From Aliidiomarina sp. (lineage in GTDB: Bacteria; Pseudomonadota; Gammaproteobacteria; Enterobacterales; Alteromonadaceae): DNA of 64,000 nt. Position 1 is the first letter of the stretch. Every line of letters starts with the position of its first letter. Positions 1 to 64,000 of the stretch are shown here, in pieces. The notes below the pieces were generated by a model, which was not told the DNA's origin, made no database searches, and worked only from the letters and a program-made list of their open reading frames with translations. The stretch covers positions 62,001-126,000 of the forward strand of contig NZ_JAIUMR010000003.1 in the NCBI RefSeq assembly GCF_022565475.1, written 5' to 3'. Both the position numbers and the translations under genes were made by a program.

Positions 1-150
1 TGGGTGGAGCTGATACCGTTTCAAGAAACCCGTGACTATGTCAAAGCTGTGTTGGCCTACCAGCAAATTTATACAATGTTGCTGGGAAATGATGCTAATG
101 TATTAACTCCAGTGGTTCGAATGCAGATTAATGGCAATGGCCGCAGTTAA
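1..150 (+). CDS. slt: Soluble lytic murein transglycosylase, 3' end only
   Basis: Only the last 49 codons lie in the window; the frame is open from base 1 to a TAA at 148-150. The peptide includes ELIPFQETRDYVKAVLAY, which matches the conserved C-terminal motif of the Slt70/MltE-type catalytic domain (IPF.ETR.YV.NVLAY). Family members are periplasmic enzymes that cleave the MurNAc-GlcNAc bond of peptidoglycan with formation of 1,6-anhydroMurNAc. The catalytic glutamate and the superhelical N-terminal domain lie outside the window, so activity cannot be judged. A different lytic transglycosylase with the same C-terminal motif is possible. Confidence 0.8.
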   Translation, partial: WVELIPFQETRDYVKAVLAYQQIYTMLLGNDANVLTPVVRMQINGNGRS

Positions 151-221
151 GATCCGCAATGCTGTCGAACGTGAAATGCCGTACAAACAACAAAAACAGA
201 TAGGCTAAGGGCTCGTTTTCC

Positions 222-1721
222 ATGCAAATACGCACGATATTGCGGATTTTAGGCATACTTATCGCACTTTTTAGTGTCACCTTGATTCCGCCAGCAGTGC
301 TGGCTTACTTCTACGAAGACGGTGGTGGCTGGGCATTTCTGTTGGCATTCGTGCTGAGCTTGGTCATTGGTATCCTGATTTGGTATGCCAACCGCACCCA
401 TAAACGTGAATTAAAAACCCGTGAAGGCTTCGTCATTGTGGTCATGTTCTGGGTGGTGTTAGGGACGGTCGGCGCCATACCGTTTTGGATGCCAGATGAA
501 TATACCCTAAGTTTTACTGACGCAATGTTTGAGTCGTTCTCGGCGTTAACAACCACAGGGGCGACCGTACTCACCGGTATCGACGAGTTGCCGCATGCCT
601 ATCGTTTTTATCGTCAGCAACTGCAATGGCTAGGGGGCATGGGGATCATTGTACTAGCTGTCGCAATTTTACCCTTGCTGGGCATTGGTGGCATGCAATT
701 ATACCGCGCAGAAATTCCTGGTCCGGTCAAAGACTCAAAAATGACGCCCCGCATCGCCGACACGGCGAAGCAGCTTTGGTACATTTATCTTGGCTTAACC
801 ATTGCCTGCGCCTTAGCTTATTGGGCCGCGGGGATGACGCCGTTCAATGCCATCGGGCACGCGTTTTCAACCGTTGCCATCGGCGGGTTCTCTACCCATG
901 ACGCCAGTATGGGCTATTACGACAACCCCGTGATTCACATGATTTGTGTCTTATTCTTGCTGATTGCAGCGGTAAATTTCGCGCTGCACTTTTCCGCAGT
1001 TCCTCGTCTCTACAGTCGCAAAGTTGAAGGCCAACAGCAGTATGAGCTGTACCGTGGCTCCTTGAAAGTGTATTACAAAGACCCAGAGTTTCGTGCGTTA
1101 ATCGCTATTCAATTTGCCTTAATTACCATCGTTGTTCTCGTGTTACTCAGTCAGCAGTGGTTCGGTCATTGGTCGGATGCGCTGTTCCACGGTATTTTCC
1201 AGACCGTTTCAATCGCAACAACGGCCGGTTTTACGACCCAGAACTATGCTACTTGGCCATTGTTCTTGCCTGTCCTTCTTATTTTCGCCAGTTTTATTGG
1301 CGGCAGCGCAGGCTCAACCGGTGGTGGTTTAAAAGTGATAAGGGTCTTATTACTTTACCGCCAAGGAATGCGCGAAATTAATCGTCTGATTCATCCGCGT
1401 GGAGTATTCACGGTTAAGTGGGGCAATCGTGCCTTGCCGGACCGAGTCGTACAGGCCGTGTGGGGCTTCTTTGCCGCTTATGCGTTGGTGTTTGTCATCA
1501 TAATGTTGTTGTTTATTGCCACCGGGCTGGATGATTATTCGGCATTTGGCGCGACGGCAGCAACGTTGAACAACTTAGGTCCAGGTTTAGGGGAAGTGGC
1601 GGGTAATTTTGCCAGCGTCTCCGACGGCGGCAAGTGGGTGGCGATGTTAGCGATGATTTTTGGCCGCTTAGAAATCTTTACCTTACTGGTCCTCTTTACG
1701 CCAGCATTCTGGAAACACTAG
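222..1721 (+). CDS. trkH: Trk potassium uptake system, membrane subunit TrkH
   Basis: A 499-residue polytopic inner-membrane protein close to the 483-residue E. coli TrkH. Its N-terminus (MQIRTILRILGILIALFSVT) follows the family start closely. Four pore-loop filter segments are visible: TTTGATVLTG near residue 110, AIGGFSTHDA near 220, ATTAGFTTQN near 335 and NNLGPGLGEV near 450. Known role: K+ translocation driven by membrane potential and gated by cytosolic TrkA rings. It is convergent with trkA, with 45 bp between the stops, so both Trk subunits are encoded together but on opposite strands. An AAGG lies 11 nt before the ATG. No obvious terminator separates trkH and trkA. Confidence 0.95.
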   Translation: MQIRTILRILGILIALFSVTLIPPAVLAYFYEDGGGWAFLLAFVLSLVIGILIWYANRTHKRELKTREGFVIVVMFWVVLGTVGAIPFWMPDEYTLSFTDAMFESFSALTTTGATVLTGIDELPHAYRFYRQQLQWLGGMGIIVLAVAILPLLGIGGMQLYRAEIPGPVKDSKMTPRIADTAKQLWYIYLGLTIACALAYWAAGMTPFNAIGHAFSTVAIGGFSTHDASMGYYDNPVIHMICVLFLLIAAVNFALHFSAVPRLYSRKVEGQQQYELYRGSLKVYYKDPEFRALIAIQFALITIVVLVLLSQQWFGHWSDALFHGIFQTVSIATTAGFTTQNYATWPLFLPVLLIFASFIGGSAGSTGGGLKVIRVLLLYRQGMREINRLIHPRGVFTVKWGNRALPDRVVQAVWGFFAAYALVFVIIMLLFIATGLDDYSAFGATAATLNNLGPGLGEVAGNFASVSDGGKWVAMLAMIFGRLEIFTLLVLFTPAFWKH

Positions 1722-1766
1722 GTATACCGAATGGTTAGCCGAATGGCTTAGCGACAGCTTGGTGCG

Positions 1767-3149
1767 CTAAAAGTACAGCGCGCCCGGTGCGAACAGTCGC
1801 TCAATTTCGCTGACATACTTTTTGTCGACCAAGAATAAAATGACATGGTCATCAGACTGAATCAGGGTGTCATCGTGGGCGATGAGCACTTCGCTGCCGC
1901 GGACAATCGCACCAATGGTGGTGCCTGGCGGCAGTTTCAGCTCGCCGACTTCACGCCCAACCACTTGCGACGTATTCTCTTCACCGCGCGCTACCGCTTC
2001 AATGGCTTCAGCTGCGCCACGGCGTAACGAATAAGCACTGGCGAAATCAGAACGGTGAATATGCTTGAGTAGCGCCGAAATCGTCGCTTGTTGTGGTGAT
2101 ATCGCGATATCGATTTCGCCGCCTTGAACTAAGTCGACATACGCACTGCGCTGAATTAATACCATGGTTTTCTTAGCGCCCATGCGTTTAGCTAACAGTG
2201 CCGCCATGATATTGGCTTCATCGTCATTGGTGACGGCTATAAAGAGATCTACGTCTTCAATTCGCTCGTCATTGAGCATTTCTTGGTCGGTGGCATCGCC
2301 TTGAAGAACGAGTGTTTTATTGCTGAGTTCGGCACTGAGCTGTTCCGCCCGCGAATGGCTAAGTTCGATCAGCTTAATCTTATGTGTTTCTTCGAGTTGG
2401 CGCGCTAAGCCAGCACCAATGTGACCACCGCCCATAATCATAATATTGCGATAGCGTGCTTCCAGAGGCTGCAATTCCTCCATAACGACACGAATATTCT
2501 TGCTGTCGGCAACGAAAAACACTTCATCATCGGCTTCGATAATGGTTGAACCCACGGGACGAATCGGGCGGCCTTGGCGAAAAATCGCGGCAACGCGAGT
2601 ATCTGTGTTTGGAATGTGCTCTTTCAACGTCGCAATGGCGTGGCCGACAAGTTTTCCGCCATACGACGCGCGTACTGCGACCAAACTCACCTTACCCTCC
2701 GCAAAATGCACCACTTGCAAGGCGCCCGGATGGTCAATCAGGCGTTTGATATAAGAGGTCACCAATTGTTCCGGTGAAATAATATGGTCGACTGGCATTT
2801 GTTCTTTGCGAAACAGTTGATCTTCGTATTTGGTGTATTGCTCTGAACGGACACGGGCGATTTTCAGTGGCGTATTAAAAATAGAGTGGGCGACCTGACA
2901 GGCGAGCATGTTGACTTCATCGAGGCTGCTCACCGCAATCAGCATGTCAGCGTCGTCGGCTCCTGCTGATCGTAAGACGTCAGGATGGGCGCCATTACCT
3001 TGAATGACACGTAAGTCATGCTTGTCTTGCAGCAGGTCAAGCAATTCGCGATTCTGATCAATAACGGTGACTTCGTTACGTTCGCTGACCAAGCTTTCGG
3101 CTAACGTCGCACCCACGCGGCCGGCACCGACAATTATGACTTTTTTCAT
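1767..3149 (-). CDS. trkA: Trk potassium uptake system, regulatory subunit TrkA
   Basis: A 460-residue cytosolic protein with two tandem RCK modules. The first Rossmann fold starts at residue 1 with [15 protein letters not shown]; the second, near residue 235, reads [18 protein letters not shown]. Both keep the GxGxxG nucleotide-binding loop, and each is followed by a TrkA-C domain. Known role: NAD(H)/ATP-responsive gating ring under TrkH. It is the last gene of the minus-strand def-fmt-rsmB-trkA operon; its ATG overlaps the rsmB stop by 4 nt, implying translational coupling. That order is widespread in gammaproteobacteria. Length matches the E. coli protein (458 residues). Confidence 0.96.
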
Positions 3150-4537
3150 GCGTCGCTCTTTTTCTCAAGCAGAAAATAATAGAACCCGTCACCGCTTTGT
3201 TGGTGTTCGGCACTTACTGCAGGTAATAGCTGCCAACCGTCTGTGGCGCTCTGGATTAGGTCAACGCCACTTAAGTCAGATGAAATCGTTTTACCGACAG
3301 CACCGTCAACTGTAGCGAGAAATGCTTGAATTTGCAGCATGTTCTCGTCAGGAAGGATAGAACATGTCGCATAAAGTAAACGCCCACCGGGTTTTAACCG
3401 TTGCCATTGCTGTTGCAGAATTGATTTTTGTAGCTCGGTTAAGGTGCTAATGTCGTCGTTGCGGCGCAGCCACTTAATGTCTGGGTGGCGACGGATCACG
3501 CCGGTAGCGGAGCAGGGTGCGTCCAGTAAAATGGCGTCAAAGAGCTCACCATCCCACCAGTCTGCTTGACTTGCATCACCGCAGATGACCTCAGCGTTGA
3601 GCTGTAGGCGTTGTAAATTTTCGTGCACACGCTGTAATCGGCTCTCGTCAAAGTCGAGTGCAACTACTCGCGCTTGCGGTGCGAGCTCAAGAATGTGAGC
3701 CGTTTTTCCACCGGGCGCAGCACAGGCGTCGAGGATCCGTTCGCCATTTTTCGGGGTCAGTATATGTGCAGCGAATTGGGCCGAACGGTCTTGAACTGAC
3801 ACAGCTCCCTCGGTGAAATGAGGCAAAGCAGTGACATCGGTCGAACGCTGCAAAAGTATGGCTGATGGACAGTGCGTGTCGGCGACGGCGTCTAAGCCAG
3901 CGCTGTTCAATAGGTCCAAATAATCGTCACGACTGAATTGTTGTGCGTTGACCCGCAACCACAACGGCGGCGCTTGATTGTTCGCAGTACAAATGTCTTG
4001 CCAGTGTTCTGGGTATGCGTGTTGTAAGCGTTTGAGCAACCAGCCAGGGTGAGCGAAGGCCAGTGTCGCGGATTTGTCTTGCTCCAAAGCGAGTTGCGTT
4101 TCGAGCGCATCCATTTCGCGTTGATAACGACGCAAAACAGCATTGACCATGCCTTTAAGTGCAGGTTGTTTTAATAAACTGGCGGCACTGACACTTTCAG
4201 CGATCGCCGCATGCGCCGGCACACGCATGTCACGCAACTGACACAAGCCGACTAATAAGAGGTAGTGCACAACCCGGACTTTGGTTTTTAACGGCTTGTC
4301 CAACAAGTGACTTAGCAGCCATTCGTAAACGGGTAATTGACGTAACACTTGATAGGCAATGGCCTGCGCAAAGGCACGCTCACTGCCAACTAACTTCTCG
4401 CTGGCCTGCGGTAAGGCCTGAGTTAATGAGCGACCATGTTGCAACACCAGCTGCAATGCTTGTGCAGCGGCAGCGCGAGCCGCTGCAGGACGGGGACTCG
4501 CTTGTTTCGGCTCGGACGTCGTTTTTTTGTCAGTCAT
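3146..4537 (-). CDS. rsmB: 16S rRNA m5C967 methyltransferase RsmB
   Basis: A 463-residue protein with an N-terminal NusB-like RNA-binding domain (about residues 15-150) and a C-terminal Rossmann methyltransferase. The SAM-binding segment [17 protein letters not shown] is present, as are the two cysteines of RNA m5C methyltransferases: the motif IV cysteine in [17 protein letters not shown] and the nucleophile in [11 protein letters not shown]. Known reaction: SAM-dependent methylation of C967 in 16S rRNA. It lies between fmt (51-bp gap) and trkA (4-nt overlap) on the minus strand. The first 25 residues are Ala/Lys/Pro-rich and poorly conserved, so a start slightly downstream is possible. Confidence 0.95.
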
Positions 4538-4588
4538 TGCGTCTGTAATCGCCTTGAATCAGGGTAAGTTGTAACGCGACGAGGTGAC

Positions 4589-5560
4589 TCACGAGGCCGC
4601 GGACGGTGTGCTGATTAAACTTGAGCCAACCGCAAACCAGTCACGGCGGGCGTTGAGTACATCCGCTGCAGACATCGCCTTTTTACCGGCCGGCTGCAGT
4701 TGCGTCATCACTAAAACACCACCTTGACATTGCACGCTGATCCCATGTTTGTCGGCGGCGACAATGGTACCGTGTGCTGGCGCTGTTGAAGGCGAAGCCT
4801 GAACTTCTGCTTGCCACACTTTGAACGGTTGATCTTCATGCCCCGGGACGGTGAAGTAACTGCCCGGCCAAGGATTAAATGCACGCACGCATCGTTCAAT
4901 AAAGGCGGCGTCTTGCGACCAATCAATTTGACCTTCTTCTTTGCTCAGTTTTTTGGCATAAGTCGCCTTGCTATCTTCTTGTGGCACACCATGAATGTCG
5001 CCAGTGTTCAGACTGCGCAAGGCCTCAACTAAAGCCAATGGACCAAGTTTCGCTAGCTTTTCGTAGAGTGATGCAGAGGTGTCGTCGGCTTCGATAGCAA
5101 GATAGGACTTTGCAAGCATGGGGCCGGTATCAAGGCCTGCATCCATTTGCATGATGGTGACACCGGTTTCTTGGTCGCCGGCCCAAATTGCGCGCTGAAT
5201 CGGCGCGGCACCGCGCCAACGTGGTAACAACGAACCGTGGACATTGATACAACCAAGACGCGGTATATCCAGCGCTGCTTGTGGCAGTAACAAACCATAA
5301 GCGACTACGACCATGACATCGGCTTGATAGTGACGCAATTGCGCTTGTGCTTCAGCAGTCTTTAACGAGCTTGGTTGCTCGACCGGTACATGATGCGCTA
5401 GCGCGAGCGTTTTCACTGCGCTGGCTTGCAGTTTCTTGCCGCGACCGGCAGGCCGATCAGGCTGAGTGTAAACAGCGACCACATTCAGGTCGCTGGTATC
5501 GAGCAGTGCCTGTAAGTGCCGCGCTGCAAAATCTGGGGTTCCGGCAAAAATAATCCGCAC
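4589..5560 (-). CDS. fmt: Methionyl-tRNA formyltransferase
   Basis: A 323-residue enzyme, near the usual 315. It opens with [20 protein letters not shown] and carries the formyl-transfer signature around [15 protein letters not shown], holding the catalytic His within the conserved N-x-H of the 10-formyl-THF transferase fold, followed by [18 protein letters not shown]. The C-terminal OB-like tRNA-binding domain begins near residue 205 (FNPWPGSYF). Known reaction: formylation of Met-tRNA(fMet) using 10-formyltetrahydrofolate in the cytosol. It follows def by 22 bp, the standard functional pairing, since Def removes the formyl group that Fmt installs. Confidence 0.96.
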
Positions 5561-5582
5561 TGACTGTCCTCTCGGTTGCTAC

Positions 5583-6098
5583 TTAAGCGCCTTGCTTGGC
5601 TTCTAAGCGTGCTTCTTTTTCAAGTTTTTTGCGAATCCGGTCACGTTTTAACGGTGATAAATAATCGACAAACAATTTGCCGTTTAAGTGATCGATTTCA
5701 TGTTGAATACAAATCGCGAGCAAACCATCAGCTTCACGCTCAAAGGTTTCGCCGTTGCTATCGAGAGCGCGAACTTTAATTTGGCTTGCGCGTTCAACTT
5801 TGGCATACACGCCAGGAAAGCTTAAACAACCTTCTTCATTTTCGTGAATACCATCGCGTTCGATAATTTCTGGATTAATAAAGACCAGCGGCTCGTTTTG
5901 ATTCTCACTGCAATCGGCGATGAATAAACGTTTGTGCACATTCACCTGGGTGGCGGCAAGGCCAACGCCCTGAGAGCCGTACATGGTTTCAAACATGTTA
6001 TCGATCGTTGTGCGCAACGCATCGTCAACCTGTTTAACCGGTTGAGCGATGGTACGTAAACGCTCATCTGGATACTTCAAAATCGTCATAACTGCCAT
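5583..6098 (-). CDS. def: Peptide deformylase
   Basis: A 171-residue metalloenzyme with all three PDF motifs: GVGLAATQ (motif 1), EGCLSFPG (motif 2, metal-binding Cys) and the metal-binding helix [10 protein letters not shown] (motif 3, two His and the catalytic Glu). Known reaction: removal of the N-formyl group from nascent polypeptides at the ribosome exit. It is the first gene of def-fmt-rsmB-trkA and is divergent from dprA, with 166 bp between the starts that should hold both promoters. In many relatives a LysM-domain gene lies between def and dprA; here there is none. Confidence 0.97.
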
Positions 6099-6264
6099 AG
6101 TGCTGTGGTTCCGTTCGTACGTGGATCGCTAATTTTACGTGGAAGATCGCTGAAAATACAGTTTTGTCCTTGTTTCAGTTTGAAAACTCCGCAGAATTGT
6201 CTTCAACCGCTCCGTGACTATAGGTCAAATATGGGGCTTTTTGCTAAAAAAACAAGGATGACAC

Positions 6265-7524
6265 ATGATGAAGGAACAGGCAGAGTGGCCTCTCTCGGTT
6301 GCACAGAATAACCAGCCAGCGGACGTTGTCGAAATCGACGCATTAACAGCAGCCAATACCTCGGTGAAAACGATTCGCCAGTGGCTAAGTATTCAACGGG
6401 CACCGTCTCGCGTGCGCGAGCAGCTCTGCTGTTTTTGGTCAAACCATGACGACGGCGAGTTAGATCCCTTTGCTCGGTTTCCGCCCGATAATGTGCTTGA
6501 GCCTTTGGCTGAGGTGCCGCAAGCCATTATTCGCAACTTAGCTGATGTGAGTGCAAAGGAAGCGGCGCGAACACTCGATTGGCTGGGTCAATGTCCTTCA
6601 CACCGCATGCTGACGTGGGGCTGTTCAGCTTTTCCTTTCGATGTCACGCTAATTACTCCGCAGCCGATGGTGCTCTTTGCCCGCGGCGATCTGCGCTTGT
6701 TGCAGCGACCGTCAATCTCGATTGTTGGCTCGCGTCATGCGAGCCCGAGCGGTATTGAGCTGGCGACAATGTTCAGCCGTGAGTTGGCGCAAATGGGCTG
6801 GGTGATTGCTAGTGGTGGTGCGCTGGGTGTGGACGGCGCAGCGCACCGCGCAGCCTTGTCGGTCGCGGGTGCAACCATCGCCGTGCTCGGTAGCGGCATT
6901 GACCAGTTGTATCCTGCTCGCAATCGCCAACTACTCACTGAAATCGGCGAAAAAGGATTGATTCTGAGCGAATATGCACCGGGAACGCCGGCGCGGAGTG
7001 AACAATTTCCGCTGCGTAATCGTATTATTGCAGGAATAAGTTGCGGCGTGGTGGTCGTCGAAGCAGCTGAACGCAGCGGCTCACTGCATACCGCTCAGTC
7101 AGCTTTAGATTGTTTCCGCGAGGTCTACGCGATTCCCGGATCACCGCTGAACCCCTTGGCCGCAGGCCCCAATTTTCTGATTCAACAAGGTGCGCGATTG
7201 GTGACGAAACCCGAGGAAATTGACCTCGACTTGCAGGCCAATGTGGAGGCTTACGAAATGATGTTTGGTGAGGGCTGTTGCGGCGATCTCCCGAATATTT
7301 CGCGCGCAGCGCATGTTTTCGACGAGAATGCATGCGAAAATGCGCTTGAACACTTGGCAAATGCCCCCATATTAGCTAGTGTGGGATTTGAAACCACCTC
7401 GATTGACGCTATCATAAGTCACTCAGGAATGACGGTTTCAGAAGTAATGCACCAGCTCATCAGTCTCGAGTTGGATGGATGGATTAAGACAGTACCTGGC
7501 GGTTACGTCAGGGTGAGGAGGTAA
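6265..7524 (+). CDS. dprA: DNA-processing protein DprA (Smf)
   Basis: A 419-residue protein with the DprA Rossmann-like core from about residue 140. Visible signatures are [52 protein letters not shown] and [12 protein letters not shown], followed by [17 protein letters not shown] winged-helix DML1-like domain ends the protein. Known role: loads RecA onto incoming single-stranded DNA during transformation; in non-competent species the gene is still widely conserved. The ATG is preceded by AAGGA with a 6-nt spacer. It overlaps smg by 1 nt and starts the plus-strand dprA-smg-yrdD-tsaC-hemF run. Confidence 0.94.
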
Positions 7525-8006
7525 TGAAGATGTTTGATATCCTCATGTACTTGTTTGAGAACTACGTCCATTCTGAAATGGAAGTGGTGGTTGACCACGA
7601 TGAACTGACTGACGAGCTTACCCGTGCAGGTTTCCACGAACAGGAAATCGGGAAAGCGCTCGCTTGGTTAGAGCGTCTGGCCGATCTACAGGACAGTCAG
7701 GACCATCCGTATATAAATCAAGCGGCGCCTGTGGCGTCGTTCCGAGCCTACACTGCGGAAGAGCAGGCTCGGCTTGATGTGCAGTGTCGAGGGTTCTTGC
7801 TGTACTTAGAGCAAATTGGCGTGCTGGATTTCGCGACTCGCGAAATGGTGATCGACCGTGTGATGGAACTTGATACCCCGCAATTCATGTTGGAAGACTT
7901 GAAGTGGGTGATTTTAATGGTTCTGTTTAACGTGCCGGGTCACGAAGACGCCTACAGCCAGATGGAAGACCTGTTGTTTGAAGAGCCAGAGGGTTTGTTA
8001 CACTAG
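7524..8006 (+). CDS. smg: Smg family protein (DUF494)
   Basis: A 160-residue acidic cytosolic protein that aligns along its whole length with E. coli Smg: [12 protein letters not shown] at the start, then [28 protein letters not shown] and [15 protein letters not shown]. The biochemical role of Smg is not established; it travels with dprA. The first ATG shares its A with the dprA TAA stop. A second in-frame ATG at 7530 gives the start most like the E. coli protein, and the GGAGG near 7516-7520 is better spaced for it, so the true start may be 7530. Confidence 0.9.
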
Positions 8007-8048
8007 TCTTCTGACGGTGAAACCATTTGCCGATAACGCAGAGGCCCT

Positions 8049-8606
8049 ATGACTCCAACACATCTATTTGACGCGCCGGATCGTAAAAACGAGCGCGACG
8101 AGCCTTGTCCGCTGTGTGGAAATGTAGTGCGACTGAAGCACACCGGACATCACTCCTTTTGGGGATGCAGTCAGTATCCTGCTTGTGACTATACCCAATC
8201 GCTGCATGAGTCCGGCGATTTCGACCCGCAACCTTTGCCGGAGCAGTGCCCAGAGTGCAATGCCGGATTACTCTTAAAGAAAGGCCGTTACGGCTTTTTT
8301 ATTGGCTGTAGCGGCTTCCCTGAATGTCACTTTATGCTCGACCCTACGGCAGTGAAAGAAACTACTGCAACGATTGCGTGCCCAGAGTGTAAGAAAGGAC
8401 ATTTGCAACAGCGAGCAAATAAGTACGGCAAGCAGTTTTATGCCTGTAACCGTTACCCGAAATGCAAATATGCCGTCAATGACGAGCCAGTCGCACAAAG
8501 CTGTCCTGAATGCGGGTGGGGTGTGCTGGTTAAACGCGATTCGGCCGCCGGCGTTCGTTTACGTTGCCCGCAAAAGCAGTGCGGTTACAAATCTGAGCCG
8601 TTATAA
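8049..8606 (+). CDS. yrdD: Topoisomerase I-type zinc-ribbon protein (YrdD-like)
   Basis: A 185-residue protein built from four zinc ribbons of the type found at the C-terminus of DNA topoisomerase I. The Cys clusters begin CPLCGN (residue 19), CPECNA (about 68), CPECKK (about 113) and CPECGW (about 156); each is followed by a second Cys pair such as CSQYPAC, CSGFPEC and CNRYPKC. No topoisomerase catalytic domain is present, so this is a stand-alone zinc-ribbon protein. E. coli YrdD has the same architecture and the same neighbours (smg, tsaC). Nucleic-acid binding is a family expectation; the cellular role is unknown. Confidence 0.9.
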   Translation: MTPTHLFDAPDRKNERDEPCPLCGNVVRLKHTGHHSFWGCSQYPACDYTQSLHESGDFDPQPLPEQCPECNAGLLLKKGRYGFFIGCSGFPECHFMLDPTAVKETTATIACPECKKGHLQQRANKYGKQFYACNRYPKCKYAVNDEPVAQSCPECGWGVLVKRDSAAGVRLRCPQKQCGYKSEPL

Positions 8607-8680
8607 TAACGCTCGTTAGCTGGCGCGAAAGGATGCGGTAAGGAACCAGCACTGTCATCGTGAATTATTCAGGAGTCCGC

Positions 8681-9259
8681 ATGTCGTTTCCAATTTCTGA
8701 TCCAACACAAGACAACTTCGCGGCAGCAAAAGCAGCGCTTGCGAACCACGGTTTAATTGCCTATCCAACCGAAGCTGTGTTCGGTTTAGGTTGTGCGCCG
8801 TACGATGAGATTGCCGTGCGAAAACTCCTTGCATTAAAGCAGCGACCGGAAACGAAAGGCCTCATTCTGATCGCTGCCGACTATAGCCAATTGCTCGACT
8901 ATGTTGATGACAGTAAAATCCCCCAAGATAAACGTTTTCAGGTGTTCTCTCATTGGCCTGGGCCAGTGACCCTGGTGTTACCGGCAAAAGCCAATGTGCC
9001 AGGCTTTTTACGTGGTGAGTTTGATACCATTGCCGTGCGTGTAACCGCATTTGAACCGGTGCGTGCATTGTGTCGCGCCCTCGGTACACCGCTGGTGTCG
9101 ACCAGTGCCAATTACGCTGGCAAGCCGCCACTGCGCAGTGCCGAAGCGGTCGCTGCTGAACTTGGCCATGAATTAGACTGGATTATGGCCGGTGAAACTG
9201 GCGGTCGGACAGAACCGTCGCAAATTATTAACCCCCTGACAGGAGCCACGTTACGATGA
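8681..9259 (+). CDS. tsaC: Threonylcarbamoyl-AMP synthase
   Basis: A 192-residue YrdC/Sua5-domain enzyme. Known reaction: L-threonine, bicarbonate and ATP give threonylcarbamoyl-AMP for t6A37 modification of ANN-decoding tRNAs. Signatures include [43 protein letters not shown] and [14 protein letters not shown], all close to E. coli TsaC. I place the start at the ATG at 8681 because an AGGAG lies 5 nt before it. An in-frame GTG at 8660 would add seven residues upstream of the conserved fold, with no ribosome site. The stop overlaps the hemF ATG by 4 nt. Confidence 0.94.
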
Positions 9260-10215
9260 GCCAAGCCGATCCGCAGCAAGCCAACCCGCAAAACCAGTAT
9301 TTAGAACGAGTAAAGCGCTATTTGCAGAGCTTGCAAGACTCGATTTGTGCGGAGCTTGAAGTGGTTGATGGCCAACAGCGCTTTGTCGAAGACAGTTGGC
9401 AGCGTGAAGAAGGGGGTGGCGGTCGCTCGCGAGTTCTAAAGAACGGTGCAGTGATTGAACAAGGTGGTGTCAATTACTCCCATGTATTTGGCGCATCGAT
9501 GCCGGCGTCGGCGACCGCACACCGACCTGAATTAGCCGGCCGCAGCTTCAATGCTTGCGGCGTGTCGTTGGTGATTCATCCGCATAACCCTTACATACCG
9601 ACGTCGCACGCTAATGTTCGCTTCTTTATCGCTGAAAAGCCGGGAGAAGAGCCTGTATGGTGGTTCGGTGGCGGGTTTGATCTCACGCCTTTCTATCCAT
9701 TTGACGAGGACGTTAAACATTGGCATGAAACGGCGAAGGCGGCGTGTGACCCATTTGGCTCAGCGTATTACAACGATTATAAAGCATGGTGTGATCAGTA
9801 TTTCTTCTTACCGCATCGACAAGAAACGCGCGGTGTCGGTGGCTTGTTCTTTGATGATTTGAATCGCAACCCGAACGGCGAGCTCGATTTCGAGCATGCT
9901 TTTGGGCTGATGCGTTCGGTTGGTGACCATTTTACCAAAGCCTATGTGCCGATTATGCAACGACGCAAAGACACGCCGTTTGGCGAGCGCGAGCGCCAGT
10001 TCCAGTTATACCGTCGTGGGCGCTATGTGGAATTCAACTTAGTCTATGACCGTGGCACGTTGTTCGGTCTGCAAACCGGTGGTCGCACCGAGTCGATTCT
10101 CATGTCGATGCCACCGCTGGCGCGCTGGGAGTATATGTACCAAGCTGAGGCAGATAGTCGTGAGGCAGCATTACAAGACTACCTGAAGCCACGGAATTGG
10201 TTGAATTTACCTTAG
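9256..10215 (+). CDS. hemF: Oxygen-dependent coproporphyrinogen III oxidase
   Basis: A 319-residue cytosolic haem-biosynthesis enzyme. Known reaction: oxidative decarboxylation of coproporphyrinogen III to protoporphyrinogen IX using O2. Conserved blocks are [57 protein letters not shown] and [20 protein letters not shown]. The substrate-binding and catalytic His/Asp/Arg positions of the family sit in these blocks and appear intact. It is translationally coupled to tsaC through an ATGA overlap. The first 15 residues (Gln/Pro-rich) are extra relative to E. coli HemF. Confidence 0.96.
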
Positions 10216-10396
10216 TCATGCAGCGGCAGCGCGCAGCTCTGCAAGGGTAGAGTCGCGTGCTCAGCACAGTGTCTGCACAGTAGTTAATCGTGTTGGGCAC
10301 AGACATTGGTCGTGTTGCGCCGGCCATCGCTTGTTTCTTGTTCGATTTCGGACTAAGCTGAGTCCGCATAAAAAATAATCGATACAGGAACTTACC

Positions 10397-11089
10397 ATGC
10401 CTAGTTTACTCATTCTCGTGGTCATTGTTGTTGCCGCAATCTTTATTATTCGTCGTTTAGCGGCCAACAAATCACAACAGCAAGCGAATCAATCTGAACG
10501 CAAGCCGTCCAGTAGTGTCTCGGAGCAATCCTCAGTTTCGGCATCCTCGAAGTCCGATAGCTCAAGTGAACCCGTGAGCACAAAGCCAACATCCACGAGC
10601 GACGAAACGCCAAGCAAAGAAAAAGAGGTGATTTCGAAGGACGTTGATCCGGTGATTGATAGCGGCGACAAATCACAGCCGTCACCACTCGGGGCGGAAG
10701 TTCCTGATGAGATAAAAGAGCCATTATTGGCCTTGGACGACGAGAAGGACCCACTTACACGTCACCGCCTTTACCAACAAATCACTGAAACGAGTTATCG
10801 CAATCGAGCAGATGACGGTTGGCGGACCATTTGTAAAACCTTTTCTGCGCGTCACATTGACGAATTTGAACAGATCAAAAAGCCGTTAGCCGAGAGTAAC
10901 GGCGGGTCTTTGCCGCAAGTGCTGACTTTCCAAAATTATGCGACCTTATTGGTTGAAGATGGGCATTACGACAAAGCCATCAATGTCTGTGAACAGGCAC
11001 TTGGTTTTGGCCTCGACGATAAAACCAAGACCGGTTTTGCTGGCCGCATCGAGCGGATTCAGAAGCAAAAAGCTAAAGACGCGTCTTAG
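10397..11089 (+). CDS. Hypothetical membrane-anchored protein with Ser-rich linker
   Basis: I do not recognise a family. The 230-residue product starts with one strong membrane helix (residues 3-20, LLILVVIVVAAIFIIRRL), so a type with its C-terminus in the cytosol is likely because Arg/Lys follow the helix. A low-complexity Ser/Lys/Glu/Thr/Pro-rich linker runs from about residue 27 to 90. The C-terminal part (about 95-225) is helical and includes a TPR-like stretch (FQNYATLLVEDGHYDKAI) that may mediate protein contacts. It lies alone between hemF (181-bp gap) and the convergent globin gene, whose stop codon is directly adjacent. Codon use looks like its neighbours. No function is proposed. 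Confidence 0.75.
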   Translation: MPSLLILVVIVVAAIFIIRRLAANKSQQQANQSERKPSSSVSEQSSVSASSKSDSSSEPVSTKPTSTSDETPSKEKEVISKDVDPVIDSGDKSQPSPLGAEVPDEIKEPLLALDDEKDPLTRHRLYQQITETSYRNRADDGWRTICKTFSARHIDEFEQIKKPLAESNGGSLPQVLTFQNYATLLVEDGHYDKAINVCEQALGFGLDDKTKTGFAGRIERIQKQKAKDAS

Positions 11090-11512
11090 TTATTGATTGA
11101 TCATGTGGTGCGCCAGGCGTGTAAAACGCTGGCGCAATTCATGTTTTAATTGTTTATCTTGCACTTGCTCTTCCAGGGTTTGGTACATGCAATGCAGCCA
11201 TTGGTTACGCATCCTTTCATTGATACTGAATGGCAGATGGCGAGCCCGCAACATGGGATGACCATACTTTTCCACATACAACTGCGGCCCTTCAAACCAA
11301 CCACTTAAAAATTCAAAAAACTTCACGCGAATGCTATCCAAAGGCAGTGGATGCATGGCATAAAGTTCCTTCGCCGCTGGATCTGTGCTCATAATGTCAT
11401 AAAATCGATCCGCCATGGCACGCACACTATCTTCGCCACCTAAACGCTGGTAAAGGGTTTGCGGTTCTGTGTGGACATTGCGTAAACGATGAAGGAATGT
11501 TGGTATTTTCAT
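11090..11512 (-). CDS. Truncated haemoglobin, group II type
   Basis: A 140-residue 2-on-2 globin. Family signatures: TLYQRLGGEDSVRAMADRFYD in the A-B region, then FLSGWFEGPQLYVEKYGHPM and the proximal-His segment RARHLPFSI. The WFEGPQLY...GHP pattern is typical of group II (trHbO). Known activities of the group are O2 binding, NO detoxification or redox sensing; which applies here is not visible. The start ATG overlaps the aroE ATG on the other strand (shared CATG at 11510-11513), so its promoter and ribosome site must lie inside aroE. No alternative ATG exists before the globin fold. Its 3' end abuts the hypothetical gene's stop. Confidence 0.9.
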   Translation of the reverse strand: MKIPTFLHRLRNVHTEPQTLYQRLGGEDSVRAMADRFYDIMSTDPAAKELYAMHPLPLDSIRVKFFEFLSGWFEGPQLYVEKYGHPMLRARHLPFSINERMRNQWLHCMYQTLEEQVQDKQLKHELRQRFTRLAHHMINQ

Positions 11513-12320
11513 GAAACTCGCTGTTTTTGGTTATCCGATAGAGCATAGCTTGTCCCCGCAAATTCATACTGCCTTTGCTGCGCAGTTTGGGCGGCGGCTC
11601 GAATATCAGCGCATTTTAGCAGCTCCAGAGCAATTTTCGCAGCGTTTGGCGGAATTTGTCGCAAGCGGCGGCGTCGGTGCGAATGTCACCGTGCCGTTAA
11701 AAGAGCAAGTCCTTTCATTCTGCACCACACTGAGTGAACGAGCAGAGCAAGCCGGTGCAGTGAATACCTTAATTTTACGCGAAGGTCGTTGGCTTGGGGA
11801 TAACACCGACGGCCTTGGTCTGGTGCGTGATCTACTGCGTCTTGGCGTGAAGCTGGCCGGTGCACGAATTTTAATTATCGGCGCTGGTGGCGCTGTACGT
11901 GGCGTTCTTGGACCCCTGTTGGCAGCGCAGGCGCAGGTCATTCATGTTGTCAATCGCACCGTGGCGAGAGCGCAGCAGCTTGCTGATGAATTCGCTGGCG
12001 TTACCGCCGGTGACTATGACAGCGCGCTTCAAGATGAACCCTGGGACTTAATTATTCACGCCTCAGCGGCAAGTCTATACGGTGAGCTGCCGCCGTTGAG
12101 TGAAAAAATATTGCATGGCGCGCCGTTTTGTTATGACATGGTGTATGGCGCGCAGCCGACGGTATTTTTACAGTGGGCACAGCAGTCTGGCTGCAAAGTC
12201 GCCGATGGGCTAGGGATGCTTGTCGAGCAAGCCGCCTTGAGTTATCAAGCGTGGACTGGCGAGCAGCCACAAACTGAGTTGGTGTTAAACGAACTGCGTC
12301 GACAACTCGAAACAGGATAA
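11511..12320 (+). CDS. aroE: Shikimate dehydrogenase
   Basis: A 269-residue NADPH-dependent enzyme of the shikimate pathway (3-dehydroshikimate to shikimate). The substrate site is visible in YPIEHSLSPQIHTAFA (SxSPxxH) and NVTVPLKEQ, whose Lys is the catalytic residue; the paired Asp is in GDNTDGLGLV. The NADP loop GAGGAVRGVLGPLLA follows near residue 125, then VVNRTVARAQQLADEF. The C-terminal region (GLGMLVEQAALSYQAWTG) is complete. Synteny with tsaC and hemF matches other gammaproteobacteria. The start codon overlaps that of the divergent globin gene; a GAAGGA 14 nt upstream is a distant ribosome site. Confidence 0.95.
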   Translation: MKLAVFGYPIEHSLSPQIHTAFAAQFGRRLEYQRILAAPEQFSQRLAEFVASGGVGANVTVPLKEQVLSFCTTLSERAEQAGAVNTLILREGRWLGDNTDGLGLVRDLLRLGVKLAGARILIIGAGGAVRGVLGPLLAAQAQVIHVVNRTVARAQQLADEFAGVTAGDYDSALQDEPWDLIIHASAASLYGELPPLSEKILHGAPFCYDMVYGAQPTVFLQWAQQSGCKVADGLGMLVEQAALSYQAWTGEQPQTELVLNELRRQLETG

Positions 12321-12324
12321 ACAT

Positions 12325-14259
12325 ATGACCGTACCACAAGGTTTGATTTTAGGGATTTTGCTGCTCACCTTGGTGTTCTTTATCTGGGGTCGATGGCGTC
12401 ATGATATTGTTGCGCTGGGCGCACTATTGGCCTGTGTGATCGCTGGTTTAGTGCCAAGTGCCGAAGCATTTTATGGCTTTGGTCATCCTGCAGTGATCAC
12501 TGTGGCCTGTGTCCTTGTGCTCAGTGCCTCGTTGCAAATTACCGGAGCGATTGATGTTGTCGCGCATAAGTTCACGCCAAGCTCCGGAGGCGCCGTAACT
12601 ACCATCGCGGCATTGACTGCGCTCGCTACGGTCTTGTCCGCGTTCATGAATAATGTCGGTGCGATGGCGCTATTAATGCCGATCGCGATTCAGTTGGGGT
12701 CAAAGCTAGGAATACCGCCTGGGCGGGTGCTTATGCCGGTGGCCTTTGGCTCTATCCTCGGCGGCATGACAACCCTGATCGGCACGCCACCCAACCTGAT
12801 CGTTTCCGGCTATCGCGCTGAATCATTGGGCGCCGGCTATCAAATGTTTGATTTTGCCCCTGTGGGTGTTTTAGTTGCGGTTGCGGGGGTGATTTTTCTC
12901 GCCATCGGCGGCTGGCGTCTGGTTCCAAAGCGCGAACGTGCTGATGCGGGGAACTTCGATACGGGTAAGTATTTAACTGAAGTCCGTGTGTCTGAAGACG
13001 GAAAAGCGGCAGGTATGTTGCTGCGTGAACTCGATGCGAAGTTACAGGAAAGTGACGCCGAAATTATCGGTTTAGTGCGTGACAAGGTGAAAGTGGTTCA
13101 CCCTTACGGCTATCAGCGTGTCTCGAAAGGTGACTTACTCGTGATCAAGGCTGAGCCGGAAAGCTTGAGCCAAGCGATTAGTGTATTGGGACTGCGCTTG
13201 GTGGATAACGTTAAACCGCCGAGTGCGGACGACGAGGAAGAGGACGAGAGCGAAAAAAGCGAACTACGCATGGTCGACGAGGAATTTGATTTGCCACCGC
13301 CATGGGTAGATCGTCGGGTCACCGCCTATGGCGACTATACTTTGCGCGGCGGACTCACCAGCTCGGCGCAAGCCGATGCCGTGCCGCGCGCATCGGATGA
13401 CTCGGAAGTGGTCTTGGTTGAGATGGTTGTCATGCCGGATTCAGCGTTGATCAATAATACCGCCGCTGAACTGCGCTTGCGCAGTCGATTAGGTTTGAAT
13501 CTTTTGGCGATCTCCTTTGAAGGTAGTCAAACCGTTAAACGCTTGCGCCAAACCAAGATTCAGTCGGGCAGTGTGTTATTAATGCAAGGAACTGCCGAAG
13601 CACTCTCGCAATTTGCGAATAATTACAGCTGTGTACCGCTTGCTGAGCGCACGGTACGCGTACCCAGCAAGAAACGAGCGGCATTCGCTTCGATTATTAT
13701 GGTCGCTGCGGTTGCCTTGGCCGCCACAGGCATTACTTCGGCCGCTGTCGCCTTTGCGTCAGGGATGTTTGCAGTTATGGCATTACGCGTGATTCCGTTG
13801 CGACAAGTGTATGAAAATATCGACTGGTCAGTCGTGGTGCTGTTGGCGGCATTAATTCCGATTGCTTTGGCGATGGAAACCACGGGAGCCGCCGACCTGA
13901 TTGTGGAGTCAGCGTTGGTTCTCCTGCGCGATAGCAGTCCGCCAGTTATCCTTGGCTTTATCTTAATTGTGACGACGCTACTAACGAGCATCATGAATAA
14001 TGCGGCGACCGCTGCGGTGATGTGTCCAATAGCGGTGAGTGTTTCGAATCAGTTGAACTTGAATCCGGATGCGTTTTTGATGGCGGTTGCCGTGGGTGCT
14101 TCATGTGCGTTCTTGACACCGATTGCACATCAGAATAACACGCTCATTCTCGGCCCCGGCGGATTTAAATTTGGGGATTACTGGCAAATGGGGCTACCAT
14201 TGCAGCTTATTGTTTTAGCGGTCAGTATTCCAGCATTGTTATTTTTCTGGCCCTTGTAA
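12325..14259 (+). CDS. SLC13-type anion permease with two RCK-C domains
   Basis: A 644-residue inner-membrane carrier of the DASS/SLC13 (CitMHS-like) superfamily. The membrane domain is split: helices in residues 1-200 with the SNT-like hairpin motif SAFMNNVGAMALLMPIA and GTPPNLIVSGY, and again in 455-644 with TSIMNNAATAAVMCPIA and TPIAHQNNTLILGPGG. Between them sit two TrkA-C (RCK-C) regulatory domains (about 205-300 and 345-440), joined by an acidic linker (DDEEEDESEKSE). Family members move dicarboxylates, sulfate or other oxyanions, usually with Na+; the substrate cannot be read here. It starts 4 bp after aroE, so cotranscription is likely. Confidence 0.9.
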   Translation: MTVPQGLILGILLLTLVFFIWGRWRHDIVALGALLACVIAGLVPSAEAFYGFGHPAVITVACVLVLSASLQITGAIDVVAHKFTPSSGGAVTTIAALTALATVLSAFMNNVGAMALLMPIAIQLGSKLGIPPGRVLMPVAFGSILGGMTTLIGTPPNLIVSGYRAESLGAGYQMFDFAPVGVLVAVAGVIFLAIGGWRLVPKRERADAGNFDTGKYLTEVRVSEDGKAAGMLLRELDAKLQESDAEIIGLVRDKVKVVHPYGYQRVSKGDLLVIKAEPESLSQAISVLGLRLVDNVKPPSADDEEEDESEKSELRMVDEEFDLPPPWVDRRVTAYGDYTLRGGLTSSAQADAVPRASDDSEVVLVEMVVMPDSALINNTAAELRLRSRLGLNLLAISFEGSQTVKRLRQTKIQSGSVLLMQGTAEALSQFANNYSCVPLAERTVRVPSKKRAAFASIIMVAAVALAATGITSAAVAFASGMFAVMALRVIPLRQVYENIDWSVVVLLAALIPIALAMETTGAADLIVESALVLLRDSSPPVILGFILIVTTLLTSIMNNAATAAVMCPIAVSVSNQLNLNPDAFLMAVAVGASCAFLTPIAHQNNTLILGPGGFKFGDYWQMGLPLQLIVLAVSIPALLFFWPL

Positions 14260-14328
14260 CCAGCCCTTCAACCTTTACTGCGAGTACGGACTACTCGCGT
14301 GTGTTGATGGAAATCTATCGGGAAGATT

Positions 14329-15531
14329 ATGAAAAAGAATATTGTTATTGTTGTCATTATCCTTGCAATTACTGGCTATATCGCCGGTATCCTGACGACG
14401 AAAAAGCTCGCCGAAGAACAATTACCTCGGCTCATCGAGGAGTTCTCGGAATATCATGAATTTGAAGTCAATGTGGAATGGTTAGCGCAAGGTTGGCGTT
14501 CGGGCAAGGTTCGCATTAGCGGTAATGCGGAGCTGGACAACAGTACTCGTATTCTTTTTAGCGAAAACGTCGACTTGACCTATGGCTTCCTGAGCGCGCG
14601 GTGGATAGGCCAAGGTGAAAGCCGTATTGATGCGCTATTGGCTGAAGGCATGACGCCTTATACCTACAGCTCGCAGGGACGGGTATCCCGTGGTGGCTTA
14701 TTTTTAGACTACCAAGGTGACGCCTACAATCAGGTTTGGAACGACTGGAGTCTTGAGCTTGGCGTTGTCCATGCGCAACTTGCGATGGTCGGCTCGAAAA
14801 TCCTCATGGACTGGCAGGTGTCCCATGCATTCTATGGCTTGGGTGAAAACGAAGGCGTCGCTGCACGCGACGTCAAAGTGCACTGGGGTACGCAGACGCG
14901 CAATGGCGTGGCGGAAGTTGTTGATCTGCGCAGCCATGTTGGCCAATTCGGCATGACCTTTGGCCAAGATGCAGAGAGCTTTAATTGGCATGGTGAAGAC
15001 ATCGGATATAGCTTCTTTATGGATGCGACCCGTGAAGATGCGTCGATATATGGCTCCTCAAACGCGAACTTCATTTGGTCTGACAGTCCGACGACGGTGA
15101 CCGTTGATTGGCGGTTGAATGGCGTCAAGTCTGCCGATGTACTCGTACTGCAGCGCTTTTTAATTGACCGCGATTTTAGTGAACTCGACGATGAAGCGTG
15201 GGCGAATTTGGCGGCGTTCGTTTCCGTCGATCCTGAGCTTGTGGTCGAGCGCTTTGTCGGCGAAAGTGAGCAACTTGGCAAGCTTGAACTGCACGGTTCA
15301 ATGACATTCTTAACGGAGCGCTGGGCGGAGATGATGGACTCGTTAGACAACCATCGAAATGTACCTTTCAATGCCACGTTAGGACTGATGAACCTTGATG
15401 TAACTGTGACTGAGCTACCAGCGATGGGACAGATGTTGTTGTTAGCACTGCCTGAGGACGCGCAGTCCATGCCGTTAAGAATTATCTTAAAAGACGGTGA
15501 ATTCAGCGCGAATGGCCATCCGGTCGATTAG
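14329..15531 (+). CDS. DUF945 (YdgA-like) family protein
   Basis: A 400-residue protein with one N-terminal membrane helix (residues 4-25, NIVIVVIILAITGYIAG), followed by a large, probably periplasmic, beta-rich domain. The layout and sequences such as LLAEGMTPYTYSSQGRVSRGG and the C-terminal LRIILKDGEFSANGHPV resemble the DUF945/YdgA family, which is abundant in gammaproteobacteria and whose function is unknown. It is about 100 residues shorter than E. coli YdgA. A 69-bp gap separates it from the SLC13 gene, and a strong hairpin terminator follows. Confidence 0.7.
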   Translation: MKKNIVIVVIILAITGYIAGILTTKKLAEEQLPRLIEEFSEYHEFEVNVEWLAQGWRSGKVRISGNAELDNSTRILFSENVDLTYGFLSARWIGQGESRIDALLAEGMTPYTYSSQGRVSRGGLFLDYQGDAYNQVWNDWSLELGVVHAQLAMVGSKILMDWQVSHAFYGLGENEGVAARDVKVHWGTQTRNGVAEVVDLRSHVGQFGMTFGQDAESFNWHGEDIGYSFFMDATREDASIYGSSNANFIWSDSPTTVTVDWRLNGVKSADVLVLQRFLIDRDFSELDDEAWANLAAFVSVDPELVVERFVGESEQLGKLELHGSMTFLTERWAEMMDSLDNHRNVPFNATLGLMNLDVTVTELPAMGQMLLLALPEDAQSMPLRIILKDGEFSANGHPVD

Positions 15532-15550
15532 AACCGATAGAACTTGAGCA

Positions 15551-15589
15551 GAGCAAGCCCCGCAGCAGTTGTGCGGGGCTTGCTCGTTT
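15551..15589 (+). terminator. Rho-independent terminator after the DUF945 gene
   Basis: A 14-bp GC-rich stem (GAGCAAGCCCCGCA pairing with TGCGGGGCTTGCTC) with a 7-nt loop and a short T-tract (GTTTT) on the plus strand. It lies 20 bp after the DUF945 stop and just before the convergent elbB stop. Confidence 0.9.
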
Positions 15590-15608
15590 TCGGCTGCACA
15601 AATATAGG

Positions 15609-16262
15609 TTAGTTCGCCAGCGACAGTACTCTCGCCACCAGTTTATCGATGCCACTCGCCGCTTCACTTAAAGAGCTGGCCAGCATGTACGCCGGTGTCG
15701 TGACTACGCGATGTCGTTCATCAACGACAATCTTATCGACAGGACATGAGATGTGTTTTGCACCCAGTTTCTCAAGGGCAGCAGCGGTATCGGCGTCGGT
15801 ACCTATGGTCAGTTCAATACCTTGGCCATACACGAAGGGAAGTAAGCTGGGTGCGATGCACATGTATCCGGCGGGCTTTTGTGCGCGAACAAAGGCTTTG
15901 CAAAAAGCGACGACCTCGTCATCCGCAACCGCATCGGCGCCGTTGATAGCAAAGTCAGAGAAATTCTTCGCTGCACCAAAACCGCCGGGGACAATTAACG
16001 CATCAAACTCGTCGACGTGTAACGCACTGAGCGGTTTGACGTTACCGCGTGCTAAGCGTGCAGCTTCGGTGAGCACATTACGCGCTTCTGCAACGGGTTG
16101 TTGAACCTGATGATCGATCACATGAAACTGATTTTTGTCTGGCGCGAAACATTGGTAACTGGCACCGTTGCGTTCAATGGCAAGTAACGTAATGACAGTT
16201 TCATAAATTTCGCTGCCGTCAAAAACACCACAACCACTTAATAACACAGCGATTTTTTTCAT
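15609..16262 (-). CDS. elbB: Glyoxalase/isoprenoid biosynthesis protein ElbB
   Basis: A 217-residue DJ-1/PfpI-superfamily protein, nearly collinear with E. coli ElbB. Signatures: KKIAVLLSGCGVFDGSEIYE, LIVPGGFGAAKNFSDFA, the nucleophile-elbow region GYMCIAPSLLP with the conserved Cys, and the C-terminal VVTTPAYMLASSLSEAASGI. Known activity of the family: glyoxalase, with an older link to isoprenoid synthesis. I choose the ATG at 16262 because GGAGGA lies 8 nt upstream; an in-frame ATG at 16268 would be only 2 nt from that site. It is transcribed alone from the 550-bp gap before polA. Confidence 0.93.
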   Translation of the reverse strand: MKKIAVLLSGCGVFDGSEIYETVITLLAIERNGASYQCFAPDKNQFHVIDHQVQQPVAEARNVLTEAARLARGNVKPLSALHVDEFDALIVPGGFGAAKNFSDFAINGADAVADDEVVAFCKAFVRAQKPAGYMCIAPSLLPFVYGQGIELTIGTDADTAAALEKLGAKHISCPVDKIVVDERHRVVTTPAYMLASSLSEAASGIDKLVARVLSLAN

Positions 16263-16306
16263 GGCCATAATCCTCCATTATTTTCGTTCATAAGAACCGA
16301 ATTTTT

Positions 16307-16345
16307 CAGATCAAAAAATGTTAAAAAAGATCGAATTTTGATCTG
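16307..16345. repeat. Inverted repeat upstream of elbB
   Basis: Arms CAGATCAAAA (16307-16316) and TTTTGATCTG (16336-16345) are perfect inverted copies with a 19-nt spacer. A nested AGATC/GATCT pair sits inside, and three GATC sites are included. It lies 45-83 nt upstream of the elbB start, where a repressor or activator could bind. On the minus strand the inner pair is followed by a T-run, so a weak attenuator is an alternative. Confidence 0.55.
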
Positions 16346-16633
16346 GTATTGGCGAATGATTGTGCTAATCTGTCAAACCTGTTGAGAGATTGCGTACAAA
16401 AATTATTCGTTGCGCCGAAGTTTTCACGACTTCTATACACTAAAACGTACTTTAAACTATCTCTGGTTGAAGTTCGACTAAAGCAATTTCCACAGGTGGC
16501 AATTACGCCAAAAAGAATAAGTATATGCGGTCTGGGTTGCTGTTTAATCCCTGTAAAATCAAACGCTTATTAAATCTTGATGCTGTAGTCTGATAGTTTG
16601 GACTCACGGCAGAATTGATCGTTCTTCACAGAG

Positions 16634-16642
16634 TTATCCACA
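16634..16642 (+). promoter_or_regulatory. Single DnaA-box 9-mer (TTATCCACA)
   Basis: An exact match to the E. coli consensus DnaA box, about 170 bp before polA. One such 9-mer is expected roughly every 130 kb counting both strands, so it may be chance. DnaA-dependent control of polA would be the biological reading. Confidence 0.3.
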
Positions 16643-16814
16643 GGTTGTTAGCAAGAAGCAGAGGAACCGTACACAGGCTCGTCGCTTGCAGTTCAATCGT
16701 TTCCATCATGCTCGCGCCAAACGGCGAAAAATAGTCTAGCTCATTAGCCAGAAAGCCAAGTCTGTGGCATCCTAGCAGCATTCAACTGTGCTTAACAGAA
16801 ACAGGTTTTTCGCT

Positions 16815-19694
16815 ATGACGCCTCAAATTCCAAAACAGCCTTTTATTCTTGTCGATGGCTCTTCTTATCTATTTCGAGCCTACTACGCGCCGCCGCACTT
16901 GACCAATTCGGCGGGAGAGCCAACCGGTGCTATTTACGGCGTCGTTAATATGCTCCGCAGCCTTCTCAATCAATATCATCCAACCCACATGGCGGTGGTA
17001 TTTGACGCTAAAGGTACGACATTTCGCAATGACATGTATGCGGAATATAAAGCGAACCGACCGCCGATGCCGGACGACCTGCGCTCGCAAATTAAGCCCC
17101 TGCATGAAATTATTCGGGCTATGGGACTGCCGCTGATTAGTATTGAAGGGGTCGAAGCCGACGACGTGATTGGTACGCTCGCGCAACAAGCGGCTGATGA
17201 AGGCCGCACGACGCTGATTAGTACGGGCGATAAGGATATGGCTCAGCTCGTGAATGAGCACGTCATTTTGATTAATACCATGACCAACACCGTCCTTGAT
17301 GAAGCGGCTGTGCCGGAAAAATACGGTGTGCGACCGGATCAAATGATCGATTTTCTCGCATTAATGGGGGATAGCTCGGACAACATTCCAGGCTTGCCGG
17401 GAGTCGGTGAGAAAACCGCCTTGGCCATGCTAAGCGGGATGGGCTCGATCGAGAATATGTTAGCAAATCCGGAGAAAGTCGCAGAGCTGAGTTTCCGTGG
17501 GGCCAAGTCGATGCCGGCCAAGCTGCAAGAACATCGCGATATCTTGCTCCTGTCGAAACAACTCGCCACCATCAAACTTGACGTTGAATTGGACTTAAAA
17601 CCCGAAGAACTGCTGCTTGCTGATCCTGATGATGCGCGGTTAGCGGAACTCTATAAACAATGTGAGTTCCGGCGTTGGCTGGCGGAGCTGTTAGAGAAAG
17701 GCGAAAAATCTGCAGAACATGCGGGTGAAGGTCATGCGCAGAAAGCGCTCGAGAAGGGCATGGACAGCGCTGAAGGTATTAATGGTAACGGCGCTGCCAA
17801 TGGCCAAGCGGTTAGCGACGCAGCAAGTCATGGCGAAAGTTCCGAGTCATCCGCGGCCATGTCGCCGATTGATCGCTCGAGTTATGTCACGATTACTGAC
17901 CAAGCGACGTTCGCAGATTGGCTGCAGCGCCTTGAGCAAGCTGATTACTATGCAATTGATACGGAAACCACCAGCATTGACTACATGGAAGCGGAATTAG
18001 TTGGCATTTCATTTGCCACTGCCCCTGGTGAAGCAGCGTATGTGCCGTTAATGCATCAAGATTTAGATGGGCCGCAGCAACTGGACCGCGACTGGGTGCT
18101 GGGACAGATGAAGCATTTACTGGAAGACAATCAGCCGAAGAAAATTGGCCAACATATTAAATATGATATGCACGTATTCCGTCGCTACGGCATCCATGTT
18201 CGCGGCATCCTCAACGACACTATGCTCGCGTCATATGTGCTTAATAGTACCAGTTCACGCCATGACATGGACACCTTGTCGTTGCAGCATCTGGGTCATA
18301 AGACGATCGCGTATGAAGACGTCGCGGGTAAGGGGAGTAAGCAGAAGCGTTTCGATGAAGTGTCGATAGCGCAGGCGGCTCCGTACGCCGCGGAAGACGC
18401 CGATATCACCTTACGCTTGCACGAGGTGTTGTGGCCGCGTGTATTAGCAGAAGGACGCTTGCAAGAAGTGCTCCGTGAACTTGAACTACCGTTAATTCCA
18501 ATTTTGGCGATGATGGAGCGGCGAGGCGTGATGATCGACGCCGATCAACTAGCTAAACAAAGCCAAGAAATTACCAAAGAGTTGGCTGAAATCGAGAAGG
18601 ACGCGTTTGACATTGCGGGAGAGCCCTTTAATCTCAATTCGACCAAGCAACTGCAAACGATTTTATTTGAGCAGCTCGGTTTGCCAGTGAAGAAGAAGAC
18701 TCCCAAAGGCGCTCCGTCAACGGCTGAGGAGGTCTTACAGGAATTGGCACTGGACTACCCGCTGCCGGACCTAATTTTGCGCCACCGCGGATTAGCTAAG
18801 TTGAAATCGACCTATACCGACAAATTACCGCGGATGATTAAAGCGGCGACCGGCCGCATTCATACCTCGTACCATCAAGCGGTGACCGCAACAGGCCGTT
18901 TGTCGTCGACGGATCCGAACTTGCAGAATATCCCCATTCGTAACGAAGCTGGACGGCGGGTGCGCAAGGCCTTTGTCGCGCCCGACGGCTATAAAATTGT
19001 GGCGATTGACTATTCGCAAATTGAATTGCGAATTATGGCGCATTTGTCGCAGTCGAAAGGCCTACTGGAAGCTTTTGCTCGCGGTCGAGATATTCACAAA
19101 GCAACCGCGGCGGAAGTATTTAGTGTGCCACTAGAAGAGGTGACGTCTGAGCAACGGCGTCGAGCCAAAGCCGTGAACTTCGGCTTGATTTACGGTATGT
19201 CTGCATTTGGTTTGGCGCGCCAACTCGACATTAGCCGTAATGACGCGCAGCATTACATGAACGTCTATTTTGAGCGTTTCCCTGGTGTTCTTGACTATAT
19301 GGAGCGCACGCGCAAACAAGCTTCTGCCCAAGGATATGTCGAGACAATTTTTGGCCGTCGTTTATACCTGCCAGAAATTAATGCGCGGAATGCTATGCGT
19401 AGAAATGCAGCAGAAAGGGCGGCCATTAATGCGCCGATGCAGGGTTCCGCCGCAGATATTATGAAAAAGGCCATGCTTGATGTCGCCGCTTGGTTGAAAA
19501 CACCCGGCAATATCAATGAGGGCGACGTGTTTCTAACCATGCAAGTCCACGATGAATTGGTTTTTGAAATTCGCGAGGACAAGGTTGAGACCTATTTGCC
19601 TAAGTTAGTTGAGGTGATGGAGCAGGCGGTTAAAATCGATGTGCCGCTGATTGCTGATGCGGGCGTGGGTGATAACTGGGATGAGGCGCATTAA
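16815..19694 (+). CDS. polA: DNA polymerase I
   Basis: A 959-residue three-domain repair and Okazaki-fragment polymerase. The 5'-3' exonuclease domain covers about 1-290 ([18 protein letters not shown]). The 3'-5' proofreading domain (about 360-560) keeps the metal-binding acidic residues in [13 protein letters not shown] and [12 protein letters not shown]. The polymerase domain has motif A ([14 protein letters not shown]), the O-helix ([19 protein letters not shown]) and motif C ([10 protein letters not shown]). A low-complexity Ala/Gly/Ser/Glu linker (about 305-360) accounts for its extra length over E. coli PolA (928). I start at the ATG at 16815, which matches the family N-terminus; an upstream in-frame GTG at 16788 would add nine unconserved residues. 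Confidence 0.97.
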
Positions 19695-19758
19695 TTGACG
19701 AGCAGAGTGGACTCATTGTTTAGTATTAGCGCTGACTAAATTATAACCAGCTGATAAA

Positions 19759-19789
19759 TGGTTAAATTTTATTGGAAACTTTTTAACCA
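19759..19789. repeat. Inverted repeat between polA and the sRNA candidate
   Basis: TGGTTAAA (19759-19766) and TTTAACCA (19782-19789) are perfect inverted copies, 15 nt apart. The position, immediately upstream of the candidate RNA start, would suit an operator; a weak AT-rich hairpin at the end of the polA transcript is the alternative. Confidence 0.45.
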
Positions 19790-19880
19790 ATAGGGACTCA
19801 TAGTAAGTGAGCATTATGCTCTCCCAAGATGTTTTCCCTGGACATCCTTCGCCCCGGTCACTTTGTCCGGGGCTTTTTAT
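19790..19880 (+). ncRNA. spf: Candidate Spot 42-like small RNA
   Basis: A noncoding stretch downstream of polA that folds into three consecutive hairpins: GAGCA-TTA-TGCTC (19809-19821), GATGT with ACATC around a 9-nt loop (19828-19846), and a terminator stem GCCCCGG/CCGGGGC (19851-19873) followed by TTTTTAT. In E. coli and Vibrio the spf gene occupies this exact place after polA, begins GTAGGG, contains AAGATGTT and ends in a GCCCC/GGGGC terminator. Here TAGGGAC, AAGATGTT and the terminator are shared while the middle differs. The 5' end and promoter are not determined. Alternative: only the polA terminator and trailer. Confidence 0.45.
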
Positions 19881-19930
19881 TTTCCGATTGAGCGCAAAGC
19901 GGCTGAGCGGAAGAAGTAAAAAACGCTGAC

Positions 19931-19966
19931 AAAAAAACCGCCGTGTTTTTACCCACAGCGGTTTTC
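19931..19966 (-). terminator. Rho-independent terminator for the cytochrome c4 gene
   Basis: Read on the minus strand: a 12-bp stem (AAAACCGCTGTG with CACGGCGGTTTT, one T-G wobble), an 8-nt loop and a run of seven T. It lies 26 bp beyond the cytochrome stop and is back to back with the sRNA terminator on the other strand. Confidence 0.85.
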
Positions 19967-19991
19967 CGTAAACCTAGTTTAATGTGCTGCT

Positions 19992-20627
19992 TTAGTATAA
20001 GCCGCGAATATATTTAGACAGAATTTCGATATCGTGGTCGGTCAAACGAGCTGCGATGTCACGCATCATGCCATTTGGATCGTTGCTACGATCACCAGAA
20101 CGAAACTCTTTCAACGTCAGCGCCGTGTACTCTGCATGCTGACCGCTCAACAATGGAAATGTTGCTAAGCCCATACCTAAGCCGCTTGGGCCGTGACATG
20201 CTGCGCACGCAGTGATACCGCGATCCAAATCGCCACCCATAAACAAACGCTGTGCTTCTTCGACGATTTCTTCGTCGACCGCGCCAACCGGATGCTCTTG
20301 ACTTGCATAGAATGCAGCAAGGTCATGGATGTCTTGGTCGCTTAAGTTGACCACCTGAGAGGCCATGAGCATGTTGTTCCGACCTTCAGCGCCATTTGTT
20401 TGCGCGCCTAAACGATAGTCCATTAATTGCTTAACTAAATATTTGTAGCCTTGACCGCCAATGTTCGGGAAGTCGCCAGAAGGACTGGTGCCCGTTTGTC
20501 CGTGACATGCTGCACACGTAACAGACTTTGACTGCCCAGCTTCGGCGTCACCTACGATATCGGCCTTAGCCGCCGCAGCGCCACTGGCGAACAACACAAA
20601 ACCACATAGAATCGCGAGTTTTTTCAT
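19992..20627 (-). CDS. Dihaem cytochrome c4
   Basis: A 211-residue exported cytochrome. A Sec signal peptide (KKLAILCGFVLFASGAAAA) precedes two homologous cytochrome c domains, each with a haem site: CAACHGQTG (about residue 38) and CAACHGPSG (about 140). The second-half sequences (GLGMGLATFPLLSGQHAEY, LTDHDIEILSKYIRGLY) match the c4 family, which passes electrons from the bc1 complex to cytochrome c oxidases in the periplasm. Candidate axial Met residues are present in both domains. It is divergent from engB; polA, c4 and engB neighbourhoods of this type occur in other marine gammaproteobacteria and pseudomonads. Confidence 0.92.
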   Translation of the reverse strand: MKKLAILCGFVLFASGAAAAKADIVGDAEAGQSKSVTCAACHGQTGTSPSGDFPNIGGQGYKYLVKQLMDYRLGAQTNGAEGRNNMLMASQVVNLSDQDIHDLAAFYASQEHPVGAVDEEIVEEAQRLFMGGDLDRGITACAACHGPSGLGMGLATFPLLSGQHAEYTALTLKEFRSGDRSNDPNGMMRDIAARLTDHDIEILSKYIRGLY

Positions 20628-20803
20628 GATCTCTCTTCTCTGTTTATTCTTTGTCTTCAGCTGGGCCAGGGCCCGAAAAAAATTCCAGTCGCTATTTTAC
20701 ACGATTCTCGCCACGATGAAACGTCTGATTGATGGTTCTATGGTTGGCTGTCGACTATTATTCGTTCATAATACCCGTCCTTCCGGAGTAATTGAGGTTC
20801 GTA

Positions 20804-21454
20804 GTGAGTAGCCAAAGCGTACATTTTCAATCCGCACGATTTATTACAAGTGCACCCGATATTCGTCATTTACCTGCAGACGAAGGCTTGGAAGTCGCTT
20901 TTGCCGGCCGTTCAAACGCAGGTAAATCAAGTGCATTGAACGTCCTGACACGCCAAAAGAGTTTGGCGCGGACCAGTAAAACGCCAGGCCGAACGCAACA
21001 AATTAATGTGTTTAGTTTGGACGAAGACCGTCGTTTAATCGATTTACCGGGTTATGGTTTCGCCAAAGTGCCTTTGGCAATGAAGCATAAATGGCAAGAA
21101 GCGCTTTCGGAGTACCTCCAAAAGCGTCAATGTTTGCGCGGTTTAGTGGTGCTGATGGATATTCGTCACCCTATGAAAGATTTGGATCAAGAGCTGATTC
21201 ATTGGGCGGTTTCCAGCGAGTTGCCGGTATTGGTTGTGCTGACCAAAGCAGACAAACTCAATAGTGGTGGGCGCAAAGCCACACTGATGAAAATTCAGGA
21301 AGCATTACCGGGATTTAATGGCGATGTGCAAGCCATCACCTTTTCGTCATTGAATAAGTCAGGCTTGCCGGATTTAGAGCGAGTGCTCCAAGGTTGGTTT
21401 ACTTTACCCACAGACGAAGGAAACGACACAGCTGATCCTTCTGCTGCAGAGTAG
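20804..21454 (+). CDS. engB: Ribosome biogenesis GTP-binding protein EngB (YihA/YsxC)
   Basis: A 216-residue essential GTPase of the TrmE-Era-EngA-YihA class, involved in 50S subunit maturation. All G motifs are visible: G1 [13 protein letters not shown]2 Thr in [12 protein letters not shown]3 [12 protein letters not shown]4 TKADKLN and G5 FSSLNKSG. I place the start at the GTG at 20804 because GAGG lies 6 nt upstream; the longer frame would begin at a TTG at 20792 inside that ribosome site. The C-terminal acidic tail ([13 protein letters not shown]) is not conserved. Confidence 0.94.
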
Positions 21455-21484
21455 AGTAATTAGCCGACAGAATTTCTTCCATTC

Positions 21485-21523
21485 GGTTGCAGTCATGCCA
21501 GCGCATCACGCGCGACTGCAACC
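21485..21523. repeat. Perfect 10-bp inverted repeat before the DMT gene
   Basis: GGTTGCAGTC (21485-21494) and GACTGCAACC (21514-21523), with a 19-nt loop, end 19 nt before the downstream start codon. No T-tract follows on either strand, so it is not a standard terminator; an operator or a translational regulatory hairpin are possible. Confidence 0.5.
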
Positions 21524-21542
21524 TGCGCAACATAGGTAAAAC

Positions 21543-22439
21543 ATGACGGATACACAAGCTTACCCATGGTCGACATGGGCAAAGCTATTGACACTTGCTC
21601 TGGTCTGGGGAAGCTCGTTTTGGTTAATTAAAATGGGCTTGTTGACGTTTACGCCAGTCGAGGTCGCGGCGGTTCGCTTAGCTGCCGCAGCGGCATTTTT
21701 AGCTCCCTTTGCCTTGGTGCGGATGCACCGACTGAAGCGACACCAATGGTTGGTGGTGGCTTCAGTCGGGTTAACCGGTAGCTTGTTACCGGCGTTTCTG
21801 TTTGCCCTGGCGCAAACCCGCATCGACAGTGGTGTGACGGGCGCGCTCAATGCGTTAACGCCACTCTTCACACTGATTATAGGCTCGATTATCTTCCGCC
21901 AATGGGTGACGGGGCGCACCATCCTAGGCTTGCTCATCGGCTTGGGTGGCACACTCATGCTGGTGTTGTTGAGTGCTTCTGGCGAATTGACCCTGAATGC
22001 CTACGCGCTCTTTGTTGTCGCCGCCACGTTTTGTTATGGCATGAACTTAAATTTAATCAAAACCTATTTACCCGACCAAACGCCACTTACGATTACCGGC
22101 GTATCCTTGCTCATGGTGTTACCGGTTGCTCTCCTGTACTTGCTTGGTCCGGGCGAAGTGGCGAGTAAGCTTACCAGCACGGCCGCATGGGGATCACTCG
22201 CAGCGGTGGTGGTCTTAGGTGTGGTGGGTACAGCGTTAGCTTTAATTTTATTTAATCACTTAGTACAAATTGCAACGACCGTTTTTGCTAGCTCAGTCAC
22301 GTATCTCATCCCGATTGTGGCAATGACTCTAGGGGTTTTGAGTGGTGAAACGATTGGTGTTTTTCAGCTCGCCGGCATGGGCTTTATTCTGCTCGGTGTT
22401 TGGCTAGCTAATCGTAAGCCGGTGCCACCACGAGGCTAG
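21543..22439 (+). CDS. EamA-family (DMT) transporter
   Basis: A 298-residue inner-membrane protein with ten predicted helices arranged as two EamA repeats (about residues 12-140 and 155-290). Typical motifs are LALVWGSSFWLIKMGL in the first helix and SVTYLIPIVAMTLGVLSGE with a following LAGMGFILLGVWLANR near the end. Members export metabolites, amino acids or drugs; the substrate is not predictable. It follows engB by 88 bp, a gap holding a 10-bp inverted repeat, and ends at a terminator shared with the DUF885 gene. Confidence 0.9.
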   Translation: MTDTQAYPWSTWAKLLTLALVWGSSFWLIKMGLLTFTPVEVAAVRLAAAAAFLAPFALVRMHRLKRHQWLVVASVGLTGSLLPAFLFALAQTRIDSGVTGALNALTPLFTLIIGSIIFRQWVTGRTILGLLIGLGGTLMLVLLSASGELTLNAYALFVVAATFCYGMNLNLIKTYLPDQTPLTITGVSLLMVLPVALLYLLGPGEVASKLTSTAAWGSLAAVVVLGVVGTALALILFNHLVQIATTVFASSVTYLIPIVAMTLGVLSGETIGVFQLAGMGFILLGVWLANRKPVPPRG

Positions 22440-22455
22440 TCGATAGCCGATAGTA

Positions 22456-22488
22456 AAAAGTCGCAACCATCAACTGGCTGCGACTTTT
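22456..22488. terminator. Bidirectional terminator between DMT and DUF885 genes
   Basis: A 10-bp stem (AAAAGTCGCA with TGCGACTTTT) and a 13-nt loop, with A-runs on one side and T-runs on the other, so it can serve the two convergent genes. Confidence 0.8.
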
Positions 22489-22505
22489 GTTGTTGACCAA
22501 CACGA

Positions 22506-24314
22506 TTACGCTTGTTCGGCTAATTTCCGCTGAATGTAATCGTGAATTTGTTGTTCAAGTGTCGCCAACGGAATACTTCCATTCTTTAACACTTCATCAT
22601 GGAACTCTCGTAAATCAAAGTCTGCACCAAGGGCTGCTTCTGCTTCCGCGCGCAAACGTTTGATGGTGAGTTCACCGAGCTTGTAGGATAGCGCTTGACC
22701 CGGCCAGCTAATGTAGCGGTCAATCTCGGTATTGACGTTGTGCAGTGACAGGGCCGTATTGCTGCCTAGGAACTCAACCGCTTGATCGCGGGTCCAGCCC
22801 ATGGCATGCATACCCGTGTCGACCACCAGACGTGCAGCCCGCCACATTTCATAGGTTAAGCGACCAAAATTGCTATACGGGTCTTGATAAAATCCTGTTT
22901 CAAGGCCGAGATATTCCGCATACAAACCCCAACCTTCACCAAACGCCGAAATGTAGGTTGAACGGCGATAGCCGGGCACATTCTCCATTTCCATCGCCAG
23001 TGCAATTTGTAAGTGGTGGCCAGGAACACCTTCATGCAAGGTTAATGCTTCGAGTTCATACAGAGGCCGAGTTTCAACGGCATAGGTGTTGACCCAGTAT
23101 TCACCAGCTTCATCATCACGTGATGGTCCGGAATAACGGCCTTGGGTGTAATTCGGTGCGATTTCGGCCGGTACCGGTACAACACCATAAGGCGTTCGTG
23201 GTAAATGCCGGAAAAGCTGCGGCAACACATGGTCGGCACGTTTGGCTATGTAAGCGGCTTCCTTGAGCAACTCTTCGCCGGTTTCGACGTAAAACTGCGG
23301 GTCAGTGCGGAGGAAGTGAATAAACTCAGCAAAGGTTCCTTCGAATTCAACCTCGGCAATTACTTCTTCCATTTCGGCACGAATCCGTGCCACTTCGGCG
23401 ACGCCAATTTCATGAATTTCTTCGGGTGTTAAGTCCAGCGTTGTGTAGTGTTTGGCGCGATTGGCATAAAATGCTTCGCCGTTCGGCAAGTTAGTGGCCG
23501 CAATGTCTTCGCGAGCGTTTGGCACATATTCATCGGCGAGAAAATCATGGAAATCCTGCAGTGCTGGATTGACGAGTGTAGCAATCACGGTTTGCGCTTC
23601 AACCTCGAGGTCGTTCAATGCCTCGCCACTGACATGTCGATTGGCTTGGGTAATTGGGCGATAAAAAATGCTTTCCGCTGGATCAACAGTGACATAAGCG
23701 AGTACACCTTGAGGGAAATTGCGGAGAACGACACTGGGTTGGGATATACCGCGCTCTAAACCTTCGCGCATATACGCGGTTTGTTGTGCTAGCCAAGCAG
23801 GGATATCACTGAGTAACTGCAAATAGCGCTGATAGTCTTCGGTACCGTTAAAGCGCACTTGCTGCGGCAGGCGTGCAATGGTGTTGTGCGGGCCGGTCTC
23901 GTTGGTCAGCGGCATGAGGTGCATATTAAATTCGTACTGCGATAATTGGTTACGCAGGGCGTACATCAACATGTCACGGTTAATTTGATTTTCCGCACTG
24001 AGACGATTGCCATCGATGGCGGCCAGCTGGGTGTAAAATTCTTTGCGTGTCTCGTAACGTGTAGCGAGCGCTTCGGGCGAGATATCATTGAGGCGGTGAC
24101 CAGCTCGACCACTGTCATCGCGCGCAATTAAGTATTGCCCTTGGTTGTACTCCCAAGCGCGATCGGCCAACTGGGTAAAATAGTGATCCGCAGATTGCGC
24201 GGCTGCGGAAGCTGCCGGTTGATTCGTCGTATTGGCGTTCGGTGCGGTACTTTGACAGCCAGATAAGGCTAGCAAGACGGCGCTGGCGACTAGGATTGAG
24301 GCGATTTTACGCAT
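22506..24314 (-). CDS. DUF885 family lipoprotein, probable peptidase
   Basis: A 602-residue exported protein. The N-terminus MRKIASILVASAVLLALSGC is a lipoprotein signal with lipobox LSGC; a Gln/Ala/Asn linker follows. The DUF885 domain (about 60-600) contains LTLHEGVPGHHLQIALAMEM, a His/Glu-rich motif that looks metal-binding, and EGWGLYAEYLGLE. Many DUF885 proteins are annotated as putative zinc-dependent peptidases; the substrate is unknown. I start at the ATG at 24314: AAAGG lies 7 nt upstream, and this start gives a clean signal peptide. An in-frame ATG at 24320 is too near that site, and longer frames add unlikely sequence. Confidence 0.88.
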   Translation of the reverse strand: MRKIASILVASAVLLALSGCQSTAPNANTTNQPAASAAAQSADHYFTQLADRAWEYNQGQYLIARDDSGRAGHRLNDISPEALATRYETRKEFYTQLAAIDGNRLSAENQINRDMLMYALRNQLSQYEFNMHLMPLTNETGPHNTIARLPQQVRFNGTEDYQRYLQLLSDIPAWLAQQTAYMREGLERGISQPSVVLRNFPQGVLAYVTVDPAESIFYRPITQANRHVSGEALNDLEVEAQTVIATLVNPALQDFHDFLADEYVPNAREDIAATNLPNGEAFYANRAKHYTTLDLTPEEIHEIGVAEVARIRAEMEEVIAEVEFEGTFAEFIHFLRTDPQFYVETGEELLKEAAYIAKRADHVLPQLFRHLPRTPYGVVPVPAEIAPNYTQGRYSGPSRDDEAGEYWVNTYAVETRPLYELEALTLHEGVPGHHLQIALAMEMENVPGYRRSTYISAFGEGWGLYAEYLGLETGFYQDPYSNFGRLTYEMWRAARLVVDTGMHAMGWTRDQAVEFLGSNTALSLHNVNTEIDRYISWPGQALSYKLGELTIKRLRAEAEAALGADFDLREFHDEVLKNGSIPLATLEQQIHDYIQRKLAEQA

Positions 24315-24649
24315 ACACATACCTTTGCTTATTCTGTGTTTGAGGTTGCCGACATTTTGCAACGGATTGACCACAGTTGCCACCCTGAAAAATCTATTAC
24401 TTTTGCTATAGTTTATGTCGGAGTTATCACAAAAAAATGAAAAAAACTTTCCGAAAGATTGATTTTCAGGTTGCAAAGTCGGCGAAAATTCGTAATCTAG
24501 GGGACAGAAAAGCAAGGGGAAGTGAGTCGTCACCAACCAGCACAAGTCAGGAATAGCGCGGTTTTGGCTCGAAAAGTTTACAGATTAATGAACATAAAAA
24601 TAAAATTGTCTGAAATAAACTAGTGACTTGTTGTAATTTTGTGATAGGC
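24315..24649. other. AT-rich gap upstream of the candidate csrC-like RNA
   Basis: About 335 bp without a gene. It should hold the DUF885 promoter (minus strand) and the promoter of the downstream RNA (plus strand). Repeated A and T tracts dominate. I looked for the UvrY/GacA inverted box (TGTAAG...CTTACA) and found no good match. Confidence 0.5.
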
Positions 24650-24654
24650 TCTCA

Positions 24655-25036
24655 CTACAACGCTCATCGAGCGGAAATTAATAAGTCGTTAACAAAGAAA
24701 AATAAGAAAAGCGACCAAAGGGAATAAAAATACGCCAGGAGGCGAAAAACATTTTGGGAAAGCACTGCGCAACGAGTTGTTGCTCTAAATGCAGTATCCT
24801 TAACAGCGTGTAGCTCACCAATAATAATGAAAAGTGTTGCAGTCTGTTATTAGCAAAAGGTTTTTGCGAATTAAAAATTCTTGCTGTGAAAAAGGCGTGC
24901 CGCAAGGCGCGGATAAAAAGAAGCAAGTTCACAAGGAAGAACAATAATAATGTAGGAACTAGCGACAATCGTTCTCGAATTCACCCTGGGGGGGTGTGCG
25001 GGTTCAAATCAAGGCGATGATTTCATCGCCTTTTTT
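24655..25036 (+). ncRNA. csrC: Candidate CsrB/CsrC-family regulatory RNA
   Basis: A highly structured noncoding region directly upstream of yihI, the place of csrC in E. coli. Perfect hairpins in order: CGCTC/GAGCG (24661-24673), CGCC-AGGA-GGCG (24733-24744), nested ACTGC/GCAGT and GCAAC/GTTGC (24764-24795), GCAAAA/TTTTGC (24853-24867), GAATT/AATTC (24868-24880), GTGCC-GCAA-GGCGC (24897-24910), GTTC-ACAAGGAA-GAAC (24927-24942), CACCC/GGGTG (24982-24996), then a terminator. Seven GGA triplets occur, two of them in hairpin loops, the arrangement CsrA recognises. Seven is near chance for this length, so the CsrA link rests on loop placement and synteny. The 5' end is undetermined. Confidence 0.5.
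25013..25036 (+). terminator. Rho-independent terminator ending the candidate RNA
   Basis: GGCGATGA and TCATCGCC form an 8-bp inverted repeat with almost no loop (effectively 6 bp with loop GATTTC), followed by TTTTTTATTTT. No coding region precedes it on the plus strand for 2.5 kb, so it must end an untranslated transcript. Confidence 0.88.
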
Positions 25037-25093
25037 ATTTTCTTCTCGACAGTTATCCATCTCTTAATGCTGAACACTCCAGAATACGTTATC

Positions 25094-25157
25094 CTATAGG
25101 GTAGTTTGCATGTTGCTGACTATTCGTATTGTCCATTGTTGAATTTGCTATAGGGTA
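25094..25157 (+). repeat. Direct repeat CTATAGGGTA upstream of yihI
   Basis: The 10-mer CTATAGGGTA occurs at 25094-25103 and 25148-25157, the second copy ending 11 nt before the yihI ATG. The copies could be two -10-like elements or binding sites of one regulator. Confidence 0.4.
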
Positions 25158-25168
25158 AGCCTCATTTT

Positions 25169-25699
25169 ATGACGCGTATTAAAAAGTCTCGCAAACCGGG
25201 TCCGCTCGCGCCGCGTAAAGTCGAGCGGCCGCAAGATGCAGCTGCCAAGCCAGCGCCGAAGTCGAAAGAAAAAGGTAAGGGGCAGAAAGCCGGTAGTCGT
25301 TATGCTGTGAGTCAGCAAACGAAATCGTCAACGGCAGCAAAAAATCAACGAGACGCGCGCTTAGGTTCGAAAAAACCAATTGCATTGGGTGCTGCTGCGG
25401 CAAAGGCCATGACGCCTGAACAAGAGTTTCGGCAATTAGAAAATGACCGGAAGTTACAAGACTTGTTGGTCAAACTTGAAGCGGGTTACGTACTGAATAA
25501 AATCGACCAGCACTATGTCGACGAAAAACTGGATCGTTATCAAGAGCTGGCTGCGCAACTTGGTATCGACTTAGACGCGTTCGATGAAGACGACGACAAC
25601 GACGCCAACGAGGAATATGAAAGCCGCGGTGAAGTATTCAGCAGCGTTGATGAATTTGACTTCGATTTCGATGACGAAGACGACAAAAAAGAGGTGTAG
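25169..25699 (+). CDS. yihI: Der GTPase-activating protein YihI
   Basis: A 176-residue soluble protein. The N-terminal 60 residues are Lys/Arg/Pro-rich and basic; then RDARLGSKKPIALG parallels the E. coli YihI block and is followed by a helical segment (LENDRKLQDLLVKLEAGYVL) and a strongly acidic C-terminus (DDDNDANEEY, DFDFDDEDDKK). Known role of YihI: stimulates GTP hydrolysis by the ribosome-assembly GTPase Der and slows 50S maturation. Its location after engB and a structured RNA fits E. coli gene order. The ribosome site before ATG 25169 is weak (GGGTAAG at 11 nt). Confidence 0.88.
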   Translation: MTRIKKSRKPGPLAPRKVERPQDAAAKPAPKSKEKGKGQKAGSRYAVSQQTKSSTAAKNQRDARLGSKKPIALGAAAAKAMTPEQEFRQLENDRKLQDLLVKLEAGYVLNKIDQHYVDEKLDRYQELAAQLGIDLDAFDEDDDNDANEEYESRGEVFSSVDEFDFDFDDEDDKKEV

Positions 25700-25702
25700 C
25701 AC

Positions 25703-26155
25703 GTGTTACAGTGGGTTTTATTGGTTGTAGGTCTCCTGATTATTGCGGCGTTGAGTGTGTACGCTGGATTACTCTTATCACGCTTGCGTGATCAGAAGTC
25801 GGCGTTGGCGGCTGCACAGCAAAAACGCCACGACTATTTACACGAAAGCATTTACACCATTGCGCTGGCAATGCAACAGGACCAATGCCCATTGTCAGAA
25901 GGCTGTATTCGTCTTTCCGTCCTGCTCGACAATTTAGCGGATGCGGAACAAGCCGATTACCCTAAGCGCTGGCCGGCGATCCATGAGATGTATGAGCGGA
26001 TTAAGCACATGCCCACGCATGAAGCACGGAAAGAGTTTCCGAAAAACGAAATTCGGAAACTGGATCGTGAGCGTGAAGGTTATGAAGTGGAGATGGAAGC
26101 CGCAATTCAAGCGGATGTTGCGACCTTACTGGTGTGGGTGAAAGAGCGCCGCTAA
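25703..26155 (+). CDS. DUF2489 family protein
   Basis: A 150-residue protein with one N-terminal membrane helix (residues 4-25, WVLLVVGLLIIAALSVYAGL) and a helical cytosolic part. YLHESIYTIALAMQQDQCPL and EGCIRLSVLLDNL are recognisable for DUF2489, a family found beside yihI and often hemN in gammaproteobacteria. No function is known. It begins at a GTG (25703) 3 nt after the yihI stop, with GAGG 8 nt upstream, so the two are cotranscribed. Confidence 0.8.
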   Translation: MLQWVLLVVGLLIIAALSVYAGLLLSRLRDQKSALAAAQQKRHDYLHESIYTIALAMQQDQCPLSEGCIRLSVLLDNLADAEQADYPKRWPAIHEMYERIKHMPTHEARKEFPKNEIRKLDREREGYEVEMEAAIQADVATLLVWVKERR

Positions 26156-26194
26156 ACGTCCGCTAAGCGCTACAATCATTCACCTAAGTGCCGG

Positions 26195-27496
26195 TTACTG
26201 ATCGTGACGATAAACAGTGCCGGCTTTCATGACAAAGCTAATCTGTCGCAAAATACTGATGTCCTCCAGCGGATCCCCGCTGACAGCGACGAGATCGGCA
26301 TATTTACCGGCACTGACCGTTCCGATCTGATCGTCCGCTCCCAATAATATAGCCGCATGGCGAGTCGCTGATGCAATGGCGTCCATCGGTGTCATACCGG
26401 CTTCCACCATATACACAAACTCACGGGCGTTTTCGCCATGATCAAACACCCCTGCGTCGGTACCAAAAGCGATTTTCACGCCAGCTTGATAAGCGCGACC
26501 AAAGGTGTCTTGAATGAGCGGGCCAATGGTTCGTGCTTTCGCTTCCACTTGTGGTGGAAAATAACCTGGGATTTCCGCGCGTTCGGCGACTGACTTACCG
26601 GCCGTAATCGTGGGGACATAATAGGTACCATGGTACTTCATTAATTCGAAGACTTCGTCGTCCATGTAAGTGCCATGCTCAATCGAATCAACCCCAGCGC
26701 GAATCGCCCGCACCATACCGTCTTTACCGTGAGCGTGAACGGCGACTTTCATGCCGTAATCGCGTGCGGTGGCAACAATCGCTTCCAGCTCGTCATCCAT
26801 AAACTGTGGATTGTCGCCAGACGCAGCTAAGCTCAGCACGCCACCGGTTGCAGTCAATTTAATCAGATTTGCCCCTTCCTGATAACGAGCGCGCACCGCT
26901 TGCCGAGCTTGATCGGTACCATTGATGACGCCTTCCATGGGGCCGGGGGTTTCGACTAAACCTTGGCGATAGCCATTACTCGGATCAGCATGGCCGCCGG
27001 TGGTTGCTAATGACTTTGCTGCAGTATAAATGCGTGGACCATCAACAATGCCATTATTAATTGCATTGCGCAGGGCGACACTCGTGGTAAAACTATCGCC
27101 TAAATCGCGCACTGTGGTGAAACCAGCTTGCAGCGTTAATTGGGCAAAGTGTGCTGAGCGAAATGCGACATCCGCAGGGTTATGGGTAAAACGATGCAAA
27201 TAGGAGCCCGGTTCTGACTGTGACGTGAGATGGGTATGCATGTCGATAAAACCTGGCATCACTGTTTTTGCTGAGAGGTCAATGACCGTGTCGTCAGCGG
27301 TTGGCGATGTGAAGCCGCGTTCAATACCATAAATCTTGTTATCGATTATGCGAATGGTGACGTTCTCTTGCACCCTGTTACTTGAACCGTCAATTAGGCG
27401 ACCAGCATGCACCAGTGTGTCAGCGGACGCGGGTAACGCCGCCAGTACGGCAAGGCAGCAGGCGCTCAGCACTGTGATCGGAAGTCGTTTTTTCAT
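26195..27496 (-). CDS. Secreted imidazolonepropionase-like amidohydrolase
   Basis: A 433-residue metal-dependent hydrolase with a Sec signal peptide (residues 1-25, cleavage near ASA-DTL). The amidohydrolase barrel shows all expected ligands: HxH in [13 protein letters not shown], the carboxylatable Lys in [10 protein letters not shown], His in VAVHAHGKD and SIEHGTYMD, and the catalytic Asp in [11 protein letters not shown]. Periplasmic homologues of this subgroup include Xaa-Arg/Pro dipeptidases; the natural substrate cannot be read from sequence. GAGGA lies 7 nt before the ATG. It is transcribed alone, divergent from cysE across 263 bp. Confidence 0.88.
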
Positions 27497-27759
27497 GGTG
27501 ATTCCTCGTTGAGTCTTTTTATTATGGTCGTTGTTGTTGTATTGCAGTGTAGCTTAATTCTTTGATCGGTGATGAAACCGGCAGATTAATTACACCGTAC
27601 TTCACCCTGCCACTTGATAAACGTTATACTGATAACCACATAACTTATATTCTTTATCGATGGATCAGCAAGAGAACACGATCGATGAAACACGATGTAA
27701 TGCCAGAGCATTGCTTGTAACTAGCCGGAAAAACGGCTTTTTTTGACTGAGAGTCGCCT

Positions 27760-28617
27760 ATGTTATTCCGCGGAATTCGCGAAGATATCGCCAGCGTATA
27801 TGCTCGAGACCCAGCTGCTCGTCATTTCTTTGAAGTGCTTACCAATTATCCTGGCCTGCATGCTATTTGGATTCATCGCTTGAGTCACTGTCTGTGGCAT
27901 TGGCGATTGAAATGGCTGGCGCGTTGGATTTCGACGATTGCGCGTTGGTTTACTGGTGTCGAAATACACCCCGGAGCCAAAATTGGCCGTCGGTTTTTTA
28001 TTGATCACGGCATGGGTGTTGTGATTGGTGAAACCGCCGAAATCGGTGATGACTGTACGCTATACCACGGCGTCACCTTAGGCGGCACAAGTTGGAAGCA
28101 TGGCAAGCGCCATCCAACGCTCGCGAATGGTGTAGTGATTGGCGCTGGGGCGAAAGTTTTAGGTCCTTTGCAAATTGGTGAAAATGCCCGAATAGGCTCG
28201 AATGCGGTGGTCGTTCGTGATGTGCCGGCCGGCGCAACCGTGGTTGGGATTCCCGGACGAATCGTCAGCCAAACACGAGCGTCTGTTGAGCAGGATGACG
28301 GCGAGTCGGAACGTCGGGCCGAAATTGCGAAAAAATATGGTTTCGATGCCTACGCTGTGTCACGGGACAATCCAGACCCGGTCGCTACCGCGATGGGTAG
28401 AATGCTGGATCATGTCCATGTATTAGACGCCCGCGTTGCGGAAATGTGCAAAACCATTAATCGCATGGGTGGTAACGTGTGTGGTGATTTACCGCCTATC
28501 GAATTAGAAGATGAAGACATTCTGCGTGCGGAAAAGGAAGCCGCTCGCCAACGTCAGCAAGATGCCGCGAGCGAACAAAGCGTGACTGACGATGCGCAAC
28601 AAGAGGATAAGCAATGA
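27760..28617 (+). CDS. cysE: Serine O-acetyltransferase (EpsC-type)
   Basis: A 285-residue enzyme that makes O-acetylserine from serine and acetyl-CoA, the first committed step of cysteine synthesis. An N-terminal helical region is followed by a left-handed hexapeptide-repeat domain (about 65-165) with [39 protein letters not shown] and the active-site His pairs. Beyond residue 170 a long, charged, Gln/Glu-rich tail follows. The protein ends in ...EDKQ and lacks the C-terminal isoleucine that anchors E. coli CysE in CysK. Its stop overlaps the cysK ATG by 4 nt. Confidence 0.93.
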
Positions 28618-29597
28618 CAACACCCACTCGGTTTGAAAATAACGCGGACAGCATTGGTTATACGCCACTGGTTAAACTATCACGTGTTCTCAGTCCCAGC
28701 GCTAAGGCGAATGTGTACGCAAAAATGGAAGGTCGTAACCCAGCGGGAAGCGTCAAAGATCGTTTGGGACTTGGCCTAGTGCGCCAAGCTGAACGAGATG
28801 GCGCACTGGCCAAAGGCCAAGAGTTGATTGAGGCCACTTCAGGTAATACCGGGATAGCGCTTGCAAGCGTGGCAGCGGCGAAAGGTTTCAAAGTTACGCT
28901 CGTGATGCCGCGTTCGGCGAGCCTCGAACGGCGCAAGCTGATGAAAGCACTGGGGGCTAACATTGTCCTGACACCAGCAGAAAATGGCATGAAGGGCGCG
29001 CTTGCAAAAGTAGCCGAGATGATGCAAGCCGAGCCAAACCGATTTTACTTTACGCGCCAATTTGAAAATCCGGCGAACCCAGCGATTCACCAGCAAACCA
29101 CTGGACCGGAAATTTTCCGAAGCCTCAATGGTGCCGTCGACATTTTTGTCGCAGGCGTCGGGACTGGCGGAACCTTAACGGGTGTTGGGCGTTACTTCCA
29201 AGAGATGAATCATGCATTAGACATTTGGGCGGTGGAATCCGCGGACTCGCCGTTGATTAGTCAAACGCTGGCCGGTGAGGAATTGACTCATGTGGCGCAT
29301 AAAATCCAAGGTATCAGCGCTGGTTTTGTGCCGCAGAACCTCGATCTTAGCTTGATTCGTGGTACTCAACGCATCAGCAATGACGAGGCCTATGCGATGG
29401 CTCACCGATTAATGCGCGAAGAAGGTATTTTAGCTGGCATTTCCTCAGGTGCTGCCGTGGTTGCCGCCGATCGCATCGCCTGTTTACCGGAGTATGCAGG
29501 GAAGAATTTGGTGGTTATTTTGCCGAGCTCCGCGGAGCGCTACTTGAGCACGCCATTATTTAAGGATCTTTTTACCGCGGAAGAACTCGAGCCGTAA
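28614..29597 (+). CDS. cysK: Cysteine synthase (O-acetylserine sulfhydrylase)
   Basis: A 327-residue PLP enzyme that converts O-acetylserine and sulfide to cysteine. The PLP lysine is K48 in [27 protein letters not shown] is the substrate loop and [13 protein letters not shown] the phosphate loop. Overall it follows E. coli CysK ([43 protein letters not shown]), while the PAGSVKDR segment resembles CysM, so I call it CysK with some doubt over A versus B type. It is coupled to cysE by an ATGA overlap and ends at a strong terminator. Confidence 0.93.
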
Positions 29598-29611
29598 GTG
29601 CTTAAGCTACG

Positions 29612-29651
29612 AAAAAGGCCAATCCAAATGCTTTGGATTGGCCTTTTTCGT
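29612..29651. terminator. Bidirectional terminator between cysK and the mrp operon
   Basis: An 18-bp perfect stem (GAAAAAGGCCAATCCAAA with its complement) around a TGC loop. T-runs occur on both strands, so it ends cysEK on the plus strand and mrpA-G on the minus strand. Confidence 0.93.
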
Positions 29652-29665
29652 TTGCGAGCCGAACG

Positions 29666-30106
29666 TTACTTTTTACTACTCACGCGAATTCGCGGCTTAT
29701 CTTTACTGGGTTTTAATGCGGCCAATTCTTCCGGTGTTTCTAATCCACTGCGTAACCGATGCGTATCAGGCTCGTAACGATTAAAGAGCTCGTCCTTGAC
29801 TGTCTTTACCCAAATCGGAACGCCGACAAAGTAGCCGGCACGGCCAATGGCATGTGCTGCAATTGGGGCGGTAATAAAGATAAACATAATCACCGCGAGT
29901 GCTTTTGCCATGACCACGAGGTCATTAAAATGCAACATAGCGGCGGTCATCATTAATGCGACGCCAAGTGCACCGGCCTTGGTGCTGGCATGCATACGTG
30001 TTAACAAGTCGGGCAACCGTAAGATGCCGACAGCTGCGAGTAACGTAAATAAGCCACTCGACAGCATCAGAATGGCAATAATCCAATCAATCACTACCTC
30101 AATCAT
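29666..30106 (-). CDS. mrpG: Mrp Na+/H+ antiporter subunit G
   Basis: A 146-residue membrane protein, the last gene of the mrpABCDEFG operon. Three helices occupy about residues 1-90: the first (WIIAILMLSSGLFTLLAAVG) is followed by the family motif LPDLLTRMHASTKAGALGV and a third helix rich in Ala/Ile. The C-terminal 50 residues are polar and probably cytosolic. MrpG is a small structural subunit of the Mrp complex in the inner membrane. It overlaps mrpF by 8 nt. Confidence 0.92.
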   Translation of the reverse strand: MIEVVIDWIIAILMLSSGLFTLLAAVGILRLPDLLTRMHASTKAGALGVALMMTAAMLHFNDLVVMAKALAVIMFIFITAPIAAHAIGRAGYFVGVPIWVKTVKDELFNRYEPDTHRLRSGLETPEELAALKPSKDKPRIRVSSKK

Positions 30107-30368
30107 CGCGAGGACCTCCTCGTTCTAAGAAGCGCGCAAAACCAATCGCGCCTAGAAAGGCGGTTAGCGCTGCGACGATAGCCACGTCGATGAAACTACT
30201 ACGGTCGACGAATATCGCATACATACCGGTCATGGCGACCGCTACGGTCGCTAACAACTCGAGCGCGACCACGCGATCCGGCAAAGTGGGGCCCAGAATT
30301 AGGCGAATAAAGATCAGCACAAAGGCGATACTTAATAAGCCAAAGGTAAGTAGATAAACAATCTGCAC
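30099..30368 (-). CDS. mrpF: Mrp Na+/H+ antiporter subunit F
   Basis: An 89-residue protein with three helices; the motif RLILGPTLPDRVVALELLA with the conserved GPT.PDR.VALD/E block identifies MrpF/PhaF. It starts at a GTG (30366-30368) and lies 15 bp after mrpE. MrpF belongs to the E-F-G module that forms a thinned membrane region in Mrp structures and has been proposed to take part in Na+ transfer. Confidence 0.92.
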   Translation of the reverse strand: MQIVYLLTFGLLSIAFVLIFIRLILGPTLPDRVVALELLATVAVAMTGMYAIFVDRSSFIDVAIVAALTAFLGAIGFARFLERGGPRDD

Positions 30369-30383
30369 AGGTCCTCCTTCTAG

Positions 30384-30857
30384 TTAGCGCAGGATCTCTA
30401 AGACCCGACGCTCCATATCTTTCAAGCTGTTGCGAAGCTCCTGCTCATTATCAAGGAACATGGCATGGATAAATAAAACGCGACGGTCGTCGGAAACGTC
30501 AAGGCTTAACGTGCCCGGCGTTAATGAAATCAGATTCGCAACCATAGTGATTTCTAAATCGGTTTTTGCTGCCAATGGCATGGCAATCACACCGGGCTTC
30601 ATGTGCCAAACCGGGGTGATAATATCGAAGGCGACGGTTAAATTGGCCATGATTAATTCTTTAATAAAAAAGAAGAAAAATTTAATCAGGCGCGGTAGTC
30701 GCCGAGTGTAGCCGCGAATGCTAGGAATTTGCCGTTGCATAACGCCCAGCACTGCATAACCGACAAGCATACCGAAAATGAGGTTCACGCCGCCAGCGTC
30801 TCCGGTTAACACAACCCAGGTCACCGCAAGCAGCAGATTCCACATAAATCCAGTCAT
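30384..30857 (-). CDS. mrpE: Mrp Na+/H+ antiporter subunit E
   Basis: A 157-residue protein with two or three N-terminal helices ([31 protein letters not shown]) and a C-terminal ferredoxin-like soluble part containing the family signature [19 protein letters not shown] followed by [10 protein letters not shown]. This signature is diagnostic for MrpE/PhaE. It overlaps mrpD by 4 nt. Confidence 0.93.
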
Positions 30858-32362
30858 GAGCCACCTCCTAACACCGCATCAATATAGGCTTGAGGGTTTA
30901 GTAACTGACGTGCCGAAAACTCAGCGAGATCATAAATGGGCTGGCCATTAAGACCGATATACAAGGTACAGAGTGCCAACAAAATAACTGGAATATAGAG
31001 AATGACGAGCGAACTCGGTGTCTTACCAAGGGTTAACGCCGTATCATCTTGCCCTTCAGGGAGCGGCTTCCAGAATACTTCAGCCCAAATTTTAATCATC
31101 GAATACAGGGTTAAGAGGCCGACCAGTAAGGCGATACCTGTCACCACCCACGCCGAGGCTTCGACACCCGCACGAATGATAATGAACTTGGCGAAGAAGC
31201 CGGACAGTGGCGGTATGCCCGCCAGTGACAGTGCTGGAATTAAGAACAGTACACTCAGGAATGGTCGTGCTTTATAGACGCCACCGAGCTTCTTCAGGTC
31301 ATAGCAGCCGAGTAAGCGGTGCGTTATGCCACTGATCAGGAACAAATTGGTCTTTACGATGATGTGATGCATGATATAGAACACGCCACCAATGATGGCA
31401 AGTGGCGTATAGAGTGCTAAGCCAAGAATCATGTAGCCGATCTGACTGACAATGTGGAATGACAAGATCCGCCGGAACTCGAATTGCGCGGCGGCGCCAA
31501 GTACACCGGTCAACATAGTCAGCGCTGCCATCCACAGCAATAGCTCATGGGTGAAATCGACGTTTTGATTGAAGATCAGCGTGAACACTCGGAATAGCGC
31601 ATAGACGCCGACTTTGGTTAGCAAGCCAGCAAACAGCGCTGAGACTGCCACTGGGCCGGTATGGTAAGACGCCGGTAGCCAGAAGAACAACGGGAATGCC
31701 GCCGCCTTAATCCCAAAGGCAATTAAGAACATGACCGCGATCACGTCGACCATGCCAGTGTGCTCTGCGGCGCCGAGCTTGACGGCAATATCAGCCATAT
31801 TTAGGGTGCCGGTAATACCGTAGAGCAAACCGATTGCACTGAGGAAAATCGCGGATGAGAGCAAGTTGAGGGTGACGTATTTAACCGCACCTTCCATTTG
31901 CGCACGCTCGCCACCGAGGATCAGGAGCGCAAATGACGCGATTAGCATCACTTCAAACCAGACGTACAGGTTAAAAATATCGCCGGTTAAAAAGGAACCT
32001 GCGACGCCGGCAAGCAGCAAGTGCATGAGCGGGTAATAGCCGAAACGCTCGTGACTGGGTGATGCGGAAGACAGCGAGAAGATGGCAATTGCAACGGCCA
32101 TCATACCCGTCAACACCACCATAATGGCACTGAGCATATCGGCAACGAGGGTAATCCCAAAGGGCGCAACCCAGTTGCCCATATACATCACAACGTGGCC
32201 GTGTTCGATGACACTGACGAGCAGCCAGATGCTTACACCGAGTAAGGCGAGACTACCAACGAGTGAAAGAACACGTTGGATAACATTGTAGCGCCACAAC
32301 ATGACGCACAAGGTTCCGGTCATTAAAGGAATAATTATTGGCAGAGCGACTTCTAAACTCAC
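30854..32362 (-). CDS. mrpD: Mrp Na+/H+ antiporter subunit D
   Basis: A 502-residue, roughly 14-helix antiporter-like subunit of the Proton_antipo_M family, homologous to complex I NuoM/NuoN. Conserved pieces are [17 protein letters not shown] (with the functional Glu of TM5), [20 protein letters not shown] (Lys/His helix region) and [18 protein letters not shown]. It starts at a GTG overlapping the mrpC stop by 4 nt. Role: one of two proton-channel-like subunits of the Na+/H+ exchanger. Confidence 0.95.
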
Positions 32363-32706
32363 GTGTCAGTATCCTTCATCTGATCCAAGTTATCGGTACG
32401 CAGGATGTTGTATGCACGGTGAATCAATACAACAGCAAATGCGAGTACCCCGAACGCGATAACAATCGCTGTCAGAATTAATGCTTGCGGGAGTGGATCC
32501 GCAATCACACCCTCAGGCAAAACCGAACCTTCCGGTATGAGTGGTGGACCGCCGCGGGTCATCCCTGCAGAGGTGAAGATCAGTAAGTTGGCCGCGTTTG
32601 AAATTAACATGAGCCCGATCACCAGCTTGACGATACTGCGCCGAAGCATCATGTAAATAGCCGCTGCATATAAGAGGCCAACAACAATGGCCATGATGGG
32701 TTCCAT
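32359..32706 (-). CDS. mrpC: Mrp Na+/H+ antiporter subunit C
   Basis: A 115-residue, three-helix NuoK homologue. The motif [19 protein letters not shown] and the following [20 protein letters not shown] are the standard MrpC signatures, with the conserved DPLPQALVLTAIVI block almost complete. It sits 12 bp after mrpB and overlaps mrpD. Confidence 0.94.
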
Positions 32707-32718
32707 TTTTGCCTCCTG

Positions 32719-33150
32719 TTAGTGTTCTTCTGCTTCGGTGAGCGCGATCAGCATCAGCATGACTGAGCCAAACACGGCGAAATAGACACCAATATCGAAG
32801 ATCAGCGGTGTCGAGAGCTTAATTTCTGTGCCGCCTGGCAGCATAATCGGCCACCATTGGGCGGTCAGCAATGGCTGGCCATTGAAGAGCGCTGGAAACA
32901 CAGAAATCATGCCAAAAAATAGGCCGATGCCAATTAAATTGCGCGGATCAACGCGCATCAAGTCGCGCGTGACCGCAGCACCGAACGTGAATAGATACAG
33001 GGCGAACGCACCTGAGGCGACAAGCCCAGCGATAAATCCACCGCCCGGTTCGTTATGCCCACGCAGCAGTAAGAAAACTGAAAACAGGAGCTGCAAGGGC
33101 ACAAGGAAACGTGCTGCAGCATGAAGGATCAGCGTACCTGGTTTCATCAT
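32719..33150 (-). CDS. mrpB: Mrp Na+/H+ antiporter subunit B
   Basis: A 143-residue, four-helix MnhB-domain protein: FLVPLQLLFSVFLLLRGHNE, then the motif NEPGGGFIAGLVASGAFALY and a C-terminal FDIGVYFAVFGSVMLMLIAL. It overlaps the end of mrpA by 4 nt. MrpB continues the membrane domain that begins in the C-terminal part of MrpA. Confidence 0.94.
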   Translation of the reverse strand: MMKPGTLILHAAARFLVPLQLLFSVFLLLRGHNEPGGGFIAGLVASGAFALYLFTFGAAVTRDLMRVDPRNLIGIGLFFGMISVFPALFNGQPLLTAQWWPIMLPGGTEIKLSTPLIFDIGVYFAVFGSVMLMLIALTEAEEH

Positions 33151-35732
33151 GACGGTTTGTCCTCCTTGCGCTGATTATTGTCGCTTTCGCTAGAGCCATC
33201 GCCTTCCGCTACATCATCGTCATGCCCGTCGGAGGCATTCGGACTCAGATCCGGATTCGACTTGGCGTCGCTGGCCGCGGCAATTTTCTTGCCGTTGTTC
33301 TCGGCAACATCACCCGGCGCCAGAATCTCTTCTTTCTCCAGCATGGCAAGGTGAATTTCGTCGAGTGAGTGCACAATGTCTTTCTCAGGAATTTTCTTCG
33401 GCGGCAGAATCAAGGTGCCGGCGAAATGGTTCGCTCCCGGCGCTGTTTGTGGATTGAACTTGATCATGGCGTACACACCCATGGCTGCAAGGGCCAAGAC
33501 AAAAATCTCGCCTAAGGTGTCGAGCGCGCGATAATCAACCAAGATGACGTTGACGATATTACGACCATGCGCCAACGGATAGCTATTCTCAATCATGTAA
33601 CCTGAGATCGGCTCGAACAACTGCACGTCTATGGTAATCATAATCAAGAACGTCATGAGCACACCGACAGTAAGGGCAACTGCCGCATCGCGGATTCGCT
33701 CGCGGGTAGTCGAGATGTTCGAGAAGCTCGGCAAGCGGAACAGCACGAGTACGAGCAAGATAACCGTGAGGGTTTCCACGAGTATCTGCGTGATACCGAG
33801 GTCGGGTGCACTGAACAAAATAAAGACCAAGGCAATGGTATAGCCAACGCCACCCATGGCGGCAACAGCTCCAAGCCGCGAGTGTGTGACACTGGCAGTA
33901 ATCGCCGCTGCGACCAACACGCCCAAGACGAGCAACTCATGGAAGTAAACGGAGATATCGAAATTCCAATGGACTTGGTAGCGGGCGAGCAGGGTGTACC
34001 CCGTCAATCCGACAAAAACGAGGACGATCGTGCGCAGATAGTTGCGCATTGACCCGTTTTGCAGCTTCCGCGTTTGCCACTCGGCCACCCATACGATCGC
34101 ATCCATAAAGAGGAAGTAACCCCGTTCTGGGCCGCGCGCAATAATCGGGTCTAAAATGCGTAAGCGATTACGCACGTTGTCCCACATTTTAAACAGAATC
34201 AAACCGGCAATTAGACTCACTGCTGAGAGCAATAGTGGCAAATTCAGGCCATGCCAGAGTGCCAAATAGCCGTCCACGACAGTGCCCGCGACGGCATTAG
34301 TCGCCGGCTGTGTAATCCAGTAACCGGCTAAACCGGGTAGCAGGCCAGCGACGAGCGACAGCGCCACCAATACAATCGGGCCAGCGAGCATGGCGAGCGG
34401 CGGCTCATGAATCTTGTCTGCAGACTTTGGTGCTTTAAATGCGCCAAAGAAGGGACGCAAGGCAATGACAGAGGCGACGGTGACAATGAAAATCGAGCCG
34501 ACAATCACAAGCGCATAAATAAACCATGCAAATGCGCCGTCGATCATGGCCTCGAGCAAGAGCTCTTTAGCAACGAATCCAAATAGTGGCGGTATTCCTG
34601 CCAAGGAGAGTGCTGCAACACCTGTCAATATAGCCGTTAATGGTAGCTGCTTACGCAAGCCTCCCAATTCAGTGACTTCACGGCTGCCCGCTTCATGGTC
34701 GACGATGCCCGCGAGCATGAAGAGCGCGCCTTTGTACAGCGAGTGGGCGAGCAAGTAGGCAGCGAAACCGAGCATCGCCAATTCGGTGCCAATACCGAGC
34801 AGCAAGGTCAGGGTACCGAGGGCCATCACGGTGGAATAAGCCAACAGCTTTTTGAGATCGGTACTTCTCAGTGCCATAAATGCGCCGGTAAATAGGGTAA
34901 ACGCACCAACGGTACTGAGGATAATCGTCCACAGTTCGGTGCCGCCAATTTGCGGTTGTAAACGGGCAAGTAAATAGATACCCGCTTTCACCATGGTTGC
35001 GGAGTGTAAGTAAGCACTGACTGGCGTCGGCGCCGCCATTGCATTTGGCAACCAGAAATGGAACGGAAACTGTGCTGATTTAGTAAATGCGCCGAGTAGC
35101 AAACAAATGAGCATGCCGGTATAGAGCGCATGCGATGTGACGCTGTTACTACTATTCAGGATCTCTTGTATCGAGTATGAACCACCGGCGATGGCTAGCA
35201 TGACGATACCGGCCAGTAAAGCGAGACCGCCTGCAACGGTGACAATGAGTCCTTGCAACGCCGCTTTACGTGCACTTTCTTGGTGATGATTAAAGCCGAT
35301 CAGCAAGTAAGAGGTGATACTGGTGAGTTCCCAGAAAACGAATAGGGTAATCAGGTTGTCGGCAAGCACTAAGCCCAACATCGAGCCCATGAACGCAAGG
35401 AGTACCACTAAAAATCGGTTCTGGTCCTCATGCCCTTTCAGGTAGGCTCCGGCATACAGGACGATAAAGGTACCGATCCCGCAAATCAGTAGCGCAAACA
35501 TGAGTGACAAACCGTCAAGCACCATGGTGAACGAAATATCGAGACCAGGAATCCACGCGAACTCATGGATGAGCACTTCACCGGCGGCGATCATCGGAAT
35601 ATGACCGGCGAACCAAATCGTGAGTGCGGCCGGAACAATGGCCATTAAGTAAGCGGTTCGATGCTGATGTTGCACGAATAACCAAGGGGTTATGAGTGCT
35701 GCAAGATAAATCACCAGAACGGCTAATTGCAT
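33147..35732 (-). CDS. mrpA: Mrp Na+/H+ antiporter subunit A
   Basis: An 861-residue subunit with an N-terminal NuoL-like antiporter domain (about 1-500) and a C-terminal NuoJ/MrpB-like extension (about 600-780), the full MrpA layout of group 1 systems. Motifs include LFVFWELTSITSYLLIGF with the TM5 Glu, FPFHFWLPNAMAAPTPVSAY and [20 protein letters not shown]. An acidic, low-complexity tail of about 70 residues follows, unusual for MrpA and probably cytosolic. I start at the ATG at 35732 (GAGG 7 nt upstream); an ATG at 35765 would add 11 residues with no ribosome site. It is the first gene of mrpABCDEFG, divergent from the sodium-channel gene. Confidence 0.94.
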   Translation of the reverse strand: MQLAVLVIYLAALITPWLFVQHQHRTAYLMAIVPAALTIWFAGHIPMIAAGEVLIHEFAWIPGLDISFTMVLDGLSLMFALLICGIGTFIVLYAGAYLKGHEDQNRFLVVLLAFMGSMLGLVLADNLITLFVFWELTSITSYLLIGFNHHQESARKAALQGLIVTVAGGLALLAGIVMLAIAGGSYSIQEILNSSNSVTSHALYTGMLICLLLGAFTKSAQFPFHFWLPNAMAAPTPVSAYLHSATMVKAGIYLLARLQPQIGGTELWTIILSTVGAFTLFTGAFMALRSTDLKKLLAYSTVMALGTLTLLLGIGTELAMLGFAAYLLAHSLYKGALFMLAGIVDHEAGSREVTELGGLRKQLPLTAILTGVAALSLAGIPPLFGFVAKELLLEAMIDGAFAWFIYALVIVGSIFIVTVASVIALRPFFGAFKAPKSADKIHEPPLAMLAGPIVLVALSLVAGLLPGLAGYWITQPATNAVAGTVVDGYLALWHGLNLPLLLSAVSLIAGLILFKMWDNVRNRLRILDPIIARGPERGYFLFMDAIVWVAEWQTRKLQNGSMRNYLRTIVLVFVGLTGYTLLARYQVHWNFDISVYFHELLVLGVLVAAAITASVTHSRLGAVAAMGGVGYTIALVFILFSAPDLGITQILVETLTVILLVLVLFRLPSFSNISTTRERIRDAAVALTVGVLMTFLIMITIDVQLFEPISGYMIENSYPLAHGRNIVNVILVDYRALDTLGEIFVLALAAMGVYAMIKFNPQTAPGANHFAGTLILPPKKIPEKDIVHSLDEIHLAMLEKEEILAPGDVAENNGKKIAAASDAKSNPDLSPNASDGHDDDVAEGDGSSESDNNQRKEDKPS

Positions 35733-35963
35733 GCGTTTTCCTCTTTCAGCAAACCCTAAAATCAATAAGTTACCGAAATTTTCGGCGCGTCGAACGGGTT
35801 AATCTAGCATAAATCATAAAAAATCGGTAAGTAAACTAATGCAAAAAGTTTACTTTCGCAGCATTGCAATTTGTGCTGCGCGGCCGCATCTAGCCCTTGC
35901 ATCACTCCGACAAGCGCTCTAAATTGCGCTCTAATTTTGAATTGAATAGAAGTAAACGTCAAA

Positions 35964-36803
35964 ATGGACAGAGCAGATTACCGAAGCTGGCAAACCCGAT
36001 TTGAAAATCTTCGCAGCAACAAAGTGTTTGAGCTGGTTGTTGTCGCCATTATTATTTTTTCAGCGCTCGTTGTCGGTGCAAAAACCTACGAAGAAACGAC
36101 GCGATTTACGCGCATTATGGATGTCCTCGACTGGGCCGTCACCGCATTCTTTGTGGTCGAAATTGCCATCCGCATGCTCGCCGAAAAACGCTATCGCGAC
36201 TTCTTTAAATCCGGCTGGAACATTTTCGATTTTGTCATTGTGGTCGCCAGTTTAATTCCGGTTGATGGCGGTCAAAGTGTCCTACTCGCACGCTTGCTCA
36301 GGGTCTTTCGGGTTCTCCGCTTGGTCTCAATCGTGCCGGAATTGCGGGTGCTTATGAATGCCTTTTTGAAAGCCTTGCCGCGCATGGGCTATGTGGCATT
36401 ATTCATGTTTATCATTTTCTATATTTACGGTGCAGTTGGCAGTTTTGTATTTCGCGATATTAATCCGTTTTATTGGGAAAATATTTCCATTGCCATGCTG
36501 ACCTTGTTCCGGATTGCAACCTTCGAAAGTTGGACCTCAATCATGTATGAAACCATGGAGGTCTACCCGCTCTCATGGTTGTACTACGTCAGTTTTATCT
36601 TCTTAAGTGCCTTTATTTTCCTCAATATGATGATTGGTATCGTCCTCGAAACCATGCAGAAAGAGAGCGCAGCGCAAGAGCTTGAAGATGGTGAGGGCGA
36701 AGCAGCAGACATTCACTGGATGCGCGAGCAGATGGCGGTGATGCAACAACAACTCCAGGACATGCATCAACATGTGGTTGGCCAGGGTAAGGATAAAACA
36801 TAG
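35964..36803 (+). CDS. Bacterial voltage-gated sodium channel (BacNav type)
   Basis: A 279-residue six-helix ion channel subunit. S1-S3 cover about residues 20-100. S4 carries four arginines at three-residue intervals (R110, R113, R116, R119) in ARLLRVFRVLRL. The pore loop reads LFRIATFESWTS (182-192), equivalent to the LESWAS filter of NaChBac, whose Glu gives Na+ selectivity. S6 (about 205-230, FIFLSAFIFLNMMIGIVLET) leads to an acidic neck and a C-terminal coiled coil (MREQMAVMQQQLQDMHQH), as in tetrameric BacNav channels. It is divergent from mrpA across 231 bp, pairing a Na+ entry route with an Na+ exporter. Confidence 0.92.
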   Translation: MDRADYRSWQTRFENLRSNKVFELVVVAIIIFSALVVGAKTYEETTRFTRIMDVLDWAVTAFFVVEIAIRMLAEKRYRDFFKSGWNIFDFVIVVASLIPVDGGQSVLLARLLRVFRVLRLVSIVPELRVLMNAFLKALPRMGYVALFMFIIFYIYGAVGSFVFRDINPFYWENISIAMLTLFRIATFESWTSIMYETMEVYPLSWLYYVSFIFLSAFIFLNMMIGIVLETMQKESAAQELEDGEGEAADIHWMREQMAVMQQQLQDMHQHVVGQGKDKT

Positions 36804-36880
36804 ATCGCGATTCATGCCGATCAGACTATACTGTTTTGACGTAGAGAGATTGTATTAAGTCTGATCGAAAAGGAGCCAAT

Positions 36881-38236
36881 ATGATGACGCGACTGTGTCT
36901 ATCGCTCGTGAGCTGGTGGCTTGTGTTTGCGCTATGTTCAACACCTGCATCTGCTGATGAATCCCGTGTGACCGTGTTCGAGAATGTTCATGTATTGACG
37001 ATGCAGCCGGAGCATGAAGGCCGCATGCAACGTAATCAAACCGTTGTTGTTGCCGGTGATCGTATTGTTGCCATGGGGTCTCAAGATCAGGTCGACATTC
37101 CGGCAGGGGCCACTCGTATAGCCGGTAATGGCCGCTATCTATTACCGGGGCTCGCTGAAATGCATGGCCATGTGCCACCCACGCAGTCATTTAGTGGTAT
37201 TCCTGAGCGCTATCTCGATGATGTCCTCTTCCTTTACTTAGCAGGTGGCGTTACCACGGTGCGCGGCATGCTGGGACACCCCCACCAGCTGCAGCTGAAA
37301 GACGATATCGCCAACGGCAGCCGAATCGGCCCAACCTTGTATCTTGCCGGCCCTAGCTTCAACAGCAACACCGTGCGTGATCGCGCACAGGCGCGGCAAC
37401 GCGTGCGTGAACATGCTGAAGCCGGATGGGACTTACTCAAGATTCACCCGGGATTAAGTCTCGATCAGTATCGAGCGATTGCCGCCGAAGCACAGGAACA
37501 GGGGATCGATTTTGCCGGACATGTGCCAACTGACGTTGGGATTCGACACGCGATAATTTTGGGCAGTCGCACGATTGACCACTTGGATGGTTATTTAGCT
37601 GAAGTAGACGGTTTTAGTAAACGCGTCGCGGACGAACAATTACAAGAGTTGGCAGAACTTACCGTTGCTCATGGCGTCGGTGTGGTGCCAACACAAGCAC
37701 TTTGGGCTACCTTGATTGGTGCCGGTAACCCAGAACGTCTATTGGCTTATCCGGAGCTGCAATATGTGCCGCAGCAAGTCCGTGCAGGCTGGCGCAACTT
37801 CCTGTCTGATCCGCAAAGCGTGTATTACACCGGAAATACCGCCGCAATCCATCAAGAGAATCGCCAACGCCTGTTAGGCGCTCTTTATCATGCTGGTGCA
37901 GAAATTCTATTGGGTACCGACGCACCACAATTATTTAGTGTGCCGGGCTTGTCGATGCGTCGCGAGATCCCGCTCATGATTGATGCGGGGATGACCCCTT
38001 ATGACGTCATCTATTCAGGAACCGTCGCTGTTGGCAATTACTTCGCGGAACACGACACGTTCGGTCAAGTTCGAGTCGGTCACCGCGCCGATTTGATGTT
38101 GGTCGACGCTGATCCGATAGCGAATATCGAAACATTATTTGAACCGGCTGGAGTCATGGCGCAGGGGCATTGGCATAGCCGCGAGGCTATTGCTGCGAAG
38201 TTGGCTGAAATCGCCGCCGCATATGAAGATGAATAA
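36881..38236 (+). CDS. Secreted amidohydrolase, second copy of the family
   Basis: A 451-residue exported metal-dependent hydrolase. The signal peptide spans about residues 1-25 (LVFALCSTPASA-DES). Ligands expected for the amidohydrolase barrel: HxH in GLAEMHGHVPPTQ, Lys in WDLLKIHPGLS, His in DFAGHVPTD and TIDHLDGYL, and Asp in LLGTDAPQLF. It belongs to the same broad subgroup as the protein at 26195-27496 but is clearly divergent. The substrate is unknown. AAGGAG lies 5 nt before ATG 36881; a second ATG follows immediately. It ends 46 bp before the convergent isochorismatase-like gene. Confidence 0.85.
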   Translation: MMTRLCLSLVSWWLVFALCSTPASADESRVTVFENVHVLTMQPEHEGRMQRNQTVVVAGDRIVAMGSQDQVDIPAGATRIAGNGRYLLPGLAEMHGHVPPTQSFSGIPERYLDDVLFLYLAGGVTTVRGMLGHPHQLQLKDDIANGSRIGPTLYLAGPSFNSNTVRDRAQARQRVREHAEAGWDLLKIHPGLSLDQYRAIAAEAQEQGIDFAGHVPTDVGIRHAIILGSRTIDHLDGYLAEVDGFSKRVADEQLQELAELTVAHGVGVVPTQALWATLIGAGNPERLLAYPELQYVPQQVRAGWRNFLSDPQSVYYTGNTAAIHQENRQRLLGALYHAGAEILLGTDAPQLFSVPGLSMRREIPLMIDAGMTPYDVIYSGTVAVGNYFAEHDTFGQVRVGHRADLMLVDADPIANIETLFEPAGVMAQGHWHSREAIAAKLAEIAAAYEDE

Positions 38237-38256
38237 CTGCGCAATATCGTCGTAAA

Positions 38257-38278
38257 GCATCGCCCGGCAGGGCGGTGC
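38257..38278. terminator. Hairpin between convergent genes, weak terminator
   Basis: GCATCGCCC and GGGCGGTGC pair over 9 bp (one G-U) around a GGCA loop. There is no T-tract on the plus strand and only TTT on the minus strand. It lies between two converging stop codons. Confidence 0.45.
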
Positions 38279-38282
38279 GAAG

Positions 38283-38849
38283 TCACACGACGAAGTTTTT
38301 AGAAACATGCCGGAAGGTGTCCGTTCCGGCGCGCTCAAGCCATTCAAAGACGACCATTTCATAACTCACCAAAACGGCACCCTCAGCGGCCATACGCTGC
38401 AAGGCGAGATCTTTATTCGCAGTGTCGCGCGAGCCGACAATATCGGTGATCACGTAGACGTCGTAATCCGCTTGTAATAAGTCCAAGACGGTTTGCAGCA
38501 CACAGACATGGGTTTCGGTGCCACAGACGACAATTTGCTTGCGCTTGAGACTTTCCAAAGCGAGCGGTAAATGCTCTTCACGCATGGCACTAAAGTGAAT
38601 TTTTTCAATGACGTTGGCATTCTGTAGATGCGCTTGCAGGCTAGACACGGTTGCGCCTAAACCCTGCGGGTATTGTTCCGTCACCAGAACTGGAACGTCC
38701 ATGAGCTGACTGACTTGAGCCAGTTTTTCGGCTTGTTGGACAATGTGATCGGCATCGGCAATTGCTGGGCGCAAGCGTTCTTGAATATCAATAATGAGTA
38801 AAACCGAGTCTTCGCGATGGAGTGCTGACGGCGAGCGGTAGTCAAACAT
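38283..38849 (-). CDS. Isochorismatase-like cysteine hydrolase
   Basis: A 188-residue alpha/beta hydrolase of the isochorismatase superfamily (YcaC-like). The catalytic triad is visible as Asp in LLIIDIQERL, Lys in VIEKIHFSAM and Cys in ETHVCVLQTVLDLL, preceded by the cis-peptide region VCGTE. Substrates in this group range from isochorismate to nicotinamide and ureas; nothing here decides. It starts 9 nt after the flgN stop with GGGAGG 4 nt upstream, so it probably belongs to the flgM-flgN transcript, an unusual partner for flagellar genes. A fortuitous read-through arrangement is the alternative. Confidence 0.9.
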   Translation of the reverse strand: MFDYRSPSALHREDSVLLIIDIQERLRPAIADADHIVQQAEKLAQVSQLMDVPVLVTEQYPQGLGATVSSLQAHLQNANVIEKIHFSAMREEHLPLALESLKRKQIVVCGTETHVCVLQTVLDLLQADYDVYVITDIVGSRDTANKDLALQRMAAEGAVLVSYEMVVFEWLERAGTDTFRHVSKNFVV

Positions 38850-38858
38850 GCAACCTCC

Positions 38859-39314
38859 CTAGGCTTTTGAGTTAAGTCGCGAGCCTGCTGTCGTTGATTT
38901 TCCGTCGGCACCATATAACGGCGTACCGGCGGCCTCACGAATAATATTGAGCATTTGTTGGTTATGTTGCAAGCGATGTTGTATGAGTTCGCCATTGAGA
39001 ACATTGAGTCGGCTTACCTGTTGCGCCAGCTCGAGGGTTTCCTGCCAGAGTGGTGCGCAACCAGAACGTTCTGCAAGCCGTAAAGCGCCTTCTTTGTTCT
39101 CACCTAAACCTTGGCTTTTCTGCAAATTGCGGCGTTTCTGCTCATTCTCTTGTAAAGCAGCAAATTGAGTCGACTTGTCTTTTGCGACCGTTTCGAGTGC
39201 CTTACCATCGATGTCGCCGACGCCGAGTAAACGTTGCTCTTCTTCGAGTAATTCCGTGAGTTTGGTCAGAATAGAATGATGGCTTTCGAGGTGTTGTTGT
39301 AGTGCTGCGCTCAC
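38859..39314 (-). CDS. flgN: Flagellar export chaperone FlgN
   Basis: A 151-residue, almost entirely helical protein with FlgN-family spacing: HHSILTKLTELLEEEQRLL at the N-terminus and LNVLNGELIQHRLQHNQQML near the C-terminus. Known role: cytosolic chaperone for the hook-filament junction proteins FlgK and FlgL, both encoded 8-11 kb away in the same cluster. It starts with GTG (39312-39314), 74 bp after flgM. Sequence identity to model FlgN is low, so the call rests on helix pattern and position. Confidence 0.88.
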   Translation of the reverse strand: MSAALQQHLESHHSILTKLTELLEEEQRLLGVGDIDGKALETVAKDKSTQFAALQENEQKRRNLQKSQGLGENKEGALRLAERSGCAPLWQETLELAQQVSRLNVLNGELIQHRLQHNQQMLNIIREAAGTPLYGADGKSTTAGSRLNSKA

Positions 39315-39388
39315 AATAAATTCCTTAGGCCGGATACTTGCAGAAGTGATGAGCGCGCAAACGAGCTAAATTCGTTGGCTAAACGAAC

Positions 39389-39667
39389 TTAGCTTTGTGC
39401 TTTCAGTAGATCTTGTACGCTGGCGATGAGGCCATCGGCAATTTTGTCTACATTGATGTCCAGCTTGCCGTCACGAATTGCTTCGCGCAGCTCAGCGACA
39501 CGCGCCATATCGATATCTTGGCTAGTATCTTGCGTTGTTTGACTAAAATGCGTTACCGCTGCAGGCGAAGTCGCTGCTTCAGTGCTGCCAGGCTTTTGCA
39601 ATTTCCCGCTTTTACTTGGCTCTGGTTGCGCGCTCGGTGGCAACGGTTGTGTACCATTAATTTTCAA
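39389..39667 (-). CDS. flgM: Anti-sigma-28 factor FlgM
   Basis: A 92-residue protein, the normal FlgM size. The first 50 residues are Pro/Ser/Thr-rich and disordered (PLPPSAQPEPSKSGK); the C-terminal part VAELREAIRDGKLDINVDKI has the sigma-28-binding helices. Known role: holds FliA until the hook is complete, then is exported. The start codon is TTG (39665-39667), supported by AAAGGGG 7 nt upstream and by the absence of any other in-frame start before the conserved region. A sigma-28 promoter lies 46 nt upstream, giving the classical feedback loop. Confidence 0.92.
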   Translation of the reverse strand: MKINGTQPLPPSAQPEPSKSGKLQKPGSTEAATSPAAVTHFSQTTQDTSQDIDMARVAELREAIRDGKLDINVDKIADGLIASVQDLLKAQS

Positions 39668-39712
39668 GGTAAACCCCTTTGTTCGTCGTGCTTTACGTTC
39701 GCTATACTCGAG

Positions 39713-39739
39713 TTATCGGCGCGACACGGCAAAACTTTA
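39713..39739 (-). promoter_or_regulatory. Sigma-28 (FliA) promoter for flgM-flgN
   Basis: On the minus strand the -35 TAAAGTTT (39732-39739) and -10 GCCGATAA (39713-39720) are separated by exactly 11 nt. This is a 16/16 match to the E. coli FliA consensus. The -10 lies 46 nt before the flgM start codon. Confidence 0.93.
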
Positions 39740-39889
39740 GCCCTTTTATCTTTTAATTGTAGTGCTGAAACCCTCGTTGCATATAGCTTACAGCGATTTA
39801 CATAAACTTAACACTAAGCGGCTAAAGTTGAATCGAAATCATTGTACGTTAGTATATCCATGATTGTCGAAAAAAGCAGCAACACGAAT

Positions 39890-40627
39890 TTATAAGTTTA
39901 CTCGAGCGTGTCCCGGTGCGGTGACTCTTGCTTGAATCACTTCGCGCTGACCAACCCGAATGCGAATTTCATCGCCGATCGCACCGGCATCCATCGCCTC
40001 ACCTTCGCGGCTGACGGCAAAACCATTCCCTTGCGCGCTAATGACCATTTTATCGCCGCGATTCACGACTGGCGGCTGATGAATCATGTTTTCATGGATG
40101 GGTTGACCAGCCCGGATCATACGTCGACTGGTCTGGCCGACAACCACTTGCTCGGCAAAAACGCTTTGCGTTGTCGCTCGAGATAAGTCGACGAGCTGCA
40201 AAGTCACTTGCTCGGCGGTCAATGGCACACCCGCAGGAATGTCCTGTGCGGCAACGACAACATAACCCATTAACTCGATATTTGCCTGTAAATACCGCAC
40301 CAAGTTGGGGTTGTCTGGGCAATTGGCAGCGACCGATATTCTTCCGGCAAACCGTTGTGGCCGACTTGGTAGTGACAAATTCGGGTCATCGCAAGGCAGT
40401 CCTGCAGGCGGCAACACTAATTGAATGTCGGCAGATTCATATTGAGGAATGGATTCATCGCCACTGGCGCGGCGACGCTCAAGTTCGTTATGCAGAAAAA
40501 TTTGGACAGCGCGCTCTAAATCGGCATTTTTTTCTGCGCCTCTATTTACCATCGCTGATGCCTCGGCACTGCTTAACACTAAGCAGCCGAGAGCGATAAG
40601 GGATAAATAAAAGCGTTTAAAAATCAT
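39890..40627 (-). CDS. flgA: Flagellar P-ring assembly chaperone FlgA
   Basis: A 245-residue periplasmic protein. The signal peptide is residues 1-25 (LIALGCLVLSSAEASA). A FlgA N-terminal domain follows, with a Cys pair (GLPCDDPN and NCPDNP), then a SAF domain (ELMGYVVVAAQDIPAGVPLT) and the C-terminal signature GDKMVISAQGNGFAVSREG. Known role: helps FlgI assemble into the P-ring. It is divergent from flgB; the flgM promoter lies downstream, so flgA is probably transcribed separately from flgMN or reads into them. Confidence 0.95.
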   Translation of the reverse strand: MIFKRFYLSLIALGCLVLSSAEASAMVNRGAEKNADLERAVQIFLHNELERRRASGDESIPQYESADIQLVLPPAGLPCDDPNLSLPSRPQRFAGRISVAANCPDNPNLVRYLQANIELMGYVVVAAQDIPAGVPLTAEQVTLQLVDLSRATTQSVFAEQVVVGQTSRRMIRAGQPIHENMIHQPPVVNRGDKMVISAQGNGFAVSREGEAMDAGAIGDEIRIRVGQREVIQARVTAPGHARVNL

Positions 40628-40853
40628 GGAATTACAATGCCAGCTTGGTTTGTCTCGACCATCGAGATGGATTCATATGGCGAGCATTATACGACGGTCG
40701 AAGAATTGTAAAGGCGAGAAATAGCACAAAAAAACGCTTCTTTTCCAGCCATTGACTTTACGCAAGCAGCGTTAATCTTCACGGTGCGAAATGCCCCCTG
40801 ACTGGTTTGGTTAAAAAACAACCAGGGCGGAAGAACAACAACGAGGTATCGAG

Positions 40854-41264
40854 ATGATCGATAAATTGACAGGTACGCTGCACTTTCACCAAGAAGCGTT
40901 GAATTTGCGCCATGAACGGCAGCAAGTGTTGGCGAACAACATAGCGAATGCTGACACACCAAACTTCAAGGCTCGCGACTTTGATTTTCGGGCTGAATTA
41001 GAACGAGCAGTGCAGCAGGGGCGGACAACGACCGGCACTGGTTTGGCGACCACACAAAAGGGTCATATTGGTGGCGGAAAACCTCAGTTTACGGTGGATA
41101 ACCTGCAGTATCGTAACCCGAGCCAACCCCGTATGGACGGGAATACGGTCGATATGGACATGGAGCGCAGTCGTTTTCTCGATAACTCAATTCGCTATCA
41201 AGCAAGCTTGCAGTTTATTGATGGTCGCATCAAAGGCTTGCGCACTGCCATGCAGTCAGAGTAA
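40854..41264 (+). CDS. flgB: Flagellar proximal rod protein FlgB
   Basis: A 136-residue rod subunit, first gene of flgBCDEFGHIJ(KL). The motif VLANNIANADTPNFKARDFD in the N-terminal helix is the standard flagellar-rod signature, and the C-terminal NTVDMDMERSRFLDNSIRYQ is diagnostic for FlgB. It is secreted by the flagellar type III system without a cleaved signal. GAGG lies 7 nt before the ATG. The 226-bp gap to flgA has no clear sigma-54 or sigma-28 box. Confidence 0.96.
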   Translation: MIDKLTGTLHFHQEALNLRHERQQVLANNIANADTPNFKARDFDFRAELERAVQQGRTTTGTGLATTQKGHIGGGKPQFTVDNLQYRNPSQPRMDGNTVDMDMERSRFLDNSIRYQASLQFIDGRIKGLRTAMQSE

Positions 41265-41277
41265 CCGGAGCTAACGT

Positions 41278-41694
41278 ATGAGTATGTTTTCAATTTTTGA
41301 TATTTCCGCATCGGCACTGACGGCGCAATCCCAACGCATGAATGTGTCGGCAAGTAATTTAGCCAATGCGGACAGTGTTGCCGGACCGGATGGCCAGCCA
41401 TACCGTGCCAAACAGGTGATTTTCGAAAGTAAATTGCAAGACGCGCAAGCCGGACGCAACGGTGGCGCAGGCGTCCAAGTGCGGGAAGTGGTGGAAGATC
41501 AATCGCCGCTGCGCATGGAATATCGCCCAGGTCATCCACTCGCCAATGAAGAAGGTTATGTGGCGATGCCGAATGTCGACCCGGTTGCCGAAATGGTCAA
41601 TATGATTTCTGCGTCGCGTTCATATCAGGCCAACGTTGAAGTAATGAACACGACCAAGCAGCTGCTGACGCGCACGCTGACGATTGGAGAATAA
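41278..41694 (+). CDS. flgC: Flagellar proximal rod protein FlgC
   Basis: A 138-residue rod subunit. The N-terminal [20 protein letters not shown] with [19 protein letters not shown], and the C-terminal [20 protein letters not shown] with [10 protein letters not shown], match FlgC closely. It lies 13 bp after flgB, with CGGAG upstream, and 2 bp before flgD. Confidence 0.96.
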
Positions 41695-41696
41695 CC

Positions 41697-42368
41697 ATGA
41701 TTAACCAAATCGATAGCTCGGTACTGCAAAGTGTCAATGGCAATCAAGCCGCACGCCGCTCAGAGTCCGATGATCTACACAAGAATTTTATGACCTTGTT
41801 GACCACTCAGTTGCGCAATCAAGATCCGTTGAACCCAATGGAAAATGCCGAAATGACCTCGCAGCTGGCGCAAATCAATACGGTGAGTGGTATCGAGAAA
41901 CTTAACGACACCATGGATGTGATCAATCGCCAGATTGATGCCGACCGATTCATGCAAGCTTCGTCATTAATTGGTAAAGCCGTATTGGTTCCTGGTAACC
42001 AAATGATGATGGGTGACGAGGGCAATCCAACACCGTTCGCGGTTGACCTGAAAGAACCCGCTGCCGAAGTGAAAGTTCGCATTATGGATATGAATGGCAA
42101 TGTGGTGCGTGAATTTAACGCGGGATCGTCTGGCTCGGGCCTACAAACCATCGGTTGGGACGGTAATTTAGCCGACGGCACACGAGCGCCTGCAGGTGCG
42201 TATCGCTTCTCGGTTGAAGCCCTAAACGATGGCCGCGCTGTTTCGTATGATTCATTGAATTACGCTGAAGTTGTGGCAGTAAGCACCGGCCACGCCGATG
42301 GCTTGCGCCTTGACCTCGGCGGCATTTTTGATCCAGTCCGACTGGATGATATACGTCAGGTGATCTGA
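41697..42368 (+). CDS. flgD: Flagellar hook capping protein FlgD
   Basis: A 223-residue hook scaffold. The conserved N-terminal region has DLHKNFMTLLTTQLRNQDPL and NPMENAEMTSQLAQINTVSG; the C-terminal half is the FlgD tudor/Ig-like module with GWDGNLADGTRAPAGAYRF. Known role: temporary cap that lets FlgE polymerise into the hook. Length is typical (E. coli 231). A 90-bp gap follows before flgE. Confidence 0.95.
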   Translation: MINQIDSSVLQSVNGNQAARRSESDDLHKNFMTLLTTQLRNQDPLNPMENAEMTSQLAQINTVSGIEKLNDTMDVINRQIDADRFMQASSLIGKAVLVPGNQMMMGDEGNPTPFAVDLKEPAAEVKVRIMDMNGNVVREFNAGSSGSGLQTIGWDGNLADGTRAPAGAYRFSVEALNDGRAVSYDSLNYAEVVAVSTGHADGLRLDLGGIFDPVRLDDIRQVI

Positions 42369-42458
42369 CACGTGAAGCCGTCGCTGAAGCAATTAATCAG
42401 TAAGACGGATGAAAAAACTAACTGAAGTTACAGATTCATTTAAACAAGGAGCTCAATT

Positions 42459-43637
42459 ATGAGTTTTTCACAAGCATTAAGCGGTTTACGTGTTTCCGCA
42501 GAAAGCCTGAACGTGGTGAGTAATAATATTGCTAACGCACGTACGGTCGGTTTTAAGTCCACGAGTATTCGCTTTGCTGACGTTTATTCGGACAGCCGAG
42601 TTGGTATGGGTGTAAAGGTCGGCGGACTGGTTCAAAACTTTGGTGCTGGTAACCAAGAAACGACCAACCGCAATCTTGACTTAGCGATTAGTGGTAACGG
42701 CTTTTTCCGTTTGACGCAAAACGATCAAACCGTTTATTCACGCAACGGTCAATTTAGTATGACCAAAGATGGTCACTTAATTAATGCCCAAGGTGCAAAA
42801 TTAACCGGTTATAACCGCGGTGTTGCACCGGGAACCGCTCCAGAAGCAATCCGTATCCCAGCCGATGGCATTCAAGCTCAGCCAACGAGCAACGTAGACG
42901 CTGCGTTTAACCTTGATGCTCGTGTTGATGAAGTGGACCCTAACAATTTTGATCCAGATGACCCAACGACATATTCGTACGTGAGCAACGTCTCTGTCTA
43001 TGATTCACTCGGTACGCGCCAAGACGTTCGTATCTTCTTCTTTAAGACAGGTGAGAATGATTGGCAAGCGGGCATTATGATTGACGGCGACGACGATGTT
43101 CGGGACCTTCAAGACGTTGAGTTCAATGCCGACGGCACCTTATCCGCAGCAACAGTTTTGAGCTTTAACTTTGACCCAGGCACTGGCGCCAACGAAGTTG
43201 AGTTCGAGCTCGACTTAACCGGAACCACGCAGTTTGCCAATAATTTTGAAGTCAGCTCTATGGTTCAGAATGGATATACCTCAGGCTCATTGTTGCGCTT
43301 AAATGTGAATGAGCAAGGGCAAATTATGGGCACTTACACGAATGACCAACAGCAAGTTTTAGGCACCTTAGCCTTAGCGAGCTTCCAAAACAATGAAGGT
43401 TTGCGAGCGATCGGTAATAACGTCTGGAGCGAAACGGCTGATTCAGGTAGCCCGATCATTGGTATTCCTGGACAAGCTCAGTTTGGTCAAATTGCGTCGG
43501 GCGTTGTTGAAGCGTCGAACGTTGATTTGAACCAAGAGTTGGTCGACCTGATCATTGCACAGCGTAACTATCAGGCCAATGCTCAGAGTATCCGTACCCA
43601 AGACGAAGTTCTGCAAACCACAGTTAACTTACGTTAA
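42459..43637 (+). CDS. flgE: Flagellar hook protein FlgE
   Basis: A 392-residue hook subunit. The N-terminal SFSQALSGLRVSAESLNVVS with NNIANARTVGFKS and the C-terminal VDLNQELVDLIIAQRNYQAN form the D0 coiled coil; the middle D1/D2 domains contain VSVYDSLGTRQDVRIFFFK. AAGGAG precedes the ATG with good spacing, consistent with high expression. It is followed by a factor-independent terminator-like hairpin before flgF. Confidence 0.96.
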   Translation: MSFSQALSGLRVSAESLNVVSNNIANARTVGFKSTSIRFADVYSDSRVGMGVKVGGLVQNFGAGNQETTNRNLDLAISGNGFFRLTQNDQTVYSRNGQFSMTKDGHLINAQGAKLTGYNRGVAPGTAPEAIRIPADGIQAQPTSNVDAAFNLDARVDEVDPNNFDPDDPTTYSYVSNVSVYDSLGTRQDVRIFFFKTGENDWQAGIMIDGDDDVRDLQDVEFNADGTLSAATVLSFNFDPGTGANEVEFELDLTGTTQFANNFEVSSMVQNGYTSGSLLRLNVNEQGQIMGTYTNDQQQVLGTLALASFQNNEGLRAIGNNVWSETADSGSPIIGIPGQAQFGQIASGVVEASNVDLNQELVDLIIAQRNYQANAQSIRTQDEVLQTTVNLR

Positions 43638-43644
43638 TGGAAAT

Positions 43645-43677
43645 GGCGCTAGCCTAAATGCTAGCGCCGCCTTTTTT
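43645..43677 (+). terminator. Internal terminator or attenuator between flgE and flgF
   Basis: GGCGCTAGC and GCTAGCGCC form a perfect 9-bp stem with a CTAAAT loop; after GCC comes TTTTTT. The flgF ribosome site AGGAG follows directly. It would reduce transcription from flgBCDE into flgFGHIJ, allowing more hook than rod and ring protein. Confidence 0.75.
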
Positions 43678-43688
43678 AGGAGCGCGAC

Positions 43689-44432
43689 ATGGATCCAATG
43701 ATTTACACCGCTATGAACGGTGCACGAAACTCGCTTGATCGCCAAGCGACGATTACGCACAACTTAGCGAATGTGAATACCAGTGGCTTTCGTCAGCAGC
43801 TTGATGCAACCCGAGCAGTACCGGTGAATGCACAAGGCATGATGAATACGCGGACTGCTGCGGTAGCAAGTACGCCAAGTTTCGACTCAACGGCAGGCCC
43901 GGTGAATCAGACTGGACGGCCACTGGATGTCGCCATCCGCGGTGAAGGCTGGTTAGCAGTACAAGCACCGGATGGAACCGAGAGTTATACCCGCCGTGGT
44001 GATTTAAGCATCGATGAAAATGGCATGTTGAATAGTAACGGCCGCCCAGTGTTAGGTGACGGTGGTCCGATTATGGTCCCCCTTGGAGCACAGCTGACTA
44101 TCGGTGAAGACGGTACGATTACGGCGTTGTCGCCCGGACAAAATCCCGACGAAGTCGCAGAAGTTGATCGATTGAAGTTGGTCAGTGCGCAACCGGGACA
44201 ACTCGTTCGCGGCGATGACGGTTTATTTCGCAGTGTCAACAATGCGCCGTTGAATGCTGATGACGGTGTTCGCGTCGTCAGTGGTGCACTCGAAGGCAGT
44301 AATGTTAGTGCCGTCGAAGCTATGGTCGCGATGATTAGTAATCAGCGCATGTTCGATATGCAAATGAAAGTCGTGTCTACCGCAGATGAAAACGCACAAC
44401 GTGCGAACAGCCTGCTGTCGATGTCTGGCTAA
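43689..44432 (+). CDS. flgF: Flagellar proximal rod protein FlgF
   Basis: A 247-residue rod subunit. N-terminal MIYTAMNGARNSLDRQATIT and HNLANVNTSGFRQQLDATRA, central GRPLDVAIRGEGWLAVQAPD and C-terminal VSAVEAMVAMISNQRMFDMQ are the family blocks. GGAG sits 8 nt before the ATG. A 22-bp gap separates it from flgG, to which it is paralogous. Confidence 0.95.
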   Translation: MDPMIYTAMNGARNSLDRQATITHNLANVNTSGFRQQLDATRAVPVNAQGMMNTRTAAVASTPSFDSTAGPVNQTGRPLDVAIRGEGWLAVQAPDGTESYTRRGDLSIDENGMLNSNGRPVLGDGGPIMVPLGAQLTIGEDGTITALSPGQNPDEVAEVDRLKLVSAQPGQLVRGDDGLFRSVNNAPLNADDGVRVVSGALEGSNVSAVEAMVAMISNQRMFDMQMKVVSTADENAQRANSLLSMSG

Positions 44433-44454
44433 GCAGTAGGGTGAGGAGAGAACA

Positions 44455-45237
44455 ATGATCAAGTCATTATGGACAGGTAAAACGGGTCTGGAAGCACAAC
44501 AATTTCAGATGGACGTGATTACCAATAACTTAGCAAACGTGAATACCACAGGCTTTAAGCGCTCGCGTGCGGTGTTTGAAGATTTGCTTTATCAAAATAT
44601 GCGCCAACCAGGGGCGATGAACAACGCCCAAGACCGTCTACCGTCAGGTTTACAACTGGGTACCGGTGTTCGCGCGGTCGCCACTGAGCGTTTGCACACT
44701 CAAGGCAATTTAATTAATACCGAGAACTCGCGTGACGTAGCGATTAGCGGCCAAGGCTTTTTCCAAGTCTTGATGCCCGATGGCAATTTAGCCTACACCC
44801 GCGACGGCAGTTTTCAAATTGATCAGAATGGTCAATTGGTGACCGCGAATGGCTATCCGATCGAGCCGGGCGTGTTCTTACCGCCTAATGCCTTGAGCGT
44901 TACGGTTGGCGAAGACGGTATCGTCACCGTCACTACGCCGGGCAACCCGCAGAATCAACAAGTCGGTCAGTTGACGCTAGCACAGTTTATTAATCCAGCC
45001 GGACTTGAAAGTATTGGCGGAAATCTGTATCGAGAAACCGCATCTTCAGGTGTGCCAGAAGAGCAAATTCCGGGTAATAACGGTGTTGGTCGCCTCATGC
45101 AAGGTTTTGTTGAAAACTCGAATGTGAACGTAGTGGAAGAAATGGTCAACATGATCCAGACCCAACGCGCTTACGAGATCAACAGCCGAGGCATTCGTGC
45201 GAGTGACGAAATGTTGTCGCGGTTAACGCAACTGTAA
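44455..45237 (+). CDS. flgG: Flagellar distal rod protein FlgG
   Basis: A 260-residue subunit, the exact usual length. Signatures: [40 protein letters not shown], the FlgG-specific [20 protein letters not shown], and C-terminal [20 protein letters not shown]. It builds the straight distal rod that passes through the P and L rings. Confidence 0.97.
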
Positions 45238-45271
45238 ATGTGCACCATAGTCATTGAGTGAGGAAATGGTC

Positions 45272-45949
45272 ATGACAGTCCACAAGTTTTTTCAGATTAG
45301 CATCGGCATTTTCTGCGTGTTGCTTGTCGCCGCGTGTTCTGCACCGCCGAAGCCTCGTGTCGTCAGTGAACCGGAGCCAATGGTTTACCCAGAATATGCG
45401 GAAGTGGTCTCGAATGGCTCTATTTTCCAACCACAACGCGGGTTTGCGCCACTGTTTGAAGACCGCCGCCCGCGCATGAGCGGCGACATCATTACGATAC
45501 TCCTTGAAGAGCAAGTGAGTGCATCGAAAAGCTCGCAAACGTCGGCTAGTCGTAGTAGCAACATGGCGGTGGATTTGGCCCAGTTACCGGATGTACTTGA
45601 GCGTTTAGCCGAGCTCGGTTTCAACGTTGGTTCAGAAACAAATTTCTTGGGGCAAGGTGCAGCCAGTGCGAACAATCGCTTTCAAGGCACGATTACGGTT
45701 TCAGTGTTAGAGATTTTGCCGAATGGCAATCTCCGCGTCCGTGGTGAAAAGCACATTGCCATTAATCAAGGCGCTGAATATATACGTTTTTCTGGTGTTG
45801 TGAACCCGCGCGCGATTAGCGCCCAGAATACCGTGCTGTCGACGCAAGTCGCGGATGCCCGTATCGAATATATAGGTGATGGCTATGTCCATGGTGCCCA
45901 GCGCATGGGATGGATGCAGCGTTTCTTTAACTGGGCAAGCCCGCTCTAG
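45272..45949 (+). CDS. flgH: Flagellar L-ring lipoprotein FlgH
   Basis: A 225-residue outer-membrane lipoprotein. The lipobox LLVAACSA gives a lipidated Cys near residue 22. Family blocks: GSIFQPQRGFAPLFEDRRPR, GDIITILLEEQVSASKSSQT and the C-terminal RISAQNTVLSTQVADARIEY-like region (here NPRAISAQNTVLSTQVADAR). I start at the ATG at 45272, with GAGGA 7 nt upstream; earlier in-frame starts (TTG 45254, ATG 45266) overlap that site. It is 8 bp before flgI. Confidence 0.94.
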   Translation: MTVHKFFQISIGIFCVLLVAACSAPPKPRVVSEPEPMVYPEYAEVVSNGSIFQPQRGFAPLFEDRRPRMSGDIITILLEEQVSASKSSQTSASRSSNMAVDLAQLPDVLERLAELGFNVGSETNFLGQGAASANNRFQGTITVSVLEILPNGNLRVRGEKHIAINQGAEYIRFSGVVNPRAISAQNTVLSTQVADARIEYIGDGYVHGAQRMGWMQRFFNWASPL

Positions 45950-45957
45950 GAGTCAAC

Positions 45958-47055
45958 ATGAAACGTTTATTGGTCATTTGCAGCTTATGCCTCGCCTTCG
46001 CGGCGCCCGTGCAAGCAGAAAAAATTCGTGACATTGCAGACTTCGCCGGTGTTCGTGATAACGTACTTGTCGGTTATGGTCTGGTTGTCGGTCTTGACGG
46101 TACGGGTGACCAAACCACACAAGCGCCTTTTACCGGACAAAGTTTAAGTAACATGTTGTCGCAACTCGGTGTAACCATTCCCCCAGGAACTAATATGCAG
46201 TTGCGAAATGTAGCTGCGGTCATGATTACCGCCGATTTACCGCCGTTTTCGCGCGTCGGTCAGCGACTGGATATCACCGTTTCCTCTGTGGGTAATGCAC
46301 GAAGTCTGCGCGGTGGCACCTTGTTGATGTCGCCATTACGCGGTATTGATGGCGAGATTTATGCGTTAGCTCAGGGAAACTTGTTAATTACAGGAGCGAG
46401 TGCTGAGGCTGCAGGAAGTTCGCAAGTGATTAATCATCAAGCAGCAGGGCGGATCGCTGGCGGTGCAATCGTTGAGCGGGAAGTCCCGTTAGCTATGGGG
46501 CAGAATCAAGGCGAGCTCGAGCTACAGCTAAAAACGAATGACTTCACCACTGTTGAACGTGTCGTGCAGCGTATCAATGAAGAGTTCGGTTTGTTTGTTG
46601 CGACCGCGATGGACGGTCGCTCGATTCGTCTGTACGGACCGGAAGACCCGAACGAACGCGTCAGCTTTATGGCGCGTATCGAACAAATTGAAATTGATAC
46701 ACCGGAAGGTCCTGCACGCGTTGTGCTGAACTCGCGAACCGGATCGATTGTTTTAAATGGTCAAGTTCGCTTGCGCCAAGCAGCGATTGCACATGGTAAT
46801 TTGTCGATTGCGATTCAAGCGCGGCAAGAAGTAAACCAGCCGCGCGCCTTTGGTCGTGGGCAGACCGTGGTGACCGATGTCGCAGACATCGATATCAGTG
46901 AAGACAGCGGTACCTTGTCAGTAGTTGAGGGCGTTGATCTGATGGAAGTTGTCAATGCGCTTAACGCTCTTGGTGCGACGCCGTCAGACCTGATGGCTAT
47001 CCTTGAAGCATTGAAAGCTGCAGGCTCCTTGCGCGCATCATTGGAGATCATTTAA
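45958..47055 (+). CDS. flgI: Flagellar P-ring protein FlgI
   Basis: A 365-residue periplasmic ring protein with a Sec signal peptide (RLLVICSLCLAFAAPVQA). Strongly conserved stretches are IRDIADFAGVRDNVLVGYGL, GLDGTGDQTTQAPFTGQSL, RGGTLLMSPLRGIDGEIYAL and the C-terminal LNALGATPSDLMAILEALKA. It binds peptidoglycan around the rod. The TAA stop shares an A with the flgJ ATG. Confidence 0.97.
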   Translation: MKRLLVICSLCLAFAAPVQAEKIRDIADFAGVRDNVLVGYGLVVGLDGTGDQTTQAPFTGQSLSNMLSQLGVTIPPGTNMQLRNVAAVMITADLPPFSRVGQRLDITVSSVGNARSLRGGTLLMSPLRGIDGEIYALAQGNLLITGASAEAAGSSQVINHQAAGRIAGGAIVEREVPLAMGQNQGELELQLKTNDFTTVERVVQRINEEFGLFVATAMDGRSIRLYGPEDPNERVSFMARIEQIEIDTPEGPARVVLNSRTGSIVLNGQVRLRQAAIAHGNLSIAIQARQEVNQPRAFGRGQTVVTDVADIDISEDSGTLSVVEGVDLMEVVNALNALGATPSDLMAILEALKAAGSLRASLEII

Positions 47056-47366
47056 TGGATATGAATCCGATATCAAATCAACTCGCTATGGACGTAACCC
47101 AGTTAGAGCGCGTAAAAACACTCAACCAGCAAAACCCAGATGCAGGTTTAAAACAGGCCGCTGAAGAATTTGAAGCGCTTTTTCTCCACATGATGTTGAA
47201 GTCGATGCGCGAGGCGAGCGGCCCCTCTGAACTGTTTGATAGTCACGAGCGTGACACCTTAATGTCGATGTATGATGAACAACTTTCGCGCCACATGTCC
47301 AAACAAGGCATCGGCCTTGCCGAGCAGCTCGTGCAACAGCTACAGCAACCGTCGACCAAGCGCTAA
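47055..47366 (+). CDS. flgJ: FlgJ rod-binding domain protein, without muramidase domain
   Basis: A 103-residue protein that covers only the N-terminal rod-cap domain of FlgJ: AAEEFEALFLHMMLKSMREA, then GPSELFDSHERDTLMSMYDE and LSRHMSKQGIGLAEQLVQQL. The C-terminal glucosaminidase/muramidase domain of E. coli-type FlgJ (313 residues) is absent, and the gene ends cleanly before the flgK promoter, so this is not a frameshift remnant. A separate peptidoglycan hydrolase must open the wall for the rod. An alternative start ATG lies at 47061. Confidence 0.93.
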   Translation: MDMNPISNQLAMDVTQLERVKTLNQQNPDAGLKQAAEEFEALFLHMMLKSMREASGPSELFDSHERDTLMSMYDEQLSRHMSKQGIGLAEQLVQQLQQPSTKR

Positions 47367-47384
47367 CGATTTACATTAAAAGAC

Positions 47385-47411
47385 TCAAGTTTTTTCTTGT
47401 TACGTCGATAA
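47385..47411 (+). promoter_or_regulatory. Sigma-28 (FliA) promoter for flgK-flgL
   Basis: TCAAGTTT (47385-47392), 11-nt spacer, GTCGATAA (47404-47411): 14/16 to the FliA consensus TAAAGTTT-N11-GCCGATAA. It lies 35 nt before the flgK ATG, the position where flgKL carries a late promoter in enterobacteria. Confidence 0.85.
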
Positions 47412-47446
47412 TAGAAGTTAGATTGTATTTGTGAGGCGGTGTTTGT

Positions 47447-49048
47447 ATGAGTGTTTTTAATATTGGTATTGGTGGTTTACAGGCAGCTCAAGCAGGTTTG
47501 AATGCGACCAGTAACAACATCGCGAATGTGTTTACACCCGGTTATAACCGGGAAATTGTCCAATTCGGACAAAATGAAACCGGCGGTGTGCAGGTGGCTA
47601 CGATTGAGCGCCAGTTCAATCAGTTCATTGCCGCACGACTCAATAGTGCGGAAAGCTCATTGCAGGGATTAAAAGCTTATCAGTCGCAAATCAGCCAGAT
47701 CGATAACTTATTGTCTGATCCCGATGCAGGTATCGGGCCCATGTTGCAGCGCTTTTATGCGTCGATTGGCGATCTCGCATCCAACCCGTCTGACGCCGCG
47801 GCTCGAGAAGGCGTCTTAGGCACAGCGAACAGCCTTACCGCGCAATTTCGTGCGTTCGATAGTTACTTAGCGGACATGCAAAGTGACATCAACAGTCAAA
47901 TTACCTCTGAAATCAATAAAGCAAACCAACTTACTCGCCAGATAGCCGATCTGAACCGAGACATCACAGCAATGCGCGCTGCAAGCGGGCAAGAGCCTAA
48001 TATGCTGTTAAATCAGCGTGATCATGCGGTTGCTGAACTCAGTAAAATCATGGATATTCGAGTGAATACCGCCGGCAGTGGCCAGTACAATGTTTCCTTC
48101 GGTAATGGCTTGTCTTTGGTCGCTGGTGAAACACCCATGACGTTGCAAACGCTTCGTGACTCCGGCGACCCTTCGCGATTGAGTTTGGGTTACGTGAGTC
48201 GATCGGGTAACACCATGGAGCTCGGTGAAGATGTGTTAAAACAAGGCACCTTGGGTGGCTTGATGCAGTTCCGGAAAGAGTCACTCGATCGACTTCAGGG
48301 GCAGCTGGGTCAATTAGCAACCTCAATTGCGCAAGGCTTTAATGACATTCATACTTCAGGCACCGACTTGAATGGTCAGCCTGGTCAGGCGCTATTTACG
48401 ATTGGCTCGCCGATTGTCCATTTAAATAGCAAAAATGCAGGTGACGCAACTGCAACGGTCGCTATTACCGATACCGCTCGCCTTACTTCTGCAGCGTTTG
48501 ACGTGACGTTTGCCGATGGCAATTTCACTGCCGTGCGCCGAGATAATGGCCAGCAAGTTGATGTAACGGTCAACCCGGATAATACCATTAGCTTTGCGGG
48601 ACTGACCATGGAAGTCAACGGCACACCAGAGAATGGCGACCGTTTCCGAATTTACCCCGTGCAAAATGTTGCGCGTGAGTTCGCAGTCAATATTAGTGAC
48701 AGTTCTGAGCTCGCCGCAGCGCAATCAGGTAACAGTGGTGATAATAGCAATGCGATGGCGATGCAAGCGTTGCAAAACCAAACGATCGTTGGTGGTTCAG
48801 CCACGTTCACGCAAGCGTATGCCGCGATTGTCAGTGACACAGGTACGCGTATTAGCGTATTAAATGCGAATTTAGCCGCGCAGGAAGGTCTTACCGATCA
48901 GCTGCGTATGATTCAACAGTCCGAATCAGGTGTTAATCTGGACGAAGAAGCAGCGAATCTGATGTTGTATCAGCAGTATTATCAAGCGAATGCACGTGTT
49001 ATTCAGGCCGGTATAACAATCATGGAAGAACTGCTGCAACTGCGCTAG
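47447..49048 (+). CDS. flgK: Flagellar hook-associated protein 1 FlgK
   Basis: A 533-residue hook-filament junction protein (E. coli 547). N-terminal SVFNIGIGGLQAAQAGLNAT and SNNIANVFTPGYNREIVQFG, and C-terminal GVNLDEEAANLMLYQQYYQA with VIQAGITIMEELLQLR, are the conserved ends forming the D0/D1 coiled coil; the middle is variable. FlgN is its chaperone. It has its own sigma-28 promoter and is 20 bp from flgL. Confidence 0.96.
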   Translation: MSVFNIGIGGLQAAQAGLNATSNNIANVFTPGYNREIVQFGQNETGGVQVATIERQFNQFIAARLNSAESSLQGLKAYQSQISQIDNLLSDPDAGIGPMLQRFYASIGDLASNPSDAAAREGVLGTANSLTAQFRAFDSYLADMQSDINSQITSEINKANQLTRQIADLNRDITAMRAASGQEPNMLLNQRDHAVAELSKIMDIRVNTAGSGQYNVSFGNGLSLVAGETPMTLQTLRDSGDPSRLSLGYVSRSGNTMELGEDVLKQGTLGGLMQFRKESLDRLQGQLGQLATSIAQGFNDIHTSGTDLNGQPGQALFTIGSPIVHLNSKNAGDATATVAITDTARLTSAAFDVTFADGNFTAVRRDNGQQVDVTVNPDNTISFAGLTMEVNGTPENGDRFRIYPVQNVAREFAVNISDSSELAAAQSGNSGDNSNAMAMQALQNQTIVGGSATFTQAYAAIVSDTGTRISVLNANLAAQEGLTDQLRMIQQSESGVNLDEEAANLMLYQQYYQANARVIQAGITIMEELLQLR

Positions 49049-49068
49049 TTCGATAAATAGGTGAAACG

Positions 49069-50280
49069 ATGCGGATAAGTACACAGATTATTTTCGACCA
49101 GAATGTCAAATCCATGAACCAACAGCAGGGCGCGTTCATGAAGGTGGGCAATCAGTTGGCGACCGGTCGCAGAGTCGTGAATATTTCAGATGATCCACAA
49201 GCGGCTTCCCGTGCCGTTAACGTTATGCAATCGAAAGCTACGACGCAGCAACTGCTTGATTCACGCGTGTCGGCTCGCAACAATTTGTCCCAGCAAGAAA
49301 GCGTTTTAAATGGTCTTGGCGATATGATCACGCGCGCCAAAACGCTAATGGTACAAGCCTCGAGCGATACGGTTAGCGACCTCGACAAAGGGTCAATCGC
49401 TGCTGAATTAGAGGGCATCTATGAGGCCATGATTGGCCAAGCGAATGTCACCGATGGTGTTGGGCGCTTCTTATTTGCCGGCCAAAAAGACGATTCAGCG
49501 CCTTTAATTCGGGTTGATGGTCGAGTTCAGTTTATCGATGGCATAGAGCCTCGCGAGCAATTCATTGATGACAACCGCACCATGGTCGTGCGTGATACAG
49601 CTGAACGGTTATTCGCTTCCGCCCCTGGGGTCACGACCTATCATCAGAAGGTTAACGCAGGAAATCAAGGCTCGTTAGTGATTGAGCGCTTAAATGTTTT
49701 GGATACCTCGGACCCTAACTTCGGCCAGCGCTTTAACGTCAATTTTGCGGTTGATGGAGCAGGTGCAACCACATATTCCGTAATGGTCGATGGTACAGAA
49801 GTTGCCACAGGCGCATGGAGTGAAGGGCAACCAATTGATTATGCAGGTGTTCGCCTTGAATTCTCAGGTCAACCGAGCGATGGTGATGGTTTAACTGCGG
49901 GACGGGCGAATCAAATGGACCCCAACTTATTTCGCAGTATGGAAGACGCTATTGCCGCATTGCGCGGTTCAACGGAAACGCCAGAAGGACGCGCCGCACA
50001 GCGTAATGTGTTCAGCGAAACCTTGCGCGAGCTCGACCAAATGTTAGACAACACATTAACGCGTCGAGCCTCAGTCGGCTCACGCTTGAATGAGCTAGAT
50101 ACGCTTGATTTGGTCGCCAAGAATCGCTTGCTCGCTTATGAGCAAACACTTTCAGACCTCGTTGATCTTGACTACGTAGCTGCAGCGTCGGATTACAGCA
50201 TGCGCATGGTCGGCCTTCAAGCGGCACAAAAAACGTTTGTGGATATTACCAGTATGAGTCTTTTCGATTATCTTCGTTGA
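49069..50280 (+). CDS. flgL: Flagellar hook-associated protein 3 FlgL
   Basis: A 403-residue junction protein with flagellin-like ends: MRISTQIIFDQNVKSMNQQQ and QLATGRRVVNISDDPQAASR at the N-terminus and DYVAAASDYSMRMVGLQAAQ near the C-terminus. It is larger than E. coli FlgL (317) because of an inserted central domain of about 85 residues (near 190-290). It forms the last gene of the plus-strand flg block and ends at a terminator facing fliR. Confidence 0.94.
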   Translation: MRISTQIIFDQNVKSMNQQQGAFMKVGNQLATGRRVVNISDDPQAASRAVNVMQSKATTQQLLDSRVSARNNLSQQESVLNGLGDMITRAKTLMVQASSDTVSDLDKGSIAAELEGIYEAMIGQANVTDGVGRFLFAGQKDDSAPLIRVDGRVQFIDGIEPREQFIDDNRTMVVRDTAERLFASAPGVTTYHQKVNAGNQGSLVIERLNVLDTSDPNFGQRFNVNFAVDGAGATTYSVMVDGTEVATGAWSEGQPIDYAGVRLEFSGQPSDGDGLTAGRANQMDPNLFRSMEDAIAALRGSTETPEGRAAQRNVFSETLRELDQMLDNTLTRRASVGSRLNELDTLDLVAKNRLLAYEQTLSDLVDLDYVAAASDYSMRMVGLQAAQKTFVDITSMSLFDYLR

Positions 50281-50301
50281 TCATCGGATGGACGCGTTGA
50301 C

Positions 50302-50336
50302 AACCCAGCACAGCGAAAGCGATGCTGGGTTTTTTA
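50302..50336 (+). terminator. Rho-independent terminator after flgL
   Basis: AACCCAGCA and TGCTGGGTT form a 9-bp stem around a 13-nt loop, followed by TTTTT on the plus strand. The T-tract overlaps the fliR stop codon, so the two convergent operons leave almost no space. Confidence 0.88.
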
Positions 50337-51128
50337 TTGGGGTAGTGGTGCGAGAGCGTGAATTAACTCATCAATAAAGGAAACCCCTTGGGCAAACAAG
50401 GTTTGTAAGAATCCGCCGAGGTTCGTGGTTAAGATCATTAGCAAAAATAAGCCCATGGTCAACGACAGTGGGAAACCGATAGAGAATACGGTTAGCTGCG
50501 GTGCTGAGCGGTTAAGAATACCTAAGGTGATGTTGATGATCAGCAAGGCGCCGAATACAGGAAGTGCCAACAAGATGCCGCTTAAAAACACAATACTGCC
50601 AAACCTCGCAAGCGTTTCAAATGCAGTAAGGTTGAGCCCTGCAGTGCCAATAGGTAAATTCTGGAACGAAAATGCAAGTACTTCAATCATCATTAAATGC
50701 ACGTTGAGCGCCAAATACATCAAGATCGCGAAGGTATGCAGCAGTCGCGATAAAATCATGCTGTTGGTGCCACTGTCAGGCGAGAAAAAAGTTGCAAATG
50801 CGAGACCCATTTGCAGGCCGATAAATTCACCGGCAGCCATTACCACGGCGAGCGTAATCTGCATTACCAAGCCAATAGCAACACCAATCAGCATTTGCTC
50901 GACAATAATGCCGAAGGCGGCCCAGGACCAGAGCGGAACGTCCGGCATGGGCGGCAAAATGGGGCTAATAACAATGGCAAAAATTGCTGCGAATCCGAGC
51001 TTAAGCTGATTAGGGATGCGAGAATGCCCCAGAATGGGTGCTATCGCCATAAAACCAAGAATACGTACCAGCGGCCAAAAAAAAGCGGCAATCCATTCCT
51101 GAAGCTGCGTAAAAGTTACCTCGATCAT
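50334..51128 (-). CDS. fliR: Flagellar export gate protein FliR
   Basis: A 264-residue, six-helix inner-membrane protein. Typical blocks: FFWPLVRILGFMAIAPILGH, GEFIGLQMGLAFATFFSPDS and IINITLGILNRSAPQLTVFS with IGFPLSLTMG. With FliP and FliQ it builds the helical export gate. It is the last gene of the minus-strand block; flhB, which commonly follows fliR, is not here. 9 bp separate it from fliQ. Confidence 0.95.
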   Translation of the reverse strand: MIEVTFTQLQEWIAAFFWPLVRILGFMAIAPILGHSRIPNQLKLGFAAIFAIVISPILPPMPDVPLWSWAAFGIIVEQMLIGVAIGLVMQITLAVVMAAGEFIGLQMGLAFATFFSPDSGTNSMILSRLLHTFAILMYLALNVHLMMIEVLAFSFQNLPIGTAGLNLTAFETLARFGSIVFLSGILLALPVFGALLIINITLGILNRSAPQLTVFSIGFPLSLTMGLFLLMILTTNLGGFLQTLFAQGVSFIDELIHALAPLPQ

Positions 51129-51137
51129 CGACGAGGC

Positions 51138-51407
51138 CTAGGAAACCATGAGCGGAATATTGGTAAACAGCTCGCGGGTGAAATCCATAATGAGTTGTAA
51201 CAACAGCGGGCCGATAATAACGAGTACAATGACGACGCCAAGGATTTTCGGAATGAACGAGAGGGTCATTTCGTTGATTTGTGTAGCGGCCTGAAACAAA
51301 CTGACGGTTAAACCAATAACCAAGGCGGTAAGCAGTAAGGGACCAGCGAGATAAAGTGCGACCCGCATTCCTTGATAAGCAATCGTCATGACCTGTTCTG
51401 GATTCAT
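51138..51407 (-). CDS. fliQ: Flagellar export gate protein FliQ
   Basis: An 89-residue, two-helix protein of the usual size. Conserved text: MNPEQVMTIAYQGMRVALYL, VIGLTVSLFQAATQINEMTL and SFIPKILGVVIVLVIIGPLL. Several copies assemble with FliP5-FliR1 in the export gate. It lies between fliP and fliR in the common order. Confidence 0.96.
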   Translation of the reverse strand: MNPEQVMTIAYQGMRVALYLAGPLLLTALVIGLTVSLFQAATQINEMTLSFIPKILGVVIVLVIIGPLLLQLIMDFTRELFTNIPLMVS

Positions 51408-51420
51408 CGTTCAGTCCTCG

Positions 51421-52170
51421 TCAAACGAAAAAGCTTTGTGACAGCGAACCAATTAGCAATTGCCAGCCGTCCACTAAAACGAAAAGCATCAACTTAAACG
51501 GCAATGAAATGGTTGCCGGTGGCACCATCATCATCCCGAGCGACATCAGGACACTAGCGACGACTAAGTCAATAATCAGAAAGGGAATAAAAATTGTAAA
51601 GCCGATTTGAAATGCAGTTTTTAATTCACTGGTGACAAACGACGGAATTAAAACATGCATGGGCAGCTCTTCTGGTCCAGCAACAGGGCCTATATCGGCT
51701 AAACGAACAAACAAGGCTAAGTCGTCTTGGCGCGTCTGAGCTAACATAAATTCGCGCAACGGTTCGCTGGCTAAGGTAATAAATTGTTCAAAGGTGATCG
51801 TGTCTTCGGTTAAGGGCACCCATGCAATCTCGTAGATTTGGCTGAGCACCGGCGACATAATGAAAAAGGTTAAAAACAAAGCGAGTCCGAGCAGCACTTG
51901 GTTTGGGGGTGCCGACTGGGTTCCCATGGCGGTACGTAAAAGACCAAAAACAATAATGACGCGGGTGAAACTGGTCATCATTAATAGCATGGCGGGCAAG
52001 AAGGCCATACTGCTGAGCAGTAAAAGTGTCTGTAGTGGCACTGACCATTGCTGGCTGCCATCTTCTGCGGTTTGACTGGTAATCGTAGGTAAGCTTTGGG
52101 CGAACGCGTCGAGCGGCAGTAATCCGACAATTAGCAGTGCTAGGACACCCAGTAGTAACCGAAAATACAT
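51421..52170 (-). CDS. fliP: Flagellar export gate protein FliP
   Basis: A 249-residue export-gate subunit with a cleavable N-terminal signal ([19 protein letters not shown]). Conserved blocks: [40 protein letters not shown] and [20 protein letters not shown] followed by [20 protein letters not shown]. Five copies form the main part of the gate. It begins 1 bp after the fliO stop. Confidence 0.97.
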
Positions 52171-52171
52171 G

Positions 52172-52576
52172 TTATTCCTCGGGTTTGTTGCGCTGCAATG
52201 AACGTCGCAATAATTGAGAAAAACCGGGCGAAGCGGGTTGCGTGTTGGTGTTCATTTGCTCTGCATCGGCTGGAATTTCACTTTCAGTCAGTAGCGTAAT
52301 CTGTTGAGCAGTGACACCGATCGCCAAGCGTTTATCGAGCAGGTCGACAATCATAACTTTTTCTTTTGGTCCGACGTTCGCGCTCGCGACAATACGAATC
52401 GCTGAACCCGCCACGGGTAAATAACCACTACCAAACCGGCGAATAAGCCATGCACAGAGCAGAATAAAAGCAATAATAAATAGCAGCGTAAACGACACTT
52501 TTCCCAGTGTCGCTAAACCAGCAGTTAGATCGCCACTGGTCTGTGTTTGATTGATCAATGCAGAAGAAGTGCTCAT
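52172..52576 (-). CDS. fliO: Flagellar assembly protein FliO
   Basis: A 134-residue protein with one membrane helix (about 28-48, [20 protein letters not shown]) and a small C-terminal domain with the weak FliO motif [20 protein letters not shown]. The sequence family is poorly conserved; the position between fliN and fliP makes the call secure. Known role: helps FliP oligomerise. It overlaps the fliN stop by 4 nt. Confidence 0.92.
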
Positions 52577-52977
52577 CGATTCAGTTTCTGTACGCGCTCC
52601 GCAGGTGTGACAATTTCGGTAATCCGAATACCGTATTTGTCATCCAAAACAACCACTTCACCTTGTGCGATCAAGTAGCCGTTAATAAGAATATCCATAG
52701 GTTCGCCGGCCAAGCCATCGAGTTCAACCACCGAGCCCTGAGCTAAGTCTAGTAGCTGTTTAATGGTTATGCGAGTGCGGCCAAGTTCAACACTGAGGCG
52801 CACGGGAATGTCCATGATGATGTCGAGGTCATGTGCAGCGCCTGAGTTCGATGCATTGCTTTCTAACGGCTTAAAAACCGTGTCGCTGGCCTTGTCGCCA
52901 AGTCCTTCCTCTTGCGCTGCATCGTCCCAATTTTCTGGACTATCGTGTTGGTCTTCGTTCTTTGGTGTATCAGTCAT
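52573..52977 (-). CDS. fliN: Flagellar C-ring protein FliN
   Basis: A 134-residue switch component. An acidic N-terminal tail is followed by the SpoA domain: LDIIMDIPVRLSVELGRTRI, then IKQLLDLAQGSVVELDGLAG and INGYLIAQGEVVVLDDKYGI. I place the start at the ATG at 52977, overlapping the fliM stop by 8 nt, with GAGG 9 nt upstream; an upstream TTG in the same frame lies inside fliM. Confidence 0.95.
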   Translation of the reverse strand: MTDTPKNEDQHDSPENWDDAAQEEGLGDKASDTVFKPLESNASNSGAAHDLDIIMDIPVRLSVELGRTRITIKQLLDLAQGSVVELDGLAGEPMDILINGYLIAQGEVVVLDDKYGIRITEIVTPAERVQKLNR

Positions 52978-54052
52978 TTTCAAAATCCTCAGCAGGAGCG
53001 GCAAACACCGAACCTACTTCCCTTTTTCGGGTAGGTAACACATGGTTTTCTAAAACCTTTTTCACCCGCAATGCTCGGTGGTCGTTTGAAGCGCCAAAAT
53101 CGCACTCGAGAACGGGAATACCACTGACGGTTGCGGTTACGGTAGAAGGCAAATCGACTGGCAACACATCACCCACTTTGAGTCCCATGATTTGCGGTAA
53201 TCGCACGGGTATTTGGGCGAACTCGGTCACCAACTCGACTTCCGACTCTTGCAGTTCTTTACTGAAGCGTTGACGCCAAGCTAGGTCTGAAGCACTTGAA
53301 CCGTCCGCGCGCAAATTGGTTAAGCGATCGCGTAAGGGTTCGATCATGGAATAAGGCATGACGATATTGAAATTCGCTTCCAAATGACCAACTTCCAAAT
53401 GGTAAGTGGTACTGACCACCAACTCGCTTGGCGAGGTCGTGATACTTGCGAATTTGGCCTGCATTTCCGAGCGAATGTAGCTCATCTTTATTTGATAAAC
53501 GGTCCGCCACGCTTCTTGATAGGCGTCCATGGCTAAATTAAGGACCCGATTAATAATCCGCTGTTCAGTCGCGGTAAATTCACGCGTGTCGTTTCGCGTA
53601 ATAAGGCGTCCATCGCCCCCAAATAGGTTTTCGACGATCATGGACACCATGTTATGCGGGAACACAATCAAGGCAGAACCGCGTAGCGGCTTCATGGCGA
53701 CGATATTCAGATTGATTGGACTGGGAATTTCGTCGGAGAAATCTTGAAAACGTTGATAACGTACCGACTCCACCGTGATATCTGCATTTCGACGGAGCAA
53801 GTTAAATAAGTTCATGCGGAATTGACGGGCGAAGCGCTCGTTAATAATCTCTAATGTATGCAGGCGTTCACGGACCACACGGTGTTGTGAACCTGGATCA
53901 AATGGTCGTTCGTTGACATTTTTTTGCTTTACTCGAGCCGAACGCTCCTGACGCGAAGAGCTTTTAATCTCCTGCGCAGGTTGTTTAGGTCGCGATATCG
54001 AACTTAATAGCTCGTCAATATCGTGTTGTGAAAGCGGTTTGTCGCCTGCCAT
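52970..54052 (-). CDS. fliM: Flagellar motor switch protein FliM
   Basis: A 360-residue C-ring protein. Its N-terminus DKPLSQHDIDELLSSI is the CheY-P-binding peptide. The middle domain has PLRGSALIVFPHNMVSMIVE and FGGDGRLITRNDTREFTATE; the C-terminal SpoA domain ends DFGASNDHRALRVKKVL. A linker near residues 25-45 is basic and about 20 residues longer than in E. coli (334). It follows fliL by 54 bp. Confidence 0.96.
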   Translation of the reverse strand: MAGDKPLSQHDIDELLSSISRPKQPAQEIKSSSRQERSARVKQKNVNERPFDPGSQHRVVRERLHTLEIINERFARQFRMNLFNLLRRNADITVESVRYQRFQDFSDEIPSPINLNIVAMKPLRGSALIVFPHNMVSMIVENLFGGDGRLITRNDTREFTATEQRIINRVLNLAMDAYQEAWRTVYQIKMSYIRSEMQAKFASITTSPSELVVSTTYHLEVGHLEANFNIVMPYSMIEPLRDRLTNLRADGSSASDLAWRQRFSKELQESEVELVTEFAQIPVRLPQIMGLKVGDVLPVDLPSTVTATVSGIPVLECDFGASNDHRALRVKKVLENHVLPTRKREVGSVFAAPAEDFEND

Positions 54053-54106
54053 ACATACTCCGTGAAACGGCTTCGCGCCGGTCCTCTCTAGTGACTGCCT
54101 AACTTT

Positions 54107-54607
54107 CTATTGCACAATGAATTCAGTAAAGAGTACATCATGAATAAGGATCTCTTGACCATTACCATAAGGCTCACTGAGACGCTGCTTGACCAAATTA
54201 GCAAGATCAACTTTACCTTCGTGGTTACTGATATACTCGGCATTCATTCCTGATAACAGTAAAAGTAAACGGCTACGCACTTGTGCCATGTTGGCCATTA
54301 TTGTGTCTTTACTAATCCCATCTTGTACTTCAAGAGAAATAGCGGTGTATAAAATTCGTGGCCCAAACTGATCACTGCGTAAATTGACTGACAGCGGCTC
54401 TAGTTTAACTAAAACCGGTGTATGCGCCTGTTCGGTAGGACCTAGTTGGCCTTGAATAGCGGCTAAAGTCGTGGTCCGGGTCTCCATTAATAACCAAGTA
54501 TTCAAACCGACGACGGCGATGAGTAACACCACCAAGCCGGTGAGAATCAGAACCAACGGGCTTTGTTTGTTACCGCTTTCTTTCTTTTGTGGTTGTGCTT
54601 TTGCCAT
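54107..54607 (-). CDS. fliL: Flagellar basal-body-associated protein FliL
   Basis: A 166-residue membrane protein with a short cytosolic N-terminus, one helix (about 18-40, LVLILTGLVVLLIAVVGLNT) and a periplasmic stomatin-like domain (VKLEPLSVNLRSDQFGPRIL, then QVRSRLLLLLSGMNAEYI). Known role: forms a ring around stators and supports motor torque. A 97-bp gap separates it from fliK, so a separate promoter is possible; I see no clear one. Confidence 0.92.
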   Translation of the reverse strand: MAKAQPQKKESGNKQSPLVLILTGLVVLLIAVVGLNTWLLMETRTTTLAAIQGQLGPTEQAHTPVLVKLEPLSVNLRSDQFGPRILYTAISLEVQDGISKDTIMANMAQVRSRLLLLLSGMNAEYISNHEGKVDLANLVKQRLSEPYGNGQEILIHDVLFTEFIVQ

Positions 54608-54704
54608 GCAACTATCCTTGCTTGTAATTCATTCTATTATGCGAGCTCGCGCTCAATCCAAAGGCTCAAATAAAGGAACTTCTAACCCTTATTTTCTCTT
54701 TGAA

Positions 54705-56357
54705 CTAAGCGAAAACGTTGACGCGACCTGGACCGACCGCCAGATCTGCAGCCAAAACTGATTCAGACTTGCTGTTATTATCGGCCAATGCTTCTGATTC
54801 TAAACGATGCGCTTGTGGATTACTTTGACTTTGTTCTTGATGTTGATCGTTAGCGCCATGGTCACGTACCGAACTTTGGCTTAGTTCGATACCCTGTTCA
54901 GCGAGAATCTCACGTAATTGCGGTAATGCTTGCTCGACGGCTTGGCGAACCTGATTGTGGCCTGACACAAATTGTAACTGCGCCGATTGGTCTTCAATCT
55001 TCATACTAATCATTAACGGACCAAGTTCGGCCGGGTGCAAACGTAAGCGAACGGTTTGGTCATTTTGCACACGCATGTTGACGATCTGCTGGGCTTGTTC
55101 ACTGACTTGCTGACTGAGCTGAGCTTGCCATGCTGGCGTCGCCAAAGGTGCGCTCAACGTGGTCGTTGGCGTTGGAGCTGCGCTCACAGTTTGCATGGGC
55201 GCTATGTTCGGTTCACTTGCACCGGTTGTCGCTGGAATGATGTTTGCTTCTGCGGCGACGCCATTCGCCGCGACAAAACTGGTTTGCGGCGCTTGTTGGG
55301 CGACGGTGGCAGAAATCAATGGTTCCGCGGTAGCCGAAAGTGTGTTCGCAAGTGGGCGAACCCAGGTTGTATCGCCAGTTTGAATTTCTTGCGTCATCGT
55401 TGCGATGGCCGCCGATGCTGCTGGCGCCTCACGCAATCGCGCCGACTGCGCCAGAGAGCTTTCGATCCGGGCTAACATGTCTGCTGGCTGATGCGCTTGT
55501 TTTAACAGCGCTTGCGGCAGTGGCTGCGTCGTTTCTACGGTGAGACGACTTCGTTGCGTGGCTTCAACCCCGGCGCGAATCGGTTGTGGCTGTGCCGGTT
55601 GCGTTTGCTTTAACAACTCTTGCGGCAGTGGCTGTGTCGCTTCGACGGTGAGACGACTTGGCTGCGTGGTTTCAGCCCCAGCCCGAGGCGGCTGTGCCGG
55701 TTGCGCTTGTTTTAACAGCTCTTGCGGCAGTGGCTGCGTCGTTTCGACGGTGAGACGACTTGGCTGCGTGGCTTCAACCCCAGCGCGAATCGGTTGTGGC
55801 TGTGCCGTCTCTGCCCGCTTGCGTAAATCTTGCTCGATTGGTTGGGGAGCATCTGCGTTTGCACGAATGGGCTGGGGACTTGCAGTGAGGACCTGCTTGC
55901 GCAAATCATCGGCCACATGAGGTTGAGTATTCTCGACGGTCAGTTGGCTAATTTGCGGATTGCCGTGCTCAGCGTGAACCATTGCCGATTGTGCAGCTGG
56001 CTGCAGCGGCGCTGTCGATGCATCGTCAAGTCCGACGAAACGGAGATCTTCTGGCAAGTCCGCAGATACTTCAGCCGCAGATTGTTGCGCGTCTAAATCA
56101 AAGAACGTAGGTGACGGCGCGGCTGTTGACTGAGTTTGCGACAACACCGCGGCAATTTCTTCAGCAACAGGTGTTGGCAGCAGGGCTGCAGATACGGGCT
56201 GGTTTGCATCGATCGGACCACCAACATAGCGCTGTTTTAGAACTTGCGAAAATGGTACTTGAGCAGGCACATCAGAGGCACCTAATGACAGTGGTTTCCC
56301 CGAACTTGTCGATTGCGCTGTACCTTGTTGAGGCAATGCCAATAATAAATCAAACAT
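54705..56357 (-). CDS. fliK: Flagellar hook-length control protein FliK, repeat-expanded
   Basis: A 550-residue ruler protein (E. coli 405). The C-terminal substrate-switch domain is clear: MRVQNDQTVRLRLHPAELGP then LMISMKIEDQSAQLQFVSGH and VRQAVEQALPQLREILAEQG. The N-terminal and middle parts are Gln/Pro/Ala/Thr-rich. About residues 175-290 consist of tandem units with the core LTVETTQPLPQELLKQAQPA, and weaker units precede them. It lies 2 bp after fliJ. In FliK the ruler length sets hook length, so unit number should matter. Confidence 0.93.
   Translation of the reverse strand: MFDLLLALPQQGTAQSTSSGKPLSLGASDVPAQVPFSQVLKQRYVGGPIDANQPVSAALLPTPVAEEIAAVLSQTQSTAAPSPTFFDLDAQQSAAEVSADLPEDLRFVGLDDASTAPLQPAAQSAMVHAEHGNPQISQLTVENTQPHVADDLRKQVLTASPQPIRANADAPQPIEQDLRKRAETAQPQPIRAGVEATQPSRLTVETTQPLPQELLKQAQPAQPPRAGAETTQPSRLTVEATQPLPQELLKQTQPAQPQPIRAGVEATQRSRLTVETTQPLPQALLKQAHQPADMLARIESSLAQSARLREAPAASAAIATMTQEIQTGDTTWVRPLANTLSATAEPLISATVAQQAPQTSFVAANGVAAEANIIPATTGASEPNIAPMQTVSAAPTPTTTLSAPLATPAWQAQLSQQVSEQAQQIVNMRVQNDQTVRLRLHPAELGPLMISMKIEDQSAQLQFVSGHNQVRQAVEQALPQLREILAEQGIELSQSSVRDHGANDQHQEQSQSNPQAHRLESEALADNNSKSESVLAADLAVGPGRVNVFA
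55498..55830 (-). repeat. Tandem coding repeat in fliK, three near-identical units
   Basis: A DNA motif CTTGCGGCAG (plus strand) recurs at 55511, 55619 and 55721, giving periods of 108 and 102 bp (36 and 34 codons). The surrounding TGGCTG(C/T)GTC, ACGGTGAGACGACT and GCGCGAATCGGTTGTGGCTG segments are also shared. All periods are multiples of three, so gain or loss of a unit keeps the frame. Confidence 0.9.
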
Positions 56358-56359
56358 AA

Positions 56360-56827
56360 TTAATCCTCACCTTCGGAGCGAACAAGGGAAAGGCCGCCCC
56401 GTACAAATCGCTGATTGGCAAACTCGTCGGTTTGCTGCTGTTCTTTACGCGACTCTCGAAGACGCAACTCGCTCGCACGACGCTCATTTAACGTCGTAAA
56501 TGACGAGAGTTTTTTCTGTTGTTGTTGCCAGCTTTTCTGGGTGTGTAACACTTTTTGATTTTGCTGCTGTAAAGCTCGACTTGCTTGTTGAATAGAATCG
56601 TCTAGGGACATCAGAAACTGCCGGTAATTTTGCAGAGTGACAGGGTCAATGCCCTCAACTAATAAGCGTTGTAATTGGCTCGCATACTCAGCACGATAAT
56701 TCATCAACACTTCTTGTTGTTGCTCGATTTGTTGCTGACTTTTGCGCTCATTCGCCAACAACATGCCGGCTTTGTCTCGCGCTTCACGCGCTAAATCTGT
56801 CAGTGTATCAAGTGCGGTCGCTGCCAT
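56360..56827 (-). CDS. fliJ: Flagellar export protein FliJ
   Basis: A 155-residue, fully helical protein expected to form an antiparallel coiled coil (EARDKAGMLLANERKSQQQI, RRASELRLRESRKEQQQTDE). Known role: rotor-like stalk between the FliI hexamer and FlhA, and escort for chaperones. Family identity is low; position directly after fliI (1-nt overlap, TAATG) and size support it. Confidence 0.92.
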   Translation of the reverse strand: MAATALDTLTDLAREARDKAGMLLANERKSQQQIEQQQEVLMNYRAEYASQLQRLLVEGIDPVTLQNYRQFLMSLDDSIQQASRALQQQNQKVLHTQKSWQQQQKKLSSFTTLNERRASELRLRESRKEQQQTDEFANQRFVRGGLSLVRSEGED

Positions 56828-58218
56828 TATTGCATTCCTCCAATCACCTGAGCGAGTGCGTCAAGCGAACTCGCTTGATCGGCGCCCTCGGTATGTCCCT
56901 GCTGTAAAAATGCTTCTAAACGCGGATAAATATTGACGGCTTGATCCAGTAGTGGATCGTGTCCAGGACTGTATGCGCCGACACTAATCAAGTCGCGGTT
57001 ACGTTGATAAACAGAAAATAGTTTCTTAAATTTCTGTGCCTGTTGAATTTGGCTGTCGGGTACAACGGTGTTCATCACTCGACTGATTGATGACTCGACG
57101 TCAATCGCCGGATAATGACCTGACTCAGCTAAAGCGCGCGATAAAACAATATGTCCATCGAGTATAGCACGAGCACTGTCGGCAATTGGATCTTGTTGAT
57201 CATCGCCCTCAGTGAGGACGGTATAAAATGCCGTAATTGAGCCGCCACCCGCAGGGCCGTTACCCGCGCGCTCGACAAGAGCCGGTAATTTGGCAAATAC
57301 GGAAGGTGGATAACCTTTGGTTGCTGGTGGTTCACCAATCGCCAGAGCAATTTCCCGCTGGGCCATGGCGAAACGGGTAAGTGAGTCCATAATGAGTAAA
57401 ACATTCAAGCCTTGGTCGCGGAAATCTTCGGCAATGCGGGTGGCGTAGGATGCACCTTGCAAGCGTTGCAAAGGTGACGTGTCAGCTGGTGCTGCGACTA
57501 CAACTGCGCGCGCTAAACCTTCAGCGCCAAGGATGTTATTGATAAAATCTTGAACTTCGCGCCCACGCTCACCAATCAAGCCAACAACAATCACGTCAGC
57601 CGTAGTAAAACGAGCCATCATACCCAATAGGACGGACTTCCCGACACCAGAGCCGGCGAACAAGCCCATGCGTTGGCCGCGGCCGACCGTTAACAATGAA
57701 TTAATGGCACGAATGCCGACGTCAATGGACGACTCGATGGGGGCGCGTAACATGGGGTTCAACACTTTTGTGGTGAGTGGAGCGAAGCGAGAATCCGTAA
57801 TGGGCCCCCGGTTATCTAACGGCTGACCACTGCCGTCGACAACGCGACCAAGTAAACCTCGGCCCATGGGGAACCGCCGCCCCTCAAATTGGCCACTACT
57901 TTGTAGCGGCAGCACGCGCGCACCCGGTTTTAAGCCATGAATTTCTTCCAGCGGCATTAAAAATGAACGATCTCCAGCGAAACCAACAACTTCTGCTTCA
58001 CAAAACGTTGATTCACCGTGCGGGGACGTATTAACTTCGACACGACAAGCACTACCGACAGGCAACTCGAGACCGACCACTTCAATGACCATGCCAGTTG
58101 CGCGAACCGCACGACCACTATGCGTAATAGTTGTGGTATTTTGCACACGACCACGCACTTTCTGGAGTACTTGGCTCCAGTTCTGTTGGCGATTTTCAGT
58201 CGTCTGCATCGCACTCAT
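56827..58218 (-). CDS. fliI: Flagellum-specific ATP synthase FliI
   Basis: A 463-residue F1-beta-like ATPase. Walker A is [18 protein letters not shown] near residue 185, Walker [18 protein letters not shown] near 275, and the T3SS-ATPase signature [17 protein letters not shown] near 320. It powers chaperone release and export at the flagellar base. It overlaps the fliH stop by 4 nt. The first ATG (58218) and an ATG three codons later are both plausible starts. Confidence 0.97.
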
Positions 58219-58994
58219 TTCGAGTCAACCTCACGTTTCCGCATCTGCTCTTGAATGGCTTGTACGCGTGACTCCCAAGTTGCATCACGCTCGCCGAGTT
58301 TACTGCTCACTTTGCAGCCGCCGGGAGTAATGCGTTCATCGACCATCATTTTCCAGCCATGCTGCTTTAGATCATCGTGTAAATGTACTTGCACCAATGC
58401 ATGGTCATCCGGATGCAAAATCAGCATGGCTTTGTCATTGAAAGGTGATTCGTCGTGGAGCAATTCGCGCACCAGCTCGACGATATGCTCTGGGTTTTCA
58501 GCAACGTTCTGACGAGCAAGTTCCGTTCCGACGGTGATTGCCAATTCGACGAGTTGATCAGCCACTTCGGTGTCTGCCAATGCCAGTGCCTGGCTAAATT
58601 GCTGAGCGAGCTGCTGCAGTGGCTCAACGGCGGCAGCAATTTTCGCTTCCTTCTCGGCTTCAACCGCAGCCTTTGCTTCGCGCGCGCCGTCGCTATAACC
58701 CGCTTCATGGCCAGCCTTATAACCTTCAGCGTGGCCCTGTTCCCATGCTTCTTGGCGAGCTTGCTCTTTTAATGCTGCAAGTTCGGCATCGCGAACGAAG
58801 CGACCTTCGTGCTTGGACTCACTCGCTTGCGGAGAACTAGCTTGAGCAAGCTTGGCCTTTAAGGAGTCGAGCGACCAGCGCTGCCAATCGTCGCCATCAT
58901 AAATCGGTGTTGCGTGATCATTTTCAGCAATCGACATGGCTTGATGATCAGCGTCCACCTTTTTCAAACTTTTTGGCGAGAATGGCTTAAACAT
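58215..58994 (-). CDS. fliH: Flagellar assembly protein FliH
   Basis: A 259-residue stator-like partner that anchors FliI to FliN and FlhA. The middle has GxxxG-type repeats in a helix ([20 protein letters not shown]), as in FliH, and the C-terminal domain contains [20 protein letters not shown] followed by [18 protein letters not shown]. It overlaps the fliG stop by 8 nt. Confidence 0.95.
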
Positions 58995-60012
58995 AGGTAT
59001 CGTCTCCGCTGCTTAACATAATCTCGCCTGAATCGGCCAGTCGGCGAGTGATTGCCAAAATTGCTTTCTGCTCGGTTTCCACTTGTGACAAGCGAACAGG
59101 TCCACGCGTTTCCATTTCTTCGCGCACCAATTGCGCCGCGCGTTGTGACATATTGCGGAGGAATTTGTCGACCAAGTCGGCTTCAGAGCCTTTGAGCGCA
59201 ATAACCAGTGAGTTGGTATCGATTTGCTTGAGAAGAACCTGAACACTGCGGTCGTCGAGCTCGATAAGGTTCTCGAATAGGAACATTTCGTCGACAATTT
59301 TGCTTGCCAATTCTTCGTTGAACGCACGAATATTTTCCAGCGCCGTATCTTCTTGGCTACCGTTAAGGAGGTTAAGAATTTCAGCGGCAGTGCGAATACC
59401 ACCCATTTTGCTGCGCTTAAGATTTTGACCGTCAAGCATGCCACCGAGGACTTCAGTCAATTCTTGCAAGGCAGCCGGTTGCACACCAGTGAAGGTCGCT
59501 ATGCGCAGCACGACGTCGTTACGCAGGCGTTCGTCGAACACTTCTAACACACCCGATGCTTGCTGGCGGTCGAGGTGAATCAGAATCGTCGCGATAATCT
59601 GTGGATGTTCATCGCGAATGAGTTCGGCGACTTCCTGCGAATCCATGAGATTTAAAGCATCAATACCGTAGTTTCCAGCTTTTTGATCAAGCACGTCTTC
59701 AATGAGCGACGATGCTCGTTCGCTACCTAGGGCCTTGGTGAGGACAGAGCGAATGTAGCCGTCGTATTCGTCAACTGGCGGCATCTCTTCAAATTCGGCG
59801 TGAAATTGCTCAAGCACCCACTTAATTTCGTCACGAGAAACATTCTGCAGCGTCGTCATTTCTTTACTGATTTTCTGAATCTGCTGTGGAGTAAAATGCT
59901 TAAATACGTCCACAGCTGTATCTTCGTCGAGTGACAACAGTAAAATTGCACCTTTGCGGATGCCCGTCATGTTGGCGATTTTTTCTTGCGTCGCTGCATT
60001 AATCTCGGACAT
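58987..60012 (-). CDS. fliG: Flagellar motor switch protein FliG
   Basis: A 341-residue C-ring protein that couples stators to rotation. N-terminal GAILLLSLDEDTAVDVFKHF, the middle EHPQIIATILIHLDRQQASG and the C-terminal torque helix FENLIELDDRSVQVLLKQID, with its charged residues, are intact. I choose the ATG at 60012, 5 nt after GGAGGA; an ATG at 60018 lies against that site. The gene overlaps the fliF stop by 14 nt. Confidence 0.96.
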   Translation of the reverse strand: MSEINAATQEKIANMTGIRKGAILLLSLDEDTAVDVFKHFTPQQIQKISKEMTTLQNVSRDEIKWVLEQFHAEFEEMPPVDEYDGYIRSVLTKALGSERASSLIEDVLDQKAGNYGIDALNLMDSQEVAELIRDEHPQIIATILIHLDRQQASGVLEVFDERLRNDVVLRIATFTGVQPAALQELTEVLGGMLDGQNLKRSKMGGIRTAAEILNLLNGSQEDTALENIRAFNEELASKIVDEMFLFENLIELDDRSVQVLLKQIDTNSLVIALKGSEADLVDKFLRNMSQRAAQLVREEMETRGPVRLSQVETEQKAILAITRRLADSGEIMLSSGDDTYV

Positions 60013-61762
60013 GATCATCCTCCGCTAACCAATTCTGTACGACTCGTGCAACCTGACGAGGCTTCTGACGTGCAACTTCTTGTGTCTTCTTCAGCGCGTT
60101 CTCGTAAGCGCGGGTATCTTTCTTCTTCGGCCAGTTGAAGGTCATTTCTTCAACATCGGCGTCCTTTTCAGCCTCTTCGTTTTCGTCGTCATCGCCAACA
60201 ATAGCTCTCAGGCGGCCACGTTTCGCGGTTAGATCTTCGATATCTTCGTCATCAGTTTCAGCCGCTTCTTTGCTACGAACTTTTTCAATGGTACCAAACC
60301 GTTTTCTGAGGATTGGGCGAAGAATCAATAGGTAGAATAACAGGATACCTAACCCAGCGAGGAAATACCGCGTGGCTTGCACAAGGAGAGCCTGCATCTC
60401 CGGCTCTTGCCACCATTCGCGCTGAATAAAGGCTGGCGTGCTGTCTTCGACGAACGCACTGTTGACGATTTCGAGTTGGTCGCCACGCTCATTACTAAAG
60501 CCCATGGCTTGACGAACGAGACGGTCGATACGATCAATCTCTTCCGGTGCCAATGGAATCAAAATCGACTCGCCTTCTTCGTTGAATCCATTGCGGTAAT
60601 TCACCACTACTGCAGCAGATAAACGCTGTAACCGACCACGCTGATGCTGAATATGGGCAATATTCCGATCCACTTCATAATTGACAATGTTGTCTTGGCG
60701 CACGTTGCTTGGATTTGCCGCCGCTTCGCCTTGAACCTCAACACCTGCTTCAGTTTCAATCGGTGCAGTGACGACACCCGGTGGGGTGTTGCTGAGCGCA
60801 CCCGGAACACCGCCGGTGTTTTCACCATTGCGTTGATAAGACAAATTACTTTGAATGCTACGGACAGCCGCAGATTCAGGGGTCTGGTTCGGGGTATAAC
60901 GCTCCGACGTTTCTTCGATGCGTGAAAAATCAATTTGCGCCACAACCTGCGCTTTGACATTCTCACGACCGAGAATAGGCGCCAGAATATCTTCAATGCG
61001 ACGTTGGAAATTACGCTCAACTTCTTGGGTGTAAGTGAGCTCGGTCCCGGTAAGGTCCGACTTTTGACCGTTGGTTGACAGTAAGTTGCCGTGCTGATCA
61101 ACAACAGTAACATTGTCAGCCGTAAGTTCTGGCACCGAGCTGGCAACCATGTGGACAATGGCGGTTACTTGACCTTCACCGAGGACACGACCGGCATGCA
61201 GGCTTAATACCACAGAGGCTTTTGCTGGCTCACGTTCGCGCACAAAGACTGACGGTTTGGCCATGGCTAAATGAACTCGGGCACGGTGCACCGGCCCTAA
61301 TGATTCCATAGAACTGGCTAATTCACCTTCGAGCGCCCGCTGGAAATTGACTTGTTCCGCAAACTGACTGATCCCGAAGGCTTGGTTGTCCATCAGACTA
61401 AAACCAACGTTGCCACCCGCAGGAAGTCCTTGTTCCGCCATGCTTAAACGGACGCGATGCACCTGATTACCTGGAATCATAATGCTGCTGCCGCCGGCGG
61501 TTAATTGATACGGAATACGTTGGCTTTCGAGTTCGCTGACAATGCGACCGCCATCCGCTTCCGATAAATTCGAGTATAAAACGCGATATTCAGGGGTCGT
61601 CGCCCACATAATCAGGGCGACAACGACAGCAATGAATGCCGCGCCACCGATCAGTAGTGGAAGCAAAGCATTACTGCGCAACAACCCCATCGCTTTGTCG
61701 ATGGTGGGATTGGTGCTTGGCGCCAGAGTGCCTTGGGCTTGTTGATTTACCGTTGTTTCCAT
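59999..61762 (-). CDS. fliF: Flagellar MS-ring protein FliF
   Basis: A 587-residue protein with two membrane helices (about 37-58, LLIGGAAFIAVVVALIMWAT, and about 455-477) around a large periplasmic region with ring-building motifs (RVLYSNLSEADGGRIVSELE, NVGFSLMDNQAFGISQFAEQ and VHLAMAKPSVFVREREPAKA). The acidic C-terminal tail ends with the FliG-binding segment (ARVVQNWLAEDDHVRD). It heads the minus-strand block fliFGHIJKLMNOPQR; fliE, normally upstream in the same operon, is divergent. Confidence 0.96.
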   Translation of the reverse strand: METTVNQQAQGTLAPSTNPTIDKAMGLLRSNALLPLLIGGAAFIAVVVALIMWATTPEYRVLYSNLSEADGGRIVSELESQRIPYQLTAGGSSIMIPGNQVHRVRLSMAEQGLPAGGNVGFSLMDNQAFGISQFAEQVNFQRALEGELASSMESLGPVHRARVHLAMAKPSVFVREREPAKASVVLSLHAGRVLGEGQVTAIVHMVASSVPELTADNVTVVDQHGNLLSTNGQKSDLTGTELTYTQEVERNFQRRIEDILAPILGRENVKAQVVAQIDFSRIEETSERYTPNQTPESAAVRSIQSNLSYQRNGENTGGVPGALSNTPPGVVTAPIETEAGVEVQGEAAANPSNVRQDNIVNYEVDRNIAHIQHQRGRLQRLSAAVVVNYRNGFNEEGESILIPLAPEEIDRIDRLVRQAMGFSNERGDQLEIVNSAFVEDSTPAFIQREWWQEPEMQALLVQATRYFLAGLGILLFYLLILRPILRKRFGTIEKVRSKEAAETDDEDIEDLTAKRGRLRAIVGDDDENEEAEKDADVEEMTFNWPKKKDTRAYENALKKTQEVARQKPRQVARVVQNWLAEDDHVRD

Positions 61763-61993
61763 GAATTCATCACGTCTTTGTTGCTTACGGGTGTATTAGG
61801 TTCGATACCGAAAACCTCAATAGAGGCTTTTTTAGTGCTTGCCATTATGACGAGGCGAGTGCAAATCAAAGCGCCAAATAAGCCGCTTTTTTTGCGTTAT
61901 TTAGACCTTTTGTTGAAATGGCGAGCTGCTAGTCTATGCAACATTGATAAAACCGACTCATAACACGAGTGAATGGAAAAGAGAGGAAGCACG

Positions 61994-62326
61994 ATGAGTG
62001 TCTCTGGAATTCAAGCCGCCTTGCAGCAAATGCAGACCTTGCAAACCCAAGCGACAGGCCAAAAGCCAAACGTTGCGGCCGCTGCGCAACTCGAGAAACC
62101 GCAGGGTAGCTTTGCAACGGAACTTAAAGCATCAATTAATCGCATTAACGAATTGCAGCAAAACTCAGCTGCAAAAACTCAAGCCTTTCAGCTTGGTGAC
62201 CCGAGCGTACAACTCAATGATGTGATGGTCGATGCGCAAAAAGCGTCGCTCGCTTTTGAAATGGGTGTGCAGGTGCGTAACCGTTTAGTGAATGCGTATA
62301 AAGAAGTCATGAATATGAATGTCTAG
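61994..62326 (+). CDS. fliE: Flagellar hook-basal body protein FliE
   Basis: A 110-residue adaptor between MS-ring and rod. It matches E. coli FliE: GIQAALQQMQTLQ, FATELKASINRINELQQNSA, QLNDVMVDAQKASLAFEMGV and QVRNRLVNAYKEVMNMNV. I start at the ATG at 61994 with AGAGGA 6 nt upstream; an in-frame ATG at 61973 is upstream of that site. It is monocistronic, divergent from fliF, and closed by a terminator. Confidence 0.95.
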   Translation: MSVSGIQAALQQMQTLQTQATGQKPNVAAAAQLEKPQGSFATELKASINRINELQQNSAAKTQAFQLGDPSVQLNDVMVDAQKASLAFEMGVQVRNRLVNAYKEVMNMNV

Positions 62327-62345
62327 TGCTTGCATTGAAGCACGC

Positions 62346-62372
62346 AAAAAAGGGAGGAAAACCTCCCTTTTT
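62346..62372. terminator. Bidirectional terminator between fliE and flaG
   Basis: AAAAAGGGAGG and CCTCCCTTTTT form an 11-bp stem with an AAAA loop, with A and T runs on either side, serving the two convergent genes. Confidence 0.88.
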
Positions 62373-62388
62373 CGATCGTATAGGCGGC

Positions 62389-62736
62389 TTAGGCTTCGCC
62401 GTTGATCAAGACACCGCGTAAGTCATTGAGCTGTTGAGCTGCTCGTAAAACCTCTTCCGACGGAATTTGGCGAATGACATCGCCAGATTTGGTGTCAACA
62501 ATCTGCACAACCACGGGTTCGCCGTCGGAAATCTGGAATTGAACACCGTAGGGGTTCAACACTTCATTGATTTGCTGCAACGGTGGTACCAGCTGCTCGG
62601 CAGTCATTTTTTGTGCAGCCGTCTCATTGCCTTTGGTGGCAGGCAAATGTTGCATGACCTTTTCAGCGCGTTGTTTCTCAGACGCAGCGAACGAAGCCGC
62701 CCAATTACCTGAGAGTTCACTAATTGGCGTAGTCAT
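62389..62736 (-). CDS. flaG: FlaG family flagellar protein
   Basis: A 115-residue protein. The C-terminal half has the FlaG signature VVVQIVDTKSGDVIRQIPSE followed by EVLRAAQQLNDLRG; the N-terminal half is polar. FlaG proteins influence filament length in polar flagellates and are usually next to flagellin and fliD. Here the gene is monocistronic, with its own sigma-28 promoter, and no flagellin is nearby in the window. Confidence 0.88.
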   Translation of the reverse strand: MTTPISELSGNWAASFAASEKQRAEKVMQHLPATKGNETAAQKMTAEQLVPPLQQINEVLNPYGVQFQISDGEPVVVQIVDTKSGDVIRQIPSEEVLRAAQQLNDLRGVLINGEA

Positions 62737-62790
62737 AGTGAGTCTTCCTATGCAATACGAATCTAATACATATTAGTCCGGATATTCTTT

Positions 62791-62817
62791 TTATCGGACT
62801 GTCTTTTAAAAACTTTA
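62791..62817 (-). promoter_or_regulatory. Sigma-28 (FliA) promoter for flaG
   Basis: Minus strand: TAAAGTTT (62810-62817), 11-nt spacer, TCCGATAA (62791-62798), 15/16 to the FliA consensus. The -10 lies 55 nt before the flaG ATG. Confidence 0.92.
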
Positions 62818-62909
62818 TAGCAAGATAAGATAAAACCAGCCATTTATTGTTAACTAAATGATTTTTATACTTAAAAAATGTACCTGCCGTATAGCAACTG
62901 ATGCCCTAA

Positions 62910-63812
62910 TTAAGGCAGCTCAGTTTTCTTGATCGTACTGTTTCTGACCGCTTCGCGATGGCTAATGTAAATTCCACTGGCAATAACCACTGCAGCACCC
63001 AATAGGACATACGCCCCAGGCCAATCGCCCCACAGTAAGTAGCCCAACGCTAACGCCCAAATCATTGCGGTGTATTCAAACGACGATAGCAACGACGGCG
63101 GTGCCATCCGATACGCTTCAGTAAGTAAGTACTGGGCGATAGCCCCTGACACGCCTAACCCAAACAGCCAAGGCATGTCCTGTAGCTGTACCGGCTGCCA
63201 ATCGAAAACTGCAATGAAGCCGCAGCCAAGACTCAGGCTTAGTACAAAAAAGAACATTAGCGACTCCGATGTTTCGCTGCGATGCATGTAACGGACCATC
63301 ACCATAATCAGCGCATAACCCAGCGTGGCTAACAGCCCGGTAATGACACCATAGGAAAAAAAGCCCATGGCGTTGGGGTTCAGCATAATCACGACACCAA
63401 TAAAGCCGACCGCGACAGCGCTGTAGCGATGAATGCCAACCTTTTCTTTCAACAGTGGCACAGACAATAGTGTAATCAGCAAGGGCGCGACAAAGAAAAT
63501 GGCATACGCGTTGGCTAAAGGCAGTTCGCGCAGGGTAATGACCGTTAAGGTAAGAAAGGCGATACTGACCACGCCGCGAACCACGTGTAAATGCCATTTG
63601 TTCGGCTTAATGCGCGGAAGCCGATTACTAATCACCAACCACAGCAAGACAAAAGGCAGCGACGTCGCGCCACGAAAGAAGGACACCTGCATCGCACTCA
63701 TGCGACTGGCTAGCTCTTTCATGGCCACGTCCATCAAGGCAAAGCAAAACACCGCGAGCACCATAAAAATGATACCGCGCCCAAGGCGTTCTTGTTGTGC
63801 GTGAGATTGCAT
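62910..63812 (-). CDS. EamA-family (DMT) transporter
   Basis: A 300-residue protein with ten helices in two EamA repeats (about 12-140 and 150-285): GIIFMVLAVFCFALMDVAMK, ELPLANAYAIFFVAPLLITL and LLSSFEYTAMIWALALGYLL. This RhaT/SAM-carrier-like subgroup of DMT transporters has varied substrates; none can be assigned. It is transcribed alone on the minus strand, 173 bp beyond flaG's start with the flaG promoter between them, and is not evidently flagellar. Confidence 0.88.
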   Translation of the reverse strand: MQSHAQQERLGRGIIFMVLAVFCFALMDVAMKELASRMSAMQVSFFRGATSLPFVLLWLVISNRLPRIKPNKWHLHVVRGVVSIAFLTLTVITLRELPLANAYAIFFVAPLLITLLSVPLLKEKVGIHRYSAVAVGFIGVVIMLNPNAMGFFSYGVITGLLATLGYALIMVMVRYMHRSETSESLMFFFVLSLSLGCGFIAVFDWQPVQLQDMPWLFGLGVSGAIAQYLLTEAYRMAPPSLLSSFEYTAMIWALALGYLLWGDWPGAYVLLGAAVVIASGIYISHREAVRNSTIKKTELP

Positions 63813-63933
63813 GCCTTTCTGTGTCCTCGCTGAGTGTTTACGTCGATTATATCGACCGAACAGGGGAATACTAGTGCAGGCCCGAGACTTGTTATATGCT
63901 GCGGTAAAACAACCAACAAGGAAAAGCGTTTTT

Positions 63934-64000
63934 ATGAAGTTACGTTCTTTTGCAATTGCGGTACTTTTTGCGGTTACTGGCGCCGCCCAAGCCGAGTTAC
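63934..64000 (+). CDS. Exported protein, 5' end only
   Basis: The first 22 codons of a gene cut by the window edge. They encode a clear Sec signal peptide (MKLRSFAIAVLFAVTGAAQA, with an AQA-E cleavage site). AAGGA lies 11 nt upstream of the ATG. Nothing of the mature protein is visible, so no function is given. Confidence 0.7.
   Translation, partial: MKLRSFAIAVLFAVTGAAQAEL

Follow-up and report, generated by a model that had tools for sequence, protein, structure and literature searches.

A structured RNA upstream of yihI in Aliidiomarina is probably a csrC descendant of altered character

The window analysed here, a 64,000-nt stretch of an Aliidiomarina genome (G000), contains a structured, terminator-ended RNA directly 5′ of yihI. 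The gene order around it is cytochrome c4 (−, recognised by its CHG motifs), engB (+), EamA (+), DUF885 (−), the RNA (+), yihI (+) and DUF2489 (+). The 3′ neighbour, yihI, encodes the Der GTPase activator (25169–25699, +; PF04220, E = 2.9e-25). The far side of the csrC interval is marked by engB, or yihA (20792–21454, +; Pfam MMR_HSR1); the EamA and DUF885 genes stand between it and the RNA. Searches with the window engB located engB beside the interval in relatives, at an identity of at most 78%. As a preliminary description of this DNA had stated, csrC of E. coli lies between yihA and yihI, and we recovered it there. The window RNA, located between engB and yihI on the yihI strand, thus occupies the position of CsrC.

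We infer that the RNA spans positions 24505–25036 (+, ~530 nt), from the promoter to the end of the T-tract. The 5′ end had previously been placed at 24655, which is too late. A sigma-70-like promoter, recognised by consensus only, lies at 24471–24498 (+), with the −35 element TTGCAA (24471–24476) separated by 16 nt from the −10 element TAATCT (24493–24498). The pattern TTG-N3-N16-TAnnCT was present 5′ of the RNA in 21/24 Idiomarinaceae loci, and near variants were seen by eye in G005, G014 and G086; given this conservation, the RNA should start earlier than 24655, at about 24505. At the other end, the intrinsic terminator AAGGCGATG-ATTT-CATCGCCTT and its T-tract occupy 25011–25036 (+; stem 25011–25032), and the T-tract ends 133 nt 5′ of yihI. 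The absence of coding sequence before the T-tract was borne out, as the + strand of the RNA interval holds no ORF of at least 60 aa; the − strand carries a 96-aa ORF with a TTG start. The RNA is thus intergenic, non-coding and ended by an intrinsic terminator, as expected of CsrB and CsrC. It is also structured, as had been proposed. The fold of 24655–25045 had a minimum free energy of −109.6 kcal/mol (z = −4.45) and that of 24505–25036 a z of −2.96, with 0/100 shuffles as good in either case. We regard it as almost certain that the window encodes a real RNA here.

The RNA was found 5′ of yihI in 17/17 Aliidiomarina genomes (13 by blastn at E ≤ 0.001, four by reading) and in the seven Idiomarina-type genomes read, namely that of Idiomarina aquatica (L020) and six more from two genera with small genomes. 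Its length from the −10 element to the T-tract ranges from 283 to 691 nt. A similar terminator stem is present in all 24 RNAs, with the variants GGCGGTG in G001 and G003 and GGGTGATG in G016. Among the matches listed for open PMC articles, we found nothing on a yihI-upstream RNA in Idiomarina or Aliidiomarina and no csrC at yihI outside enterobacteria; open PMC searches for Aliidiomarina together with CsrA, and for csrC, yihI and Shewanella together, returned none.

The first conserved element, module 1 (24720–24744, +), has the form GGGAATAAAAATA-CGCC-AGGA-GGCG. Its N-GCC-AGGA-GGC-N hairpin is preceded by a GGA and an A-rich spacer, so that two GGA triplets (24721 and 24738) lie 17 nt apart. 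The hairpin itself, CGCC-AGGA-GGCG at 24733–24744, had been pointed out before and is present in the sequence. It recurs in 14/17 Aliidiomarina and 3/7 Idiomarina-type RNAs, with the upstream GGA also present in 13 and 3 of them, respectively; it is absent from G001, G003, G008, Idiomarina aquatica, G043, G086 and G118. Both GGAs are thus kept in 16 of the 17 RNAs having the hairpin, spaced by 17–18 nt. This spacing is within the bridging range of a CsrA dimer, given as 10 to 63 nt with an optimum above 18 in PMC7652899. In an alignment of 16 of the 17 sequences (G011, identical to G009, was omitted), the covariation of module 1 was 0.337, against 0.124 when shuffled and at most 0.129 when slid, with six cells showing compensatory changes. 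Two pairs changed on both sides, a number reached by 121/500 shuffles and therefore unexceptional. The element GGGAAAGC follows at 24756–24763 (+), as read in the window; by eye, some relatives, as well as families f6, f15 and f21, have elements like it after their AGGA hairpin. We also considered a small ORF whose Shine-Dalgarno sequence would be AGGAGG in the hairpin and rejected it, since the relatives, inspected by eye, have no consistent ATG after the hairpin.

Module 2 (24880–24927, +) is formed by an outer stem CUUGCU/AGCAAG and an inner stem CGUGCC-GCAA-GGCGCG, which enclose a purine internal loop made of GUGAAAAAG (24886–24894, +) and GAUAAAAAG (24912–24920, +). The GCAA cap is the GNRA-capped stem of the preliminary description. 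Module 2 was identified in 12/17 Aliidiomarina and 0/7 Idiomarina-type RNAs. Changes on both sides were seen in all nine counted pairs; 98.1% of the cells were paired, and the covariation was 0.845, against 0.362 when shuffled and at most 0.172 when slid; one of the five measures, pair types, was unexceptional (117/500 shuffles). We also observed that the facing purine strands, GnKAAnAAG, vary little between the covarying stems. Judged by this pattern, module 2 looks like a pocket for a ligand or a protein, and we know of no counterpart. Modules 1 and 2 both look to be under structural selection.

The hairpin GTTC-ACAAGGAA-GAAC (24927–24942, +), read from the sequence and likewise described earlier, carries a GGA at 24935. 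Its pairing was not found in the relatives inspected by eye; the GGA context recurs, since the pattern CAnGGAAGA occurs in 9/17 Aliidiomarina RNAs, by eye in seven of the nine at the place of this hairpin. The idea that the stems are conserved in relatives thus holds for modules 1 and 2, which covary, but not for the GTTC/GAAC pairing or for the GNRA cap, which varies on a conserved stem. Two linkers are of the (AAN)n type, AATAATAAT (24819–24828, +), which resembles ligands of the Hfq distal face, and AAGAACAATAATAAT (24937–24951, +). The box AGCGACAATCG (24961–24971, +) has a counterpart aligned at this place in relatives, and the pattern YGACAA occurs, anywhere in the RNA, in 23/24 Idiomarinaceae. 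A CACCC-...-GGGTG hairpin, read at 24982–24996 (+), precedes the terminator; relatives show a hairpin of other sequence at this place, by eye.

In other Alteromonadaceae, the c4-yihI interval also contains an RNA with a promoter-like site and a terminator. Among 32 yihI-upstream loci, 27 RNAs were delimited (L039 manually, the other 26 by pattern); L031, L032, L035, L038 and G111 were omitted from the counts. The conserved core was aligned for 23 of 24 core sequences (L026 was excluded as a near-copy of L024; the pattern found no core in L041, L044 and G122). In this core, 18/26 pairs changed on both sides, and the covariation was 0.346 against 0.195 when shuffled. The covariance model of the core, R1, matched four of the five omitted loci. 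We ran it over 394 genomes of the order and obtained matches at E ≤ 0.01 in 104, 25 inside Alteromonadaceae and 79 outside; at this threshold, whole-genome searches of G000, G010 and G041 gave no match. The Alteromonadaceae RNA family described by R1 is well supported, and Rfam 15 gave no family over the cut-off at the interval in the 20 Alteromonadaceae loci scanned.

Of the 79 genomes beyond Alteromonadaceae, 52 were checked, and in 34 of these the R1 match lay in the engB/c4-yihI interval: f6 16/16, f15 5/5, f16 1/1, f18 7/9 and f21 5/11. In none of the ten genomes of f2, f3, f8, f9 and f11 did it do so. An f18 genome encodes EngB, YihI and HemN that are 98–100% identical to those of E. coli, so the f18 interval RNAs are csrC itself. 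Families f6, f15 and f21 might be Shewanella-, Aeromonas- and Vibrio-like. A methyltransferase gene lies between the RNA and yihI in these three families, as in many of the other Alteromonadaceae loci. GGA-rich RNAs were observed in the c4-methyltransferase interval of f6 (L177–L180, L182, L183, L185–L191, L193) and f21 (L196, L216, L217, L223, L224). Full-length sub-threshold matches of Rfam CsrC fell on the RNA in 5/28 loci, L150 and L039 among 19, and L177, L178 and L188 among the nine scanned beside E. coli. The last three belong to f6, where 0/6 scanned loci passed the cut-off; over all loci scanned, only E. coli csrC and Spot 42 (in L160) did so at the RNA. The f6 and f21 RNAs are likely csrC orthologues without a model. 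With GGA-enriched, Csr-like RNAs encoded here in several families, and csrC in E. coli, the csrC-position reading of the window locus gains support, and we take the engB/c4-yihI interval to be the old csrC locus.

The composition of these RNAs is graded. We compared motif counts with dinucleotide shuffles; the segments used for f6, f15 and f21 were the R1 match plus 180 nt upstream, with no promoter delimitation. GGA was enriched in f6 (186 vs. 112 expected), f21 (73 vs. 44) and the 27 Alteromonadaceae RNAs (186 vs. 127), weakly so in f15 (52 vs. 45; 19/200 shuffles), and not in the Idiomarina-type (36 vs. 33) or the 17 Aliidiomarina RNAs (110 vs. 121). Per 100 nt, GGA falls from 5.7 in csrC through 4.5 (f21), 3.8 (f6), 3.0 (f15), 2.6 (Alteromonadaceae) and 1.6 (Idiomarina-type) to 1.4 (Aliidiomarina). 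The window RNA, counted over 540 nt from the −10 element, has 10 GGA vs. 8.1 expected (48/200 shuffles reach 10); the earlier remark that seven GGA triplets are close to chance was correct for the shorter span from 24655, where 5.4 are expected and 51/200 shuffles reach seven. GGA in hairpin loops was above chance in Aliidiomarina as a group (35 vs. 19.3, 0/200 shuffles), with 2 vs. 1.4 in the window RNA alone (80/200 shuffles).

Along the series of falling GGA, the repeat AA[TC]AA[TC]AA climbs from 0 to 0.7–1.2 per 100 nt. It is absent from csrC and f21 and at expectation in f6 (1 vs. 1.0), and it reaches 7 vs. 0.5 in f15, 39 vs. 2.7 in Alteromonadaceae, 26 vs. 1.2 in the Idiomarina-type RNAs and 56 vs. 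3.4 in Aliidiomarina. A period-4 control was flat (23 vs. 25 in Aliidiomarina) except in f6 (18 vs. 6.7). For AAN runs with any third base, the contrast was softer than for AAY: f6 22 vs. 6.6, f21 6 vs. 2.2, f15 16 vs. 5.3, Alteromonadaceae 70 vs. 22 and Aliidiomarina 84 vs. 27. Since AAN runs occur also in the GGA-rich f6 and f21 RNAs, their presence is compatible with CsrA binding; plain A-rich spacing might also account for them.

E. coli CsrC (RF00084) lies in the same interval and on the same strand as the window RNA, and both end in an intrinsic terminator with a GGCGA stem. The CGCCAGGAGGCG hairpin is likewise common to csrC and the RNAs of the window clade. The clade RNAs differ in their low GGA density, in having AAY repeats and in being about twice as long as csrC; the window RNA also has no Rfam match. 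R1 matched the window with 21.9 bits (E = 0.0017 in 64 kb) and csrC with 28.6 bits. With the terminator removed, it matched neither the window RNA nor E. coli csrC, and two Aliidiomarina loci gave 12.2 and 5.9 bits. The R1 matches thus depend on the terminator, and we dropped them as proof of homology. Wider-family profile HMMs of the promoter and the 3′ box placed 1/24 and 0/24 Idiomarinaceae top hits correctly; in training the latter, the Idiomarina-type boxes of I. aquatica, G043 and G116 had been taken at the wrong place by the pattern. An HMM of the AGGA hairpin was not used, because its top hits, although inside the RNA in 11/24 cases, more than position alone gives, scored at most 3.7 bits, which is noise level; five near relatives share one match at the 5′ end.

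With R1 failing outside the terminator and the HMMs negative, the case for descent from csrC is made by position, strand and architecture together with the graded series, the two RNAs being alignable only in the terminator. On these grounds, we consider it probable that the window RNA descends from csrC. An unrelated RNA might instead have seized the csrC interval in an ancestor of Idiomarinaceae, the likeness then being one of position and a common type of terminator. The lack of homology outside the terminator is what such a replacement would leave, and csrC has no clear counterpart of module 2 or the YGACAA box. Nevertheless, strand, neighbour and AGGA hairpin are the same, f15 and Alteromonadaceae have AAY linkers too, and GGA content changes by grades with no jump; we find a replacement rather unlikely. 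Because the sequences of sRNAs that antagonise Csr are usually not conserved, so that GGA motifs serve to find them (PMC11882849), descent among them is hard to trace. The window RNA is a csrC-locus RNA that probably descends from csrC and has changed in character.

The AAY linkers suggest what this change may be. According to PMC7987339, the distal face of E. coli Hfq prefers (A-A-N)n, ChiX lost its competitiveness without its AAN motifs, and ChiX-type sRNAs also use a U-tailed terminator; the window RNA ends in such a terminator too. The window RNA shares its (AAN)n motifs with the class II Hfq sRNAs ChiX and MgrR and with CrcZ. From its letters, it has what is expected of a class II Hfq sRNA, namely (AAN)n, a U-tailed terminator and an Hfq encoded in the genome. 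Class II Hfq sRNAs and CrcZ differ from it in locus, GGA sites and module 2. For CsrC of Salmonella, PMC2515195 gives no enrichment on Hfq, with 63 reads in the control and 64 with Hfq.

The RNA could accordingly be an Hfq sponge like CrcZ, with functional AAN linkers and GGA sites that are mere relics. The strong excess of AA[TC]AA[TC]AA in the 17 Aliidiomarina RNAs, beside a period-4 control at expectation, fits this account, as do a single weak CrcZ match on the L029 RNA (E = 0.19) and the need of ChiX for its AAN motifs and for the proximal face of Hfq in competing for Hfq (PMC7987339). Relic sites would hardly explain why both GGAs are kept in 16/17 RNAs having the module 1 hairpin, or why that hairpin covaries. 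Moreover, the AAN runs, which the GGA-rich f6 RNAs also have, may serve as structural spacers. We hold a pure Hfq sponge to be improbable.

The opposite account, a classical CsrB/C sponge that has merely diverged and titrates many CsrA dimers like E. coli CsrC, is less probable still. The preliminary description proposed a diverged CsrB/C-type RNA; the csrC position and the structure stood, whereas a present-day sponge did not. Rfam, where a search for CsrB, CsrC and Rsm families had been suggested, lent no support: no covariance model scored over the cut-off in the 64-kb window, and no Csr family matched in 24300–25200 at E up to 10. The GacA box has the consensus TGTAAGN6CTTACA in PMC3171408. 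As observed before, no such UvrY/GacA box lies near the RNA (none in 24300–25200 with at most three mismatches; 15 vs. 19.8 expected in the whole window). Because GGA enrichment, an Rfam score and a GacA box are all lacking here, we do not class the window RNA as CsrB/C.

A further point against the sponge account is the coexistence of a true CsrB. Classical CsrB RNAs lie 5′ of tadA in five Aliidiomarina genomes (L088 in G005, L097 in G006, L083 in G009, L084 in G011 and L086 in G014), so that 5/17 carry both RNAs. Like the csrC-locus RNA, they are intergenic and terminator-ended, at another locus, with a conserved GACCAGCCCGC terminator region; the four counted have 12–14 GGA in their best 250 nt. 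The Rfam CsrB model scored four far below its cut-off and missed that of G006. Similarly, 16 RF00018-like RNAs of Alteromonadaceae, at another locus, have ~20 GGA each and no AAY enrichment, unlike the clade RNAs. In the other 12 Aliidiomarina genomes, G000 included, we found no CsrB at tadA. A strong Csr RNA elsewhere, which had been named as counting against the Csr reading, is therefore seen in the genus but was not found in G000 itself. A search of G000 with a model of tadA-CsrB (R2) gave weak matches, the best two overlapping long ORFs, and we rejected these.

That no CsrB was found in G000, together with CsrA matches in 17/17 genomes, the csrC position and the excess of loop GGA in Aliidiomarina, is what speaks for the sponge. 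G006, G009, G011 and G014 have one CsrA match and the other 13 genomes at least two. G000 encodes both CsrA (two matches) and Hfq, and the csrC-locus RNA may be its last remaining RNA of Csr type, although a CsrB elsewhere may have gone unrecognised; the locus flags genomes that have CsrA yet no recognisable CsrB. UvrY searches (NF007018) gave response-regulator matches in 17/17 genomes with 0/17 over the cut-off, which may be tuned to enterobacteria; Idiomarina is listed with GacS and GacA in PMC7366521. With GGA at background, a sponge of high capacity nonetheless appears quite improbable.

Least credible is a role as the yihI 5′ leader or attenuator, since despite the short same-strand distance to yihI a methyltransferase gene intervenes in f6, f15, f21 and many Alteromonadaceae loci and the terminator stem is kept in 24/24 RNAs.

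We are thus somewhat inclined to a remodelled csrC descendant, a CsrA-poor and probably Hfq-binding RNA, as the best explanation of the whole. A sigma-70-type promoter of its own would drive such an RNA, and its intrinsic terminator would end it. It would keep a single bipartite CsrA-type site, formed by an unpaired GGA 17–18 nt from an AGGA-loop hairpin, at which one or few CsrA dimers would probably bind with low capacity. The unpaired AAU/AAC linkers and the U-tailed terminator would supply both Hfq contacts of class II sRNAs, which is why the RNA probably binds Hfq in this scheme. Module 2 would offer a conserved fold to some ligand, and the presumed direction of change is from a csrC sponge to a CsrA-poor RNA. 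Taken singly, the predicted CsrA contact seems to us evenly balanced between kept and lost, and the predicted Hfq contact plausible but on the doubtful side. More tentative still is the possibility that the csrC locus is an ancient gene for a regulatory RNA that exchanged its protein partner. The RNA would be a CsrA sponge in Enterobacteriaceae and their relatives, a mixed GGA and AAN RNA in Alteromonadaceae and, in Idiomarinaceae, an (AAN)n RNA that binds Hfq and keeps a single relic CsrA site. If true, one orthologous gene would have been rewired from one global RNA-binding protein to another. With a series that begins at csrC of E. coli and reaches RNAs at background GGA, the locus makes it testable whether a sponge RNA can exchange its protein.

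Several minor observations concern the same RNAs. At least two CsrA matches occur in 12/12 Aliidiomarina genomes without tadA-CsrB and in 1/5 with it (Fisher p = 0.0021, uncorrected for shared ancestry). Module 2 is present in exactly these 12 genomes; as the tadA-CsrB carriers are the five without module 2, the split probably follows the tree. Pf3, a Csr sRNA of Pseudoalteromonas fuliginea with 9 GGA, binds CsrA in EMSA (PMC11882849). The G111 c4-locus RNA, which might be the same gene, also has 9 GGA. In L245 (~1440–1660, reverse complement; G015:C8:27400–27502, −), we observed a cluster of intergenic GGA hairpins with 8 GGA per 200 nt and no clear terminator, possibly a further Csr RNA in a genome without tadA-CsrB. 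Finally, a GACGTC...GACGTC palindrome lies ~150–200 nt 5′ of tadA-CsrB in several loci (L083, L088, L097), and is either the terminator of the upstream gene or a regulator site.
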